The notes under the pieces were generated by a model that was not told the origin of the DNA, did not search any database, and saw nothing but the letters and a program-made list of their open reading frames with translations. Positions 1 to 64,000 of a DNA stretch of 64,000 nt are shown here, in pieces (within the stretch, counting starts at the first letter, position 1; each line of letters opens with the position of its first letter). A program made the position numbers and the translations under genes. The stretch comes from Geothrix oryzisoli (GTDB taxonomy: Bacteria > Acidobacteriota > Holophagae > Holophagales > Holophagaceae): NCBI RefSeq assembly GCF_022808865.1, contig NZ_JAKZLB010000004.1, positions 186,001-250,000 on the forward strand. Direction: 5' to 3'.

Positions 1-1
1 C

Positions 2-823
2 TATTTCTCCCTGAGCGCCAGCCGCTTCCACCCGGTCCGGATCGTGGCCGTGGTGGGCGAGGACTTCGGCCCGGACCAGATGCGCGTCTTCGAGGGCCGC
101 CCCATCGACCTGGCCGGTCTGTCGAAGGTCAAGGGCCTCAGCTTCCACTGGAAGGGGGCCTACGGCTACGACCTGAACGAGGCCAAGACCCTGGCCACGG
201 ACCTGAACGTCTTCGCCGACTTCAAGCCCGACCTGCCCGCCCACTACCGCGAGTGCCAGTACCTGTTCCTGGGGAACATCGATCCGGTCCTGCAGCTGGA
301 TGTGGTGCGCCAGATGACCAAGCGGCCCACCTGGATCGCCCTGGACACCATGAACTACTGGATCCGCGGGGCTCGCCCGGCCCTGGAGGCGATCCTGAAG
401 GAAGTCGACATTCTCCTGGTGAACGATGCCGAGGTGCGGGAACTCACCGGGGAATATAGCCTCATCAAGGCCTACAAGAAAGTCCGGGCCCTCGGCCCCA
501 GCATCCTCGTGGTCAAGCGCGGGGAATACGGCGTGGCCCTCTTCACGCCCGAGGGGATCTTCGCCGCCCCGGCCTACCCGCTGGAGAACGTCTTCGACCC
601 CACCGGCGCCGGGGACACCTTCGCCGGCGGCTTCCTGGGCTACCTGGCCTGGATTGAGCGGATGGACGTCACCGCCCTCAAGCACGCCACCCTCGTGGGG
701 TCGGTCATGGCCAGTTTCACCGTGGAGCAGTTCTCCACGGAACGACTCGAGCAGATATCGCAGGATGAAGTTCGCAACCGCTTGGCATTATTTTCAGATA
801 TGATCCGCGTCGAAGACCTATAA
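2..823 (+). CDS. PfkB-family carbohydrate kinase (5' partial)
   Basis: The frame is open to the window edge (it reads YFSLSASRFHPVRIVAVVGEDFG before any plausible start), so the N-terminus is missing. The GTG at 44 lies inside the conserved VAVVGEDFG strand and is not taken as the start. The C-terminal PfkB signature is clear: FDPTGAGDTFAGGF near the end, with the anion-hole GAGD and catalytic Asp, preceded by the typical LLVNDAEVRELTG and VVKRGEYG segments. Ribokinase-family enzymes phosphorylate sugars or nucleosides with ATP in the cytoplasm. The substrate cannot be told from this fragment. The next gene follows after 31 bases on the same strand. Confidence 0.85.
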   Translation, partial: YFSLSASRFHPVRIVAVVGEDFGPDQMRVFEGRPIDLAGLSKVKGLSFHWKGAYGYDLNEAKTLATDLNVFADFKPDLPAHYRECQYLFLGNIDPVLQLDVVRQMTKRPTWIALDTMNYWIRGARPALEAILKEVDILLVNDAEVRELTGEYSLIKAYKKVRALGPSILVVKRGEYGVALFTPEGIFAAPAYPLENVFDPTGAGDTFAGGFLGYLAWIERMDVTALKHATLVGSVMASFTVEQFSTERLEQISQDEVRNRLALFSDMIRVEDL

Positions 824-854
824 TCAGCACCACCTAATCCCCTGGGGGTCCCTG

Positions 855-2018
855 ATGCACCAGTCCAATCGTCTGTCTGTCGGTCGGCGGCGCGCCCTCG
901 CGATGGCGCCCGGTCTCGCCATGGCCCTGGCACTCGCGGTTCCGAGCCTTGAGGGGCAGGAAGCGGCTGGCACGATCAAGGTCGAGACCCACAGCTCGAA
1001 ATGGGATTATCCCAAGGAACTCAAGGTTCCAGAAGGCTCCCGCACCCATATCGTCGAGAAGGGCGACACGCTCTGGGACCTGGCCGGGAAGTACCTGGGC
1101 AATCCTTACGCATGGCCCCAGATCTGGGAGCTGAACCAGTGGATCAAGGATCCGCACTGGATCTACCCCGGGGACCCCCTGATCATCGACCTGACCCGGG
1201 CCGTGGCCACGGCCGGCTCCGTCCCCGAGTCCGTTTCGGGCCTCCAGCCCGACCGGCGCCGCGCGGACCCCAGCGCCCTCCGGCGGCCCGAGTTGGGCTT
1301 CGCCTTCCAGGACTTCATCCAGCTCCCCTTCTTCGCGTCGGAAGGCGCCGAAGCCCACTACAAGAACCAGGGCGCCTTCACCCTGACCGCGAACCGCCGC
1401 GAGGATCGCCGCCTCCTGGGCGAGGGCGAGACCATCTACATGAATGGCGGCAGCGACCAGGGCGTCAAGGCCGGTGACCGCTTCCTCGTCCTCAAGACCG
1501 TGGCCCGCAACATCAAGCACCCCGCCAGCAAGCACAAGCTGGGTGACGTGGTGCAGCAGGTGGGCGTCATCCGGGTGGTGACGCCCCAGCCCAAGGGCTC
1601 GGTCGCCATCGTCGAGCGCTGCCTGGACGGGGTGGAGATGGGCGATCATCTGGTGCGGTTCACGGAGCCCGCCAACCTGCCCCTCCAGCTCCGGACCGAC
1701 ACCACCGATCCCGTGAAGGTGGCCCCGAACTCAGCCGTGGTGGTCTTCGCCCGCGATGATCACCAGCACACCGCCATCGGCGACATGGTCATCGTGGACA
1801 AGGGCACCAACGATGGCCTGAAGGTGGGCGATGTCCTGCTGGCCGTCCGCACCAGGACCTTCCCCGTGGGGCCCGACAGCGACCCGAAGAGCGCGAAGGA
1901 GACGACCACCCACTACGTGGGACAGGCCCTGGTGGTCCGCACCGACGCCCAGACGGCGACCTGCCGCCTGCTCCGCACCACGGAAGAGATCCGCATCGGC
2001 GATACGCTGACCCACTAG
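855..2018 (+). CDS. Secreted LysM-domain protein
   Basis: 387 aa. Residues 1-34 form a signal peptide-like leader (arginines RRR, then a hydrophobic Ala/Leu/Met run ending near EGQEAAG). One LysM domain lies at about residues 64-111 (HIVEKGDTLWDLAGKYLG, ending in IYPGDPLII), the standard peptidoglycan-binding fold. The remaining 270 residues contain several short repeats of the type GD.FLVLKT / GDVLLAVRT and have no recognised catalytic motif. A role in the envelope or in anchoring to murein is inferred. It ends in a strong inverted repeat shared with the convergent rsmG. Confidence 0.85.
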   Translation: MHQSNRLSVGRRRALAMAPGLAMALALAVPSLEGQEAAGTIKVETHSSKWDYPKELKVPEGSRTHIVEKGDTLWDLAGKYLGNPYAWPQIWELNQWIKDPHWIYPGDPLIIDLTRAVATAGSVPESVSGLQPDRRRADPSALRRPELGFAFQDFIQLPFFASEGAEAHYKNQGAFTLTANRREDRRLLGEGETIYMNGGSDQGVKAGDRFLVLKTVARNIKHPASKHKLGDVVQQVGVIRVVTPQPKGSVAIVERCLDGVEMGDHLVRFTEPANLPLQLRTDTTDPVKVAPNSAVVVFARDDHQHTAIGDMVIVDKGTNDGLKVGDVLLAVRTRTFPVGPDSDPKSAKETTTHYVGQALVVRTDAQTATCRLLRTTEEIRIGDTLTH

Positions 2019-2037
2019 CGGGAGCCGGAAACCTGAA

Positions 2038-2067
2038 CAGCTGAGGCCCCCCCGGGGGCCTCAGCTG
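2038..2067. terminator. Bidirectional hairpin between LysM gene and rsmG
   Basis: Perfect inverted repeat with 14-base arms (2038-2051 and 2054-2067) centred on a C-rich loop. It sits 19 bases after the LysM stop and overlaps the rsmG stop, as expected for a shared terminator of convergent genes. There is no long T-tract. Confidence 0.65.
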
Positions 2068-2678
2068 TCGGTGCGCTCCAGCTCCACCACCACCCGCTGA
2101 CCCCGGGTGGGCAGGGCATACGGATGCGGCGTGGCCGCCCAGCCGGACGGCAGTGGCTCCCGGGACCAGTCCGGCCCCTTGAGGGCCAGGAAGGGGGCGC
2201 CCGCTTTCCCGTGCCGGGCCCACCATCCCACGAGCTGCTCCAGGGATCCCAGCGCCTTGGCGGTCCCGAGATCCGCCTGCAGCGGCGCCAGGCCCTCGAG
2301 GCGGCCCTGCACGGCTTTCAGGTTGGGCAGCGGCAGCTCCAGCGCCGCTTGGCGGACGAAGGCCAGCTTCTTGGCGGAGGCGTCCACCGCCAGCACCTCC
2401 AGATCCGGGCGGGCCAGGGCCAGCACCACGGCTGGGCAACCCATGCCCGTACCCAGATCGGCCACCCGGCTGCCCGGCGGGAGGTGCTCCAGGAAGGGCA
2501 GAAGCGCAGCGGCATCCAGAATCAACTCTTCCCAGCGCTCGGCTTGAGGAAGCGAGGTCAAGGCGTGGGTGCGGTTCCAGCGATCCAGCAGCACAAGATA
2601 GCGGCGCAGGGGGGCGGACAGGGGGGAAGGCAGGCGAGGCTCCATGCCTTCAGGATGCCAGGGATCGCCCGCGCCCAT
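2061..2678 (-). CDS. rsmG: 16S rRNA (guanine-N7) methyltransferase RsmG
   Basis: 205 aa, the normal RsmG length. It has the SAM-binding motif VADLGTGMGCPAVVLA, then LAVDASAKKLAFV and NLKAVQGRLEGL, in the order seen in GidB/RsmG enzymes that methylate N7 of G527 in 16S rRNA. The family Gly-rich motif usually reads GSGAGFPG; here it is GTGMGCPA, an acceptable variation. The start at 2678 is preceded by an AAGAGG ribosome-binding site five bases away. In many genomes rsmG lies near parAB or mnmG; here it stands alone. Confidence 0.85.
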   Translation of the reverse strand: MGAGDPWHPEGMEPRLPSPLSAPLRRYLVLLDRWNRTHALTSLPQAERWEELILDAAALLPFLEHLPPGSRVADLGTGMGCPAVVLALARPDLEVLAVDASAKKLAFVRQAALELPLPNLKAVQGRLEGLAPLQADLGTAKALGSLEQLVGWWARHGKAGAPFLALKGPDWSREPLPSGWAATPHPYALPTRGQRVVVELERTDS

Positions 2679-2743
2679 TGAAACCTCTTCACATCACTTA
2701 TTTCCTCTTTGTATTCAACATTTTTATGACATTTCAATTCAGA

Positions 2744-2782
2744 TTGTTCACCCACCCGATCTATCATCTGTACGGTGAACAA
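2744..2782. promoter_or_regulatory. Operator-like inverted repeat in the rsmG/ybeY divergent region
   Basis: Perfect 9-base arms TTGTTCACC (2744-2752) and GGTGAACAA (2774-2782) flank a 21-base spacer. They lie in an unusually AT-rich 200-base gap between divergent rsmG and ybeY. A second small dyad, ATTGAC-GAATGG-GTCAAT, lies at about 2815-2832. Either could bind a dimeric regulator. No cognate regulator is adjacent. Confidence 0.35.
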
Positions 2783-2879
2783 TCGACGTAATTCATGCAC
2801 CTAGAATGAAGACATTGACGAATGGGTCAATAGCACTCATGATGAATCCCCTTTGACTGATCTTCCACAGGAGCCGGCC

Positions 2880-3605
2880 ATGACTGAGACCAAGCTGCCC
2901 TTCCAGATCGATTGGTCGAGCCGGAGCAAAATGCGCGGGCCTGGTGAGCAGTCCCTCGGGAAACTGCTTCATAGCCTCAGGGATCGCCTCGCACCCACAG
3001 CTCAGGGCGTATCGCTGACTTATGTCGATGATCGTGGCATGAGAAAACTCAACCGCGAGCATCGCGGAAAAAACATGACGACGGATGTCCTGAGCTTCCC
3101 CTCAAGTGTGGAGAAAGGGGCCTTTCCACACCTTGGCGACATCGTGATCAGCCTTCCCACCGCCGAGAAAATGGCGAAGAAGTTCGGCGTCAGCCGCCGG
3201 CGTGAAGTGGAGACGCTGGTGATCCATGGCTTCCTGCATCTCTGCGGCCATGACCACGAGAAGGATCACGGCGAGATGATGGAGCTCCAGGCGCAGCTCG
3301 AGCGCGAGCTGCTCGAGACCGAACCGCTGTCCATGAGCCTCAAACGGGGACGCAAGCCCGGCAGCAAGGTCAAGAAGCTGAAGGACGGCACCCGGGTCGT
3401 GGTGACCGGCCGGGCGGCAGCCGCCCTGGTCCGCCGGGAACGGGTGAAGAAGGAGAAGAAGGTCAAGGTGCGCAAGGTCGCCAAACCCAAGGAGCCCGCC
3501 GTGAAGCGCGGCCCGGGGCGTCCGCGCAAAGAGGCCGCAGCGCCCGCCAAGCGTGCGCTCCGCCGCCGCCGGCCCAGCCCCTCCCGCAGCGGCGTCATCG
3601 CCTAA
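2880..3605 (+). CDS. ybeY: Endoribonuclease YbeY with basic AT-hook-like C-terminal tail
   Basis: 241 aa from the ATG at 2880, chosen because AGGAG lies just upstream; a TTG at 2853 is also in frame. The zinc motif HGFLHLCGHDHEKDH begins at about residue 116 and matches the YbeY H-x3-H-x5-H signature. YbeY acts in 16S rRNA 3'-end maturation and ribosome quality control. The core ends near residue 150. The last 90 residues are an extension dominated by Lys, Arg, Pro and Ala, with RGRKPGSK and GPGRPRKE segments resembling AT-hooks. Most YbeY proteins are 150-180 aa, so the tail is unusual and may bind nucleic acid. Confidence 0.9.
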   Translation: MTETKLPFQIDWSSRSKMRGPGEQSLGKLLHSLRDRLAPTAQGVSLTYVDDRGMRKLNREHRGKNMTTDVLSFPSSVEKGAFPHLGDIVISLPTAEKMAKKFGVSRRREVETLVIHGFLHLCGHDHEKDHGEMMELQAQLERELLETEPLSMSLKRGRKPGSKVKKLKDGTRVVVTGRAAAALVRRERVKKEKKVKVRKVAKPKEPAVKRGPGRPRKEAAAPAKRALRRRRPSPSRSGVIA

Positions 3606-3631
3606 GCGAGCCCGCAACCTCTGCATGGAAA

Positions 3632-3662
3632 AAAGGGCCGAGGGCCGATAAAATGGCCCTTT
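3632..3662 (+). terminator. Weak hairpin after ybeY
   Basis: AAAGGGCC (3632-3639) pairs with GGCCCTTT (3655-3662), 27 bases after the ybeY stop. The short stem and internal loop make it a modest candidate. Confidence 0.3.
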
Positions 3663-3692
3663 GGCCCGGCCCCGGGCCTCATCGGAGCCTCC

Positions 3693-4412
3693 GTGATCAA
3701 CCTCCTGCTCGGCCTGGGCGCCGCCCTCGCCGTGATCATCCTGTGCAGCGTGCTTGGCATGCCCCTGTGGGTCGGCATCCCGCTCGGCGTGCTGGCCGGA
3801 GCCGGCCTCTTCATCTGGCAGGGCCGCAAGGTCCAGCAGGAGCTCGAGAAGATCTTCACCCGCGCGGGCGAGCTGCTGAAGAAGCAGCAGTTCGAGAAGG
3901 CCATCGAGGTGATGAAGGAGGGCTACCGCTTCGCGCCGAAGCAGTTCCTCGTGAAGGGCAGCATCGACGGCCAGATCGGCGTGGTGCAGTACCTCCGCAA
4001 GAAGAACGAGGAGGCCGAGCCCCTGCTGGCCTCCGCCTCCATGCAGCACTACATCGCCAAGGCCATGCTGGGCATCCTCCAGTGGAAGCGGGGCGAGAAG
4101 AAGAAGGCCAAGGAGACCTTCGCCCTGGCCGTGAAGGCTGGCAAGAAGGAGAGCCTGCTCTACGCCGTCTACGCCTACGTGCTGGTGGAGATGGGCGAGC
4201 GCGACAAGGCCATCGAGATCCTCAACCAGGGCCTCGGCGTCTGCAAGGGCGACGAGCGCCTCATCACCAACCGCAACCTGCTGCAGAACGGCAAGCCCCT
4301 CAAGATGAAGGTCTACGGCGAGCAGTGGTACCAGTTCCTCCTGGAGCGTCCCATGATCCGCCAGGAGGCTCCCGCCTTCGCGCGGGTGTCGCGCCGGGCC
4401 CTGCGCGGGTGA
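3693..4412 (+). CDS. Membrane-anchored TPR protein
   Basis: 239 aa from a GTG preceded by GGAG. Two adjacent hydrophobic segments (about residues 3-21 and 25-43) anchor the N-terminus. The rest is soluble and helical, with TPR-like units such as AGELLKKQQFEKAIEVMKEG, QWKRGEKKKAKETFALAVK and VEMGERDKAIEILNQGL. TPRs mediate protein-protein contacts; no catalytic motif is present. It lies 85 bases before yebC on the same strand. Its function is unknown. Confidence 0.75.
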   Translation: MINLLLGLGAALAVIILCSVLGMPLWVGIPLGVLAGAGLFIWQGRKVQQELEKIFTRAGELLKKQQFEKAIEVMKEGYRFAPKQFLVKGSIDGQIGVVQYLRKKNEEAEPLLASASMQHYIAKAMLGILQWKRGEKKKAKETFALAVKAGKKESLLYAVYAYVLVEMGERDKAIEILNQGLGVCKGDERLITNRNLLQNGKPLKMKVYGEQWYQFLLERPMIRQEAPAFARVSRRALRG

Positions 4413-4497
4413 TTCCGCAGCATTGAAAAGACTCTTTTAACTTTCGGCACCGCGGAGCGGTTGCCGCGCGGAACGAACGATTGAAGGAGCAACCTCT

Positions 4498-5229
4498 ATG
4501 TCCGGCCACAGCAAATGGTCCACCATCAAGCACAAGAAGGGCGCCGCTGACGCCAAGCGCGGCAAGGTGTTCACGAAGATCCTCAAGGAGATCACCGTGG
4601 CCGCCCGTCTCGGCGGCGGCGACGTGAACGCCAATCCCCGCCTGCGCCTGGCCGTGGACCAGGCCAAGGGCAGCAACATGCCCAAGGACAACTGGGAGCG
4701 CGCCATCAAGAAGGGCACGGGCGAACTCGAAGGCGTGACCTACGAGGAAGTGGTCTACGAGGCCTACGGTCCGGGCGGCGTGGCCATCATGGTCGAGGCC
4801 ATGACGGACAACAAGAACCGCACCACCCCCGAGGTCCGCAGCTACTTCACCAAGTTCGGCGGCGAGCTGGGCGCCCAGGGTTCCGTGGCCTACCTCTTCA
4901 GCAAGCAGGGCCAGATCGTGGTGGAGCCCGAGGTGTCCGAAGATCAGGTCATGGAGGTGGCCCTGGAGGCTGGCGCCGATGATGTGATCAACGAGGGCGG
5001 GGCCTGGGTCATCAAGACCAGCCCCGAGGCCTACCAGGCCGTCAAGGACGCCGTGGACGCGGCCAAGCTCCCGGTGATCGAGGCCAAGATCATCATGGCC
5101 CCCACCACCAGCACCGCCCTCGAAGGCTCCAAGCTCGCCAGCTTCCTCAAGCTGGTGGACCTGCTCGAGGACAACGACGACGTGCAGAACGTGTGGCACA
5201 ACGGCGACTACGAGGAACCTGAGGACTGA
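4498..5229 (+). CDS. YebC/PmpR-family protein (TACO1-like)
   Basis: 243 aa, standard family length. The hallmark N-terminus [20 protein letters not shown] is followed by [16 protein letters not shown], by [20 protein letters not shown], and by the middle-domain [13 protein letters not shown]. The family was long annotated as DNA-binding regulators; newer work links it to translation of difficult sequences such as polyproline. The start has a GAAGGAG site upstream. The last 11 codons and stop are duplicated 177 bases downstream (see the repeat at 5195-5406). Confidence 0.92.
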
Positions 5230-5406
5230 GGTTCCGTGCCCCACGCCCTCCGGGCGAACGCTGAGCGACCGGCCCTGCCGGTCGCACGCGTTTCTGGCTG
5301 CCCGCGATCGCACGGCGCCCCGCGCCGTGCTCCCACTCCCCCGCTTCGCGGGCTCGCGGAGCGGGGCCCCCGGCACAACGGCGACTACGAGGAACCGGAA
5401 GACTGA
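5195..5406. repeat. Triple-hairpin insert flanked by 35-bp direct repeats at the yebC 3' end
   Basis: Direct repeats at 5195-5229 and 5372-5406 differ at two of 35 positions, and both encode the YebC C-terminus ([10 protein letters not shown]) plus stop. Between them are three successive hairpins: 5265-5285 (8-bp arms, perfect), 5310-5330 (8-bp arms, perfect) and 5339-5366 (12-bp arms with one mismatch). It looks like a REP-type element that entered the gene end while restoring the coding tail, or a tandem duplication filled by such an element. Confidence 0.75.
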
Positions 5407-5426
5407 AATCCCGAACCTGGGGACCG

Positions 5427-5462
5427 AATAGTTCAGGGCGCCTTTCGGCGCCCTGAACTATT
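5427..5462. terminator. Bidirectional terminator hairpin
   Basis: Perfect 16-bp stem (5427-5442 with 5447-5462) and a TTTC loop. The arms begin AATA and end TATT, giving short A/T ends on both strands. It separates convergent yebC and the M14 peptidase and overlaps the last codon and stop of the latter. Confidence 0.8.
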
Positions 5463-7107
5463 CCTGCGCCTTCGGCGCAGGAGAATGCTGGGCTGTCACC
5501 AGGCCAGCGTCTTCTTGTCCCACCGCCAGGATGGGGAAGCGCGGGGGTTCTCCCCACATGCCGTCCCCTCGGACGAGGGCGCTCTGGAAGACGCCCCAGT
5601 AGGCCAGGCTGTCCGTGCTCCGCGGATCCAGCAGGTAGAAGGCCAGGCGGCCCAGGGGCTGGTTCAGGGGGATGTAGAGGGCGCGGTCCAGGTCCTCCGG
5701 CGTCCAGGGCAGCTGCAGCTTCTTCACGCCGGGATCGGTCTTCCAGGCGCCCTGCAGTTCCAGCGTGAACACGCCCTGATACGCGGAAGGCGAGAGCTTG
5801 CGCCCTGATTCCTGGAAATGCAGCACCGCCAGGTTCCGGGGGCGTTGGGCGCCCTTGAGCACCGTCAGGCCATGGGCCTGGAGCAGCGGCAGCACGGTGG
5901 GGGCATAGGCGGGATCCACCAGGTAGCCCGCCGGAGCCGTCACGAAGTTCTGCCCCTCGAAACCCACGAAGCTGGGCAGCACGAGGTGCGTCCGCGACTT
6001 CTCGCCCACCAGGCGGCCCTTTTCGTCGCGGATGGGATCCACCCAGTCGAACGCGGCCCGTTCGACTTCTTTCAACTTCGCTGAAAGGGGAAGAGATACG
6101 GGCCCCTTCTTCGAGGCTTCGGCCCAGCGGGCCTGGGCCATCTGGATCTCACCCCGGATCTCGCCCCGGTGACCGGCCATCCAACCGAGGCAAGCCAGCA
6201 CGAACCGGCGGGTATCCGAGATGCGGTCGGGCCAGCTGCGGTAGACGTAGCTCTCCGAGAGCACTGCCAGCCGGTTGCGCAGGGCCGGGTAGTTGGTGAG
6301 CAGCCGGGGATGGGCGTCGTAGGTCTCCCAGGCCGTGGGCGGCTTCTCCGGCGTGGGCTTGTAGGGCACGAAATTGCCGTAGTCATAGGTGGGCATGCCC
6401 TCGGCCTTCAGCTGCTCGCGCACCTCGACCAGCATCTTCCGGTTGAAGGCCAGCAGGTCCTCGTCCGCGCCCAGCGTGCAGGCGGGCCCATGGGTGAGGT
6501 GGAAGCCGTGGGTGCTCCCGTTGGTGGTGTGCAGGTCCAGCACTGCCGCAGGGTCGAAGTCCTGCAGCATGGCCAGCAGCCAGCGGGTGTTGGGGGCCGC
6601 AGCCTTCATGAGGTCGCGGTTGAGATCCAGGCCCTGGGCGTTCTCGCGGCGCCCCACGCCGCTCTCCGTGGGGTTGGGCTGCCAGGGCCGGATCGCGGGA
6701 TCCAGGGCATCCGTGCCATCGGCGTTGTAGGCGGGCATGACCACCAGGTCGAGGTCCCGGCGCAGTTCCGGATGCTTGCCCTGGAGCAGCTCGCGGAGAA
6801 TCTGCTGGATGGCCTCCTTGCCTTCGACTTCACCGGCGTGGATGTTGGCGTTCACGTAGACCCGCAGCGGGTCCGGCCCGGTCCCCTTCAGGCGCCAGGC
6901 CAGGAGGGGCTTGCCGGTCTCCGTGGCCCGGGGGGCCCCCTTCGGATGGTAGGCCTGCAGGCCCGGCGCGCGCCTCTGCAGCGCCTCCATGAAGGCGCGC
7001 ACCTCCGCCACCGTGGAGGTGCGCTTCAGCTGGGTGCGCTCAGGGACGGTCTGGGGCCACCCGGCGAGAAGCGTCGTCCCCGCCAGGGCCAGCAGCAGGC
7101 GCCGCAC
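5458..7107 (-). CDS. Secreted M14-family zinc carboxypeptidase
   Basis: 549 aa. A short N-terminal hydrophobic leader (RRLLLALAGTTLLAG) suggests export. Zinc ligands of the M14 fold are visible: NIHAGEVEGKE (H90 and E93) and DLHTTNG (H193), with the substrate-binding LDLNRD between them and ESYVYRS further on as a probable catalytic-Glu region. Such enzymes remove C-terminal residues from peptides, and the predicted location is periplasmic or extracellular. The start lies 3 bases after the stop of the upstream membrane protein, so the two probably form an operon. Confidence 0.85.
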   Translation of the reverse strand: MRRLLLALAGTTLLAGWPQTVPERTQLKRTSTVAEVRAFMEALQRRAPGLQAYHPKGAPRATETGKPLLAWRLKGTGPDPLRVYVNANIHAGEVEGKEAIQQILRELLQGKHPELRRDLDLVVMPAYNADGTDALDPAIRPWQPNPTESGVGRRENAQGLDLNRDLMKAAAPNTRWLLAMLQDFDPAAVLDLHTTNGSTHGFHLTHGPACTLGADEDLLAFNRKMLVEVREQLKAEGMPTYDYGNFVPYKPTPEKPPTAWETYDAHPRLLTNYPALRNRLAVLSESYVYRSWPDRISDTRRFVLACLGWMAGHRGEIRGEIQMAQARWAEASKKGPVSLPLSAKLKEVERAAFDWVDPIRDEKGRLVGEKSRTHLVLPSFVGFEGQNFVTAPAGYLVDPAYAPTVLPLLQAHGLTVLKGAQRPRNLAVLHFQESGRKLSPSAYQGVFTLELQGAWKTDPGVKKLQLPWTPEDLDRALYIPLNQPLGRLAFYLLDPRSTDSLAYWGVFQSALVRGDGMWGEPPRFPILAVGQEDAGLVTAQHSPAPKAQE

Positions 7108-7110
7108 GGT

Positions 7111-7581
7111 TCAGCGGGCGGGGAGGGCGGTGGTCGCGGTGACGGGCAGCTCGGGGCCGGCCTTCCGGGGGCCGCCGAAGAGCCCCTTGTTGTAGACCGT
7201 GAAGGCCGAGGCCAGGAACAGCACCAGCACCAGCAGGGCCGAGCCCCGCTTCCCGGCGGCCAGGGCCTTGGGCGTCATTTCCGACAGGCCCACCAGCACC
7301 AGCACCAGCAGGAGCTTGATGTGGAAGTAGTGGCCCTGCTTCAGCGGGTTCGAGCCGCCCTGGATCATCAGGACCAGCAGACCGATGCCGGCCAGGAGGG
7401 CGAGGCGGAAGGCCCAGGCCACCACCTTGGCCCAGATGGTGGCGGCGAGGCCGCGGAGGTCCTCGCGCCCTTCTTCGAATCCGGACAGGAGGAGGGCGAC
7501 CACGGCCGCACCGCCACCCACGGAGAGGGTCACGAAATGCAGCCAGCGGACAAGGTTCACGGCGTCGAGCTTGAGGTTCAT
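7111..7581 (-). CDS. Small integral membrane protein, CopD-like
   Basis: 156 aa with four predicted transmembrane helices (about residues 8-34, 50-75, 88-104 and 113-131). The pattern NLVRWLHFVTLSVGGGA, then HFHIKL-type segments, resembles the CopD/DUF2269-like family of small membrane proteins whose His residues may bind heme or copper. The likeness is by eye and the function is unproven. It is the first gene of a two-gene unit with the M14 peptidase, and its promoter region contains the inverted-repeat element at 7633-7899. Confidence 0.6.
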   Translation of the reverse strand: MNLKLDAVNLVRWLHFVTLSVGGGAAVVALLLSGFEEGREDLRGLAATIWAKVVAWAFRLALLAGIGLLVLMIQGGSNPLKQGHYFHIKLLLVLVLVGLSEMTPKALAAGKRGSALLVLVLFLASAFTVYNKGLFGGPRKAGPELPVTATTALPAR

Positions 7582-7632
7582 GGTTGCCTCTGGATAGGGG
7601 ATCTCAGGGTAGCAGCCCTGGTAGGCTCATTA

Positions 7633-7899
7633 GAGTGTCTAACAAAACTCGACGAGGCCACGATGACGTCAGGCAGGATGCACCGCAAGGAAGGGCCCGC
7701 CGGGCGATGCGGGACATCGTCCAAGGGCCCTGACGCCGCGGGGCGCCTGCCTGGCGTCATCCCTCCGGGCGAAGACTGGCGGGCGTCGCGATGCTGCGTC
7801 AGGCTCGGATCACGTAGTACCTGCTACGCTCCCCTCGCCTTCCTTGCCTCGCTCGCCCGGCAGCCCTCGCGTGGCCCCGTGGAGTTTTGTTAGACACTC
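7633..7899. mobile_element. MITE-like structured element, copy 1 (267 bp)
   Basis: Bounded by perfect terminal inverted repeats: AGAGTGTCTAACAAAACTC at 7632-7650 and its exact complement at 7882-7900. The repeats extend inward imperfectly for several tens of bases (shared ACG-GGCCACG blocks). TTA flanks both ends, consistent with a 3-bp target duplication of TNA type. It contains an internal hairpin 7703-7709/7715-7721 and a conserved block at 7722-7741. It has no open frame of note. It is homologous to 34307-34536 in inverse orientation and occupies most of the 335-base gap between divergent genes. Confidence 0.75.
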
Positions 7900-7916
7900 T
7901 TAATCGGGAGGTTGTC

Positions 7917-8882
7917 ATGGCCAAGCTGCGCGTCGCCGTCGTGGGTGTGGGTCACCTTGGGCAGCACCACGCGAGGATCGCGGCCTCGGCCCCCGATGCC
8001 ACCCTCGTGGCCGTGGTCGATCCGGATCCCGCCCGGGGCCCGGAGATCGCCGCGAAGTTCGGCGCCCCCTGGGCGGCCTCCCTGGACCAGGTGCTGGCCG
8101 GGGTGGACGCGGTGCAGATCGCCGCGCCCACCGGGTTCCACCATGCCCTCGGCCTCCAGGCGCTGAAGGCGGGCAAGCACGTGCTGATGGAGAAACCGCT
8201 GGCCGCCTCGCTGGACGAGGGCGCGGCCCTTCTGGAAGCCCTGGCCGCGGCCCGGGCCACGCAGCCCGGGATCGTGGCCCAGGTGGGCCATCTCGAGCGC
8301 TTTAACCCGGCCGTCGCCGCCCTGCGGGAACGCGGGTTCAAGCCCCGCTTCCTCGAAGCCGTGCGCGTCTCCCCCTTCCCGGCCCGCAGCCTGGAGGTGG
8401 ACGTGATCATGGACGTGATGATCCACGACCTCGACCTGCTGCGCGCCCTGGTGGGGCGCCCCGTGGTGGACGTGGTGGCCGTGGGTGTGCCCGTGCTGAC
8501 GCCCTACGCCGATCTGGTGAACGCCCGCCTCAAGTTCGAGGGCGGCGCCTACGCCACCGTCACCGCCAGCCGCGTGGCGCGCAAGAAGGAGCGGACCCTC
8601 CGCGCCTTCGGCGACAAGGAGTACGCCAGCCTCGACTTCGCCGCCCAGAAGCTGGAGCTGCTGCGCCTCGTGATGGGGCCTGATGGCCCCGAAGTCCGCC
8701 CCGAGACCGCCAGCATCGAGGAAGGCGAGCCCCTGCGCCTGGAAATCGAGGCCTTCCACGCCGCCTGCCTGGGCACGGGCACCGAGGGCGTCACCTGGGC
8801 CGAGGGCCAGGAGGCCATGCACGTGGCCGACCAGGTGCAGAAGGCCGTGGCCAAGAGCCTGGCGGAGATCCGGCAAGCGTGA
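7917..8882 (+). CDS. Gfo/Idh/MocA-family NAD(P)-dependent oxidoreductase
   Basis: 321 aa from the ATG at 7917, which has GGGAGG upstream; an in-frame TTG at 7887 lies inside the repeat element. The N-terminal Rossmann fold reads VAVVGVGHLGQHHARIAA, followed by the family EKP motif (VLMEKPLAAS) and a dehydratase-like C-terminal domain with MIHDLDLL. The stretch AQVGHLERFNPAV resembles the sugar-nucleotide dehydrogenases related to GnnA (UDP-GlcNAc 3-dehydrogenase). That assignment is tentative because no lipid A gene is adjacent. The stop overlaps the next start (GTGA). Confidence 0.85.
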   Translation: MAKLRVAVVGVGHLGQHHARIAASAPDATLVAVVDPDPARGPEIAAKFGAPWAASLDQVLAGVDAVQIAAPTGFHHALGLQALKAGKHVLMEKPLAASLDEGAALLEALAAARATQPGIVAQVGHLERFNPAVAALRERGFKPRFLEAVRVSPFPARSLEVDVIMDVMIHDLDLLRALVGRPVVDVVAVGVPVLTPYADLVNARLKFEGGAYATVTASRVARKKERTLRAFGDKEYASLDFAAQKLELLRLVMGPDGPEVRPETASIEEGEPLRLEIEAFHAACLGTGTEGVTWAEGQEAMHVADQVQKAVAKSLAEIRQA

Positions 8883-9835
8883 GCGGGTTCTACGACCTCG
8901 CCTCCCTCGCCAAGCCCCTGGTGACGGCGCCGCTGGCACTGGCCTTCCTGGACCTGGATGCAGACCGGCGCTGGGCCCTGGGCTTCCATGACCGCGACAC
9001 GCCGCTCACAGTGCGGCAGCTGCTGTCGCATCAGTCCGGCCTGCCTCCCTGGCGGCCCTTCACCGGCGAACCGCTGGCCGCCCAGCTGCGCCAACCCGTG
9101 CCGGACCACCCGTTGCTGCGCCCCGCCACGCCCGGCCTGGCCACCTACTCGGACCTGAACTACCGCCTGCTGGCGGAACTGGTGGAGGCGGAGACCCGCG
9201 TGCCCTTCCGTCGGCTCGCGGCCGCCTCGGGTCTGTCGCCCGCGCCCTGGTCCGAGGCTCCGATCGGACTGCCCGACGCCCCGGACGCCGAAGCCTGGCG
9301 GCTGGCGACGGACCGCCCCCTGCCCCCCCGTGACCCGGGCCTGCCCCAGGATGCCAACGCCCGGGCGGGGATGCCCGGCCACGCGGGCTTCGGCACCACC
9401 GCCCCCCAATTGGAAGCGGCCCTCGCGCGCTGGGTGGCCGCCGGCTGGCCGGACCGCATGGCCGTGGCCACGGCGGAAGGCGAGCAGGGCACCCGCTGGG
9501 GCCTGGGCCTCCAGGTGCTCTTCGGCGGAAACGGACGCTTTGGACAGCTGCTGTCAAAACTTCCCCCCGGCCTCGGCCTCCGGGTCGTCGCGGAGGCGGC
9601 CCGCGAGATCCCGGAACCGGCGCCCGCCGTCACTCAGGAGCCCGGCCCTCCCTCCGGCTGGTGGTTCCACCTGGGCTACACCGGCCCCGCCCTGTTCTAC
9701 CGCCCCGAGGACCGCAGCTGCATCGCCCTGCTCCTCCACCGGGCCGCACCGGATGGGGCGATGCTCGATGCCGATGCGCTGCGGGCCCGGCGTTGGGCGG
9801 CGCTCCACCGATTCGTGGGACAATGCGGCGGATGA
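8879..9835 (+). CDS. Serine hydrolase, class C beta-lactamase-like, short N-terminus
   Basis: 318 aa from a GTG overlapping the preceding stop. The S-x-x-K nucleophile motif (ASLAKPL) is only 7 residues from the start, followed by VRQLLSHQSGLP and YSDLNYRLL (the Tyr-x-Asn/Asp position) and, late, a GYTGPALF stretch. Members of this group act on peptidoglycan peptides, esters or D-amino acids. The 30-50 residues that normally precede SxxK (the GYG...T.f.igS strand) are missing and no signal peptide is visible, so folding or function may differ. It is translationally coupled to a SpoIID protein. Confidence 0.75.
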   Translation: MSGFYDLASLAKPLVTAPLALAFLDLDADRRWALGFHDRDTPLTVRQLLSHQSGLPPWRPFTGEPLAAQLRQPVPDHPLLRPATPGLATYSDLNYRLLAELVEAETRVPFRRLAAASGLSPAPWSEAPIGLPDAPDAEAWRLATDRPLPPRDPGLPQDANARAGMPGHAGFGTTAPQLEAALARWVAAGWPDRMAVATAEGEQGTRWGLGLQVLFGGNGRFGQLLSKLPPGLGLRVVAEAAREIPEPAPAVTQEPGPPSGWWFHLGYTGPALFYRPEDRSCIALLLHRAAPDGAMLDADALRARRWAALHRFVGQCGG

Positions 9836-11940
9836 AGCCCCTCCTCGTTCCCGCCCTGGTCCTGTCGGTCGCTTCCGCCCCTGCCGCCCAGCCCCCGCTG
9901 AGGATCGGCCTCGACACCCAGGCCACGGAGTGGATCGTCTCCCTGGAGGGCGGCGGCCAGATCTGCGACCGCGCGGGAAGGCCCCTGCTGAAGCTGGCCC
10001 CGGACGAGAAGCTGCGCATCTGGTGGGACAGCCGGGGCGCCTCGGATGCCACCGGCGAGTACCGCATCCAGGTGGGCCCCCCCCTGGCGGCGGACGAGGC
10101 TGCGGCCCTGATGAACCGCCTGAGGAAGCTGGGCGAGCCGTCGGACCGTGTGAAGGTGCCCGACGCCGATACCTGGCGCGTGCTCCTGGGCCATTTCCAG
10201 GAGGCCGCCAAGGCCGAACCTTTGTTCCAGAAGCTCCAGGACCTGGGCTTCGACGAGCTCTGGGTGGCGTCAGAATCCCGTGGGGTCCAGCCCCGGAAGG
10301 GCCGCGCCCTCTATGCCGTCAACGAGCGCTACGAGCGGCGGCCCCTGCCTCTCGGTGGCGTCTGGCTGAAGCCCAGCGGCGACCTGACCAGCCTGCAGGG
10401 CAAGGGCCGCTACCGGGGCAAGGTCGAGATCTTCCCCAACGCCCAGGGCCGCCTCACGGTGGTGAACACCCTGGATCTGGAGACCTACCTCCGCGGCGTG
10501 GTGCCCAAGGAGATGGGCGCCTGGGAGTTCCCCGCGCTTGAGGCTCTGAAGGCCCAGGCGGTGGCGGCGCGGACCTACGCCGTGGCCAACCGCGACAAGC
10601 GCGCCGCGGACGGCTTCGACATGGGCGACACCGTGGCGGATCAGGTGTACGGGGGGCGCGATGGCGAGCAGTCCCTCACGGACCGGGCCATCCAGGAAAC
10701 GGAAGGACTCTTCGCCACCTACGAAGGCAAGCCCATCCTGGCCCTCTTCATGGCCAACTGCGGGGGCCACACGGTGGACGTGTCGCAGGTCTTCGGCGGG
10801 GATGCCCGCTACCTCAAGGCGGCGACCTGCTACCCGGCCACGCCGCTGACCCTGCCCTTCGCCGCGGGCGCACCCGTCACCGCCGAAACCCAGCAGCCCT
10901 GGCTCACCTGGGACCTGCTGAGGCTGGCGGCCGGCATCATGCCGCCGGACTGGCTCAACGGCGAGCGCCTGGCCCGATCCGCCACGGCGGAGGAGCTGGC
11001 CGCCCCGGTGCTGGCCCTCCAGCGGCGCCTCGGCATCGACCCCACCCCCCTGTCCCGGAACGGGCACCTGGTGCTCGCCCTGGCCCGGGCCCTGGGCCTC
11101 CACACGGTGGTGGAAGGCCAGGAGCGGCACCAGGATGCCGCCTACTTCCTCCCGGGCGACCTGCCCGCCGGGGATCGGCTGCTGGCCGCCTTTCTCACCC
11201 GCCGCGGCATCGTCCCCGCCGCCATCTGGGCCGCCAAGGAACCTCCCACCCTGCGCCAGGCCCTCCTGGCCCTGGGCCGGATGTGGCAGGATCTGGATCC
11301 CCTGACCCCCAGCGATGGCAGCCTGCTCATGGACCGGCAGGTCCGCCGGAAGCGGGGCGGTCCCGAGCCCCTGGCGCTCGCCCCCGGCCTCATCCTCGCG
11401 GAAGAGGCGCCGGACGGCAGCCTGCGCCTGCTGGCGAAGGCCGACATCCAGGTCGGGGACCGGCTCAAGTGGATCCCCGCGGAAGATGGCTCCGCCCTCG
11501 TGCTGGTGCGCCGGCTCGATCCCGACGGCGCCGCCTGGGACCGGTACAGCCCCACGGCCCACTGGCGCGTGGAATACACCGAGGCCGACCTGCTGGCCCT
11601 GGTGCGCAAGCGCATGAAGGTGCCAGGGATCCGAGAACTCAGGGCCCAGCACAACGAGGAGGGCCGGGTGCTCGACCTGGTGCTGGTCGACAGCCAGGGT
11701 GCCCCGCACCGGGTGCGGGGCATGCACATCCGCGGGCTCCTCGGCCTCAAGGACAATGTGTTCAGGTTCCTCACCCTGGGCCAGGGCGCCCAGCGCCGCT
11801 GGGTGTTCTACGGACGGGGCTGGGGCCACGGGGTGGGCCTGTGCCAGACCGGCGCCTACGGCATGGCGCTCGAAGGGGCCACCTTCCAGCAGATCCTGGA
11901 GCACTACTACCCGGGGATCGAGCTCAAACGCGTCGATTGA
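9832..11940 (+). CDS. SpoIID/LytB-domain protein, probable peptidoglycan lytic transglycosylase
   Basis: 702 aa. The ATG at 9832 overlaps the upstream TGA; an ATG at 9823 is possible. A signal peptide is present (LLVPALVLSVASAPAAQ). The SpoIID core starts near residue 195: TLDLETYLRGVVPKEMG, ALKAQAVAARTYA and ANCGGHTVDVSQVFGG. The C-terminal GRGWGHGVGLCQTGAYGMA motif lies at about residue 660. The two halves are separated by roughly 300 residues, far more than in typical SpoIID. The family cleaves denuded glycan strands in the envelope. Pairing with a beta-lactamase-like hydrolase suggests a wall-remodelling unit. Confidence 0.85.
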   Translation: MKPLLVPALVLSVASAPAAQPPLRIGLDTQATEWIVSLEGGGQICDRAGRPLLKLAPDEKLRIWWDSRGASDATGEYRIQVGPPLAADEAAALMNRLRKLGEPSDRVKVPDADTWRVLLGHFQEAAKAEPLFQKLQDLGFDELWVASESRGVQPRKGRALYAVNERYERRPLPLGGVWLKPSGDLTSLQGKGRYRGKVEIFPNAQGRLTVVNTLDLETYLRGVVPKEMGAWEFPALEALKAQAVAARTYAVANRDKRAADGFDMGDTVADQVYGGRDGEQSLTDRAIQETEGLFATYEGKPILALFMANCGGHTVDVSQVFGGDARYLKAATCYPATPLTLPFAAGAPVTAETQQPWLTWDLLRLAAGIMPPDWLNGERLARSATAEELAAPVLALQRRLGIDPTPLSRNGHLVLALARALGLHTVVEGQERHQDAAYFLPGDLPAGDRLLAAFLTRRGIVPAAIWAAKEPPTLRQALLALGRMWQDLDPLTPSDGSLLMDRQVRRKRGGPEPLALAPGLILAEEAPDGSLRLLAKADIQVGDRLKWIPAEDGSALVLVRRLDPDGAAWDRYSPTAHWRVEYTEADLLALVRKRMKVPGIRELRAQHNEEGRVLDLVLVDSQGAPHRVRGMHIRGLLGLKDNVFRFLTLGQGAQRRWVFYGRGWGHGVGLCQTGAYGMALEGATFQQILEHYYPGIELKRVD

Positions 11941-12016
11941 TTTTCTACCACCAAATCCCATTCCGGCATTGACGGAACCCCGGGAACGCCCCAGGTTTGC
12001 ATCCCTAGGGGAAGCT

Positions 12017-12970
12017 ATGTCTCTGGATGCCTGGATCCTCGGCGCGCCGCTGAAAGTGCTGCGGCAGGAGGATCATCCGTACCGCGAGACCATCCTGGCC
12101 ACCCTGGGCCGCCATGAGCTGGGCCTGAGCCGGCGGCAGGCTCCGGGGGCCCAGCCGGGCTGCGAGATCTTCCTGGACGGGCGCTCCATCTACCTGCCCG
12201 GCTCTCCCGCGCCGGACCGGGCCTGGTTCGACCTCTGCCGGGAACTGGGCTACGAACCCGCCCACCACTGGGACTGGGATCCAGCCCTCATCCTCTTCCA
12301 GCAGGTGCTGCCGGCCCTCGCGGCAGACTGGCACGAACCTCCCCTCGCCCTGGATGCGCAGGGCCTCCCGGAAGGCGTCCTGAGCCTGGCCAGCCTCCGG
12401 CAGACCTTCGCGGAGGCGGTCTCCGACCTGCGGCGGGACAGCCTGGGGCCCGTCGGCGCCAAGGTGGCCGAGACCTTCGAGTGGCTGCCCCTCCGGGCCG
12501 TGGTCTTCCACGACGACGCCCAGCTGCCCCTGGATTTCGAAGGCGCTGGCTGCTGCGGGCGGGTCTCCCTCTGGCTGGGGATCCACCGGGACCGGGCCGT
12601 GGTGCTGGATGGGCCCGCACCCTTCGGCTCCGGCCGCCGCCGCTGGGTGGCCGGGGGCTCCGGAGGCCTGCCGCCCGCGGAGGCCTTCCTCCGGGCCGCC
12701 GGCCTGGATCCGGAACCGCCCAAGGGGTTCGACGCCGCGTTTGAATCCGCCCTCCACCGCCTCTGCTGCAAGCTCGAAGGCCCCCTGGACAGCTACCGCC
12801 GCACCTATCCGGTGGGCATCCCCTGGCACCACGACCAGCGGGAGCGCCTCCTGGGCCGCACCATCGTCGATGTGCGCCCCGGCGAGCCCCCCATGCTCGT
12901 GCTGGACGATGGCACCGAGGTGGCCCTGGACACCAGCCCGGCCCCTTCCTGGGAGCATGGCGGCATCTGA
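12017..12970 (+). CDS. Uncharacterised protein
   Basis: 317 aa from the ATG at 12017, which is preceded by AGGGGAAGC. No signal peptide, membrane helix or familiar motif is seen. It is rich in Leu, Pro, Asp and Trp. A central part contains WLPLRAVVFHDDAQLP followed by EGAGCCGRVSLWLGIHRDRAVVLDG, which looks like beta strands. A cytoplasmic location is inferred. It follows the SpoIID gene by 76 bases and is convergent with the DUF2238 gene, two bases away. I do not recognise the family. Confidence 0.6.
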   Translation: MSLDAWILGAPLKVLRQEDHPYRETILATLGRHELGLSRRQAPGAQPGCEIFLDGRSIYLPGSPAPDRAWFDLCRELGYEPAHHWDWDPALILFQQVLPALAADWHEPPLALDAQGLPEGVLSLASLRQTFAEAVSDLRRDSLGPVGAKVAETFEWLPLRAVVFHDDAQLPLDFEGAGCCGRVSLWLGIHRDRAVVLDGPAPFGSGRRRWVAGGSGGLPPAEAFLRAAGLDPEPPKGFDAAFESALHRLCCKLEGPLDSYRRTYPVGIPWHHDQRERLLGRTIVDVRPGEPPMLVLDDGTEVALDTSPAPSWEHGGI

Positions 12971-12972
12971 GG

Positions 12973-13623
12973 TCAGTCGGCCGGTTCGGGCATCCGCCGG
13001 ATCCGCCGCACCAGGGCCACGACGAGCATGGTGAGCACCGCGCCGATCGCCGCGGCGGTCATGTCCTTCTGCGCATCCCAGATGTCCCCCTGGGTGCCCA
13101 GGAAGGCGTCGCCCAGCTCCGGCGCGCTGAGCCGGGCCGTGATGCTCTCGATGATCTCGTAGACAGCGGAGGCCGCCAGCACCACGTCCAGGGGCAGGTA
13201 GTAGTTCCAGAACCCGCGGGTCCGGGCCACCCGCATGAACACCTCGCGCACGGGGTAGGCCAGGAGCAGGCCGAAGCTGAAGTGGACGATGCGGTCGAAG
13301 GGGTTCCGCGCCAGCCCCCAGTGGGCCTTCATCCAGAAACCGAGGGGCACATTGGCGTAGGTGTAGTGGGCGCCCACGGCATGCAGGGCCAGGAACACGG
13401 CGATCAGCAGGTAGCTCAGGTCCGACAGGGGGAAGCGGCGGTAGGTCCAGGCCAGGCCGGCCACCGCGATCACCACCAGCAGGTTCTCCATCCGCCAGTC
13501 GCTGGGATAGAGCGGCCGGATGGCCGTCACGATCCAGACGAGGGCGTAGAGCAGGCACAGGACCTGGAGGAGCCGGTTCTCGCGGAAGGGACGCGGGTTC
13601 GGGTGGGCTGCGTGGCTGAGCAT
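12973..13623 (-). CDS. DUF2238 inner-membrane protein (YjdF-like)
   Basis: 216 aa with about six transmembrane segments. Characteristic blocks include WRMENLLVV, HAVGAHYTYANVPLGFWM, NPFDRIVHFSFGLLLAYPVREV and the C-terminal YEIIESI plus GTQGDIWDAQKDM, with the conserved His, Glu and Asp residues of this family inside or near the membrane. The biochemical role is unknown. It starts 11 bases downstream of the formate dehydrogenase stop on the same strand and may be co-transcribed with it. Confidence 0.8.
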   Translation of the reverse strand: MLSHAAHPNPRPFRENRLLQVLCLLYALVWIVTAIRPLYPSDWRMENLLVVIAVAGLAWTYRRFPLSDLSYLLIAVFLALHAVGAHYTYANVPLGFWMKAHWGLARNPFDRIVHFSFGLLLAYPVREVFMRVARTRGFWNYYLPLDVVLAASAVYEIIESITARLSAPELGDAFLGTQGDIWDAQKDMTAAAIGAVLTMLVVALVRRIRRMPEPAD

Positions 13624-13634
13624 GCCCCAGGTTA

Positions 13635-16322
13635 CTAGGCCTTCCGCTTCGTGACAGCGTGCAGGCTCACCGCCGTGACCTTGTATTCGGGGGTACCGGT
13701 GACGCGGTCCCGACCCCGGCCCGTGGCCAGGTTCACATAGGCGGCCACGGCATGGAAGGTGGCGAAGGGCTCGCCCCGCCGGACCCGGTCCGTGGGACGG
13801 GCGCGGAGGGTGAAGGATCCGTGCCGGCTCTGCACGCGGACCGGATCCCCCGCCGCGAGGCCCAGCTCCGCGGCATCCTCGGGGTGGATCTCCAACTCGT
13901 CATCTGCGCGCAGATCGCGGTTGCGGGTCCGCCCCGTCATGGTGGCGGCGTTGAAGTGGAAGAGGCTGCGGCCCGTGTTCAGCAGGAAGGGGAACTCGGC
14001 GTCCGATGCCTCCGGGCTGGGCTCCCAGGCCAGCGGACGGAAGGCCACCCGACCACCCGGGAAGGTGCCCACATGGAGCACCGGCGTGCCGGGGTGGTCC
14101 TCGGCCGGGCACGGCCACTGGAGGCCGCCTTCCCGATCCAGCCGCGCGTGGCTGATGCCGGCGATGGCAGGCCAGACCTGGCGGGCCTCATCCCACACGG
14201 CGGCGGCATCCCGGTGCCGGAAGTGCTGCCCGGCCCCCAGCCGCTCCGCCAGCCCGGCGAGGATCTCCGAATCGGTGCGGCTGCCCCCCTTCGGCGCCAC
14301 CACCCGGCGCACGCGCTGGACGCGCCGCTCCCCATTCATGAAGGTGCCCTCCTTCTCGAAGGGGCTGGCGGCGGGCAGGAAGACCGTGCCGAAGGCCTTC
14401 GCGGTCTCCGTGAGGAAGAGGTCCACCACGACCAGGGCATCCAGTCCGTTCAGGTTCTCCGCGGTCTCCCGCGCCCCGGGATGGCTGAGCAGAGGATCGT
14501 AGCCGATGACGAGCAGCGCCTTCAGCCGCCCCTCGCCCGCGGCATCGATCATCTCCAGGGCATTGAGCCCCGGCGCCTCCGGCAGGTCGGCGCCCCACAC
14601 CTGCGCGTGGGTCTCCCGGGACTGCGCCAGCTTCTGGTAGCCCGTGAGCCGGGAGGGCTCGCACCCCATCTGGGCGCTGCCCTGGACATTGTTCTGACCC
14701 CGCAGGGGGTTCACGCCACCACCCGCCAGGCCCACGTTCCCCGTGAGCAGGGCGAGGTGGGCCAGAGCCGCCACGCCATCCGTGCCCTGGCGGTGCTCGG
14801 TGACGCCGAGGCCGTGGAAGATCATGGCGGGCCCGGTGGTGGCGTAGAGCCTCGCCGCCCGCCGGATGGCCTCTGGCTCGACGCCGCAGAGCGCGCCCGC
14901 CCGCTCGGGCGTCCACTCCCGCAGGGAGGCGGCATAGGTCTCCAGATTCAGGGTGCGGGTCGCGAGGAAGGCCGTATCCGCCAGCCCCTCGCCCAGGATC
15001 AGGTTCGCCATGGCCTGGAGCAGGGGCAGGTTCGTGCCGGGGCGCGGAGCCAGGTGGACCGTGGCCAGTGCCGCCAACTCCGTGCGCCGCGGGTCGATCA
15101 CGATGAGCGGCACCCCGGCCCGGGCCCGCTGGCGGATGCGGGCTCCGACGATGGGATGGTTCTCGGTGGGATTGGCGCCCACCACCAGCAGCAGCCCGGC
15201 CCGCTCGATGTCCGCGTAGCTGTTGGTGGCCGCGCCGGTGCCGAAGGCCTGCCCCAGCCCCGCGGCGCTGGGGGCGTGGCAGACCCGGGCGCAGCAGTCC
15301 ACGTTGTGGGTGCCCAGGGCGAGGCGCGCGAACTTCTGGGTCAGGTAGTTCTCCTCGTTGGTGGAGCGGCTCGAGGCCAGCACGCCCACAGCGCCGGGAC
15401 CGCCCGCATCGAGGGCCCCCCGGAACGCCCTGGCCGCGGCCTCCAGCGCCTCCTCCCAGCTTGCGGCCTCCCAGAGCCCGTTCCGCCGGATCATCGGCTT
15501 CGTGATCCGGTCCGGGGCGTCGTTGAAGCCCCACCCATAGCGGCCCTTCACACAGAGATGGCCCCGGCTCACCGCCGAGGCGACCACCGGGCGCGCCTCG
15601 GTGAGGCGCCCGCCCTTCACGCCCATGTCCAGCTCGCAGCCAGTGCCGCAGTAGGGGCAGGTGGTGCGCACCCACCGCTCCGGGAGGCCCTCCGCCAGGC
15701 GGGTGACGTCCTCGATGGCGCCCGTCGGACAGGTGTCGGCGCAGGCGCCGCAGCTCACGCAGGCGCTCTCCCGCAGGCCGGGGGACAGCTCTGGCGCCAG
15801 GGCCAGATCCCCGGCGCGTCCCGTGAACGTCCAGATGTTCTGCCCCTGTACTTCGTCGCAGATGCGGACGCACCGGCCGCAGGCCACGCACCAGGACAGG
15901 TCCACATCCAGGTAGGGGTGCTCCGGGTGCTTCGCCTCCGGGCGCCGGACGCCCGAGGGCGTCACGCCATAGGCGTCCAGCAGCTTCCGGAAGGGCTTCC
16001 CGGCCAGCCGGGCCGGATCCTCCGCGGGAATGCGCCCGGCCAGGCGCTCCAGCATCGCCCGGCGGAAATCCTCCAGAGCCGGGGTATGGGTCTCCACCAC
16101 CAGACCCTCCTCCACGGGCGTGGCACAGGCACAGGCGGGCCGCTCGCGTCCCTCCACCTCGACTTCACACAGCCGGCAGTTGGAGGCGGGCTTCAGCCGC
16201 GGATCCGAACAGAGGGTGGGGATCTCGATGCCGTTCTGCCGGCAGGCCTCGAGCAGCATGGTGCCCTCTGGCGACGCGACGTCGCGGCCATTCACCCGCA
16301 GGCGGATGAGGGAATCGGTCAC
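13635..16322 (-). CDS. Molybdopterin formate dehydrogenase alpha subunit, Cys-type, with ferredoxin-like N-terminus
   Basis: 895 aa from a GTG with AGGAGA upstream. Order: 2Fe-2S ferredoxin domain (C38, C49, C52, C64), a His/Cys-rich linker, two 4Fe-4S clusters (C145/148/151/155 and C188/191/194/198), the MopB 4Fe-4S motif (C222/225/229/257), then the bis-MGD catalytic domain and C-terminal dinucleotide-binding domain. The active-site segment VDCCARVCHAPSAAG carries Cys348 where E. coli FdhF has selenocysteine. The NuoG-like electron-entry module resembles NAD-linked or hydrogenase-linked formate dehydrogenases. No beta/gamma partner or fdhD is adjacent. Reaction: formate to CO2 (or the reverse), cytoplasmic since no TAT leader is seen. 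Confidence 0.88.
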   Translation of the reverse strand: MTDSLIRLRVNGRDVASPEGTMLLEACRQNGIEIPTLCSDPRLKPASNCRLCEVEVEGRERPACACATPVEEGLVVETHTPALEDFRRAMLERLAGRIPAEDPARLAGKPFRKLLDAYGVTPSGVRRPEAKHPEHPYLDVDLSWCVACGRCVRICDEVQGQNIWTFTGRAGDLALAPELSPGLRESACVSCGACADTCPTGAIEDVTRLAEGLPERWVRTTCPYCGTGCELDMGVKGGRLTEARPVVASAVSRGHLCVKGRYGWGFNDAPDRITKPMIRRNGLWEAASWEEALEAAARAFRGALDAGGPGAVGVLASSRSTNEENYLTQKFARLALGTHNVDCCARVCHAPSAAGLGQAFGTGAATNSYADIERAGLLLVVGANPTENHPIVGARIRQRARAGVPLIVIDPRRTELAALATVHLAPRPGTNLPLLQAMANLILGEGLADTAFLATRTLNLETYAASLREWTPERAGALCGVEPEAIRRAARLYATTGPAMIFHGLGVTEHRQGTDGVAALAHLALLTGNVGLAGGGVNPLRGQNNVQGSAQMGCEPSRLTGYQKLAQSRETHAQVWGADLPEAPGLNALEMIDAAGEGRLKALLVIGYDPLLSHPGARETAENLNGLDALVVVDLFLTETAKAFGTVFLPAASPFEKEGTFMNGERRVQRVRRVVAPKGGSRTDSEILAGLAERLGAGQHFRHRDAAAVWDEARQVWPAIAGISHARLDREGGLQWPCPAEDHPGTPVLHVGTFPGGRVAFRPLAWEPSPEASDAEFPFLLNTGRSLFHFNAATMTGRTRNRDLRADDELEIHPEDAAELGLAAGDPVRVQSRHGSFTLRARPTDRVRRGEPFATFHAVAAYVNLATGRGRDRVTGTPEYKVTAVSLHAVTKRKA

Positions 16323-16378
16323 CAGCTTGTCTCCTGAAGGAAGGGGCGCTCAGCAGTATGCGCCCGGCCTCCCGGAGT

Positions 16379-16810
16379 TCAAGCCTCGGCCTGCTGCTCC
16401 CACCGCACGCCGAAATGATCCAGGATGTGCTGCCGCTCCAGGCGCTCCTGCTCGCCGATGCTCGTATAGGGGTGGCGGAACACCACCCGGCGTACGCCCC
16501 GGCGCACCAAGGCGCGGCAGCAGGTGAGGCAGGGCTCGTGGGTGACGTAGGCCGTGGCCACGGGGCCGTCGCAGAACCCCAGGGCGTTCTCCTCCGCGTG
16601 GCTCGTGTGCAGGCAGCGCTGGCCCGGCTTGCAGGTCTCCGGCGTGCAGTGGGGCATGCCCGGCAGCGCGCCGTTGAACCCCGCCGCCGCGATGCCGCCA
16701 TCCGCCCTCAGCAGCACGGCGCCGACCTGGAGGCGGCAGCAGGTCCCCAACCGGCTCAGTTCCAGCGCCATGTTCAGGAAGACTTCGTCCTTCAGCTGGG
16801 ATCGTGTCAC
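16379..16810 (-). CDS. dCMP deaminase-family zinc enzyme (ComEB-like)
   Basis: 143 aa from a GTG start. It has the zinc/catalytic motif HAEENAL and the paired-cysteine EPCLTCCRALV, with an N-terminal segment CCRLQVGAVLLRADG and an extra Cys/His stretch (HCTPETCKPGQRCLH) that in dCMP deaminases binds a second zinc. Deaminates dCMP to dUMP, feeding thymidylate synthesis. It lies 56 bases upstream of fdh on the same strand and is probably co-transcribed by position only. Confidence 0.85.
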   Translation of the reverse strand: MTRSQLKDEVFLNMALELSRLGTCCRLQVGAVLLRADGGIAAAGFNGALPGMPHCTPETCKPGQRCLHTSHAEENALGFCDGPVATAYVTHEPCLTCCRALVRRGVRRVVFRHPYTSIGEQERLERQHILDHFGVRWEQQAEA

Positions 16811-16929
16811 GGGGCCCTCGGGAAACCTCCATCATCTCAAGATCTGCGGGAGCCGTGGGGCCCTCCTGGCGATTCAATGGACATGCGCATCCTTGGAATA
16901 AATCGTGCGCTTCGTCACAGCCTATGGGA

Positions 16930-16959
16930 TTCAACTGAAGTCGCTCATGGGCATAATAA
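16930..16959 (+). promoter_or_regulatory. Possible promoter of the secreted protein at 16978
   Basis: TTCAAC at 16930-16935 and TAATAA at 16954-16959 with an 18-base spacer, inside a markedly AT-rich stretch of about 100 bases in an otherwise GC-rich context. The start codon lies 18 bases further on, so a leader would be short. Confidence 0.3.
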
Positions 16960-16977
16960 AATATAGGCAGGTAATAT

Positions 16978-18057
16978 ATGAAACTCCGCCTTCTGACCCT
17001 CTTCCTTGCCGGCTCGGCCCTCTTCGGTCCCGCCGCCCTCCGCGCCCAGGGGTGGGATCCCATCCGCGCCACGGGGGGATGGGCCTTCCAGGAAGTGGAT
17101 GGCTCCCTGGTGTTCTTCGATCCGCCCGCCCGGTCGCTCCGCGCCTGGATGAAGGGCAGCGGGCTCCTGTCCACCCTGCAGATCACCCTGCCCGAAGTCC
17201 GGAAACCCCTGCCGGCCGCGAAGCCCGATCCGGTGGCGAAGGGCCCCGTCACCACCGACTACGACGCCGCGGGCGCCATCCTGTATGGCATCCCGCACCG
17301 CCAGCGGCCCCAGGCTCCGGCCTCCAAGTCCGCGCCCCATGCGGCCTCCGAGGCCCCGGCCTGCGACGCGGTCCCCGAGCGCTGGGTGATCGACTCCTAC
17401 AGCCGGACCTGGATGGTCTGCGATGGACGACTCGTCATCCTGAACAAGGACGGCCAGATCGAGACCGCCTCGGCGCTTCCGGCTCCCGTTGAGGACATGG
17501 GGGTGGGCCGCGAGGGCATCCTCATCCTCTACCGCACCCTGAAGCCCTGCCTGGAGAAGCGGGACCTCCGGACCGGCGCCGTGCTCTGGTCCTACGGCGA
17601 CCGCTCCCAGCTCCGGGACGCTGCCGCCCAGCCCCTCCTGGTCCCCCTCAACCGCATGGCCCTGGGCGCGGACGGAACGGTCTATCTCGCGGAAGGGGCC
17701 AGCCTGGCCCTCACGGTGCTCGATCCCCTCAAGGGCCCCAAGGAGCCGGGCCAGGCCTTCTTCACCTGCCACGAGGCGCTCCCCGGCCGGGCCGCGCTGG
17801 GCCGGGTGGGTCGGGGTCCCATGCTCTCCTGGGCGGGCAAGGACGTGATCTTCAGCGTCTTCACGCCGGCCCAGGTCAAAGCCTGCGGCGCGCCGGAGTC
17901 CACGGGCCTGATGCTCGCCCGCTTCGACCTCCTCGGCGGCACCCTGGAGTGGATTCCCACCCCTCTCGCCGAAGGCCACCGGCTGGTGGGGCTCCTCGAT
18001 CACGAGGCCGTCTTCCTCGCCCCTGGCGGTGGCTTGGCCTACGCACCCATCCGCTGA
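16978..18057 (+). CDS. Secreted protein of unknown function, beta-propeller-like
   Basis: 359 aa. Clear signal peptide (MKLRLLTLFLAGSALFGPAALRAQ, Ala-x-Ala-type cleavage near residue 23). The mature part shows repeated short strand patterns ending in hydrophobic-Asp/Gly turns (GRLVILNKDGQIE, DLRTGAVLWSYG, GADGTVYLAEGASL), which resembles PQQ-like or quinoprotein-type propeller blades, but no cofactor motif is certain. A Pro/Ala/Lys-rich spacer lies at about 70-130. Monocistronic; tRNA-Arg follows on the opposite strand. Confidence 0.65.
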   Translation: MKLRLLTLFLAGSALFGPAALRAQGWDPIRATGGWAFQEVDGSLVFFDPPARSLRAWMKGSGLLSTLQITLPEVRKPLPAAKPDPVAKGPVTTDYDAAGAILYGIPHRQRPQAPASKSAPHAASEAPACDAVPERWVIDSYSRTWMVCDGRLVILNKDGQIETASALPAPVEDMGVGREGILILYRTLKPCLEKRDLRTGAVLWSYGDRSQLRDAAAQPLLVPLNRMALGADGTVYLAEGASLALTVLDPLKGPKEPGQAFFTCHEALPGRAALGRVGRGPMLSWAGKDVIFSVFTPAQVKACGAPESTGLMLARFDLLGGTLEWIPTPLAEGHRLVGLLDHEAVFLAPGGGLAYAPIR

Positions 18058-18090
18058 CCGGGGCGGGCTCATCGGGCTGGATCCGGCGAA

Positions 18091-18167
18091 TGGTGGCCCC
18101 GATGCGATTTGAACGCACGACCTGCTCCTTAGGAGGGAGCTGCTCTATCCAGCTGAGCTACGGGACC
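18091..18167 (-). tRNA. tRNA-Arg(CCT)
   Basis: The reverse strand folds as a 77-base cloverleaf with encoded CCA. Acceptor GGTCCCG pairs with CGGGGCC (one G-U), the D-arm is TAGCTCAGCTGGATAGAGC, the anticodon stem GCTCC/GGAGC has loop CTCCTAA (anticodon CCT, reading AGG), and the T-arm loop is TTCAAAT. The discriminator base is A. Confidence 0.95.
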
Positions 18168-18420
18168 CACGGCACTTACGCGACTCCAGATTAGCAGTTG
18201 CCGATGGTTTGTGACGCCTCCCGCCGGAGCGCCCGTCCTCGGGAAGCAGCGAGCCGGGCTTGAATCCAAGCGGCATATCTTACCTTTTTTTGACAATCGG
18301 TCGTCACACCGGCCGCTGGAATGCGATCACATCCTTGCATTCCATGATCACCACCTCCGCTTTACCATGGGGGACATGAGGATGCCGGATCGCCCGATCC
18401 CGTCCCCACGAGCGAGCCCC

Positions 18421-19134
18421 ATGCCCCCCCTCTTCGATGCCCACAGCCACCTGCCGAAAGTCGGCGCCGCGGAAGATCCCGTGCCGCACCGGGATCACCG
18501 CCGCGTGGTCTGCGGGACCTGCGAGGCGGACTGGCAGGCGGTCCTGGCCCACGCCGCCTCCCACCCGCAGGTTCTCCCCATGCTGGGGCTGCATCCCTGG
18601 TTCGTGGAGGATGCTGCACCGGGCTGGGCGGCCCGGCTGGAAGCCCTGCTGCGCTCCCATCCGGCGGGCCTGGGGGAATGCGGGCTCGACTTCGCCCGGA
18701 AGGCTGCGGATCGGGGCGGGCAGGAGACGGCCCTCCGCGTCCAGCTGCGCCTGGCCCACGACCTGCGCCGGCCGGTCGCCCTGCACGCCGTCAAGGCCTG
18801 GGGAACCCTCCTGGAGGTCCTCCGCGAGGAGGGCGTGCCCGCCAGCGGAGTCCTGGTCCATGCCTATTCCGGAAGCCTGGAGACCGCCCGGGAACTCCAG
18901 GCCATGGGCGTCTTCCTGTCGTTCTCCGGCGACCTCCAGAAACCGGAACGCCTGGGCGTGCGGGAAGCCTTGCGGACCACGCACCCCGGGCACCTCCTCC
19001 TGGAGACCGATGGTGCCGCGGAGTTGGAGCGCGTCTTCGAGACGGCCGCGGGGATCCGTGGCATCCCCGTGGCGGAACTGGAACGCCTGACCTGGGACAA
19101 TGGCAGCCGGTGTTTCCGGGAGTTGATGGGATGA
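18421..19134 (+). CDS. TatD-family metal-dependent hydrolase/DNase
   Basis: 237 aa from the ATG at 18421, which begins directly with the metal motif (PPLFDAHSHLP). Further ligands: LGLHPWF, GLGECGLDF, VALHAVKAWG, VLVHAYSGS and LLLETDGA, matching the His/Glu/Asp ligand set of TatD hydrolases. TatD enzymes are 3'-5' exonucleases or related phosphoesterases. At 237 aa it is slightly shorter than E. coli TatD (260). In-frame sequence upstream to 18211 lacks conservation and a site for ribosome binding. The stop overlaps tcdA by ATGA. Confidence 0.85.
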   Translation: MPPLFDAHSHLPKVGAAEDPVPHRDHRRVVCGTCEADWQAVLAHAASHPQVLPMLGLHPWFVEDAAPGWAARLEALLRSHPAGLGECGLDFARKAADRGGQETALRVQLRLAHDLRRPVALHAVKAWGTLLEVLREEGVPASGVLVHAYSGSLETARELQAMGVFLSFSGDLQKPERLGVREALRTTHPGHLLLETDGAAELERVFETAAGIRGIPVAELERLTWDNGSRCFRELMG

Positions 19135-19868
19135 GGTGGTATTCCCGCAGTGAGTTGCTGCTCGGCGAGGCGGCGTTGGAGCGCTTGCGCCGGGCCCGCG
19201 TGACGGTCTTTGGCCTGGGCGGCGTGGGTTCCTTCGCCGTGGAGGCCCTGGCTCGCGCGGGCGTGGGCCACCTGCGCCTGGTGGACCACGATGTGGTCGG
19301 CCCCAGCAACCTCAACCGCCAGCTCTTCGCCCTGCGCTCCACGATCGGACAGCCGAAGGCCGAGGTCGCCGCCGCCCGCGTCCGGGACATCAATCCGGAC
19401 TGCGACGTGGATCCCCGCGTCACCTTCATCCACACAGACACGCTGCCGGATCTGCTGACGCCGCGGCCCGACGTGATGATCGACGCCATCGACTCCATGA
19501 CCTGCAAGGTGGCCCTCATGCGCACCGCTCACGAGCAGAGCCTGCCCATCATCTCGGCCATGGGCGCCGGCGGCCGCACAGACAGCAGCCAGCTCTGCGT
19601 CGGCGACCTGAGCGACACGCGCCTGTGCCCCCTGGCCGCCCGCGTGCGGAAGGAGCTGCGCAAAGCGGGCATCACCCGGGGCATCCGCTGCGTCTATTCG
19701 CTGGAACCCGCCGACAACAAGCGCCCCGCGAACCCCATCGACATCGAGCCCCACCGCGGCCCCGGCCGCCAGCGCCGGCCGGTGGGCACCATCTCGTACA
19801 TGCCCGCGATCGTGGGGCTGAAGGTCGCCGAGGAGGTCCTGCGGATGCTGCTGGAGCCCCGCGTCTAG
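19131..19868 (+). CDS. tcdA: tRNA threonylcarbamoyladenosine dehydratase (TcdA/YgdL), ThiF family
   Basis: 245 aa. N-terminal adenylate-forming fold: FGLGGVGSFAVEALARAGVG, then LVDHDVVGPSNLNRQLFAL with the ATP-binding Arg/Gln and KAEVAAARV. The YgdL-type end (GRQRRPVGTISYMPAIVGL, SLEPADNKRP) separates it from MoeB and ThiF. TcdA cyclises t6A37 of tRNA to ct6A using ATP. It is translationally coupled to tatD and convergent with a histidine kinase. Confidence 0.88.
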   Translation: MRWYSRSELLLGEAALERLRRARVTVFGLGGVGSFAVEALARAGVGHLRLVDHDVVGPSNLNRQLFALRSTIGQPKAEVAAARVRDINPDCDVDPRVTFIHTDTLPDLLTPRPDVMIDAIDSMTCKVALMRTAHEQSLPIISAMGAGGRTDSSQLCVGDLSDTRLCPLAARVRKELRKAGITRGIRCVYSLEPADNKRPANPIDIEPHRGPGRQRRPVGTISYMPAIVGLKVAEEVLRMLLEPRV

Positions 19869-19884
19869 GAACCTTCCCCCGCGT

Positions 19885-19896
<12 letters not shown>
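19857..19896. repeat. Perfect 20-bp tandem duplication spanning two stop codons
   Basis: Unit 19857-19876 is repeated exactly at 19877-19896. The first copy holds the tcdA stop and the second holds the stop of the convergent histidine kinase, so each gene ends within one copy. It appears to be a recent slippage or duplication event that leaves both reading frames intact. Confidence 0.85.
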
Positions 19897-21495
<1,599 letters not shown>

Positions 21496-21643
21496 GAACC
21501 GTCCTCTTCTACAGGTCAGGGCGCCAAATGGACCAAGACTCAATATAGACGGTATCCAACACTAGGCAAGATAGGCCCAAAGCACTAGCGGGACAGGCCT
21601 TCGGCCGTATCCGGACCGGGCGCCCTGCGGAAGGCTGGGCGGT

Positions 21644-23269
21644 TCAGCGCCCCAGCGGTGCGCCGTACTCCGCGTAGGTCCCCTGGAAGTCCTCGATGCC
21701 CTCGTCGGTGAGGTGCCAGATGCGGGTGGCCACCTCGTCGATGATGTCCTCGTCGTGGGTCACGAAGAGGATGGTCCCCTCGTAGCGCTGGAGCGCGTCG
21801 TTCAGGGCGATGACGGCTTCCAGGTCCAGGTGGTTGGTGGGCTCGTCCAGCACGAGGATGTTGGGCTTCTGCAGCATCAGCTTGCAGAAGAGCAGGCGGC
21901 AGGACTCGCCGCCGCTCAGCACGTCGGTCATCTTGTTGCCCTCTTCGCCGCGGAAGAGCATCTGGCCCATGACGCCGCGGATCTGCTCCTTGGTGGCGTC
22001 GGGATCGAACTGGTGCAGCCAGGTGACGAGCTCGTAGCCCTTGGGGATGCTCTCGGCGAAGTCCTGGGAGAAGTAGCCCACGTTGGCCTCGTGGCCCCAC
22101 TTCACCTCGCCGCCGTCGAGCTTCAGCCCCAGCTCGGTGACCTGGGGCGCGTTGGCCAGCAGGGCGTTCAGGAGCGTGGTCTTGCCGATGCCGTTGCGGC
22201 CCATGATCGCAACCTTCTCGCCCCGCTGCACCATGGCGGAGAAGCCCTTGATGACCTCGTGGCGGCCGCCCGTGCCGTCCTTGTCGGTGTCGTAGCCCTT
22301 GCGGATGTCCTCGAACTCCAGGGCGTAGCGGCCGCCGGGCTTGCCGAGGTTGAACTTGATGAAGGGGCGCTGGATGTTGCTGCGGGCCAGGTCGCTGGGC
22401 TGGAGGCGCTCCACCTCCTTGCGGCGGCTGTTCACCTGGCTGCTGCGGGTGCCCGCGGCGAAGCGCTGGATGAACTCGTTCAGCTGGGCGATCTTCTTCT
22501 CGCGCTGGGCGTTCTCCGACTCGATGCGGCTGCGCACCTGGATCTTGGCCATGACCATGTCGTCGTAGCCGCCGGTGTACTGGATGATCGTCTGGTAGTC
22601 GATGTCGGCGATGTGGGTGCAGACATTGTTCAGGAAGTGGCGGTCGTGGGAGATCACCACCACGGTGCCCTTGTAGCGGTCGAGGAACTCCTCCAGCCAG
22701 TGGATGGAGTCGAGGTCCAGGTGGTTGGTGGGCTCGTCCAGCAGCAGGGCCTCGGGATTGCCGAAGAGGGCCTGGGACAGCAGCACGCGCACCTTCTGGC
22801 CGCCCTGCAGCTCGCCCATCCTGCGGCCGTGGAGCGCCTCGGGAATGCCCAGGCCGTCCAGCAGGACGGCGGCGTCGCTCTCGGCGGTATAGCCGTCCTC
22901 GTCGGCCACGATGCCTTCGAGCTCGGCCACGCGCATGCCGTCCTCATCCGTCATCTCCGTCTTCTCGTAGATGGCGTCGCGCTCCTGCAGGGCCTTCCAG
23001 AGCCCCGCATTGCCCATGATCACCGTGTCGATGACCCGGAACTCGTCGAAGGCGAACTGGTCCTGACGCAGGATGCCCATCTTGCGCGGGCGGATGACGT
23101 TCCCCGTCTGCTGCTCCAGCTCGCCCGCCAGGATCTTCATGAACGTGGACTTCCCCGCCCCGTTCGGCCCCGTCAAACCGTAGCGCCGACCCGGGTTGAA
23201 GGTCGTGGTGACATCCTCGAAGAGGATCTTCGCGCCATAGCGCATGGTGACGTTCTGCACTGCAAGCAT
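21644..23269 (-). CDS. ABC-F family ATPase (YbiT-like)
   Basis: 541 aa from the ATG at 23269, with GGGAG six bases upstream. Two ABC cassettes: Walker A GPNGAGKST and GRNGIGKTT, signatures LQGGQKVRVLL and LSGGESCRLLF, Walker B LLLDEPTNHLDLDS and VLDEPTNHLDLEA. There are no membrane segments, and the interdomain linker at about residues 240-320 is charged. ABC-F proteins act on ribosomes, some as translation factors or antibiotic-protection proteins. The length and architecture resemble YbiT more than EttA. Confidence 0.9.
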   Translation of the reverse strand: MLAVQNVTMRYGAKILFEDVTTTFNPGRRYGLTGPNGAGKSTFMKILAGELEQQTGNVIRPRKMGILRQDQFAFDEFRVIDTVIMGNAGLWKALQERDAIYEKTEMTDEDGMRVAELEGIVADEDGYTAESDAAVLLDGLGIPEALHGRRMGELQGGQKVRVLLSQALFGNPEALLLDEPTNHLDLDSIHWLEEFLDRYKGTVVVISHDRHFLNNVCTHIADIDYQTIIQYTGGYDDMVMAKIQVRSRIESENAQREKKIAQLNEFIQRFAAGTRSSQVNSRRKEVERLQPSDLARSNIQRPFIKFNLGKPGGRYALEFEDIRKGYDTDKDGTGGRHEVIKGFSAMVQRGEKVAIMGRNGIGKTTLLNALLANAPQVTELGLKLDGGEVKWGHEANVGYFSQDFAESIPKGYELVTWLHQFDPDATKEQIRGVMGQMLFRGEEGNKMTDVLSGGESCRLLFCKLMLQKPNILVLDEPTNHLDLEAVIALNDALQRYEGTILFVTHDEDIIDEVATRIWHLTDEGIEDFQGTYAEYGAPLGR

Positions 23270-23368
23270 GGAAACTCCCGAACCGACCATTGTACGGGAG
23301 AAACCTGGTTTATCCGAGAGCCTTGCTCCAGGCGGCGCCCTGCGGCCGCCGGAAACCCTCCTCTCTAG

Positions 23369-23404
23369 CTGCAAAACGGCGCCCGCATGGGCGCCGTTTT
23401 GCAG
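23369..23404 (-). terminator. Rho-independent-type hairpin after ssb
   Basis: A near-perfect stem (CTGCAAAACGGCGCCC with GGGCGCCGTTTTGCAG) and short GCAT loop, 12 bases downstream of the ssb stop on the reverse strand. The A/T part of the stem supplies the weak-pairing segment. Confidence 0.7.
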
Positions 23405-23415
23405 GTCCGAGTCCC

Positions 23416-23886
23416 TCAGAACGGGATGTCGTCATCCGGGAAGCTGCCACCGCCCGCCGGGCTGGGGGCGCCGTGGTCCTCGAAGTCCTGGGAGCCCGTA
23501 CCGGAGGCGCGGCCACCGTAGCCGCCGCTGTCCCGGCTACCGCCGCCGTCCTCCATGCGGCCCAGCATGACGAAGTTGTCGCAGCGGATGTCGCAGGCGG
23601 TCTTCTTCACCCCGGCCTGGTCGGTGTACTCGCGGTACTGGATGCGGCCCTCGATCATCACCTGCTTGCCCTTGCGCAGGTACTTCTCGGCGATCTCGGC
23701 CTGCTTGCCCCACACCACGATGTTGTGCCACTCGGTCTTGCTCTGCTTCTCGCCGGCCTGGTTCTTCCAGGTCTCGGTGGTGGCCACGGAGAAGCGGGCC
23801 ACGCTCTGGCCCGAGGGCGTGGACTTCAGCTCGGGGTCGCGCCCGAGGTTGCCGATGAGCAGAACTTTGTTCAATGAACCGGACAT
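23416..23886 (-). CDS. ssb: Single-stranded DNA-binding protein
   Basis: 156 aa. N-terminal OB fold: SLNKVLLIGNLGRDPELK, TEWHNIVVWGKQAEIAEKYLRKG and QVMIEGRIQYREYTD. The tail is Gly/Ser/Asp-rich and ends in the conserved acidic tip FPDDDIPF, which recruits replication and repair proteins. Binds ssDNA during replication, recombination and repair. It stands alone, with no rpsF/rpsR neighbours. Confidence 0.95.
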   Translation of the reverse strand: MSGSLNKVLLIGNLGRDPELKSTPSGQSVARFSVATTETWKNQAGEKQSKTEWHNIVVWGKQAEIAEKYLRKGKQVMIEGRIQYREYTDQAGVKKTACDIRCDNFVMLGRMEDGGGSRDSGGYGGRASGTGSQDFEDHGAPSPAGGGSFPDDDIPF

Positions 23887-23984
23887 GATGTCCTCCTTTG
23901 TACCGGCGGAGCTCTCCGCCTCACCGTCGACTCAGACCATCTGAGGGGGTGGTAGGGTAATCACGATTCCCCTGAGGCCATCCC

Positions 23985-24713
23985 GTGTCAAGCATTCTGG
24001 TGAGTTGCAAAAACAAGTCTGGCGCCGAGAAGCATTACCTTCCGGCCATCCGGAGTGCGGGCTGGTCCGGCCCCATCCACCTGGTGGCCCCCGGCGATCC
24101 CCGGCCGGATCTGGCGGGCGTGGCGGGCTTCCTCCTCACGGGAGGCGACGACATCCACCCGCGGCACTGGGACGAGGCCGAGACCGTCCATCCCAAGGCC
24201 GAAGTGGATGAGGACCGGGACGGCTTCGAGATCCCGCTCATCCGCGCGGCCTGGGAGCGGCGCCTGCCCATCCTCGGCATCTGCCGCGGCGAGCAGATCC
24301 TCAACGTGGCCCTGGGCGGCAGCATGGTCCAGGACATCCCCGACCACTACGGCTGCGAGCCCTCGCGGCACCAGCACGGCACACCCGATGCGCCGGACAT
24401 GCACCACCGCGTGCAGCTGGCCCCGGCCTCGCGCCTGCGGGCCCTGCTCGGGGAGGATGTCTTCCTGGTGAACAGCCGCCACCACCAGGCCGTGAAGCGC
24501 GTGGCCCCAGCCCTGGTGGCCGTGGGCTGGCACCTGGACACCACCCACCCCGTCACCGGCCCCCTGATCGAGGCCGTGGAGGCCCTGGACGCCACCCGCT
24601 GGGTCTTCGGCGTCCAGTGGCACCCCGAGAACCTCGTCACCCTCAAGGGGCCCGCCGGTGACGCCGCCCGCGACCTGTTCGCGGCGTTCGTGCAGGCCGC
24701 CCTCCGCCTCTGA
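23985..24713 (+). CDS. Class I glutamine amidotransferase-like hydrolase (peptidase C26, PuuD-like)
   Basis: 242 aa from a GTG start. It has the nucleophile elbow GICRGEQILNVALGG (Cys), a QWHPE His-x-Glu motif near the C-terminus, and LLTGGDDIHP of the gamma-glutamyl-GABA hydrolase group. The family hydrolyses gamma-glutamyl amides, for example in putrescine degradation. No polyamine genes are adjacent, so the substrate is open. The enoyl-CoA hydratase follows after 15 bases. Confidence 0.82.
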   Translation: MSSILVSCKNKSGAEKHYLPAIRSAGWSGPIHLVAPGDPRPDLAGVAGFLLTGGDDIHPRHWDEAETVHPKAEVDEDRDGFEIPLIRAAWERRLPILGICRGEQILNVALGGSMVQDIPDHYGCEPSRHQHGTPDAPDMHHRVQLAPASRLRALLGEDVFLVNSRHHQAVKRVAPALVAVGWHLDTTHPVTGPLIEAVEALDATRWVFGVQWHPENLVTLKGPAGDAARDLFAAFVQAALRL

Positions 24714-24728
24714 TCCTCTGGAGTCTCC

Positions 24729-25517
24729 ATGTCCTCCCCCATCCGCTTCGAGATCCGCGACCGCATCGCCACGCTGACGCTGGACCGGCCGGACCGGCTC
24801 AACGCCCTGGTGCCGGAGATGAAGGAGGGCTTCGAGGAGGCCCTGGCGAAGGCGGCGGAGCCGGGCGTGAAGGCGCTGGTCCTGCGCGGGGCGGGGCGGG
24901 CCTTCTGCGCCGGCGGCGACCTCGGTTGGATCTCGACCGCGATTTCCGGGGGTCGCTGGCCGGAACTGGAATCCCTGCTCGACCTGGGCGCCACCGTGGC
25001 CCACGCCCTCGCCACCCTGCCCAAGCCCGTGGTGGCCGTGGTGCAGGGGCCCGCCGCCGGCGCGGGCATGAGCCTGGCCCTCTGCGCGGACCTGCGCCTC
25101 GCCACGCCCGAGGCCGCCTTCAGCATGGCCTTCGTGAAGATCGGCCTGCATCCGGACTGGGGCGGCAGCGTCATGCTGTCGCGGCTGGTGAACCCCTCCA
25201 TGGCCGCGGAGCTGATGCTGACCGGCGACACCCTCTCCGCCGACCGGGCCCAGGCCCTGGGTCTCGTGAACCGCATCGTGCCCGCGGACCAGCTGGAGGC
25301 CGCCGTGGCGGCCCTGGCCGAGCGCCTGGCGGCCGGCCCCGCGGAGACCTTCGCCCGCATCAAGGCCACCCTGCTCCGCAACCAGGGCCTCGATGCCGAG
25401 CTGCTGCGGGCCCGCCTCCAGGCCGAGGGCGCCCAGATGAAGGCGGCCATGCGCCACCCGGACGCCCAGGAGGGCCTGGCTGCCTTCCTGGCGAAGCGGG
25501 CGCCCCGGTTCGCCTGA
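24729..25517 (+). CDS. Enoyl-CoA hydratase/isomerase family protein
   Basis: 262 aa. Crotonase fold: LNALVPEM, GAGRAFCAGGDLGW (oxyanion hole), GPAAGAGMSLALCADLRLA and KIGLHPDWGGSVMLSRLV. Asp in the PDWGGS segment, instead of the catalytic Glu of true hydratases, fits PaaG-like isomerases or hydratases of aromatic and fatty-acid catabolism. Acts on acyl-CoA in the cytoplasm. Probably co-transcribed with the amidotransferase upstream. Confidence 0.85.
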   Translation: MSSPIRFEIRDRIATLTLDRPDRLNALVPEMKEGFEEALAKAAEPGVKALVLRGAGRAFCAGGDLGWISTAISGGRWPELESLLDLGATVAHALATLPKPVVAVVQGPAAGAGMSLALCADLRLATPEAAFSMAFVKIGLHPDWGGSVMLSRLVNPSMAAELMLTGDTLSADRAQALGLVNRIVPADQLEAAVAALAERLAAGPAETFARIKATLLRNQGLDAELLRARLQAEGAQMKAAMRHPDAQEGLAAFLAKRAPRFA

Positions 25518-25562
25518 ACCCCCAATCCAGGGTGGTGCAAACCGGCATTGTGCTAGATTTTC

Positions 25563-25856
25563 ATGTCTATGCCGCCCGTCCTCACCATCTGCGCCGACTG
25601 CGAGCGCCAGGCCCTCCGCAGCCCGCGACGCGGCCAGGCCATGACCGAGGCCCTGGCCTGCCTCACCCGATTGCTCCTCCAGCGGAAAGCCCTCCAGGAC
25701 CTCCAGGTCGTCCGGGAATCCTGCCTGCGGAACTGTCCCTTCGGGCGGATCTGTGTCGCCCTCAACCGGGGCGGTCAGGAGGTGCGGCATCACCTCTCGC
25801 CGGAGGAGGACCTCAAGGCCGTGGCGGCGAAGCTCGCGGGCAGGACCCGGGCCTGA
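25563..25856 (+). CDS. DUF1636-like small Cys-rich (thioredoxin-like ferredoxin) protein
   Basis: 97 aa. Cysteines in ICADCER and ESCLRNCPFGRIC are arranged as in DUF1636 and thioredoxin-fold 2Fe-2S proteins. No export signal. The overall pattern (Cys-x2-Cys early, then Cys-x3-Cys-x5-Cys in the middle) suggests metal or cluster binding. The family is assigned by eye. The partner is unknown. Confidence 0.6.
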   Translation: MSMPPVLTICADCERQALRSPRRGQAMTEALACLTRLLLQRKALQDLQVVRESCLRNCPFGRICVALNRGGQEVRHHLSPEEDLKAVAAKLAGRTRA

Positions 25857-25862
25857 CCCGCG

Positions 25863-28670
25863 CTAGCGGCCCGGCTCCGCCAGGAAGACCGCCCGCGCGG
25901 CTTCGAGTTCGGCCCGGATCTCCGGAGCCTGGCGGCTGGGATCCTCGGCCGCACGCACCAGCTCGGCCAGGGCCGCGTCACGCTGGCCCGACCGGGCCGC
26001 CAGCCAGGCCTTGGCCCGGTGGACATAGGGCGAGTCTGCGGATCCGGCCGGAATCGCCAGGAGGCGTTTCCCGGCCTCCCTCAGATCGGGCCGGGGCTTG
26101 CGGACCAGACATTCCGCGGTGGCCGCCTGGGCATTCGCCCGGACCTCCGGGGTCACCCCTTCCGGCAGGAGCTCGAGGACCTGCCGGTAGCCCGCCAGGG
26201 CCGGGCCAAACCGCTGCTGGAGGCGCTCCAACTCGGCCGCATAGAACCGGCACTCGGCTTCGATGGTCCGCAGCCCCGAGGCCTCCGCAAGGTCGAGCGC
26301 GCGGCCGTGGAAGGCCGCGGAGGCGGGCAGGTCCCCCTTCATCTGGGCCAGGATGCCGAGGTTCCGCAGACAGGTGATGCGGCCCACCCGGTCACCCACG
26401 GACTCCCGGGTCGCGAGGGCCGCGGTCAGCCGCTCTTCGGCTGCCGGCAGGTCCCGGGCCATGAGGGCGACCACGCCCAGGTTGTTCTGGGCGAGGGCCT
26501 CGCCCCACCGATTCTTCAGCCCCTGCTGGAGGTCCAGGTTGCTCCGGTAGAGGGCCTCGGCAGTCCCGAGATCCCCCCGCTTCAGCGCGAGGTTGGCCAG
26601 GTTGTTCTGGGCCAGGGACTGGTACACCTTGTCCCCGGTCTGCTGGCTGAGCTGGAGCGACCGCTCGTAGAATTCCCGGGCCGCCTTGGGCTTCCCCCGC
26701 TCGGCCGCGATCAGCCCCAGGTGGTTGTAGGCGATGATCTCCCCATCCCGGTCGCCGATGGCCTGGGCCAGAGCCAGGGTGGCCTCCCGGAGCTTCTCGG
26801 ACTCATCGAGTTGACCGAGATCTTTGGCCAGATAGGCCTTCAGGCCCAGGGCCCGCCCCTCGGCCCACCGGTCCCCGGTGGCCTTGGCGGACATGAGCGC
26901 CCAGTTGGCGACCGCGGGCGCCTGGTCCCGGCCGAGGCGGCGGAGGCAGGCGGCATAGGCCGATATCGCGCTGGAGAAGGCGGGAGCCTTCATGGCGGCG
27001 TCCTGGAGGTAGGGCTCGCTGCCCTTGAAGTCCCCCTTCAGGAACAGGGCCTTCCCCTGGGCGTAGGCCGCGAAGGCCTGCGGCGGCACCGGCGTGTTCT
27101 GGATCGTGTTCGCCCGGAGCGGGTCCACCTTGCGAAGCAGGTCGTTGGCGGCGGGATCCACCAACTCGTAGGGGGCGAACGAACCCTGGCGAGGGGCCTG
27201 CGCCGCACCCGAGAAGCGGATGCGGCCCGATCCGTCCACCAGCTCGTAGGTCAGCACGTTCACCTGCCCGGCGGAGTCCCGGCCCAGGGTCCCCCGCAGG
27301 AACAGCTGCGCGCCCAAGGCGTTGGCGATCCGGGTCTGGCTGGCAGGATCCAGAGCCTCTGAGACGGAGATCCTAAGGGTGGACAGCGCCCGGACCACGG
27401 ATTCGGGTTCCACCACGTCCATGTGGGGCGAGCTCCGCAGAGCCGTCGACAGGAGTTCCGTCATGCCCACGCCCACCTGGGCATCGAAGGCCGGATCTCC
27501 CGTGGCGTTGCGGATCGGCATGACCGCCACCCGCGGCGGCCGTTCCCGGCTGAGGTCCCCGATGATGCTGCGCCCGAACAGGTAGTAGCCGCCCCCCGCC
27601 GCCACGGCGAAGGCGATCGCGAGGCCGGCGGCCCACCGGGCGGCCGGGTTCCGCGCCAGGTGGCGGCTGATGGCATCCGCCACTTGGCGGCTCGTCGGCC
27701 GCTTGGCCGCCTCCCGCAGGAGCATGGTCCGCAGCAGGGCCCCCAGCCACCGGGGCAGCCCCCGGCCCCGCAGCGGCCGGAGGTCGCCCTGGATGGTGGC
27801 GACCATCCTGTCCCGGCCCTCGCCGGGGAACGGATGGTCCCCCAGCAGAAGCTCCCAGGCGACCACGCCCAGGGAGAACACGTCGCTCGGCGGACCGGCG
27901 CGCTTCCCGCGCATCTGCTCCGGGGACGCGTAGGTGGGGCTGCCCATGAACACGCCGGCTTCCGTCATCTCACCCCAGTCGGAAGCGGACGGGGAGGGCT
28001 GCGCCGCGCCCACGCTCGTTCGTTCCTCGCGGTCCGGGACCGGAAGACCCGCCAGCGTCGGCCCCCCCTCCTGCGGGTCGGGATGGCCCGCGAGATGGAG
28101 GGCGTTCCCGGTCGGGTCCTCCCCCTCGGCCGAGGTCGAATCCACGAGCCTGGCCAGGCCGAAATCCAGGACCTTGACCTGGCCCTCGGCATCCACCATC
28201 ACGTTGCTGGGCTTCAGGTCCCGGTGGATGATCCCCTTGGCGTGGGCCGCCTCCAGGGCGTAGGCGATGGCCCGCAGGATCTGGAGTTTGCGCCGCAGGT
28301 CCAACCCCTTCGCCAGCTCGGCCAGGGTCTTCCCCTCGATGAACTCCATGGCGATGTAGGCACTCCCGTCCGTCTCCACCCAGTCGTGCACCTGGCACAC
28401 GTTCCGGTGGTTGAGCTGGGCCAGCGCCTTGGCCTCCCGGCGGAACCTGGCCTTGGCCATGGCCTTCCCGTCCTCGCCCAGGTGGATCGCCTTGAGGGCC
28501 ACCCGCCGCTCCAGCACGGGATCCCAGGCCAGGTACACCGCCCCCATGCCCCCCCGGCCCAGGAGGTCCTGCACCTGGAAGCGGCCGATCCGGGACCCCG
28601 CAGGCAGGATGCCGGCCCCCGAAGGCCGCCGGGACTCCGGATCAGGAGGCGCTGGCGTCGCGGGCTGCAT
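25863..28670 (-). CDS. Membrane Ser/Thr protein kinase with TolB-like and TPR domains
   Basis: 935 aa from the ATG at 28670, preceded by AGGAAAG. Kinase domain at about residues 28-340: GRGGMG P-loop, Lys60, HRDLKPSN (Asp151), DFG (Asp169), and the APE equivalent in TYASPEQ at about 250. The activation segment carries a 60-residue Pro/Ser/Gly-rich insert. A transmembrane helix at 346-365 is followed by a periplasmic domain starting PRVAVMPIRNATGDPAF, like TolB-N/FlgO ATP-independent domains, then about ten TPR-like repeats to the end. A PknB-type signalling receptor is inferred; ligand and substrates are unknown. Confidence 0.88.
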   Translation of the reverse strand: MQPATPAPPDPESRRPSGAGILPAGSRIGRFQVQDLLGRGGMGAVYLAWDPVLERRVALKAIHLGEDGKAMAKARFRREAKALAQLNHRNVCQVHDWVETDGSAYIAMEFIEGKTLAELAKGLDLRRKLQILRAIAYALEAAHAKGIIHRDLKPSNVMVDAEGQVKVLDFGLARLVDSTSAEGEDPTGNALHLAGHPDPQEGGPTLAGLPVPDREERTSVGAAQPSPSASDWGEMTEAGVFMGSPTYASPEQMRGKRAGPPSDVFSLGVVAWELLLGDHPFPGEGRDRMVATIQGDLRPLRGRGLPRWLGALLRTMLLREAAKRPTSRQVADAISRHLARNPAARWAAGLAIAFAVAAGGGYYLFGRSIIGDLSRERPPRVAVMPIRNATGDPAFDAQVGVGMTELLSTALRSSPHMDVVEPESVVRALSTLRISVSEALDPASQTRIANALGAQLFLRGTLGRDSAGQVNVLTYELVDGSGRIRFSGAAQAPRQGSFAPYELVDPAANDLLRKVDPLRANTIQNTPVPPQAFAAYAQGKALFLKGDFKGSEPYLQDAAMKAPAFSSAISAYAACLRRLGRDQAPAVANWALMSAKATGDRWAEGRALGLKAYLAKDLGQLDESEKLREATLALAQAIGDRDGEIIAYNHLGLIAAERGKPKAAREFYERSLQLSQQTGDKVYQSLAQNNLANLALKRGDLGTAEALYRSNLDLQQGLKNRWGEALAQNNLGVVALMARDLPAAEERLTAALATRESVGDRVGRITCLRNLGILAQMKGDLPASAAFHGRALDLAEASGLRTIEAECRFYAAELERLQQRFGPALAGYRQVLELLPEGVTPEVRANAQAATAECLVRKPRPDLREAGKRLLAIPAGSADSPYVHRAKAWLAARSGQRDAALAELVRAAEDPSRQAPEIRAELEAARAVFLAEPGR

Positions 28671-28681
28671 GGTCTTTCCTG

Positions 28682-28984
28682 TCAGCGCATGCCCCGGCTC
28701 TGGGCGGCCTCGATGAGTTCCTTGATGCGGCGGGCGTCGGCCTTGGTGTGGCCGTGGCTGGCCAGGGGGTCGCTGCCCCCGGTGCTTTCGATGGTGATGT
28801 CGGACCAGAGCAGGCCGGTCTCGATGCGGACGCTGGCCACCTTCGACAGGTGGATGCTGATCTCGTTCACCGTGAACCAGGACCGCTTGCGGCGGATCAC
28901 GGCGCTGTCCGTCACCTCGATCACGGTGACGAACAGGTGGTTGCCCTGGGTCCAGCGGCTGGCCTGGAAGGTCTCGGTGGCCAT
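28682..28984 (-). CDS. Small bacterial PH-domain protein
   Basis: 100 aa. The core TDSAVIRRKRSWFTVNEISIHLSKV, followed by VRIETGLLWSDITIES, follows the bacterial pleckstrin-homology pattern (YdbS/YdbT type) in which a basic strand pair precedes a membrane-proximal strand and a C-terminal helix (ADARRIKELIEAAQ). No membrane helix of its own. Its start overlaps the transketolase stop (TGATG) and its stop is 11 bases before the kinase start, so the three genes form an operon. Confidence 0.65.
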   Translation of the reverse strand: MATETFQASRWTQGNHLFVTVIEVTDSAVIRRKRSWFTVNEISIHLSKVASVRIETGLLWSDITIESTGGSDPLASHGHTKADARRIKELIEAAQSRGMR

Positions 28985-29952
28985 CAGAGCGCCGCCTTCG
29001 CCGCGGCGGCCACGGCCTGGGGCGTGACGCCGTAGGCCTCGAGGAGCTTCTCGGGCTTGCCGCTCTGGCCGAACTGATCCTGCACGCCCACGCGGCGCAA
29101 GGGCATGGGATGGGCCTCGGAGAGGAGCTCCGCCACCACGCCGCCCAGGCCACCGTGGGCCTGGTGCTCCTCGCAGGTGACGACCGCCCGGTGGGCCTTC
29201 GCCAGCCGCAGCAGCGTCTCGCGGTCGAAGAGCTTGATCGTGGGGCAGTGGAGCACCGTGGCCTCGATGCCCTCGGCGGCCAGCAGGTCCGCCGCGGCGA
29301 GGCAGATGGAGGTGCCCAGGCCGCAGCCCACCAGCAGCACGTCCGTGCCGGGGCGCATCATCACGGCCTTGCCGATCTGGAAGCGGTAGTCCTCGGCGTG
29401 GATGCGGGGGAACTTGTCGCGGGTGAGGCGGACATAGACGGGTCCCTTGTGCGCGTAGGCGGCGCGGATGGCCTGCTTCGTCTCGAGGGCGTCCGCGGGG
29501 GAGAGCACCGTCATGCCGGGGATCATCCGCATGAGGGCCAGGTCCTCCAGGCACTGGTGGGTGCCGCCGTCCTCGCCCACGGTGAGCCCCGCGTGGGTGG
29601 CCACGATCTTCACGTTCTGGTGGCCCACGCCCACGGCCTGGCGCACGAACTCGTAGGCCCGGCCCGTGGCGAACATGGCAAAGGTGCTCACGAAGGGCAC
29701 CACGCCCGTGGTGCTGGCCCCGGCGGCGGCGGCCACCATCCCTTGCTCGGCGGCGCCCATGTTGAAGAACCGGTCCGGGAAGGCCTTGGCGAACTTGCTG
29801 GTGCGGGTGGATCCCGCCAGATCCGCGTCGAAGACGACGATGTTGGCACCCTCGTTCCCCAGCTCCACCAGGGTGTCTCCGTAGGCGTCCCGCAGGCTGT
29901 CCATCACGACCCCCACCTTGCCGCCCACGCCCGCCGTCTCCATGCCCGCCAT
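28984..29952 (-). CDS. Transketolase C-terminal half (transketolase family, TPP-dependent)
   Basis: 322 aa. Start chosen at 29952, where GGGAG lies upstream. Pyrimidine-binding part: VVFDADLAGSTRTSKFAKAFPDR, NMGAAEQGMVAAAAG, and THAGLTVGEDGGTHQ with the catalytic/phosphate-contact segment, then C-terminal LLVGCGLGTSICLAA. This corresponds to residues 320-620 of a full transketolase or DXS C-half. The N-terminal, TPP-pyrophosphate half is not next to it; the divergent neighbour is a membrane protein. A two-gene transketolase needs that partner elsewhere. Confidence 0.85.
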   Translation of the reverse strand: MAGMETAGVGGKVGVVMDSLRDAYGDTLVELGNEGANIVVFDADLAGSTRTSKFAKAFPDRFFNMGAAEQGMVAAAAGASTTGVVPFVSTFAMFATGRAYEFVRQAVGVGHQNVKIVATHAGLTVGEDGGTHQCLEDLALMRMIPGMTVLSPADALETKQAIRAAYAHKGPVYVRLTRDKFPRIHAEDYRFQIGKAVMMRPGTDVLLVGCGLGTSICLAAADLLAAEGIEATVLHCPTIKLFDRETLLRLAKAHRAVVTCEEHQAHGGLGGVVAELLSEAHPMPLRRVGVQDQFGQSGKPEKLLEAYGVTPQAVAAAAKAAL

Positions 29953-30013
29953 GCCCGCTCCCGTCGAAGGTTCCATTCTACGCGAGGCGGCGCGGAGGCC
30001 GTAGGCTGGAGGG

Positions 30014-31012
30014 GTGGCCCGACTCCTCCGACCCTCCGCCCTGCTCTGGGGCCTCCTGCTCCTCCTGGGCGCGGCAGCGGTGGGTCTGCGCCTGCGGGCT
30101 CCCGGGCACCGGGCCCTGCCCTGGCTCACGGGTGCCTTCCTGGTCCTGCTGGCCCTGCGCGTCGTCGGGATGATCCTGGCCTGGCGACGGCAGCAGCTGC
30201 CGGGCACGAGGCTCCTCCTCCCGGCCCTGCTCCTCGTGGAAGGCCTGGGTCTGGTCCTGTCGCGGGCCCCGGGCCTCACGCTCTGGCTGCGGCTCGGCAC
30301 CGCCCTGGCGCTGGAGATCCTGCTGCTGGCCCTGGCCATCCGCGCCTGGCGGACCACCCGGGCCCTTCCCGGCGCCTGGCCCGAGGACCGCATCGCCGCC
30401 GCCTTCGAGGCCTTCGTGCCCCCCCGCGCCGCCCGGCTCATGGCCTTCGAACTGGTCCTGCTGGGCAGTGCCCTGCGCTTCCTGGGAGGTGGCTTCCGCG
30501 AAGCCGCTCCCAGGGGCTTCAGCCATCACCGTGAATCGGGCCTTCACGCCCTCCTCCCGGCGCTGCCCCTGCTCATCCCCGGCGACATCCTCCTCATGAA
30601 GGCGCTCTTCTCGGGGCTGGCGCCCTGGCTGCGCTGGGTCCTGCACGCCTCCACGGTCTACGCCGTGCTCTGGCTGTTCGGCTTCTACGCCACCCTCAAA
30701 GCCCGGCCCCACCAGATCGAGGACGGGCAGGTCCACCTCCACCAGGGCCTGGTGAAATCCGTGGCGTTTCCCGCCCGCTGGATTCTTGCCGCCGCGCCCC
30801 TGCCGAGCTTCGACGATGACTGGGCCCGCCACGCCCACATGAAGGGCATGCCGAGACTGGTGGCCCGGGGGACTCCAATGCTCGAGCTGAAGCTCTCCGA
30901 GCCCGTCCGGGTGTCGGGCCTGCTGGGACCCGGCCGGCCGACGACGCGCCTGGCCATCTCCGTCGATGACCCCGCCGCCTTCCTGGCTGCCCTGGGGGCA
31001 GCGTGCGCTTGA
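30014..31012 (+). CDS. Polytopic membrane protein, unknown function
   Basis: 332 aa from a GTG 61 bases from the divergent transketolase start. Around seven hydrophobic helices: about residues 8-27, 37-52, 66-80, 92-108, 137-155, 182-200 and 212-230. The last 100 residues are soluble, with HQIEDGQVHLHQGLVKSVAFPARWI, and could lie at the cytoplasmic face. The final 10 bases overlap hrpB. No family was recognised. Confidence 0.6.
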   Translation: MARLLRPSALLWGLLLLLGAAAVGLRLRAPGHRALPWLTGAFLVLLALRVVGMILAWRRQQLPGTRLLLPALLLVEGLGLVLSRAPGLTLWLRLGTALALEILLLALAIRAWRTTRALPGAWPEDRIAAAFEAFVPPRAARLMAFELVLLGSALRFLGGGFREAAPRGFSHHRESGLHALLPALPLLIPGDILLMKALFSGLAPWLRWVLHASTVYAVLWLFGFYATLKARPHQIEDGQVHLHQGLVKSVAFPARWILAAAPLPSFDDDWARHAHMKGMPRLVARGTPMLELKLSEPVRVSGLLGPGRPTTRLAISVDDPAAFLAALGAACA

Positions 31013-33471
31013 GCCTGCCCATCGATCCCTTGCTGCCGGACCTCGTGGACAGCCTGCGCGGCAACCCCAACCTGGTGCTCCAGGCGGACCCGGGCGCGGG
31101 CAAGACCACGCGCGTGCCTCCGGCCCTGCTGGCGGCGGGCCTCCTGGGGGGCGGCGAATGCTGGATCCTGGAGCCGCGGCGCCTGGCCGCGCGCCTCGCC
31201 GCCACGCGCGTGGCGGACGAGCTGGGCGAGTCCCTGGGCGAGCGGGCGGGCTACGCCGTGCGCTTCGAGCAGAGGGTATCGAAGGCCACGCGCCTGCGCT
31301 TCGTGACTGAGGGCCTGCTGCTGCGGCGCCTGCACGGCGATCCGCAGCTACGGGGCATCGCCGCCGTGGTGCTGGACGAGTTCCACGAGCGCCACCTGCA
31401 CACGGATCTGGCCATCACGCTCCTGCGGCGCCTCCAGCGCGCCTCGCGGCCGGACCTGAAGCTGCTGGTCATGTCCGCCACCCTGGACCCCGGCCCCGTG
31501 GCGACCTACCTGGACGCCCCCGTGCTGCGGAGCGAGGGCCGGGCCTTCCCCGTGGACACGGCCTTCCTGCCCCGGCCCGACGACCGGCCCATCGAGCAGC
31601 AGGTCGCCGACGCCCTGGATCGCCTCTACGCCGAAGGCCTGAAGAACCACACGCTCGTGTTCCTACCGGGCGCCGCGGAGATCCGCGCCTGCCTGAAGGG
31701 CTGCGAGGCCGTGGCGGCCCGGCGTGGCCTGAGCCTGCGGCCCCTGCACGGCGAGCTGTCGCCGGAGGCCCAGGCCCACGCCCTGGAGGTCACCGACACG
31801 CCCAAGGTCATCCTCAGCACCAATGTGGCGGAAAGCTCCGTGACGCTGGACGGCATCGGCGCCGTGGTGGACTCCGGCCTGGGCCGCGAGGCCTCGCACT
31901 CGCCCTGGTCCGGCCTCTCCGGCCTGCGCACGGTGCGCATCAGCCAGGCGCGCTGCGTCCAGCGCACGGGCCGCGCCGGCCGCATCGGGCCGGGCCGCTG
32001 CCTGCGCCTCTACACCGAAGCTGATTTCGGGGCCCGCCCAGGTTTCGATACGCCGGAACTCCAGCGGTCGGATCTGGCGGAACCGCTGCTCTCCCTGCAC
32101 GGCATGGGCATCGCCGAGCCCGGCGGCCTGGACTGGTTCGAGGCTCCGCCCGCCACGGCCATGGCCGCCGCGGAGACCCTGCTCACGCGCCTGGGGGCCC
32201 TGGCGGACGGCGCCCTCACGCCCATGGGCCGGCGCATGGCGGACCTGCCCCTGCATCCGCGCCTGGCCCGCCTGGCCGTGGCCGGCGGCGACCTCGGCAT
32301 TCCCCAGTTGGCCCTGCGGGCGGCCGCCCTGCTGGAGACCGGCAACCTCACCGCCCGCCAGGGCCTCGACCGGGCGCCCGTGAAGACCGGCCATGGCGCG
32401 GATTCGGACCTGCTGCTGCGCCTGGACCAGTTCGAGGAGGCCGAGGCCGCAGGCTTCGGCGCCGGGGCCTGCCGGGCGGCGGGACTGGATGCCTCTGCGG
32501 TGCATCGCGCGAAGCGGGCCGTACAGTCCCTCTCGCGCCTGCTGCCCGCCGCGCCGGAACCCGCCGATGCCGAGCCGCGCCTGCTGAAGGCCCTCCTCGC
32601 CGCCTACCCGGACCGTGTGGGCCAGCTCTCCGCCAACGGCACCTGCGCCTTCGCGGGGGGCGGCGGGGCGAAGCTGGATCCCGCCAGCCGCGTGCGGCGC
32701 CCGGGGCTCATCCTGGCCCTGGAGGCCGAGGCCCAGAAGCAGGGGTCGGGCGGGCAGACCCTCATCCGCCTGGCCTCCCGCTGCGAGGCGGACTGGCTGC
32801 TCGACGCCTTCCCGGAGCGGCTCGAGGACGCGGATGAACTGCGCTTCAACGCCTCGGCCGGGCGCGTGGAGCGGCAGGCGGAGATCCGCTACGACGGCCT
32901 CCCCATCGACAGCAGCCGGGGCCCCGCCGATCCTGCGGATCCGCGCGTGGCGGCCCTGCTGGCGGAGGCCCTCCGCGACCGCCCCCTGGATGAGGTGCCC
33001 GCACGGATGCTGGCCCGCCTGACCTTCCTGAGGAAGCACCGGCCGGACCTGGGCCTGCCCGAGGACCTGCTGGGCCCCCTGCTGGCGGGTGCCTGCGCGG
33101 GCCGGGCGACGCTGCGGGAAGTGCAGGACGTGGACTGGCCTGCGGCCCTCCGCCAGGCCATTCCGGCGGAAACCCTGCGTCTGCTGGACGCCTGGGCTCC
33201 GGAGGCCATCCAGCTGCCCAAGGGCCGGCCGACCAAGGTCCACTACGAGAACGACCCGCCCTGGATCGCCTCGCGCCTCCAGGACTTCTGGGGTCTCAAG
33301 AAGACGCCCGCCGTGGCCGGCGGCGCCGTGCCGCTGGTGCTGCACCTGCTGGCCCCCAACCTGCGCGCCGTGCAGGTCACGACGGACCTCGCCGGCTTCT
33401 GGCAGCGGGTCTACAAGGAGCTGCGACCAGCGCTCTCGCGGCGGTATCCGAAGCACCACTGGCCGGAGTAG
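31003..33471 (+). CDS. hrpB: ATP-dependent helicase HrpB
   Basis: 822 aa, the usual HrpB length (about 820). GTG start overlapping the upstream stop. DExH motifs: QADPGAGKTTRVP (I), VVLDEFHERHLHTDLA (II, DEFH), VMSATLD (III), STNVAESSVT (V) and QRTGRAGRIGPG (VI), followed by a long family-specific C-terminus ending near HRPDLGLPEDL and LSRRYPKHHWPE. HrpB is a putative RNA helicase of poorly known role. Confidence 0.92.
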   Translation: MRLSLPIDPLLPDLVDSLRGNPNLVLQADPGAGKTTRVPPALLAAGLLGGGECWILEPRRLAARLAATRVADELGESLGERAGYAVRFEQRVSKATRLRFVTEGLLLRRLHGDPQLRGIAAVVLDEFHERHLHTDLAITLLRRLQRASRPDLKLLVMSATLDPGPVATYLDAPVLRSEGRAFPVDTAFLPRPDDRPIEQQVADALDRLYAEGLKNHTLVFLPGAAEIRACLKGCEAVAARRGLSLRPLHGELSPEAQAHALEVTDTPKVILSTNVAESSVTLDGIGAVVDSGLGREASHSPWSGLSGLRTVRISQARCVQRTGRAGRIGPGRCLRLYTEADFGARPGFDTPELQRSDLAEPLLSLHGMGIAEPGGLDWFEAPPATAMAAAETLLTRLGALADGALTPMGRRMADLPLHPRLARLAVAGGDLGIPQLALRAAALLETGNLTARQGLDRAPVKTGHGADSDLLLRLDQFEEAEAAGFGAGACRAAGLDASAVHRAKRAVQSLSRLLPAAPEPADAEPRLLKALLAAYPDRVGQLSANGTCAFAGGGGAKLDPASRVRRPGLILALEAEAQKQGSGGQTLIRLASRCEADWLLDAFPERLEDADELRFNASAGRVERQAEIRYDGLPIDSSRGPADPADPRVAALLAEALRDRPLDEVPARMLARLTFLRKHRPDLGLPEDLLGPLLAGACAGRATLREVQDVDWPAALRQAIPAETLRLLDAWAPEAIQLPKGRPTKVHYENDPPWIASRLQDFWGLKKTPAVAGGAVPLVLHLLAPNLRAVQVTTDLAGFWQRVYKELRPALSRRYPKHHWPE

Positions 33472-33576
33472 CCGGGAGTTCAGTCCGGAGGCTGGTCCCG
33501 GTGCATTCGGGGGCCGCTCAGGGCCGCATCAGGAAGCATTACCTCCAGACTCCAGACTCCGGTCTCCAGACTGTTT

Positions 33577-34245
33577 TCAGCCCCGCAATTCCCCCAGCAG
33601 CGCCCGCGCTCCCGCCTCCAGCAGGGCACCGTCCAGGCCGGTGGCCAGCAGCGTGAAGCCAGCGGGTTCGTGGGACCGCATCTCCGCGGCGGTCATGCGG
33701 AAGATGCCGAGGGGCATGCGGGCCTCCCGGCAGACCTGGGCGATGGTGGCGACCGCCTCCAGGAAGGTGGGGTGGTCGAACTGCTCGGAGATGCCGAGGC
33801 TGGCGCTCAGGTCGTAGGGGCCCACGAAGACCGCGTCCACACCGGGCACCCGGACGATGGCTTCGATGTGGGCCAGCGCCTCGGCGGACTCCGCCTGCAC
33901 CACCACCAGGCCCCGGCCGCGGACGGCCGCCACGGCGGCTTCCGCCTGGGCCGCGGTGTCCACGTGGGGCACGATGAGGCCCTCGGCGCCGATGGCGGCG
34001 GCCTCGGCGAGGGCCTCCGGATCCAGGGAGGGCACCCGCAGCAGACAGGGCACGGCGCCTTTCAAGGCCGCCAGGGCACGGGAGGTTTCCGCCGGCCCGA
34101 AGCCACCGTGTTCCCCATCGAGGAACAGCCAGTCGAAGCCCTGCCGGGCCAGGGCCACGGCCACCTCCGGCCGGGGGATCTGGACCAGCGTGCCCAGCAG
34201 GCGCTCGCCGGCACGGAGACGATCGCGGAATGCGGATAAAGCCAT
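33577..34245 (-). CDS. HpcH/HpaI-family aldolase/citrate lyase domain protein
   Basis: 222 aa from the ATG at 34245 (AGAGAGG upstream; an earlier start at 34266 is possible). TIM-barrel motifs: LFLDGEHGGF (catalytic His), EGLIVPHVDTA, VVQAESAEAL (metal Glu), and VDAVFVGPYDLSASLG (metal Asp). Metal-dependent class II retro-aldolases of this group cleave 2-keto-3-deoxy or 4-hydroxy-2-oxo acids. The promoter side holds inverted-repeat element copy 2. Confidence 0.85.
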   Translation of the reverse strand: MALSAFRDRLRAGERLLGTLVQIPRPEVAVALARQGFDWLFLDGEHGGFGPAETSRALAALKGAVPCLLRVPSLDPEALAEAAAIGAEGLIVPHVDTAAQAEAAVAAVRGRGLVVVQAESAEALAHIEAIVRVPGVDAVFVGPYDLSASLGISEQFDHPTFLEAVATIAQVCREARMPLGIFRMTAAEMRSHEPAGFTLLATGLDGALLEAGARALLGELRG

Positions 34246-34306
34246 GGCGCACCTCTCTGACAGCATGAACCCGGGCGCCTCCCCGGGCGACGGTTTGGGC
34301 TACCTG

Positions 34307-34536
34307 GAGTGCCTAACAAAACCCCCACGGGGCCGCGCGACGCCCGCTGGCCCTCGCCCGAAGGGAGAAAGTCAGGTGGGCGCACCGCGGCGTCAGGTCC
34401 CTTGAACAACGAACCACGTTGCCCTGCGGGTCCTTCCCTCTCGGTATCGCCTCTGGCGATACGCGAGACAAACTGACATCTGCGGTGCCTCCCGCCTGAC
34501 TTTCTCGCGGCCTCGCCGGGGTTTTGTTAGGTACTC
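34307..34536. mobile_element. MITE-like structured element, copy 2 (230 bp)
   Basis: Ends GAGTGCCTAACAAAAC (from 34307) and the near-inverse GTTTTGTTAGGTACTC (to 34536). Its reverse complement aligns along its length with copy 1 at 7633-7899: a shared 20-base block (34385-34404, one mismatch), shared terminal 40-base arms, and a matching hairpin 34405-34411/34417-34423. An extra hairpin GTATCGCC-TCT-GGCGATAC is present here only. No coding potential. It ends 8 bases before the GNAT start. Confidence 0.75.
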
Positions 34537-34544
34537 TTAGACCC

Positions 34545-35030
34545 ATGCTGACCTTCCGCCCCATCCAGCCCCAGGACGACGCTGCCATGGCCGCCATCAT
34601 CCGCACGGTGATGCCGGAATTCGGGGCGGACGGCCCGGGCTTCGCCATTCACGATCCCGAGGTGGACCACATGAGCCGGGCCTATGCGGCGCCGGACGCG
34701 GCCTATTTCGTGGTGGTGGACGAGGCGGGTCGCCTCGTCGGCGGGGGCGGTGTCGCGGCCCTGGAGGGCGGCGATCCCGGCGTCTGCGAGCTGCGGAAGA
34801 TGTACTTCCTGCCCGGGGCCCGGGGCCAGGGCATGGGCGAGACCCTGCTGCGCCACTGCCTTGCGGTGGCAAAGGAGCTGGGCTACCGCACCTGCTACCT
34901 GGAGACCCTCACCGGCATGGACCAGGCGATCCGGCTTTACCAAAAGGTCGGCTTCAAACCCCTCTGCGCGCCCCTGGGCCGCACGGGCCACGGCGGCTGC
35001 GACCACTGGTATGCCCGGGAGCTGGCGTGA
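34545..35030 (+). CDS. GNAT-family N-acetyltransferase
   Basis: 161 aa from the ATG at 34545; an in-frame start at 34524 lies inside the element terminus. GNAT motif A: ELRKMYFLPGARGQGMGETLLRHCL (acetyl-CoA pyrophosphate loop R-G-Q-G-M-G), followed by CYLETLTGMDQAIRLYQKVGFKPL (motif B). Acetyl donor is acetyl-CoA; substrate unknown. Confidence 0.85.
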   Translation: MLTFRPIQPQDDAAMAAIIRTVMPEFGADGPGFAIHDPEVDHMSRAYAAPDAAYFVVVDEAGRLVGGGGVAALEGGDPGVCELRKMYFLPGARGQGMGETLLRHCLAVAKELGYRTCYLETLTGMDQAIRLYQKVGFKPLCAPLGRTGHGGCDHWYARELA

Positions 35031-35127
35031 CCGTCCTCAGCCTTCAATCTCCAGTCCTCAGGCGGCAGCCCAGCCGGACCTTCCGGGTCGACCGCCGGCA
35101 CCGGACAGCCGACAGCCTGGACCTCCC

Positions 35128-35496
35128 ATGATCCTCGGACTGGGTACCGATCTCTGCCCTCCCAGCCGCTGGCGACACCTGGTCGAGCGTTTCGGGGCCG
35201 AGAAGTGCGCGGGGCGGATCCTCCACCCGGAAGAGGGCGCCTACCTGCTGGCGGGCAACCGCGAGCGGCTGCCGGAGCGCCTGGCGGGGCGCTGGGCCCT
35301 GCGGGAGGCCTTCGGCAAGGCGCTGGGCACGGGTCTGGACGGCTGGTCCTGGAAGGAGCTGCGCTACGTGAACGGGCGCCTGTGGGCCACGGGGGCCCTG
35401 GTGGACCTGCTGGCGGCCCGGGGCGTCCGGAAGCTGCACGGAAGCATCAGCCATGACGGAGACCTGGCCCTGGCCGTGGTGCTCCTGGAGGACTGA
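35128..35496 (+). CDS. acpS: Holo-ACP synthase (4'-phosphopantetheinyl transferase)
   Basis: 122 aa, typical AcpS length. MILGLGTDLC has the metal-binding Asp8; RWALREAFGKALG carries the second acidic ligand and Lys; ISHDGDLALAVVLLE closes the fold. Transfers 4'-phosphopantetheine from CoA to apo-acyl carrier protein for fatty-acid synthesis. The 97-base upstream gap has no obvious promoter. Confidence 0.9.
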   Translation: MILGLGTDLCPPSRWRHLVERFGAEKCAGRILHPEEGAYLLAGNRERLPERLAGRWALREAFGKALGTGLDGWSWKELRYVNGRLWATGALVDLLAARGVRKLHGSISHDGDLALAVVLLED

Positions 35497-35568
35497 ACGG
35501 GCCGGAACCCAAGGTTTCCCGGATTCGGCCGATGGTCGGAGCAGGACCCGAGCGGCGAGGAGCCGGCC

Positions 35569-36414
35569 ATGCCCATCACCCCCCACGAGCTCGTCGAGAA
35601 CCTGGGCGACCTCCCGCCCCTGCCCCAGGTGACCGACCGCGTCCTGAGGCTCGCGGCCATCCCGGAGAGCACCGCCGAGGACTTCCTCCGGGTCATCGCC
35701 CTGGACCAGGCCCTCGCCGGCCTGACCCTCCGGATGGCGAACAGCGCGGCCTTCGGGCTGATGAGGCAGGTGGCGACGCTGCCGCAGGCCATCGCCATCC
35801 TGGGCCTGCCCACCCTCAAGAGCGCGATCATCGCCAGCTCGGCCAGGAACCTCCAGCGCCGCGGGGCCGTGAGCCCCCAGGCGCGGCTGCTGTGGGAACA
35901 CGCCCTGGCGGTGGCCATGGCGAGCCGTGCCTTCGCCGAGCGACTCGACAGCCCCGCGGCGGAGGCCTTCACCGCCGGGCTGCTGCACGATCTCGGCAAA
36001 GCGGTCCTGGGCATCAAGATCCCGGAGCACTACACCCCCCTGCTGCGCGCGGTCCACGAGCAGGAAGGCGCCTGCTCCGACCAGGAACTGGAGGCCTTCG
36101 GCTTCGATCACACCATGGTCGGCGAGGCCCTGGCCCAGCGGTGGCACCTGCCGCCCGGGCTGGGGGCCGCCGTGCGCTGGCACCATGAGCCCCGGAGTGC
36201 GCCGGCGGACCATCGCAGGCTGACCGCCGTGGTGGCCCTGGCCAACCACCTGGCCCTGGAACTGGGGGCCGGCCTCGGCGCCCCCGCCGCCCTCGAGGAG
36301 GCCTCCCACCAGGCCATGGAGCTCCTCGACCTCGACCCCGGGGCCTTGGCCAGCCTCAAGGCCGAGGTCCGCCAAGCGGTCGAGCGGGAGGGCTCCAGCC
36401 TCGAGTCCTTCTGA
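35569..36414 (+). CDS. HDOD-domain protein
   Basis: 281 aa. HDOD features: LPPLPQVTDRVLRLAA at the start, ALDQALAGLTLRMANSAAFGL, and the HD-like GLLHDLGKAVLGIK followed by FDHTMVGEALAQRWHLPPGLGAAVRWHHEP. HDOD proteins are usually non-catalytic signalling adaptors linked to c-di-GMP, motility or chemotaxis. No receiver or GGDEF domain is fused. It stands alone here, convergent with lpxD. Confidence 0.85.
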   Translation: MPITPHELVENLGDLPPLPQVTDRVLRLAAIPESTAEDFLRVIALDQALAGLTLRMANSAAFGLMRQVATLPQAIAILGLPTLKSAIIASSARNLQRRGAVSPQARLLWEHALAVAMASRAFAERLDSPAAEAFTAGLLHDLGKAVLGIKIPEHYTPLLRAVHEQEGACSDQELEAFGFDHTMVGEALAQRWHLPPGLGAAVRWHHEPRSAPADHRRLTAVVALANHLALELGAGLGAPAALEEASHQAMELLDLDPGALASLKAEVRQAVEREGSSLESF

Positions 36415-36430
36415 GCGCCCGGACGGGGCT

Positions 36431-37420
36431 TCAGCCCTTGCGGAGCTGCCTCATGAGCCTCGGCAGGCGGTTCAGCGCAGCCTGGGCTTCAGTCCACTCG
36501 CGGTGCGGGCGGGCCGGGAAACCCGTGACGAAGCTGCCCTCGGGCAGGCTCTTGGCCACCACGCTATTGCCGCCCACGACGCTGCGGCTGCCGATCTCGA
36601 TGTGGCCCACCACGCCCACCTTGCCGGCCAGGGTCACATAGTCGCCCAACTTCGTGGAGCCGCTGATGCCGGTCTGGCTCACCAGCAGGCAGTGGTTCCC
36701 CACCTGCACGTTGTGGCCCACCTGCACCTGGTTGTCGATCTTGGTGCCCAGGCCGATGCGGGTGGGGCCCAGCACGCCGCGATCGATGCAGACGCAGGCG
36801 CCGATCTCCACGTCGTCGCCCACCTCCACCCAGCCCACCTGGGGGATCTTGGCGTGGCGGCCCTCCACCAGCACGTAGCCGTAGCCGTCGCTGCCCACCA
36901 CGGAGTTCGCGTGGATGGCCACCCGGTTGCCCAGGCGCGTGCGGCGGTAGAGCACGGCGCCGGAGAACAGCTCGCAGCCCTCGCCCAGCACGCAGTCGTC
37001 GCCCACATGGACGCCCGGATGCACCACGCAGCCTTTCCCGAGCACCGTCCTGGCCCCCACCGTGGCGCCAGGCGCGATGCGGCAGCCCGCGCCGATCATG
37101 GCCGTGGGATGCACGGGGCGGTCGCTCCACTCGGGAGCCGGCTCGGGATGCAGCCAGCCGATGGCCTGGGCGAACGCCCAGTAGGGATGCTTCACCCGGA
37201 GGACGGGATGCCCGCCCATGTCCGCCGTCGCATCCACGAAGATCAGGCCTGCGGCACTTTCCTTGGCCTTCGCGGCATATTTCGGATTGGCGAGGAAGGA
37301 TACGGAGCCCGCTCCCGCCTCCTCCAGGGGCTTCACTTCGGAAATGAGGCGTTCCGGGGGACAATGCTCAAGGCTGCCACCCAGACGCTCCGCCAGGTCC
37401 CGGGCTGTGATGGTCGGCAT
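36431..37420 (-). CDS. lpxD: UDP-3-O-(3-hydroxyacyl)glucosamine N-acyltransferase LpxD
   Basis: 329 aa from the ATG at 37420, with a strong GGAGG upstream. An N-terminal uridine-binding domain is followed by left-handed beta-helix hexapeptide repeats (VHPTAMIGAGCRIAPGATVG and many of the V-x-G-x-x type) with the catalytic-His region LDNQVQVGHNVQVG, here written KIDNQVQVGHNV. Third step of lipid A synthesis. It is divergent from lgt; no lpxA/fabZ is next to it. Confidence 0.92.
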   Translation of the reverse strand: MPTITARDLAERLGGSLEHCPPERLISEVKPLEEAGAGSVSFLANPKYAAKAKESAAGLIFVDATADMGGHPVLRVKHPYWAFAQAIGWLHPEPAPEWSDRPVHPTAMIGAGCRIAPGATVGARTVLGKGCVVHPGVHVGDDCVLGEGCELFSGAVLYRRTRLGNRVAIHANSVVGSDGYGYVLVEGRHAKIPQVGWVEVGDDVEIGACVCIDRGVLGPTRIGLGTKIDNQVQVGHNVQVGNHCLLVSQTGISGSTKLGDYVTLAGKVGVVGHIEIGSRSVVGGNSVVAKSLPEGSFVTGFPARPHREWTEAQAALNRLPRLMRQLRKG

Positions 37421-37478
37421 GGCAACCTCCTCGTCAGTCTTCAGTATCCAGTTTCCAGTCATCCGTGCGGAATCCAAC

Positions 37479-38291
37479 ATGCATCCAGTTCTTTTCGACA
37501 TCGGGTCCTTCCCCCTCGGCACCTACGGGCTGCTGCTGGCCATCGCGTTCTTCGCGGGCACGGCCCTGGCCAAGCGGCAGGCGAAGCTGGACAACCTGAA
37601 TCCGGCGGGCATCACGGACCTGGCCATCGCCGTGCTCATCGCCGCCATCGTCGGTTCCAAGCTCCTGATGATCCTGGTGGGCCTCTTCACACCCGCCGGC
37701 CAGGAAGGCGCCATGACCCTCCGGGAGATCTTCACCCTCTCGACCCTGCGGGCCGGCGGCGCCATCCACGGCGGCATCATCGCCGCCACGGCCACCTTTT
37801 TCTGGAAGCTCCGCAAGGGGCAGGGTCTGCCCCTGCGCACCACCGGCGACGCCCTGGTGCCCGGCGTGGCCCTGGGCCAGGCCATCGGCCGCCTGGGCTG
37901 CTTCTCCGCCGGCTGTTGCTATGGCACCGAGACCCACGTCTCCTGGGCCGCCACGTTCACGAATCCGCTGGCCCAGGCCTTCAGCGGCACGCCCCTGGGC
38001 ATCCCCCTCCACCCCGTGCAGCTCTACAACACCCTGGCCAACCTGATCGTGATGACGATCCTCCTGGTGGCCCGGGGCAAGCGCCGCTTCCAGGGCCAGG
38101 TCTTCTCCCTCTACTTCCTCGTGGAGGGGCTGGGCCGCGTCATCACCGAGACCTGGCGGGGCGACGTGGACCGGGGCATGGGCTGGCTGGGCTGGGCCTG
38201 GCTCAGCACGGGCCGGGTCACGGGGATCGCCTTCATGATGCTGGGCCTGGGTCTGTGGCTGTTCTGGGGCCGCCAGAAGGAGTCGAAGTGA
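37479..38291 (+). CDS. lgt: Prolipoprotein diacylglyceryl transferase
   Basis: 270 aa, seven transmembrane segments. Conserved points: start GTYGLLLAIAFFAG, GAIHGGIIAA (His-Gly-Gly loop), GRLGCFSAGCCYG (signature region), HPVQLYN, and GLGRVITETWRGD. Attaches diacylglycerol to the lipobox Cys of prolipoproteins, inner membrane. The stop shares a base with the next start (TGATG). Confidence 0.92.
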   Translation: MHPVLFDIGSFPLGTYGLLLAIAFFAGTALAKRQAKLDNLNPAGITDLAIAVLIAAIVGSKLLMILVGLFTPAGQEGAMTLREIFTLSTLRAGGAIHGGIIAATATFFWKLRKGQGLPLRTTGDALVPGVALGQAIGRLGCFSAGCCYGTETHVSWAATFTNPLAQAFSGTPLGIPLHPVQLYNTLANLIVMTILLVARGKRRFQGQVFSLYFLVEGLGRVITETWRGDVDRGMGWLGWAWLSTGRVTGIAFMMLGLGLWLFWGRQKESK

Positions 38292-39268
38292 TGCAGCTTG
38301 TCGCCGAGGACGGCGCCCCCCGCCTGGACCGCTTCCTAGCCGACCGGTTCCCTGACATTCCCCGCGCCCGCTGGGACGCCCATGTCCGCACGGGCGAGGT
38401 GAAGGTCAACGGCGAGCCGGTGACCAAGGGTGGCGTGAAGCTGCGGCCCGGCGACCAGGTGGAGACCGAACTTCCGGTGATCGCCGTTCCGGCCGCCCAC
38501 CTGGAAGCCGAGGCCATCGATCTGCCCACGCTGTTCGAGGACGCCCAGCTCTGGATCGTCAACAAGCCCGCGGGCATGGTGGTGCATCCCGGTCCCGGCC
38601 ACACCGGCGGCACGGTGGTGAACGCCCTGCTGCACCGCCTCAAGACACCCGTGGTCCTCGAGCCCGCCGACGAGGAAGCGGAGGACGCCGAGGAACTGGC
38701 CTCCGGCTGGCCGGGCCTCGTGCATCGCCTGGATCGCTACACCACCGGCTGCCTCTGCCTCGCCAAGACCGCCGAAGCCCAGCGGGCCATCCAGGACCAG
38801 TTCAAGGCCCGCACGGTGGAGAAGCGCTACCTGGCCCTGGTTCGCCATTCCCCCAAACTGCCCCAGCTGGGCAGCCTGCTCATCGACGAGCCCATCGCCC
38901 GCCACAAGCGGGACCGCCTGCGCATGGTGGTGGCCGATGGCGGGCGCCCCGCCCAGACCCGCATCCGCGTGCTGGCCCGCACCACGAGTGTGGCGCTGGT
39001 GGAGTGCGAGCTGCTCACGGGCCGCACCCACCAGATCCGCGTGCACCTGGCGCACCTGCGGGCCCCACTCATGGGCGATCCGCTCTACGGCGGTCCCGGC
39101 CGCTGGAAGGATGTGGATGGCGGCGCCCTGCTGCTGCCCCATCCAGCCCTCCACGCCTGGAAGCTGTCGGTGGACCACCCCCTGACCGGCGCCCGGATCG
39201 ATGCCGTGGCCCCCATCCCCGAAGGGTTCCTGACCCTCGCGGAGGCCCTGGGCTTGCCGAGGCTCTGA
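38291..39268 (+). CDS. RluD-family rRNA pseudouridine synthase
   Basis: 325 aa. Order: N-terminal S4-like RNA-binding segment (RLDRFLADRFPD through VKVNGEPVTKGGVKL), then the catalytic domain with LWIVNKPAGMVVHPG, VHRLDRYTTGCLCLA (catalytic Asp in HRLD) and ELLTGRTHQIRVHLAH. Converts uridines of 23S rRNA to pseudouridine. A short acidic insert (PADEEAEDAEEL) sits before HRLD. Coupled to lgt. Confidence 0.9.
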   Translation: MQLVAEDGAPRLDRFLADRFPDIPRARWDAHVRTGEVKVNGEPVTKGGVKLRPGDQVETELPVIAVPAAHLEAEAIDLPTLFEDAQLWIVNKPAGMVVHPGPGHTGGTVVNALLHRLKTPVVLEPADEEAEDAEELASGWPGLVHRLDRYTTGCLCLAKTAEAQRAIQDQFKARTVEKRYLALVRHSPKLPQLGSLLIDEPIARHKRDRLRMVVADGGRPAQTRIRVLARTTSVALVECELLTGRTHQIRVHLAHLRAPLMGDPLYGGPGRWKDVDGGALLLPHPALHAWKLSVDHPLTGARIDAVAPIPEGFLTLAEALGLPRL

Positions 39269-39302
39269 GCCGGGCGCATCATCCCCGTACCAGGGGGGAG
39301 CC

Positions 39303-39767
39303 ATGCCCGCCATCCCGCAGAATCTGACGACGCTGAAGGGCTGGATGGAGGCCTATCCCTTCCTGCCCGGCCTCGTCTTCGCCGCCCTTTGCCTGGTCCT
39401 GCTGGTCGCGGTGGCCCTGCCCCGGCTCCGCTCCTGGGCCCGCGGGAAGGACCGGCCCGTGCTGGACCCGCTTCAGGTCGAGGAGCTCCTGCAGGGCCCC
39501 GGCGTCCTCATCGTGGACCTGCGGGACGAGGGGATCTATCGCCGGGGGCACATCCGGGGCTGCCTCCATGTCCCCTTCGCCCAGCTCACCCAGCGATTCC
39601 AGGCCCCGGATCCCAAGGCCCGGCGGGCCCTGGTCCTGGTGGACGAGACGGATGCCCTCTCGCACCGCGCCCTGACGATCCTCCTGGCCCGGGGCTTCGA
39701 GTGGGTCTATGTCCTCAAGGGCGGCATGCGGGCCTGGCGCGACGCGAACCGGCCCATGGTGAAGTAG
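39303..39767 (+). CDS. Membrane-anchored rhodanese-like domain, active-site Cys missing
   Basis: 154 aa. One transmembrane helix (about residues 20-40) and a rhodanese fold: GVLIVDLRDEGIYRRGHIRGCLHVP, then ALVLVDETDALSHRALTILLARGF, and VLKGGMRAW. The position of the CxxGxRS nucleophile is occupied by Asp114 (DETDALS), so sulfurtransferase activity is unlikely. It is probably a binding or sensing module. Confidence 0.75.
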   Translation: MPAIPQNLTTLKGWMEAYPFLPGLVFAALCLVLLVAVALPRLRSWARGKDRPVLDPLQVEELLQGPGVLIVDLRDEGIYRRGHIRGCLHVPFAQLTQRFQAPDPKARRALVLVDETDALSHRALTILLARGFEWVYVLKGGMRAWRDANRPMVK

Positions 39768-39789
39768 CCCCCGCTTCTGGAGGAATGCC

Positions 39790-41004
39790 TCAGGGCGCCT
39801 CGGCTGCGGGCACGCCCCAATGATCCCAGCGCAGCAGCAGCAGGAGCCCGGGGACGGCCGCCGCGGCGCAGAACAGGAAGTAGCCGGACCAGCCCAGCCG
39901 CTGGGCCACCGCGCCCATGGGGGCCGCCAGGAAACCCCGCGACAGGGCCATGAGGCTCGTGAGCAGGGCGTACTGGGTCCCCGTGAAGCGCTTGTCGCAC
40001 TGGCCCATGAGGAAGGCCGCGAAGGCCGCGCCGCCCATGCCGAAGGCCAGGTTCTCCAGGGCCAGGGCCCCCACCAGCACGCCCAGCTTGGGCCCCAGGC
40101 GTGAGAGGGCCCAGAAGGCCAGGATCGATCCAGCCTGCACGAAGCCGAAGAGCCACAGCGCCCGGCGCAGGCTCAGCTTCAGCAGGATCCAGCCGCCCAG
40201 CAGGCCCCCGACGATGATGAAGGTGATGCCCACCGTCTTGGTGGTGGCGCCGATCACCGTGAGGCTGAAGCCCATGCCGCGGATGAGGAAGGGCGTGGTC
40301 ATGGCGTCGGCCAGCTGGTCCCCGATCTTGTAGAGCAGGCAGAAGGCCAGGATCTCCGCGAACCCGGGGCGCGCGATGAAGTCCTTCAACGGTTCCAGGA
40401 AGGCGTCCTTGAGCGTCCGGGGTGGCCGGGCGACGGCATCCGTGGACTCCGCGAGCAGGGTGCCCAGGGCCGAGGCCGCCATCAGGCCGGCCATGGCCAG
40501 GTAGGTGGCCCGCCAGCCCAGCCGGTCCGCCAGGATGAGCGCCCCGGCTCCGCTCACGAGCATGGCCAGGCGGTAGGCCCCGATGTGGATGGCATTCCCG
40601 AGGCCCAGAAAGGTGGGCGGCAGGATTTCCGCCCGCCAGGCGTCGGTGGCGATGTCCTGCGTGGCACTGGTGAAGGCCACGGCCACGGCGAGGAACGCCA
40701 GCCGCGGGAGCGAGATCCGCGGGTCGGAGAACGCCATGACCGCGAGGCACACCGCCAGGGCCGCCTGGGCCAGCAGCAGCCAGCCCCGGCGCCGCCCCAG
40801 CAGCGGGGGCACGTAGCGGTCCAGCACGGGCGCCCACAGGAACTTCAGGGAATAGGGCAGCGTGACCAGCGAGAAGGCGCCGATGGTGGTGAGGTCCACG
40901 CCCCCCTTGGTCAGCCAGGCCTTCAGCGTGGAGCCCGTCAGGTAGAGGGGCAGGCCGGAGGCGAACCCGAGCAGGACGAGGGCGAGATACCGGCGTGGCT
41001 TCAT
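39790..41004 (-). CDS. AmpG-like MFS permease
   Basis: 404 aa with about 12 transmembrane helices. AmpG hallmarks: FASGLPLYLTGSTLKAWLTKGGVDLTTIGAFSL and LKFLWAPVLDRYVPP at the N-terminus, and TSATQDIATDAWRAEIL in the middle. AmpG imports anhydro-muropeptides for wall recycling. The gene is monocistronic and its stop is 22 bases from the rhodanese stop. Confidence 0.85.
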   Translation of the reverse strand: MKPRRYLALVLLGFASGLPLYLTGSTLKAWLTKGGVDLTTIGAFSLVTLPYSLKFLWAPVLDRYVPPLLGRRRGWLLLAQAALAVCLAVMAFSDPRISLPRLAFLAVAVAFTSATQDIATDAWRAEILPPTFLGLGNAIHIGAYRLAMLVSGAGALILADRLGWRATYLAMAGLMAASALGTLLAESTDAVARPPRTLKDAFLEPLKDFIARPGFAEILAFCLLYKIGDQLADAMTTPFLIRGMGFSLTVIGATTKTVGITFIIVGGLLGGWILLKLSLRRALWLFGFVQAGSILAFWALSRLGPKLGVLVGALALENLAFGMGGAAFAAFLMGQCDKRFTGTQYALLTSLMALSRGFLAAPMGAVAQRLGWSGYFLFCAAAAVPGLLLLLRWDHWGVPAAEAP

Positions 41005-41038
41005 CCCATCAGCCTAACCGGAGTCCCGCATCGGCCCC

Positions 41039-41515
41039 TCAGGGCGCCTCGCCGCCGTGGGTGTGCAGGTCGTGGACCATGTGGCCGCCCAGGTGGCCGG
41101 TGCGGAGCAGCGCGGCGACGCCCAGGCCGCTCCCCAGCAGCCAGAGGATGAAGAGGGTCCGGGCCAGGCGCGGCGGGAGTTCCCGGTGCAGGAAGCGGGC
41201 CACGCCCAGCTGGATGAGCCAGGCCCCCGTCAGGATGCCGAAGATGGCCATGGTCCACTGGGCGGACAGTTCGTGGGCGTTCAGGGCGGCCCTCAGCTCC
41301 GGCGTCCGGTGGGCGAGGTTCTCCGCGGCATCCCCGGTGGCCAGGGCCAGCAGCCCACCCAGGAGGCCCAGGACCAGCAGGAGCAGGGCCGAGGCGTGGA
41401 TCCCCCGCCGCTGGGAGGGCCAGAGCGCGCCCAGCAGGAACAGGAGCGGTGCCGTTCCGAGCAGGGCGATGGGGAAGTGGACGATGGCGGGATGGAGGTG
41501 GTTGAACGGCGGCAC
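41039..41515 (-). CDS. DUF2231-family small membrane protein
   Basis: 158 aa from the GTG at 41515 (GGAG six bases upstream); longer in-frame upstream sequence has no such site. HLHPAIVHFPIALLGTAPLL at the N-terminus is the classic DUF2231 opening, then four helices (about residues 13-31, 39-58, 85-104 and 117-134). His residues at membrane ends may bind heme or metal. Divergent from the Rieske gene. Confidence 0.8.
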   Translation of the reverse strand: MPPFNHLHPAIVHFPIALLGTAPLLFLLGALWPSQRRGIHASALLLLVLGLLGGLLALATGDAAENLAHRTPELRAALNAHELSAQWTMAIFGILTGAWLIQLGVARFLHRELPPRLARTLFILWLLGSGLGVAALLRTGHLGGHMVHDLHTHGGEAP

Positions 41516-41739
41516 GGCGGGCTCCGCGGGTGGGATGGGTGGGATCTGCCAAGAGGATGCGCTCCCCACCCTGGCGAACGCCAGACCGGATGGGTGGGTT
41601 TCTGGCATCCGGATCTGGGGGCCGGAGGGTCCGGACCCCATCCTCCTCTCCGCAAGCCGAATCCACCTCCGCCCCGGCGGAGTCCCCTTTCCGCGGCCCC
41701 GGGCCTTCTCGCGACCGCGACATCCCCCAGGGAGGTCCC

Positions 41740-42302
41740 ATGTCCCGCTCCGAATCCCCTGCTTCCCCCTCCGCGCCAGCCGGAACGCCCAGCGGCCTCG
41801 ACCGCCGGGAGTTCTGTGCCTGCGCCCTGGCCGTGGGGGGCCCGGGGGCGGGCGGGGGCGGCCGGGGGGGGGGGGGGGGGCCAACCCCACCCGGGCCCCC
41901 CCCCCCCCCCCCCCGCCACCGAGCCCCGTCACCACCTCTGAGACCAAGACCAGCCTGCTGGGCCAACCCTCCGGGACCGTGCGGGACTACACCACCACCA
42001 CCTCCGGCAGCTGCCCCCTGGTCTTCGGCTCCCCCCAGGGCTACTACCTGGTCCGGGACAGCGCAGGCATCTATGCCTTCAATGCCAGCTGCCTGCACCA
42101 GGGCGGACACATCAACCCCACCCAGGGCGGCTTCGGCTGCCCCTGCCACGGCAGCCAGTACGACCTCAACGGCACCGTGACCCAGGGGCCGGCCCCGGTG
42201 GGCTCCATCCTGCAGCACTACCAGGTCACCGAATCCACGCCCGGCGGGGTGCTCGTGATCGATCCCTCCAAGCCCGTTTCCGCCACCACTCGACTCACCT
42301 GA
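41740..42302 (+). CDS. Rieske 2Fe-2S protein with TAT-like leader, frame broken at homopolymer tracts
   Basis: The ATG at 41740 has GGAGG upstream and begins a leader with a twin-arginine-like DRREFCACALAVGG. That frame leads through a G/C homopolymer region (41864-41914) and continues as nonsense. The other forward frame, from about 41925, encodes the true Rieske domain: CLHQGGHINP and CPCHGSQYDLNG supply the Cys-x-His and Cys-x2-His cluster ligands, ending at 42302. Restoring one base (or removing two) in the tract joins the frames to a protein near 185 aa. Likely a periplasmic electron carrier; the break may be a read error or real. Confidence 0.75.
41864..41914. repeat. G17 and C19 homopolymer tracts
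   Basis: A run of 17 G (41864-41880) and a run of 19 C (41896-41914) with 15 bases between, able to pair as a very stable hairpin. It lies within the Rieske gene after the leader and is the site of the frame change. Long G/C tracts are prone to sequencing error and, in some bacteria, to phase-variable slippage. Confidence 0.95.
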
Positions 42303-42308
42303 GCGCCC

Positions 42309-43106
42309 ATGCCCGCCCGGTCGATCGCCCCTTCCATCCTCCTTTCCCTGCTCCTGGCCCTGTCGGCTCCCTTGGCGGGGCAGGACTCCGAGCTGCCCCT
42401 GGGCCTCAACCTCCCCACGGCGGATCACCTCCAGGGCTGGCAGCCGGCCATCCGCTTCACCCACCGCTTTGCCGAGCCGGCCCGCGGGAACTCAAAGGAT
42501 TTCTATGGCCTGGATGGCGGCAACTTCGCCGGTCTCGGCTTCGACCTCGGCATCGCCGCGGTGCCGGGCCTCAACGCCCAGATCTACCGCACCTCCGATG
42601 GCAAGACCGTGATCCTGGCCCTCCAGGAGCGGCTCCTGGACCGTCCGCACTTCCGCATGGCCCTCCGGGGAGAGCGCTTCGATGAGACCCTCCAGCGCAC
42701 CACCTACACCTTCGGGACCGTGGGCATCACCGGCGCGACCCTGCAGCTGCCCACGGAGCTCGTGATGGGAACCGTCACGCTGAGCGTCGTGCCCACCTGG
42801 TTGTCCCGCACCACCACCCGGGACCAGGCCCTCTTCACCGCCGGCGCGGGCCTTCGCTGGCGCCTCCTTGAACGCCAGTCCCTTTTGGCCGAGTACTACC
42901 CCCGCCCCGGGCGCCTGGACGCCGCCACCTATGAGCAGGGCTTCGCCCTCGGCTACCGCTTCCAGACCAAGGGCCACCGCTTTACGCTCCTCGCCACCAA
43001 CGTGCAGGGCACCACCGCCCACCAGGTGCTGGGGGGCGACTACGGCGGTGGACCCAGGCCCGGAGGCCGGTGGGCCCTGGGGTTCAACCTGGTGCGGATC
43101 TTCTGA
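42309..43106 (+). CDS. Outer-membrane beta-barrel protein, DUF5777-like
   Basis: 265 aa. Signal peptide (LLSLLLALSAPLAGQ). The mature part has alternating hydrophobic strands, WQPAIRFTHRFAEP, FYGLDGGNFAGLGFDLGIA and GLRWRLLERQSLLAEYYPR, and ends with an aromatic residue (LVRIF), typical of outer-membrane barrels. HRF and GLDGG segments match the DUF5777 group. It starts 6 bases after the Rieske stop, so the two probably work together. Confidence 0.7.
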   Translation: MPARSIAPSILLSLLLALSAPLAGQDSELPLGLNLPTADHLQGWQPAIRFTHRFAEPARGNSKDFYGLDGGNFAGLGFDLGIAAVPGLNAQIYRTSDGKTVILALQERLLDRPHFRMALRGERFDETLQRTTYTFGTVGITGATLQLPTELVMGTVTLSVVPTWLSRTTTRDQALFTAGAGLRWRLLERQSLLAEYYPRPGRLDAATYEQGFALGYRFQTKGHRFTLLATNVQGTTAHQVLGGDYGGGPRPGGRWALGFNLVRIF

Positions 43107-43130
43107 TCCCGTCCGTCTGAACAAGCTTGA

Positions 43131-43221
43131 AACCGCGAATGACGCGAATGGGCTGACTTGTCAGGTTGGCGCCTGGCTGGCCTTCAACCGATGCCCCCTT
43201 TATTCGCGCTCATTCGCGGTT
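43131..43221. repeat. Inverted repeat of CGCGAAT type between convergent genes
   Basis: The left arm (43131-43149) reads AACCGCGAATGACGCGAAT. The right arm (43202-43221) is its inverse with one added base. It lies between the barrel gene and the reverse-strand acs. Similar CGCGAAT-rich palindromic repeats are dispersed in many genomes. It could act as a bidirectional terminator. Confidence 0.55.
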
Positions 43222-43243
43222 CCAGTTGTTGTTCTGGTCGGCC

Positions 43244-45175
43244 TCAATCCGCCAGCGTGCTCAGATCCCCCGGATCCTGCCCCAGGGCCCAGGCCTTGAG
43301 GGCGCGGCGGACGATCTTGCCGGAGCGCGTCTTGGGCAGGTTGGCGCGGATCTCGATGTCCGAGGGGGTGGCGATGCCGCCCAGGTCCTCGCGGACATGG
43401 TCCTTGAGGCTGGCGATGAGACCCGGACCCGCCTCGATGCCGGCCTTGACCACCACGTAGGCCTTGATGCTCTCGCCCTTGATGGGATCCGGAATGCCCA
43501 CCACGGCGCTTTCCGCCACGGCCGGGTGGCGGATGAGCGAACCCTCGATGTCGGAAGTCCCGATGCGATGGCCCGCCACGTTCAGCACGTCGTCCGAGCG
43601 GCCCAGCACGGCGAGGTAGCCGTCGGCATCCCTGACCGCCACGTCGCCCACCGTGTAGTAACCTGGAATCTCGTTCCAGTAGTCCTCGTAGCGCTTGTGG
43701 TCGTTCCACACGGTACGCAGCATGTAGGGCAGCGGGAACTTGATGACGAGCAGGCCGCCCTGGCCATCGGGCACCGCGCTGCCATCGCGGTTCACCACGG
43801 CCAGCTGGGCCCCGGGCATGGGCTTGCCCGCCTTGCCCGGCCGGGCCTCGAAGGTGGGCAGGGTGCCGATGACGGGCCCGGCGATCTCGGTCTGCCACCA
43901 GTTGTCCACGACCTGGCCGTTCCCCTGGCCGACGAGGTGCTGCTGCGCCCAGCGGTGGGCTTCGGGGTTCAGGGGTTCGCCGGCGCAGGCCAGGAGCCGC
44001 AGCTTGCTGAGATCGAACTTCCCGGGGGCCTCGGCCCCATGGCTCATCCACATGCGCACGGCCGTGGGGGCCGTGAACATGACGTTCACCCCGAAGCGCT
44101 CGCAGAGCTCCCAGGTGACCTCCGGGCTGGGATAGTCCGGTGCGCCCTCGCGGCACAGCACCGTGGCTCCGATGCTCAGGGGGCCGTAGACGATGAAGCT
44201 GTGGCCCACGATCCAGCCGATGTCGGAGGTGCTCCAGTAGATGTCCCGCTCCTGGATCTGGTAGAAGGCCTTGCTCAGGTAGTTCACGCCCACCAGGTAG
44301 CCGCCGGTCGCATGCACCACGCCCTTCGGCTTGCCGGTCGTCCCGCTGGTGTAGAGGATGAACAGCGGGTGCTCGGCATCCACCATCTCGGGCTCGCAGT
44401 GGATGTCGCGGCCCTGCTGGATGTCGTAGAAATCCTTCTCGCGCTCGCTGGCGAAGGTCACGGGGGCGTCGCCGGGCCGCGATCCGCGCCGGTGGACGAT
44501 GACATGATCCACGGCGGTCAGGTCGCGCACCGCCTCGTCCACGATGGGCTTGAGGGGGATGGCCTTGCCGCGCCGGTAGGTGAAGTCGGAGCAGACGACC
44601 ACCTTGGCGCCGGCATCCTCGATGCGGGTGCGCAGGGCCAGCGCGCCCATGCCCGCGTAGACCACGCTGTGGATGGCGCCGATGCGGGCGCAGGCCAGCA
44701 TGGAGATGATGCCTTCCGGCGTGAGGGGCATGTAGAGGATGACCCGGTCGCCCTTCTTCACCCCCAGCCGCTTGAGCGTGTTGGCGAAGCGGTTCATCTC
44801 GCGGTAGAGGCGGTTGTAGGTGTAGGAGCGCTCGTCGCCATCCTCGCCCACCCACAGCAGCGCTGCCTTGTTGCGCCGGTCGCTGTGCACGTGGCGGTCG
44901 ATGCAGTTCACGGTGGCGTTGAGCTTGCCGCCCAGAAACCAGGCATGGTTGGGTGCCTTGAACTCGAAGACCTTCGTCCAGGGCTCCGCCCAGTCCAGGG
45001 CCCGGGCCTTCTCACCCCAGAAGGAGGCGGGATCGTCCTCGGCCAGGGCCCGCTCCACTTCGTAGTTGATGGCCGCCTGCTTGGCCAGCCAGCCCCGCAT
45101 GGGGATGGGCGCCTCGCCCTTCTGCAGCGCCTGGATGGTCTTCTGCTGAGTCAGGCTGATTTCCACGTCGCTCAT
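43244..45175 (-). CDS. acs: Acetyl-CoA synthetase (AMP-forming) or close acyl-CoA synthetase
   Basis: 643 aa, standard Acs length. AMP-binding motifs: LYTSGTTGKPKGVVHATGGY, NWWQTEIAGPVIG (W motif of acetate/propionate synthetases) and the C-terminal GHRIGTSDIEGSLIRH with LPKTRSGKIVRR (regulatory acetylated Lys). Activates acetate to acetyl-CoA. Propionyl-CoA synthetase cannot be excluded. Confidence 0.88.
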   Translation of the reverse strand: MSDVEISLTQQKTIQALQKGEAPIPMRGWLAKQAAINYEVERALAEDDPASFWGEKARALDWAEPWTKVFEFKAPNHAWFLGGKLNATVNCIDRHVHSDRRNKAALLWVGEDGDERSYTYNRLYREMNRFANTLKRLGVKKGDRVILYMPLTPEGIISMLACARIGAIHSVVYAGMGALALRTRIEDAGAKVVVCSDFTYRRGKAIPLKPIVDEAVRDLTAVDHVIVHRRGSRPGDAPVTFASEREKDFYDIQQGRDIHCEPEMVDAEHPLFILYTSGTTGKPKGVVHATGGYLVGVNYLSKAFYQIQERDIYWSTSDIGWIVGHSFIVYGPLSIGATVLCREGAPDYPSPEVTWELCERFGVNVMFTAPTAVRMWMSHGAEAPGKFDLSKLRLLACAGEPLNPEAHRWAQQHLVGQGNGQVVDNWWQTEIAGPVIGTLPTFEARPGKAGKPMPGAQLAVVNRDGSAVPDGQGGLLVIKFPLPYMLRTVWNDHKRYEDYWNEIPGYYTVGDVAVRDADGYLAVLGRSDDVLNVAGHRIGTSDIEGSLIRHPAVAESAVVGIPDPIKGESIKAYVVVKAGIEAGPGLIASLKDHVREDLGGIATPSDIEIRANLPKTRSGKIVRRALKAWALGQDPGDLSTLAD

Positions 45176-45300
45176 GGAGAACTCCTAGAACGGGGTGAGG
45201 TGGATCGGGTGGGATGGGTTGGGAGGGAAGGTAGCACGGCCCGCGTCCGCCGAGGAGAAACGATGACCGTCATCACAGCTACACTGCCTCCGGAGTCCCC

Positions 45301-45942
45301 ATGGCGAACCCCACGCATCCCCTCGCCCCCTACGACGTCCACCCCAGCGTGGCCTATGTCCAGTCCATCCTCTCCCAGTTCCAGGTGAAGACCGGCCGGA
45401 CCTGGGAGGACTGGGTGGCCTGGGTCCGGTCCGAGGGCCCCGCCAACCCCAAGGACCTCCAGGTCTGGCTGAAGGCCCGGGGGCTCGGCACCACCCAGGC
45501 CAGCCTGGTCGCCCAGCGGGCCGGCGCGGTGCCGGGCCACGCCTTCAACGACACGCCCGAGGGCTACCTCGCCGCGGCGCCGGGCTATGTGGAAGGCCAG
45601 TACGGCGGGAGGAAGGCCGCGTTCCGCCCCCTCTTCGAACGCCTCGTGGAGCTCGCCCGCGGCCTCGGCGGCGACGTGAAGATCTGCCCCTGCGAGACCC
45701 TCGTGCCCTTCTACCGGAACCATGTCTTCGCCGAGGTGAAGCCCTTCGCCTCGCGTCTCGACCTCGGCCTGGCGCTGGGGGATCCGGCCACCGTGAACGA
45801 TCCGGCCGAGCGCCTCAAGGACACCGGCGGTTTCGCGAAGAAGGACCGCCTCACCCATCGGCTGGAACTCACCTCCGAAGAGGATCTGGACCTCGCCCTG
45901 CCCTGGCTGGAACGGGCCTATGGGCGGGACGGGAACCGGTGA
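45301..45942 (+). CDS. DUF4287/DUF5655-like cytoplasmic protein
   Basis: 213 aa. The N-terminal block VAYVQSILSQFQVKTGRTWEDWVAWVR and LKARGLGTTQASLVAQRA fits DUF4287; the second half (FRPLFERLVELARGLGGDVKICPCETLVPFYRNHVFAEVKPF) fits DUF5655. No membrane segment. Function unknown. Confidence 0.7.
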   Translation: MANPTHPLAPYDVHPSVAYVQSILSQFQVKTGRTWEDWVAWVRSEGPANPKDLQVWLKARGLGTTQASLVAQRAGAVPGHAFNDTPEGYLAAAPGYVEGQYGGRKAAFRPLFERLVELARGLGGDVKICPCETLVPFYRNHVFAEVKPFASRLDLGLALGDPATVNDPAERLKDTGGFAKKDRLTHRLELTSEEDLDLALPWLERAYGRDGNR

Positions 45943-45945
45943 GGG

Positions 45946-46899
45946 TCAGTACCGGCTCGCGGCCTCCAGAGCGGCGAGATCCCCGCCCGCCAGCTCCAGC
46001 GAAGCCGCCCGGATCATGCTCTCGAGCTGGCTCAGCGAGGTCGCGCTGGCGATGGGGGCGGTGACCCCGGGGCGGGCCATGAGCCAGGCCAGGGCCACCT
46101 CTGCGGGTTTCGCCCCGAGCCGCGAGGCGACCTCGTCGAGGGCCTGGAGGATCCCGAAGCCGCGTTCGTTGAGGTAGGCCTTGATGCCACCGCCCCGGGG
46201 GCTCTGCCCCAGGTCCGCCTCGCTGCGGTACTTGCCGCTGAGGAAGCCCCTGGCCAGGCTGAAGTAGGTGATGACGCCCAGTCCTTCGGCCATGGCGAGA
46301 TCACGGAGAGGCCCGTCATAACTCTTTCGGTCGTAGAGGTTGTATTCGGGCTGCAGGACCTCGTAGCGGGGCAGGCCCAGGGCTTCGGCGGTGTCCAGGG
46401 CCGCGCGCAACTGGGCCGCGTCGAAGTTCGAGGCACCGATGGCCCGCACCTTGCCCGCCGCGATCAGCTTCTGATAGGCCGCCAGGGTCTCCTCGTGCGG
46501 CGCCTCCGGATCGTACTTGTGGGACAGGTAGACATCCAGGTGGTCCGTCTGCAGCCGGCGCAGGGAGTCCTCCACCGCCCGCTCGATCCAGGCCGCCGAG
46601 AGCCCCTTGCGGTCCGGGGCCAGCTGCATGCCGACCTTGGTGATGATGACCATCCGGTCGCGGCAGCCGCGGGCGCGCATCCACTCGCCGATGAGGGTTT
46701 CCGACTCCCCGCCCTGGTTGCCGGGCTTCCAGGCCGAATACACGTCGGCAGTGTCCACCGTCTCGAAGCCAGCGCCGGCAAAGCGATCGAGGAGGTCGAA
46801 CGACGTCTGCCGGTCGGCGGTCCAGCCGAACACGTTGCCGCCGAAGATCAGTGGGGAGATGGCGATGCCGGTCCGGCCGAGCAGGCGCTTGGGGCTCAT
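45946..46899 (-). CDS. Aldo/keto reductase
   Basis: 317 aa. Family sequence: FGGNVFGWTADRQTSFDLLDRFAGAGFETVDTADVYSAW (catalytic Asp and Tyr), VIITKVGMQ (Lys), YLSHKYDPEAP (His position), and a C-terminal NADPH-binding LSQLESMIRAA. Belongs to the oxidoreductase-like AKR12/AKR11 type with GGESETLIGEWM. Substrate unknown. Confidence 0.88.
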   Translation of the reverse strand: MSPKRLLGRTGIAISPLIFGGNVFGWTADRQTSFDLLDRFAGAGFETVDTADVYSAWKPGNQGGESETLIGEWMRARGCRDRMVIITKVGMQLAPDRKGLSAAWIERAVEDSLRRLQTDHLDVYLSHKYDPEAPHEETLAAYQKLIAAGKVRAIGASNFDAAQLRAALDTAEALGLPRYEVLQPEYNLYDRKSYDGPLRDLAMAEGLGVITYFSLARGFLSGKYRSEADLGQSPRGGGIKAYLNERGFGILQALDEVASRLGAKPAEVALAWLMARPGVTAPIASATSLSQLESMIRAASLELAGGDLAALEAASRY

Positions 46900-46926
46900 G
46901 ATGGGTTCCTCCTTGAATCCGGGGTG

Positions 46927-47406
46927 CTAGGGTATCGCCACCTTCACGCGGGTCACCTTCAGCACCCGGTCCAGGTCCTTCGGATCGAGGCCCACCAGGA
47001 AGCCCCGGCTGCCGCCGTTGAGGTAGATGCGCTCCAGATCGAAGAGGCTGGCCTCGGCATGGACCGGCAGGGCCTTCTTCGTGCCCAGGGGGCTGGTGCC
47101 GCCCACCAGGTAGCCGCTGTGCCGGTTGGCGACCTCGGGCTTGCACGGCTGCACCGCCTTCGCGCCGATCTGGCGGGCCAGTTCCTTGGTGCTCACCTCG
47201 CGATCTCCGTGCATGAGGATGATGAGGGGCGCGCCCTTCTCATCCTCCATCACCAGGGTCTTGATGACCGCGTGCTCGTCCACCCCCAGCTCCCGGGCAC
47301 TCACGGCGGTGCCGCCATGGTCCTCGTAGCGGTACAGATGCTCGGTGTAGGGCACGCCCGCCTGCCTGAGCAGCCGGGTCGCATTCGTGGAAGGTGCCTT
47401 GGACAT
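46927..47406 (-). CDS. YbaK/EbsC-type aminoacyl-tRNA deacylase
   Basis: 159 aa, standard. Conserved: NATRLLRQAGVPYTEHLY, VIKTLVMED, LARQIGAKAVQPCKPEVANRHSGYLVGGTSPLGTKKALP with the catalytic Lys region, and the hydrophobic end RVLKVTRVKVAIP. Hydrolyses mischarged Cys-tRNA(Pro). Confidence 0.9.
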   Translation of the reverse strand: MSKAPSTNATRLLRQAGVPYTEHLYRYEDHGGTAVSARELGVDEHAVIKTLVMEDEKGAPLIILMHGDREVSTKELARQIGAKAVQPCKPEVANRHSGYLVGGTSPLGTKKALPVHAEASLFDLERIYLNGGSRGFLVGLDPKDLDRVLKVTRVKVAIP

Positions 47407-47440
47407 GGCACCATGATTCCACGAACCCGGAGGAGGTCCT

Positions 47441-47932
47441 GTGCCCAGGTCGTCATCCGATGCTCCCCTGGCCATCCGGTTGGCGGCGGACCACGGCGAG
47501 ATCGACGCCCTCTTCCGGGAGGCCCGGGCGGCGATGGATCGGGAGGCCCGGACCGAGGCCCATCGCGCCATCGACCGGATCTGGATGCGCCTCGCGGTGC
47601 ACATCCGGGCCGAGCACACGGCGCTGTTCCCGGTCCTGGTGGAAGCGTGGCCCGACCTGGCGGCCTCCCTCCGGGGGCTGCGGGAGGACCACGATGTCTT
47701 CATGGCCACCCTGGCCTCGGCGGTGAACGCGCTAAAGGGTCCCGACGTGGACTGGGCTTCGGTGAAGGCCTCGGTGGAGACGGTCCGCCGGCGGCTGATC
47801 CCCCACAACGCCCTCGAGGAGGAGCGGATCTACCCCCTGGCCGGACAGCTTGAGGAGGGACCCCGGGCACGGCTGGACGAGGCTGTGGCCCGGGAGCTGG
47901 CGGCCCTTCCCGGCCGGTACGGGGCGCGTTAG
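47441..47932 (+). CDS. Hemerythrin HHE-domain protein
   Basis: 163 aa from a GTG with GAGGAGG upstream. Iron-ligand His/Glu pattern: LAADHGEIDALF, VHIRAEHTALFPVLVEAWP, LREDHDVFMATL and HNALEEERIYPLAGQL. Binds O2 or senses redox/NO through a di-iron site. Its 3' end overlaps the convergent NAT stop. Confidence 0.85.
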   Translation: MPRSSSDAPLAIRLAADHGEIDALFREARAAMDREARTEAHRAIDRIWMRLAVHIRAEHTALFPVLVEAWPDLAASLRGLREDHDVFMATLASAVNALKGPDVDWASVKASVETVRRRLIPHNALEEERIYPLAGQLEEGPRARLDEAVARELAALPGRYGAR

Positions 47933-48717
47933 TTTTCGAAGGCCCGGAACCTCGCCCCTTCCGGAAGGTCCAGGCCGAAGACCGTGCGCAGGACGGGGAT
48001 CACCTCCTCCGGCGCCAACTCCCGGCCGCTCACCTCAGCGCCGCGGAGCTCCGCATAGGCCCGGTTCCGGAGGATGCGGCGCACCTCGGGGCCGGGCAGC
48101 TGGGCCGTGAGCGTCCGGATGAACCGCGATTCCGGGTGGGTGCTGGTGTAGTGGTTGGCCATTTCGAAATCGACGGGGAAGCGCGCCTCGGGCTGAAAGG
48201 CGTAGAGATCCTCCCAGTCCTCCCCGCGGCGGGATTGCAGGACACACAGGCCCTGCTCCCCAGCGACCCGGTAGACGTTCTGGAACTGGGGGTGGGCCTG
48301 ACCGTCCAGTGGAACGGGCTGGAGCAGCCCTTCGCCGCCGAACCCCACGTCGCAGAGCCAGGCACCGCCGGCCAACCGCACGACCAGCAGCATGTGGGTG
48401 CGGGGCAGGATCTCCTGCGCCCCCAGGCGGACCCGGGCCTCGCAGGGCATGACCTCGAACCCCGCCGCCGTCAGCACGGCCAGGAACAGGGTGTTCTGCT
48501 CGAAGCAGTAGCCCCCGCGCCGCCGCCGCACCAGCTTGTCCTGGAGCGAGGCCAGATCCAGCCGGATGGGCAGGCCCAGCTGGATGTCCAGGTTCTCGAA
48601 CGGGATTGCCGTGGCGTGGGCCAGGTGGAGGGCACGGAGCACGTCCAGGCGGGGTTCCAGCGCGCCGTCGTAACCGATGCGCCGCCGGTAGGCGGCCAGA
48701 TCGAGCTCAGCGGACAT
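47929..48717 (-). CDS. nat: Arylamine N-acetyltransferase
   Basis: 262 aa. Catalytic triad: Cys in RRGGYCFEQN, His in RTHMLLVV, Asp in CDVGFGGEG. N-terminal helices with IPFENLDIQLGLPI are typical. Transfers acetyl groups from acetyl-CoA to arylamines or hydrazines. Its start overlaps the DinB stop by 11 bases. Confidence 0.88.
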   Translation of the reverse strand: MSAELDLAAYRRRIGYDGALEPRLDVLRALHLAHATAIPFENLDIQLGLPIRLDLASLQDKLVRRRRGGYCFEQNTLFLAVLTAAGFEVMPCEARVRLGAQEILPRTHMLLVVRLAGGAWLCDVGFGGEGLLQPVPLDGQAHPQFQNVYRVAGEQGLCVLQSRRGEDWEDLYAFQPEARFPVDFEMANHYTSTHPESRFIRTLTAQLPGPEVRRILRNRAYAELRGAEVSGRELAPEEVIPVLRTVFGLDLPEGARFRAFEN

Positions 48718-49201
48718 GCCGGCTCCCCCAGGCGGCCAGGTTCCGGCGGATCTGGGCGGCGTGGATCTCCAGGTGGGCCGCATAGCTGCGCAGCCAGTCG
48801 TCGGTGCCGTAGGGCCCGCTGTGGGTGTGGCGGCCCAGCCGGCCCCAGGCCGCCTCCGGCAGCCGGTCGAGCAGGGCCGACGTGTGGGCGCGCACCAGCT
48901 CGATCAGGCGCAGCGCCAACTCCGGATCCGAGGCGTGGTAGTCGAAGCGCCTCGCCCATTCGTTTTCGTCATAGCCCACGATGAGCGGGTCGGGCTCGGC
49001 CAGCAGGAGCCGGATGCGGGTGGCGGCGTAGGTCTCCGAGTCCGCGCAATGGATCACCACCTCGTGGGCGCTCCACCGGCCCTCGCCGGGGCGCCAGACC
49101 CGGGCCTCCCCGGGGACCTCCTCCCAGGCCTGGCGCAACAGGGCCGGGCCCTGGCGGTAGCGGAGGAGATGAGTCTCCCGGGCAGTGGCGTCGAAGGACA
49201 T
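48707..49201 (-). CDS. DinB-family putative metal-binding protein
   Basis: 164 aa from the ATG at 49201, with AGAGG upstream. Metal His pattern: WSAHEVVIHCADSETYA, and later GTDDWLRSYAAHLEIHAAQI. DinB-like four-helix proteins bind zinc or nickel and may act as thiol-dependent transferases. Upstream of nat on the same strand, likely one transcript. Confidence 0.82.
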   Translation of the reverse strand: MSFDATARETHLLRYRQGPALLRQAWEEVPGEARVWRPGEGRWSAHEVVIHCADSETYAATRIRLLLAEPDPLIVGYDENEWARRFDYHASDPELALRLIELVRAHTSALLDRLPEAAWGRLGRHTHSGPYGTDDWLRSYAAHLEIHAAQIRRNLAAWGSRHVR

Positions 49202-49321
49202 GGGCACCTCTGACCCAGTGTCCCAGGATTCCTTTCGGATCCGGAACTTGAGGGGCCGCACATGACCCTCGAATTGCGAGGCAATTCCATCTACCATGGG
49301 GGCCAGTTCCCCGGAGCCTCC

Positions 49322-51913
49322 ATGACGACCCGATGCCTGACCAGCCTCGCCTTGGCCCTCGCGGCCAGTCTGCTCACCGCCCAGCGCCCCACCATCCAGG
49401 CCCCCCCCGCCAATGGCGGCGCCCCCACGCCCCGCCCCGCGGCCGCGCCGGAGGCTTCCGAACCCAAGCCCTACGACAAGGTGATCACCCCGGAGGCGAA
49501 GTCCCAGGAGGGCCTGATCAAGGTGCATCAATTGAAGGGCAAGCTCTATTTCGAGATCCCCAAGGGCCGGCTCGGGCAAGAGCTGCTGCTGGTGGTGTCG
49601 GCCAACCGCACCCCGGCCAACATCGACCATGCGGGGAGGGTGGTGGATTCAGACACCGTGCGCTGGGTGCTGAAGGAGCACCGGGTGCTGCTGCAGCAGG
49701 TCTCCCATTCGGTGGTGGCCGATCCCTCCAAACCCATCGCCAAGGCCGTGGAAGCCGCCAGCAGCGACACCATCCTCATGAGCTTCCCCGTGGAGGCCTT
49801 CGCCAAGGACGGCTCGCCCGTCATCGAGGCCAGCCGCCTGTTCACCACGGAGGTTCCCGAGTACAGCGCCCGCCAGCTGCTGGGCGCCCAGATGTTCGAC
49901 GCCTCCCGCAGCTTCGTGGACAAGGTGAAGGCCTTCCCGGCCAACCTCAACGTCGAGGCTCTTCAGACCTACAGCGTGCCCTTCAGCCCGGCGGGCGCCA
50001 CGGGCTTCCCGACGCCCTCGCCCTTCGGCACGCCCACGCTCCGGCCCGGCACCAGCGGCACCGTGACGATGTTCTATTCCTTCGTAGAGCTGCCCGCAAA
50101 GCCCATGATGGCTCGCGTCTCCGACGAGCGCCTTGGCTTCTTCAGTGTGCGGAACACGGACTACGGCCGCCCCGTGCATGAGGCCGCCCAGCGCACCTAC
50201 ATCACGCGCTGGCGCCTGGAGAAGAAGGATCCCGCCGCGGCGGTGAGCGAGCCGGTGAAGCCCATCACCTTCTACATCGACCGCGCCACGCCAGCCCAGT
50301 GGGTGCCCTTCGTGAAGAAGGGCGTGGAGGCCTGGCAGCCCGCTTTCGAGGGTGCCGGCTTCAAGGGGGCCATCATCGCGAAGCTGGCGCCCACCAAGGA
50401 GGAGGATCCGGATTTCGACGCCGGGGATGCCCGCTACTCCGTGATCCGCTGGGTGCCCTCGCCGGTGGCCAACGCCTACGGGCCCCACATCAGCGACCCC
50501 CGCACGGGCGAGATCCTGGAAGCCGACATCGTCATCTACCACAACATCCTGCAGCTCCAGCGGGACTGGTACTTCACCCAGGTGGCGCCCCTGGACAAGC
50601 GGGCCCAGACCCTGCCCCTGCCCGATGGCCTCATGGGCGAGTTGCTCGCCTACGTGGTGACCCACGAGGTGGGCCATTCCCTGGGCTTCCCCCACAACTT
50701 CAAGGCCAGCTCCCAGTACCCCTTCGAGAAGATCCGCGACAAGGCCTGGGTCAAGCAGATGGGTCACGTGTCCACCCTGATGGACTATTGCCGCTTCAAC
50801 TACGTGGCCCAGCCCGAGGATGGCTTCGATCCCGCCGACCTCATCCCGAAGCTCGGCCCCTACGACAAGTTCGCGGTGAAGTGGGGCTATACGCCGATTC
50901 CCGCCGCGAAGACCGCGGATGACGAGAAGCCCGTGCTGAACGACTGGCTGAAGGTGCAGGAGAAGGAGCCCTGGCTGCGCTTCTCCACCGCCGGCGGCGC
51001 GGGCGTGGACCCGGGCGAGCAGACCGAGGCCGTGGGCGATGCGGATGCCGTGAAGGCCACCACCCTCGGCACGAAGAACCTCCAGCGCGTGGTCGGGTTC
51101 CTGCCGAAGGCGGCCCTGAAGCCCGGCGAGGACTTCAAGGACTTCGCCCACCTCTACGAGGCCATCTGGGGCCAGTGGCGCCGGGAACTGGGGCACGTGG
51201 CCGTGCTGGTCGGCGGCTTCGACACCGAGAACAAGCACGCGGGCCAGGAGGGCGGCCGCTTCACGCCGGTCCCCCGGAGCCGCCAGGCCGAGGCCGTGAA
51301 ATACCTCAACGGAGCCCTCTTCAAGACGCCCACCTGGCTGATGGACCCGGCCCTGCTGGCCAAGCTGGAGCCCGACGCCGGACAGCTGCGCCTGCTGGCC
51401 GCCCAGCGCGGCATCCTCAGCGCCCTCCTGGACCGCGCCCGGCTGACCCGGCTCGAAGAGCAGGAGGCCCTGCTGGGCGACCAGGCCTACACCACGGCCC
51501 AGCTGCTGGCGGACCTGCGGAGCGGCATCTTCACCGAACTGCAGGCGCCGGGAGCGAAGGTGGCCCCCGCCCGCCGGAACCTCCAGCGCGCCTACCTCGA
51601 GCAGCTCGGCAACCTGCTGAACCTGTCGCCGGCCCCCAGCCTGGCCATGGGCGGGCTCGGCCTCTCCCTGCTGCCCGTGAACGCCAGCGACGACACCCAC
51701 GGCATGGTGCGGGCGGAGCTGAAGACCCTCCAGGGCCTCGTCTCCCGGCCCGCCGGGGATAAGGCCACCCGCGCCCACCTGGATGACCTGAAGGACCGGA
51801 TCGCCAAGATCCTGGACCCCAAGTTCATGGCCCCCGCAGGCCCCACGATCACCGTCACCACCCGCCGCGCCGCCGAGTCGTGCTGGCCCACGGCGGACGA
51901 CCCCCAGGACTGA
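49322..51913 (+). CDS. Secreted zinc-dependent metzincin-like metalloprotease
   Basis: 863 aa. Signal peptide (LALALAASLLTA). A Pro/Ala linker, then beta-rich N-terminal domains, and the protease motif HEVGHSLGFPH beginning at His448 (HExxHxxGxxH type). The C-terminus has LMDYCRFNYVAQPEDGF as a candidate Met-turn, followed by helical domains. Members of this group carry DUF5117/DUF4953-like regions and occur in Acidobacteriota and Bacteroidota. Exact domain names are from memory. Confidence 0.85.
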   Translation: MTTRCLTSLALALAASLLTAQRPTIQAPPANGGAPTPRPAAAPEASEPKPYDKVITPEAKSQEGLIKVHQLKGKLYFEIPKGRLGQELLLVVSANRTPANIDHAGRVVDSDTVRWVLKEHRVLLQQVSHSVVADPSKPIAKAVEAASSDTILMSFPVEAFAKDGSPVIEASRLFTTEVPEYSARQLLGAQMFDASRSFVDKVKAFPANLNVEALQTYSVPFSPAGATGFPTPSPFGTPTLRPGTSGTVTMFYSFVELPAKPMMARVSDERLGFFSVRNTDYGRPVHEAAQRTYITRWRLEKKDPAAAVSEPVKPITFYIDRATPAQWVPFVKKGVEAWQPAFEGAGFKGAIIAKLAPTKEEDPDFDAGDARYSVIRWVPSPVANAYGPHISDPRTGEILEADIVIYHNILQLQRDWYFTQVAPLDKRAQTLPLPDGLMGELLAYVVTHEVGHSLGFPHNFKASSQYPFEKIRDKAWVKQMGHVSTLMDYCRFNYVAQPEDGFDPADLIPKLGPYDKFAVKWGYTPIPAAKTADDEKPVLNDWLKVQEKEPWLRFSTAGGAGVDPGEQTEAVGDADAVKATTLGTKNLQRVVGFLPKAALKPGEDFKDFAHLYEAIWGQWRRELGHVAVLVGGFDTENKHAGQEGGRFTPVPRSRQAEAVKYLNGALFKTPTWLMDPALLAKLEPDAGQLRLLAAQRGILSALLDRARLTRLEEQEALLGDQAYTTAQLLADLRSGIFTELQAPGAKVAPARRNLQRAYLEQLGNLLNLSPAPSLAMGGLGLSLLPVNASDDTHGMVRAELKTLQGLVSRPAGDKATRAHLDDLKDRIAKILDPKFMAPAGPTITVTTRRAAESCWPTADDPQD

Positions 51914-51927
51914 CGACAGGAGACTTC

Positions 51928-53637
51928 ATGCGCCCTCCGCTGCTCCGCGCGCTGGCTTCGTTCACAGTGGGTCTGATGGCCCTGTCCCCGCTCACCGGCG
52001 GGGACCGGGTCACCGGCCGGGCCTTCGCCACGCGCTCGGAGGTGGCGGCCCAGCACGGCATGGCCTGCACCAGCCAGGCCCTGGTGACCCAGATCGCCCT
52101 GGACATCCTCAAGCAGGGCGGCTCTGCGGTGGATGCCGCCATCGCCGCGGACGCGGCCCTGGGCCTCATGGAGCCCACGGGCAGCGGCATGGGGGGCGAC
52201 CTCTACGCCATCGTGTGGGACGCGAAGACGAAGAAGCTGCACGGCCTCAACGGCAGCGGCCGCTCTCCGAAATCGCTCACGCTGGATCACTTCAAGAAGC
52301 TGGGCCTCAAGCACATCCCCGCCCAGGGCCCCCTGCCCGTGAGCGTGCCCGGCTGCGTGGACGGCTGGTTCGAGTTGCACAGGAAGTTCGGCAAGCTGCC
52401 CATGGCGCAGGTGCTGGCCCCCGCCATCCGGTACGCCAAGGATGGGTTCCCGGTATCTGAGCTCATCGCCTACTATTGGGGCCGCAGCGTGCCCGTGCTG
52501 GGCAAGTACCCGGGCTTCCTGGAAACCTTCACCGTGGACGGCAAGCGGGGCCCCGTGAGCGGCGAGGTCATCCGCAATCCGCGCCTGGCCAGGACGCTGG
52601 AGATCCTGGCCCGGGACGGCCGCGACGCCTTCTACAAGGGCGAGATCGCCCGGAAGATCGATGCCTACATGAAGGCCAACGGCGGCTTCCTCAGCTACGA
52701 GGACCTGGCCGCCCACCACTCGGACTGGGTGGAACCCGTCAGCGTGAACTACCGCGGCTACGACGTATGGGAGCTGCCTCCCAACGGCCAGGGCATCGCG
52801 GCGCTCCAGATGCTGAACATCCTCGAGGGCTACGACTTCTCGAAGATCCCCTTCGGCAGCCCCCAGCACGTGCACCTGTTCACCGAGGCCAAGAAGCTGG
52901 CCTTCGAGGACCGGGCGAAGTTCTACGCCGATGCGGCCTTCATGAAGGTGCCCCTCTCCTGGCTGCTGTCGAAGGACTACGCCGCCCAGCGCCGGGCCCT
53001 CATCGGCGACCGCGCGTCGCGTCGCCTGGAGGCGGGCCACCCGCCCCTGAAGGAAGGCGATACGGTCTACCTCACCACCGCCGACGGCGAAGGCAACATG
53101 GTGAGCCTCATCCAGAGCAACTACCGCGGCATGGGCAGCGGCATGACGCCCGGCGACCTGGGGTTCTGCCTCCAGGACCGCGGCGAGCTGTTCAACCTGG
53201 AGGAGGGCAACGCCAACACCTACGCGCCGGGCAAGCGGCCCTTCCACACCATCATCCCGGGCTTCATCACCAAGGATGGTCAGCCCTTCCTCAGCTACGG
53301 GGTCATGGGCGGTGAGTTCCAGCCCATCGGCCATGTGCAGATCGTCATGGACCTCATCGATTTCGGCATGAACGCCCAGGAGGCCGGCGACGCGCCCCGC
53401 ATGAGCCACGACGGCTCCCCGGAGCCTACGGGCGAGAAGGGGAAGCTGCCAGGTACCATCCAGCTGGAGAGTGGCTTCCCCTACGAGACGGTCCGCGAGC
53501 TGATGAACCGTGGCCATGGCGTGGGCTGGATGTTCGGCGGCTACGGTGGCTACCAGGCCATCCGCTGGGATCCCCGGCAGAAGGTCTACTTCGGGGCCAG
53601 CGAGTCGCGAAAGGACGGCCAGGCGGCAGGCTACTAG
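51928..53637 (+). CDS. Gamma-glutamyltransferase family protein
   Basis: 569 aa from the ATG at 51928, with AGGAG upstream. Short leader, then AAQHGMACTSQALVTQIALDIL, GGSAVDAAIAADAALGLMEPTGSGMGGD and DGEGNMVSLIQSNYRGMGSGMT. Thr379 (GDTVYLTT) is the candidate autocleavage nucleophile that splits the precursor into two chains. It cleaves gamma-glutamyl bonds (glutathione or peptides), periplasmic. Follows the metalloprotease by 14 bases, suggesting joint peptide use. Confidence 0.87.
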   Translation: MRPPLLRALASFTVGLMALSPLTGGDRVTGRAFATRSEVAAQHGMACTSQALVTQIALDILKQGGSAVDAAIAADAALGLMEPTGSGMGGDLYAIVWDAKTKKLHGLNGSGRSPKSLTLDHFKKLGLKHIPAQGPLPVSVPGCVDGWFELHRKFGKLPMAQVLAPAIRYAKDGFPVSELIAYYWGRSVPVLGKYPGFLETFTVDGKRGPVSGEVIRNPRLARTLEILARDGRDAFYKGEIARKIDAYMKANGGFLSYEDLAAHHSDWVEPVSVNYRGYDVWELPPNGQGIAALQMLNILEGYDFSKIPFGSPQHVHLFTEAKKLAFEDRAKFYADAAFMKVPLSWLLSKDYAAQRRALIGDRASRRLEAGHPPLKEGDTVYLTTADGEGNMVSLIQSNYRGMGSGMTPGDLGFCLQDRGELFNLEEGNANTYAPGKRPFHTIIPGFITKDGQPFLSYGVMGGEFQPIGHVQIVMDLIDFGMNAQEAGDAPRMSHDGSPEPTGEKGKLPGTIQLESGFPYETVRELMNRGHGVGWMFGGYGGYQAIRWDPRQKVYFGASESRKDGQAAGY

Positions 53638-53700
53638 GAATTAGCCTCGAAGACGGCGCCGGGCGGCGTTCCTCCGGGGCGGCCCATGTAGAATGGACGT

Positions 53701-53742
53701 GGCGGGAGTCTATGCCCGCCCGCTGCGGGGACGGTGCCCCGC
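53701..53742 (+). promoter_or_regulatory. Two adjacent hairpins in the acnB leader
   Basis: GGCGGG-AGTCTAT-GCCCGCC (53701-53720) and GCGGGG-ACGGTG-CCCCGC (53725-53742). They sit about 47 bases before the acnB GTG. A TAGAAT box lies just upstream at about 53689. The spacing and loops do not match a known riboswitch. Confidence 0.4.
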
Positions 53743-53788
53743 CAAAGCCATTCGATCGCGCCCAGGGGCGTCCACAGGGGAGTTGACC

Positions 53789-56365
53789 GTGCTGCAAGCC
53801 TATCGCCAACACGTTGCCGAGCGTGCCGCCCTCGGGATTCCGCCCCTGCCGCTCACCGAAGCTCAGACCGACGAGCTCACCCACCTGCTGGCCAATCCCC
53901 CCAAGGGCGAAGAGGCCTTCCTCCTCGACCTGCTGACCCACCGCGTGCCCGCCGGCGTGGATGACGCCGCCCGCGTGAAGGCCGCCTTCCTGGCCGCCGT
54001 GGCCAGCGGCAGGGAGAAGGTGGCCCTGGTCTCCCGCGAGAAGGCCACGGAGCTGCTCGGCACCATGCTGGGCGGCTTCAACGTGAAGCCCCTCATCGAC
54101 CTGCTGGACGACGCCACCGTGGGCGGGATCGCCGCCGAGGGCCTCAAGAAGACCCTGCTGGTCTTCGACGCCTTCGAGGACGTGAAGGCCAAGGCCGACC
54201 AGGGCAATGCGAACGCGAAGGCCGTGCTGAAGTCCTGGGCCGAGGCCGAGTGGTTCACCAGCCGGCCCGAAGTGCCCCAGAGCCTCACCCTGACGGTCTT
54301 CAAGGTCAGCGGCGAGACCAACACCGACGACCTCTCTCCCGCCCCCGACGCCTGGAGCCGCCCCGACATCCCGCTCCATGGCCTGGCCATGCTGAAGAAT
54401 GCCCGGCCCGGCATCAACCCTGACGATCCCGGCAAGGTCGGCCCCCTCAAGCAGCTGGAAGCCCTCAAGGCCAAGGGGAACCTGGTGGCCTATGTCGGCG
54501 ACGTGGTGGGCACGGGCTCCTCCCGCAAGTCGGCCACCAACTCCGTGCTGTGGTTCACGGGCGAGGACATCCCCTTCGTGCCCAACAAGCGCTTCGGCGG
54601 CGTCTGCCTGGGCTCCAAGATCGCCCCCATCTTCTACAACACGATGGAAGATGCCGGCGCCCTGCCCATCGAGCTGGACGTGAACGGCATGGAGATGGGC
54701 GATGTCATCGAGCTGCGCCCCTACGAGGGCAAGGCCCTGAAGAACGGGAAGGTCATCGCCGAGTTCAAGGTGAAGTCCGAGGTGATCTTCGACGAAGTGC
54801 GCGCCGGCGGCCGCATCCCCCTCATCATCGGCCGGGGCCTGACCACCAAGGCCCGGGCGGCCCTGGGCCTGCCCGCCTCCACCATCTTCCGCCTGCCGGC
54901 CGTGCCCAAGGACACCGGCAAGGGCTTCAGCCTGGCCCAAAAGATGGTCGGCAAAGCCTGCGGGGTCGCCGGCATCCGCCCCGGCACCTACTGCGAGCCC
55001 AGGATGACCACCGTCGGCTCCCAGGACACCACGGGCCCCATGACCCGCGACGAGCTGAAGGACCTGGCCTGCCTGCAGTTCTCCGCCGACATGGTGATGC
55101 AGTCCTTCTGCCACACCGCGCCCTACCCCAAGCCCGTGGACGTGAAGACCCACCGCGAGCTGCCCCCCTTCATCACCCACCGCGGCGGCGTGTCCCTGAA
55201 GCCCGGCGACGGCGTCATCCACAGCTGGCTGAACCGCCTGCTCCTGCCCGACACCGTGGGCACCGGCGGCGACTCCCACACCCGCTTCCCCATCGGCATC
55301 TCCTTCCCCGCCGGTTCGGGCCTGGTGGCCTTCGCCGCCGCCACGGGCGTCATGCCCCTGGACATGCCGGAATCCGTGCTGGTGCGCTTCAAGGGCGAGC
55401 TGCAGCCCGGCGTCACCCTGCGCGATCTGGTGAACGCCATCCCCTACTACGCCATCCAGCAGGGGCTGCTCACTGTCGAGAAGAAGGGCAAGAAGAACAT
55501 CTTCAGCGGCCGCATCCTTGAGATCGAGGGCCTGCCCAAGCTGAAGGTCGAGCAGGCCTTCGAGCTGACGGACGCCTCCGCCGAGCGGTCCGCCGCCGGC
55601 TGCGCGGTGCGCTTGGACAAGGAACCGATCATCGAGTACATGACCTCGAACATCACGCTCATGAAGTGGATGATCGCCAACGGCTACGAGCACCGCGAGA
55701 CGCTGGAGAACCGCATCAAGGCCATGCAGGCCTGGATCGCCAAGCCGGAGCTGCTGGCCCCCGATGCGGATGCCGAATACGCCGCCGTCATCGAGATCAA
55801 CCTCGCGGACGTGAAGGAGCCCATCGTGGCCTGCCCGAACGATCCGGACGACGTGAAGCTGCTCTCCGCCGTGGCCGGCGACACGATCGACGAGGTGTTC
55901 ATCGGCTCCTGCATGACCAACATCGGCCACTTCCGCGCCGCCGGGAAGCTGCTGGACGGCAAGACCGACCTCTCCACCCGGCTCTGGATCGCCCCGCCCA
56001 CCAAGATGGACGCCTACATCCTCACCCAGGAGGGCTACTACGGCATCCTCGGCCGCACCGGCGCCCGCATGGAGATGCCCGGCTGCTCGCTGTGCATGGG
56101 CAACCAGGCCCAGGTCCGCAAGGGCAGCACGGCCATGTCCACCTCCACCCGCAACTTCCCGAACCGCCTGGGCCTCGACACCCGGGTGTACCTCGGCTCC
56201 GCCGAGCTGGCCGCCATCTGCGCCCTCCTCGGGAAGATCCCCACCGTGGCGGAGTACCAGGCCCAGATCGGCGTCGTGGACGCCAAGGCGAAGGACATCT
56301 ACCGGTACATGAACTTCGACCAGATCGCGGACTTCCGCGAGGTCGCGGACACCGTCCAGGTCTAG
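53789..56365 (+). CDS. acnB: Aconitate hydratase B (bifunctional aconitase/2-methylisocitrate dehydratase)
   Basis: 858 aa (AcnB is about 865). The GTG at 53789 is chosen because the product begins [21 protein letters not shown] as in AcnB; GGGGAG lies upstream. HEAT-like N-terminus, swivel domain ([25 protein letters not shown]), 4Fe-4S ligands in [11 protein letters not shown] and [10 protein letters not shown], and [18 protein letters not shown]. Interconverts citrate and isocitrate in the TCA cycle. Confidence 0.95.
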
Positions 56366-56378
56366 GTCTGCTCCCTCC

Positions 56379-56415
56379 CGGAAAAGGCCCGGGGCCATGC
56401 CCCGGGCCTTTTCCG
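56379..56415 (+). terminator. Terminator after acnB
   Basis: Perfect 16-bp stem (CGGAAAAGGCCCGGGG with its complement, 56379-56394 and 56400-56415), CCATG loop, 13 bases after the acnB stop, with a TTTT run inside the 3' arm. Confidence 0.75.
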
Positions 56416-56478
56416 AGTGACCGCTGCCACGGGGTATGCTAGCCTCATCAGTTCTTGACCACCTTTCGGGGGGTTCCC

Positions 56479-56967
56479 ATGGGGATCTTTGAGGGCCACA
56501 TCCGCGTCCACGACGGCGATCGCTTCGCGCTGGTGGCCTCGCGTTGGAACGATTTCATCGTGGAGCGCCTCATCGAGGGCGCCAAGGACTGCATCCTCCG
56601 CCATGGCGGCCACGAAGACCAGATGGACCTCATCCGCGTCCCGGGGAGCTTCGAGCTGCCCCAGGCGGCCAAGCTGGCGGCCCAGAGTGGCCGCTACGCT
56701 GGCGTCATCGTGCTGGGCTCGGTGATCCGGGGCGGCACGCCCCACTTCGACATGATCGCCGCCGAGGTCACCAAGGGCGCCGCCCAGGTGGCCCTGGAGA
56801 CCGGCTTGCCGCTGTCCTTCGGCGTGCTGACCACGGACAGCGTGGAGCAGGCCATCGACCGGGCCGGCGCCAAGATGGGCAACAAGGGCTGGGAGGCCGC
56901 CCAGAGCGTCCTCGAGATGGCCGACCTCGCCCACACCCTCAAGGCCGGGACGAAGGGGCGCAAGTAG
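56479..56967 (+). CDS. ribH: 6,7-dimethyl-8-ribityllumazine synthase
   Basis: 162 aa. Lumazine synthase blocks: [60 protein letters not shown] (His catalytic) and [19 protein letters not shown]. Last-but-one step of riboflavin synthesis. Start at 56479 follows a GGGGGG stretch. Its stop is immediately followed by the nusB ATG, as often seen. Confidence 0.94.
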
Positions 56968-57435
56968 ATGGGAGTTCGCCGCCGGGGGCGCGAGTACGCC
57001 CTGCAGATGCTGTACGCCATGGACCTTTCCGGCTACGCGCCGGATCAGGTGTTCGCGGGATTCTATGCCATCCAGGACTTGAACCGGGATGCGTTCTATT
57101 ACGCCCGCCGGCTGGTGGACGGCGTGCATGGCCACATGGACGAGATCGACCTCGTGCTGACGAAGTACGCCGAGCACTGGAAGATCCACCGCATGGCCGC
57201 CGTGGACCGCAACCTGCTCCGCCTGGGGCTCTACGAGTTGATGTACGTCAAGGAAGTGCCCTTCCCCATCGTCATCAACGAGGCTCTGGAGATCGTGAAG
57301 GAATTCAGCGACCAGGAAGGCACGCAATTCCTCAACGGCATCCTGGATGCCGCCCGCAAAGAGTTCCGCCCTGAAGAAACCGGCCCCCGGCTTCGCAAGA
57401 AGGCCCCGGCCGCCGCCCCCCCGGAAGAATCGTGA
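56968..57435 (+). CDS. nusB: Transcription antitermination protein NusB
   Basis: 155 aa. RRRGREYALQMLYAMDLSGY at the start and KIHRMAAVDRNLLRLGLYELMY, PIVINEALEIVKEFSDQEGTQFLNGILD later are diagnostic. Binds boxA RNA with NusE. The C-terminal tail is basic and Ala/Pro-rich. Adjacent to ribH, with 0 bases between. Confidence 0.94.
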   Translation: MGVRRRGREYALQMLYAMDLSGYAPDQVFAGFYAIQDLNRDAFYYARRLVDGVHGHMDEIDLVLTKYAEHWKIHRMAAVDRNLLRLGLYELMYVKEVPFPIVINEALEIVKEFSDQEGTQFLNGILDAARKEFRPEETGPRLRKKAPAAAPPEES

Positions 57436-57504
57436 CCTGACCCTCTCCGGCTGGTTTGCTATGCTCGTTCCCTTCCCCAGCCCGATCCGATCGTTGGAGC
57501 ATTG

Positions 57505-58098
<594 letters not shown>

Positions 58099-58100
58099 CC

Positions 58101-59531
<1,431 letters not shown>

Positions 59532-59552
59532 CGGGTCGAAGCGGATGCGGGT

Positions 59553-59587
59553 CCATTTTCAGGCGATTGAATGTCGCCTGAAAATGG
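59553..59587 (+). terminator. Terminator after accC
   Basis: CCATTTTCAGGCGA pairs with TCGCCTGAAAATGG around a TTGAATG loop, 21 bases downstream of the stop. Confidence 0.7.
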
Positions 59588-59643
59588 GGCCCCCGCACCG
59601 CTGAGAACAACAACCGGGTTGGCCTCCCCTTCCCTCGGCGCCA

Positions 59644-59672
59644 TTCAGGAAAGCCGTAAAACCCGATAGACT
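59644..59672 (+). promoter_or_regulatory. Possible promoter of tRNA-Thr
   Basis: TTCAGG and TAGACT hexamers with a 17-base spacer, the -10-like box 9 bases before the tRNA. Confidence 0.35.
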
Positions 59673-59681
59673 GGACACCGT

Positions 59682-59754
59682 GCCGCTATAGCTCAGTTGG
59701 TAGAGCGCCCGCCTTGTAAGCGGATGGTCGTTGGTTCAATTCCGACTAGCGGCT
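59682..59754 (+). tRNA. tRNA-Thr(TGT)
   Basis: 73 bases. Acceptor GCCGCTA/TAGCGGC, D-arm TAGCTCAGTTGGTAGAGC, anticodon loop CTTGTAA (anticodon TGT, reading ACA), T-arm GTTGGTTCAATTCCGAC. No encoded CCA. It marks the junction to the low-GC region and is a plausible attachment site. Confidence 0.95.
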
Positions 59755-60379
59755 CGGATGTGAAGCCCCCAAAGCCACTGCTGGCGGGGGTTTCAGCGAA
59801 TTGCCCGATCTATCAAAGAACTGACCACTCAGCATGGTTGTGAGCGTTTCAAGGTTGTGCAGGTGCAATAGAGGTGCAAGTCGAAACGGCTTGAAACCCT
59901 CGTGGTTCCTTGCGTTCGTTGGAACCCCTGCCCGAGAAAGGTGCAAACCCAGGTTGTCTCTCCTGGGCCTGCTACCAGTCTATGCCCTTGCCCGTGAAAA
60001 GCTGACCGCTTGAGGAGCCATTAAAAGCACCAGGAGTCAATGGGGGTGGGGGTTTAAGCGAGATCGACTTCTTCATCCGGTGCTGGGGTACGTAGTAATC
60101 TACCGTGGCGTGACCGCAGCATCCCTCCGTACCACTTGGTTCTGGTGGAGGACCAAGGTGCTTCAGGCCCAGGCGGGGTAATTTTGAAAGAATGGCTGCC
60201 GCCAACATAGGTCAAGAGATAGATGTGGCCTATGTTGGCGGTTGTTTGCGTTGGAGTTTTCGCTGGAACCTGTGATTGACCTGTTGTAATCGTTACCGCA
60301 CAGCCCAGGTAATCACCCGCTCGGCCATTCCTGAAGAAAAGAACAACGATTAGTAAGGGGGAGAATCACTTTCTTATGA
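59755..60379. other. Gene-poor 625-base junction after tRNA-Thr
   Basis: No convincing gene. Short reverse-strand frames (59746-59946, 59972-60208) lack recognisable motifs and ribosome sites. No integrase is recognised here. It contains a 13-bp-arm inverted repeat (60199-60241) and several GGTGCAA/GAGGTGCAA repeats near 59865-59945. Composition is intermediate between the core and the AT-rich gene beyond. Confidence 0.6.
60199..60241. repeat. Inverted repeat with 13-bp arms
   Basis: CCGCCAACATAGG (60199-60211) and its exact inverse (60229-60241) with a 17-base loop. It lies 139 bases beyond the stop of the large reverse-strand gene; possible terminator or recombination/binding site. Confidence 0.6.
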
Positions 60380-63300
60380 CTATGGGCGACGTCGAAGAAG
60401 CGCCTCTTCACGGTCTTGATCTCCACCAAGCCTTCGATAAGTTTCGGCTAGCCTTCGCATAATCGCCGATGTTCTCGGGAATATCTTGACCTGTTCAGCA
60501 TTGGAATCGAAGTGAGTGGCAAGGTCGCGTTCCTGCTGTCCTCCAGCGTACATCGATCGCGAATGCACCCCTCGACTATTAAAGATCCCCGTTTCGAACC
60601 CTTGATCGAAATCTGGTTCTGAGATTAGCTCTATCAAGAGACAGGTCTCCTTTCCCGGAGTCCCATGACCTGTGTATCGGCCCATAGCGTTCCCGAGTTT
60701 CAGCAGGCCAGCGGCAAGGTGCCCGGATGTTGATAGTTCAGCTTTCATTCTTTCAATCCAATCGAGTGCCTTCTGCTTGTTAAAAGTATTTTGCTGATCT
60801 AGCCCGGGTATTCCTGACCAGGTCCTTAAGACCCCATCAGCAAGACCAGCCTTGGCCTGCTCTTCTTCACTTAATGCTCTTCTTTGTTGTCCCTTTGGAA
60901 TGTATGCAATTTGAATCGCTTCGATAAAAATAGCAGGATCCGAGGATATAGTTGAATTTAATATAGATGGAACCCATGATATATTGTTTGCTTGTATCAT
61001 CAACAAATCAATCTGAAGCAAAAGAGTTTCCGGGAATGAGGCATTTCCTTTCATGCTTTTATATATTTTTTCTAAATAATGAATTGTCATATCGGATGGC
61101 GCATCAATTTTATGTGTAGGTTTTAATATTTCTTTCAGTATTTTTTCGAGTAAATCGACAGGCCAAGAGCTGTCATTCTTATGATAAAGGCACAGCATTT
61201 CGAGTGCTGCAAATGGTCGATTTACAATTACTAACGAGTGCGGTATTATTTCATCATATTTTTCCCCAAGTCCATAACCAATGAAGTTAGTCCAGTAGAT
61301 TCTGGCAGGCTTAGCGGTTAAGGATTTAACCCTGACCGCATCAAAGGGAAGATAAAGATGAAAATTAGCACGTTGCTTAACAGTCATTCTTTTCTTCAAT
61401 TTTTCATATATATTATCACTCCAGATTGATCCATATTTTTCAAACATCCCATATATATATCCACGGCAAAATTGGTTATTTTTTAAATTTTCTGACGTCA
61501 AATAATTCAATAAAATTAAGTTTTCAAGGCGAGTATTATTATTGATTTTTGAAAAGGTGTAGCCTACTGCTTCAGGCGATTCTGCATTTTTTATTAATTT
61601 TTTAATATATTCCCAACCACCGGCTTTAAAAATAAATTCAATACTATTTATTCGTTCTTTATTTATTTTTTGTTCATCTTTAACATAATCATATTTTCGA
61701 CCCTCCAGCAATGTTGGATTTCGAGAAAAAATCCAACCATATTTCAATATAATATTTTCTGGCTCTAATTTGTTATACAATCTTTTAATTTTTTGTAGGA
61801 GCCTAGCTTTATAGGCCCACCCAGAATCAGAGTGTGATTTATGGCGACTGTGAATTTCCCTGAGCGTGGATCGCAGCGATTCCCGACTGGTTTCACTAAA
61901 TTTGGTAATATCTTCTAAGTTAATACAATCTATGAGTTTTGATACAAATACTTCTGGCCAATCATGAATTTGCTTTAGAAGTTGATTCCATCGATTTGAA
62001 TTTCCCTCTGATTGACTAAATGCAATTTCCAATATTTCCAAATAATTATAGTAGAGGTCTCTTTGTGTAATTATATTTTCCTTGGCCTTGTATGATCTAT
62101 ACCATCGAGGTTTCGGATTCTCTGTGGCAGAATTAATTCTTCCAGGTAATAGATTCGTAAGTATAATCCAACCTATTTCATTTTTATTTTTAAGTATCGA
62201 ATCAATGACAAATTTCCTCTTTTCGAAATTTGCGTCAGTTTGTGGGTACCAAAGGCACAAGAGTGACAATGCTGATTCAAGTGGAGTATTATTTATAATT
62301 TTTTGATGAGATATTTCGTGCAGTGCTATAAGTATATTTATTACTTGTGGGAAATAGTTCTCAATTCGCCCGATAACCTCTAATGCCCACATTAAACCTG
62401 GGTGAGGAGATCTTTTCGAAAGTAGGCTATTGTCTGTCTTGATAAAGACTTCATCAAACACCTTTGGATTTTCAATAATTATTTCTTCAAGCTTAGTAAG
62501 AAATAAATCTGGAGATGCTTCAGCAAAGTATCGAAACAGATCTTCATCTGCCAATAACACCCATAGCTTTGGATTCTTTGCTGCAGCTTCGAACCAATTA
62601 TAAATAATTGATTCAGCTACTTGAGAAAAACTAGATTGAGCCAATGGTTTCAATTCATTTTCGTTACACATCTGCGCGATTTGTTCAGCAATACCCTTTC
62701 TTATGGCAGGGGAAAAATGTGGTGGTCTGCTTTTTCGCAAATCGAGATTAAATATAAAATCTTCATCAACACTTGGATTCGATGTTTCCAAGACAAGACA
62801 GGCTATCTTTTTAAAATTATCAAGATCTGAATGAGTTAAGAATGGAGCTAACAAATTCCATGAATCAGTTCTGGAAGTAATTGACCAAGAACCTCCAATG
62901 CATGTAATCGGCGGATCATCCTGAAACAGCCACGGGACCAGTGTATCAATCTGTTTGGCCCAAGGTTCGCAGGTCAATGCTTCGAGGCATTCCAGATCCT
63001 TTGAATTTGCCTCCACCCAAGCCCCAATCAGCATGGGTGCCAACATCTTGCGTCCCGCTATCGGTTTCGCCCACCTAGGGCGGGATAGTTCAGGATGAAC
63101 TGCAAGTCTTCTTCTAAATGCGTTTAAATCCTGTGGCCACAAATAAGCCAAATATCGACATTCCACTTCATCTTGAATAAATTCATGTAATTTGGTTTCG
63201 AAAGCTTTAATCCCTTTGTGATCTACTGGAAACGATTCAGTTAAACCAGGTTCATCTTCTTTTCCGATCGACTGAAGAATTCTATGATTACCAGCGCTTA

Positions 63301-64000
63301 TATTGTTTTCCGAGGTCATACCCATGAATGATGGAATTAATATTAATTCTCCATCTTGAATTTTCATGTAGTTCCAGGCACGTGGTGATTTTATAATTAA
63401 CGTTTTTGATAAAATATGCTCTCTTTGTTGGCCTTTAAGCATAAATAAAGCAGCCGCTAAATATACCGTTCCATTGTTTCGCGAAAAAAATCGAATTTTT
63501 TTATGCCTATCATCAGACATAACCCAATTATGAACCGTACTTACGAGCGACTCTCTCCCAATCGTCAAGATCTCAGGCGTTAATCGTGGCTGAGTTGCAG
63601 ACGAAAAACCATCCATAAACTCGTCAAGAGTTTCAATATCCTCAACAGACTTTCCAACAATCGATGATATCCAATAATGCGTTGCCGGAGCTTGTTCAAG
63701 CCATGCTGCAATCATATCAGCATCAATTACAAATACATTTTTCCAGTATTTTTCTGATTTTTTCCTTTTTATCCATGCCGTTTTATTTTGCCATCGTCTG
63801 GTTGTAACAAATATATATGTTATATTTTTTGCAAATGATTTAGGATTCTTCTTCTTCCTTTTACTATAGTCTTGATTGGCTTTTTCATTAGGTGCTTTAT
63901 TGGTGCCGCATTCCCAAACTGATTTACCTTTCGGTATGTGCGCGCTAGGAATTTGCGCTTCAACCACACCATCCCAGCCAGGGGCACCTACACCCTCGTC
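60380..64000 (-). CDS. Very large AT-rich island protein, N-terminally partial; nuclease-like N-terminal segment
   Basis: At least 1206 codons; the frame is open at the window edge (first residues DEGVGAPGWDGVVEAQ). The N-terminal part has GWDG, VPKGKSVWECGTN-type and KANQDYSKR segments (here IPKGKSVWECGTN) that resemble restriction-endonuclease-like folds, but no canonical E-x-K is visible. Beyond about residue 150 there is no Walker A motif. The rest appears as long helical segments. The C-terminal GVHSRSMYAGGQQERDLA and RRLAETYRRLGG segments look conserved, possibly shared with other large defence-like proteins. Base use is far more AT-rich than every neighbour, strongest in the middle. 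Function unknown; antiviral defence is an inference from context. Confidence 0.7.
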   Translation of the reverse strand, partial: DEGVGAPGWDGVVEAQIPSAHIPKGKSVWECGTNKAPNEKANQDYSKRKKKNPKSFAKNITYIFVTTRRWQNKTAWIKRKKSEKYWKNVFVIDADMIAAWLEQAPATHYWISSIVGKSVEDIETLDEFMDGFSSATQPRLTPEILTIGRESLVSTVHNWVMSDDRHKKIRFFSRNNGTVYLAAALFMLKGQQREHILSKTLIIKSPRAWNYMKIQDGELILIPSFMGMTSENNISAGNHRILQSIGKEDEPGLTESFPVDHKGIKAFETKLHEFIQDEVECRYLAYLWPQDLNAFRRRLAVHPELSRPRWAKPIAGRKMLAPMLIGAWVEANSKDLECLEALTCEPWAKQIDTLVPWLFQDDPPITCIGGSWSITSRTDSWNLLAPFLTHSDLDNFKKIACLVLETSNPSVDEDFIFNLDLRKSRPPHFSPAIRKGIAEQIAQMCNENELKPLAQSSFSQVAESIIYNWFEAAAKNPKLWVLLADEDLFRYFAEASPDLFLTKLEEIIIENPKVFDEVFIKTDNSLLSKRSPHPGLMWALEVIGRIENYFPQVINILIALHEISHQKIINNTPLESALSLLCLWYPQTDANFEKRKFVIDSILKNKNEIGWIILTNLLPGRINSATENPKPRWYRSYKAKENIITQRDLYYNYLEILEIAFSQSEGNSNRWNQLLKQIHDWPEVFVSKLIDCINLEDITKFSETSRESLRSTLREIHSRHKSHSDSGWAYKARLLQKIKRLYNKLEPENIILKYGWIFSRNPTLLEGRKYDYVKDEQKINKERINSIEFIFKAGGWEYIKKLIKNAESPEAVGYTFSKINNNTRLENLILLNYLTSENLKNNQFCRGYIYGMFEKYGSIWSDNIYEKLKKRMTVKQRANFHLYLPFDAVRVKSLTAKPARIYWTNFIGYGLGEKYDEIIPHSLVIVNRPFAALEMLCLYHKNDSSWPVDLLEKILKEILKPTHKIDAPSDMTIHYLEKIYKSMKGNASFPETLLLQIDLLMIQANNISWVPSILNSTISSDPAIFIEAIQIAYIPKGQQRRALSEEEQAKAGLADGVLRTWSGIPGLDQQNTFNKQKALDWIERMKAELSTSGHLAAGLLKLGNAMGRYTGHGTPGKETCLLIELISEPDFDQGFETGIFNSRGVHSRSMYAGGQQERDLATHFDSNAEQVKIFPRTSAIMRRLAETYRRLGGDQDREEALLRRRP

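Follow-up and report, generated by a model that had tools for sequence, protein, structure and literature searches.

What is carried by the AT-rich tract that begins at a tRNA-Thr gene of Geothrix oryzisoli, and what might its one giant protein do? The tract lies at the end of the window, i.e. the whole stretch of 64,000 nt that was analysed, and runs beyond its edge. A preliminary description had proposed an integrated island, marked by a shift from GC-rich to strongly AT-rich composition at this tRNA gene and possibly closed by a repeat of the tRNA 3' end. The following features were assigned to the element (positions past 64000 are window equivalents):

59682..59755, + strand: tRNA-Thr(TGT), left attachment repeat (ARAGORN)
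59756..60379, no strand: non-coding left end of the element (sequence)
about 60199-60241: hairpin in the left end (fold z -5.75)
65497-65570 (C4:251497-251570), outside the window: right repeat, identical to tRNA-Thr(TGT) over all 74 nt (own-genome search; repeat family D1)

The tract is an integrative element of 5,815 bp. A repeat was indeed present 5815 bp from the first copy; it comprised the entire 74-nt gene and not merely the 3' end, so that the direct repeats of the element are whole tRNA-Thr genes. Between them, adjoining the off-window copy, lies a gene for a tyrosine recombinase of 346 aa. Apart from this integrase and the giant gene the element contains no other gene, and close congeners display a clean empty site at the same tRNA-Thr (blastn). 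Integrase, flanking direct repeats at a tRNA and empty sites in relatives meet the criteria for an integrative element and bear out the proposed island, which is a minimal, tRNA-Thr-integrated mobile element with one cargo gene. There are no data on circular excision. The GC content dropped from 0.65-0.70 to 0.30-0.42 over positions 60750-64000, as described; both ends of the element were only moderately low (0.51-0.58), which qualifies the label "strongly AT-rich". Over its first 160 bp the left end shared 92.5% identity with the left end of a different element, present in congener G087 at this tRNA (blastn).

The cargo gene and the parts of its product were placed as follows:

60380..64000, - strand: part of the giant gene inside the window, one open frame with 1206 codons in view
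63602..64000, - strand: PD-(D/E)XK-like nuclease domain (predicted), residues 68-200 within the window, domain start near residue 20 (conserved columns and predicted topology)
63968-63979, - strand: GWDG with D77 (conserved column)
63911-63913, - strand: E97 (conserved column)
63881-63883, - strand: K107 (near-invariant column)
63002..63589, - strand: STAND/AAA+-like fold lacking both Walker A and Walker B, residues ~205-400 (AlphaFold model, alignment)
about 63467-63490, - strand: loop at the expected place of Walker A (alignment and model)
60383..63073, - strand: C-terminal body, residues ~377-1273, winged helix and helical repeats, common to relatives with other N-termini (AlphaFold model, relatives' alignment)

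Extension of the sequence past 64000 confirmed a single gene of more than 1206 codons and reached its start. The longest open reading frame begins with GTG at 64201 (1273 aa). Since the ATG at residue 20 (window equivalent 64144), which is preceded by an AAAGG-like site, is where family members start in the alignment, the protein was taken to have ~1254 aa, and the intact gene to span 60380-64144.

The N-terminus is predicted to be a PD-(D/E)XK-type nuclease, with catalysis inferred. Its modelled topology is alpha-beta-beta-beta-alpha-beta-alpha-beta (AlphaFold, pLDDT ~95), and in the family alignment it was the most conserved region, with at least 90% identity in 17% of columns. The motifs GWDG, SVWECGT and KANQDY, picked out earlier in the window, are present and conserved in the family. 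D77 and E97 were invariant and K107 was found in 66 of 69 aligned members; the canonical lysine of ExK is absent, and K107 is inferred to be a migrated active-site lysine. DNA is the assumed target, RNA being possible. No Mrr HMM or hhalign support was obtained for this domain, and sequence profiles gave no significant connection to Mrr or Avs4. A Mrr_cat search led to an Avs4-like comparator (L178) with intact Walker A, to which, as to Mrr, hhalign gave no significant alignment. Model residues 1-165 are hardly probed by the VIA rows, so that the evidence for a nuclease consists of the topology, the motifs and the alignment by Foldseek over the full length.

Two AlphaFold models were obtained (pLDDT 94.4 and 87.4). 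For both, the best Foldseek match was Avs4 (PDB 8dgf; E 3.5e-6 and 6.7e-7). Whole-protein TM-scores to Avs4 were low (0.2-0.32), which may reflect a different domain arrangement or merely a distant relationship. Helical repeats filled ~850 aa of the 1200-aa model (pLDDT ~87), and about 10% of columns were nearly invariant in the first third of the body and in its last part. HEAT-like folds also matched importins and similar proteins (Foldseek). The view of a nuclease-like N-terminus followed by a long helical remainder, reminiscent of STAND- or HEAT-type anti-phage systems, is thus supported by models, best structural match and family conservation, without any Pfam, NCBIfam or PADLOC profile over the body.

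Between these parts, the STAND-lid-winged-helix region superposed on AVAST5 (VIA Z 10.2) and Dark (VIA Z 10.0). No Walker A was found at its expected position in 69-70 aligned members and 12 further relatives, and the aligned members had no acidic residue conserved where the Walker B strand ends. The NTPase core was the least conserved region, 0.8% of its columns being at least 90% identical. A search with nSTAND3 (PF20720) was swamped by generic P-loops. The earlier remarks "no P-loop" and "degenerate NTPase" therefore both apply: the fold is present, its nucleotide-binding motifs are lost across the family, and the protein is probably nucleotide-independent, although NTP-binding data are lacking.

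A single-sequence scan of genome contigs found no relatives; an alignment-based contig scan found at least 558 in GTDB genomes, patchily distributed over many phyla and archaea. Direct HMM annotation of the giant protein gave no match, and Pfam, NCBIfam and PADLOC contained no family matching the body. The PADLOC Avs models matched neither the giant protein nor 13 (A1) and 69 (A4) members. Sequence searches of the PDB (phmmer and profile search) returned HTH and chance matches only, and no description of the family was found in the literature. Integrative elements and prophage regions carry family members, and so do conjugative plasmids; one GWDG-type member is a plasmid gene of Shewanella baltica BA175. 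In a congener, ApeA occupies this tRNA site; the G. oryzisoli genome has another family copy, near a PD-T7-3 homologue; and neighbours of family loci include AbiE, Fic, R-M, Abi and SieB; this survey was made without matched control loci. Mobile-element and defence genes recurred in few loci each, and no operon partner recurred, for which reason a two-gene system was rejected for the main form. The suggestion of a distinct defence family is supported by this setting and by the absence of a known family over the body, anti-phage function remaining an inference.

In some relatives the ~890-aa C-terminal body is kept and the N-terminus replaced, the HSPs beginning at the same boundary; body identity was 36-44% between some of them, including to a Shewanella member. 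These N-terminus-swapped relatives lack the STAND fold, i.e. effector and STAND fold are exchanged together. One, from the thrW prophage region of E. coli and annotated only as "hypothetical protein", has a different, D...QxK nuclease-like domain; its gene is at 3598033-3601575 of NZ_CP060748.1. A Cap4_nuclease (PF14130) search of prophage records gave no match, nor did its control, and a search of E. coli with the Pectobacterium gene found none. Two further relatives (L151, L190) have a BASS-like tag at the N-terminus and an adjacent BELL-like effector gene; the motif pairs of receptor N-terminus and effector C-terminus were QNHTGTGHNVAGD / QNHSGTGDNVGGN and QTHSGAGHNIARD / QNHSGTGDNIGRD. This call is a direct reading of two loci without a motif-model score.

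We consider it reasonably probable that the cargo is a single-protein anti-phage or anti-invader nuclease of Avs4-like build, probably independent of nucleotide. Its domain folds are predicted, its defence role, sensing and cleavage are inferred, and no experiment shows defence. An invader component would be bound by the C-terminal body, and binding would switch, dimerise or oligomerise the nuclease directly, the dead STAND fold serving as a rigid coupler. The activated nuclease may then degrade DNA, resulting in abortive infection or clearance of the invader. Direct switching is inferred because the nucleotide-binding motifs of the NTPase are lost throughout the family, unlike in Avs proteins; the body is read as a portable sensor and the N-terminus as the weapon because the body works with other effectors in relatives. 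More tentatively, and with somewhat less than even confidence, the family could be a large, undescribed class of nucleotide-free, NLR-like immune receptors of bacteria and archaea, in which the ~890-aa sensor body accepts interchangeable effectors and the STAND fold is a dispensable scaffold. The effectors would be the PD-(D/E)XK nuclease via a pseudo-STAND coupler, the other nuclease-like domain, and recruitment of BELL-like proteins by a BASS tag.

A restriction-type enzyme is unlikely; here an HTH or the helical body would bind DNA directly (e.g. modified or foreign), the nuclease would cleave that DNA, and no phage protein would be sensed. The PD-(D/E)XK-like domain and the R-M neighbours would suit it, as would the XRE-type HTH fused N-terminally in about a third of members; this HTH is missing from the giant protein and most members, however, and the 850-aa helical array and the BELL-like effector swap fit protein sensing better. 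Quite unlikely is a receptor of the canonical STAND/Avs4 kind, oligomerising like Avs4, whose nucleotide use depends on unusual motifs, with NTP bound in the absence of a recognisable Walker A. Fold and domain order match Avs4/AVAST5, and PaAvs5 needs nucleotide despite a degenerate Walker B (PMC12931631), but in the aligned members both Walker A and a conserved Walker B acid are wanting, the STAND domain is the least conserved part, and the swapped relatives dispense with it entirely. Maintenance or competition of the mobile element (anti-plasmid, exclusion, addiction) instead of phage defence is very unlikely: the carriage of family members by mobile elements, which would suit it, is just as typical of phage defence, no partner antitoxin was seen, and neighbours and hotspot-mates are anti-phage genes. 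A native housekeeping or transport protein, supported only by the importin-type matches of HEAT-like folds, is scarcely tenable given the precise empty sites, foreign composition, patchy distribution and absence of the gene from the other genus genomes searched; neither a full-length match to such a protein nor conservation at the same place in all relatives, either of which would have refuted the preliminary description, was found.

On the current view, activation of Avs/NLR receptors depends on nucleotide, and here a widespread family has the same order of parts with a dead NTPase. Close relatives that keep the sensor without the NTPase allow the role of the NTPase and the ligand of the body to be asked. 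As the body is conserved, a single search for its ligand could be of use for effectors in hundreds of genomes, and the E. coli version is directly testable in laboratory strains.

Among known systems (for Avs biology see PMC12724215), Avs4 (AVAST type 4) shares the single gene and, as far as the predicted folds go, the order of PD-(D/E)XK-type nuclease, STAND fold and long C-terminal repeats, the helical-repeat domain being present in the model (~850 aa). Avs4 has 1541 residues vs ~1254 in the giant protein. Membership fails on the absent Walker A and the lack of an HMM match to Avs4 models. Walker B is absent as well, and in relatives of the giant protein, unlike Avs4, effector and STAND fold are replaced as a unit. 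A further Avs4 feature is its activation by phage portal protein. Avs5 (AVAST type 5; SIR2-STAND, 9nc9, 9jap) likewise combines an N-terminal effector, a superposable STAND-lid-winged-helix region and a C-terminal repeat sensor, but its effector is a SIR2 NADase and its immunity requires Walker A (PMC12931631). BREX iSTAND modules (BrxB, BrxF, PglW C-terminus) have eroded Walker motifs, pair with nucleases and evolve fast (PMC12839542). They resemble the giant protein in these respects; they lack a C-terminal helical bundle and belong to multi-gene systems, whereas the giant protein keeps lid and winged helix, all in one protein, on an island that is no BREX locus, having integrase and giant gene only. 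In bacterial amyloid-signalling NLRs, receptor and adjacent BELL-domain protein have a matching BASS motif (PMC7889193). The giant protein differs in its fused effector, and L151 and L190 in having no NTPase fold; these two alone share with such NLRs the same motif at the receptor N-terminus and the C-terminus of the neighbouring protein.

The AT-rich island that the preliminary description placed at tRNA-Thr(TGT) is a precisely integrated element. GC content drops from 0.65–0.70 before this tRNA gene to 0.30–0.42 in the kilobases past it, and the following features were located (positions above 64000 lie beyond the window):

59682-59755: tRNA-Thr(TGT), past a biotin carboxylase gene
60380 to 64201 at most, - strand: frame of the giant gene, running beyond the window edge
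64356-65396, - strand: tyrosine recombinase, 346 aa (Pfam Phage_integrase, 1.9e-23)
65497-65570: second tRNA-Thr copy, exact and whole-gene (74-nt), followed by murJ

The spacing between both tRNA copies is 5815 bp. Since the attachment repeat is a complete tRNA gene, the element brings along a full tRNA-Thr copy. In three close congeners (L109, L110 and L111) empty sites join the tRNA straight to the murJ side at the identical base, and in a fourth (L112) the junction lies within a few bases. The giant gene was missing from every one of the 20 other genus genomes listed. The test proposed for the island at the outset was thus met by tRNA-Thr repeat, recombinase, empty sites and absence of the gene from listed congeners. 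At the island's left end, downstream of the giant gene, a hairpin (60199-60241; perfect 13-bp stem, -23.8 kcal/mol, z -5.75) was noted; possible roles are a terminator lacking a T-run or a recombination-arm site.

Two congeners carry other elements at this tRNA, both likewise bounded by whole-gene tRNA-Thr repeats. The one in G087 (L138, contig C1) is 92.5% identical to the island at its left end over 160 bp and encodes proteins of 430 and 138 aa whose family is unknown. The 3.7-kb element in G244 (L139, contig C20) contains an ApeA protein (Pfam ApeA_NTD1 1.7e-34, HEPN_Apea 1.2e-29; PADLOC PDC-S58 and Cas13-ApeA) together with a truncated integrase of similar appearance, so that the same site accepts other defence cargo and represents a hotspot.

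The giant gene's protein (P0001) matched no Pfam, NCBIfam or PADLOC model, and represents a widespread unannotated family. Within the phylum, 11 of the 297 genomes contain relatives of P0001, the present genome counting among them through a second copy; further members were present on 22 plasmids and at no fewer than 558 loci in GTDB species genomes, retrieved with one degenerate peptide pattern and spanning Bacillota, Bacteroidota, Pseudomonadota, Planctomycetota, Actinomycetota, Chlamydiae, Gracilibacteria, Methanosaeta and others. Full-length identity to P0001 was 21–28%. Most relatives start at P0001 residue 20–22, and the real start is therefore probably the ATG at 64144. About one third have an extra 40–120 aa ahead of this common start, identified as an XRE-type HTH in the smaller set scanned; apart from that, no known family was detected over the 13 or 69 members scanned. 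A second copy in the same genome (24% identical; 373220-376921 of the same contig, within locus L144, 368000-384000) sits immediately downstream of a tyrosine recombinase of its own (481 aa), with a PD-T7-3 homologue (2.6e-31) about 650 bp away.

AlphaFold models were obtained for the N-terminal 456 aa of one relative (69 sequences, pLDDT 94.4) and for 1200 aa of P0001 (70 sequences, pLDDT 87.4). A PD-(D/E)XK nuclease and a helical repeat body are predicted with good confidence. In the model, residues 20–150 follow the alpha-beta-beta-beta-alpha-beta-alpha-beta order of such nucleases; a STAND/AAA+-like fold, a winged helix and helical repeats up to the C-terminal end come next. Candidate active-site residues are D57 (69/69), E77 (69/69) and K87 (66/69) in the relative's model, corresponding to D77, E97 and K107 in P0001 (1273-aa longest ORF numbering). 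Glycine occupies the usual ExK lysine position; by inference, the role of this lysine would fall to K107, located on the following helix. The best Foldseek PDB match of both models was Avs4 bound to phage portal (8dgf; E 3.5e-6 and 6.7e-7), with low overall TM-scores. VIA-align of residues 166–456 gave Z 10.2 for AVAST5, 10.0 for the Dark apoptosome and 8–9 for Clp/RFC ATPases. Rows no more than 1 apart were counted as tied, and the result thus reads as a STAND/AAA+ fold of no particular family.

In the predicted structures this STAND-like fold lacks Walker motifs. GxxxxGK[S/T] is absent from the Walker A loop of every member of the large alignments (A3/A4, ~69–70 members) and of 12 other relatives in a 13-member alignment; the loop following strand 1, at which Walker A would have to sit, reads A-E/D-S-x-D/E-E-A. 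No conserved acidic residue ends the Walker B strand in the family alignment. Conservation is lowest in the NTPase core (1 of 124 columns ≥90% identical) and highest in the nuclease (20 of 116). An inactive STAND fold, iSTAND, has been described in BREX (PMC12839542); Avs5 immunity requires Walker A (PMC12931631).

The N-termini are modular. When a Shewanella protein of the GWDG type, with the P0001-type nuclease, was compared by BLASTP with relatives carrying swapped N-termini, alignments ended at one boundary (query residue ~380), with 36–44% identity over ~885 aa past it and nothing ahead. Hence the shared unit is the body; nuclease plus STAND fold make up one front end among three or more. 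A family-profile scan of viral contigs detected proteins matching only from P0001 residue ~356–385 onward. Relatives with other front ends include:

L193 9007-12549 (NZ_CP060748.1): E. coli body relative with a different nuclease-like N-terminus, thrW prophage region, adjoining tRNA-Thr
L151 7564-10655 and L190 9567-12697: bodies of receptors whose N-terminus bears a BASS-like tag, which recurs on a small upstream protein

One alternative N-terminus, a ~180-aa segment with TDDLIVV...QIKH, occurs in six prophage-type contigs and in E. coli (8 of 5426 genomes, where the annotation is 'hypothetical protein'); in E. coli strain EC96 the gene lies within the thrW/tRNA-Thr prophage region. Shewanella baltica OS117 also has this type, with an Abi family protein and SieB as its neighbours. 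The segment resembles a PD-(D/E)XK-type nuclease of another kind, a reading that HMM searches did not confirm. On a Buttiauxella plasmid and in viral contig L190, QNHTGTGHNVAGD or QTHSGAGHNIARD opens the receptor, and the adjacent upstream gene codes for a protein of ~106 aa with C-terminal QNHSGTGDNVGGN or QNHSGTGDNIGRD. These pairs have the same arrangement as the BASS motif/BELL effector systems described in PMC7889193, and L151 and L190 are likely an amyloid-signalling variant.

The 148 ORFs near genomic relatives include AbiEi/AbiEii, Fic, methylases, a BsoBI-type REase, HipA and integrases, several of them recurring; on plasmids, type I R-M, a restriction endonuclease and a protein with a Shedu domain were among the neighbours. 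Without a matched control this survey remains qualitative. A defence function, nucleotide-independent coupling of the C-terminal body to the nuclease, and DNA as nuclease target are inferred. On this reading P0001 would work like an Avs receptor, yet it was kept apart from Avs4, since it has neither a Walker A nor an HMM match. Separately, an Avs4-like protein with Mrr-type nuclease and intact Walker A (GKEQTGKT; 1422-aa frame) was observed in the same phylum (L178/L183, G026 contig C67), in 1 of 247 genomes.
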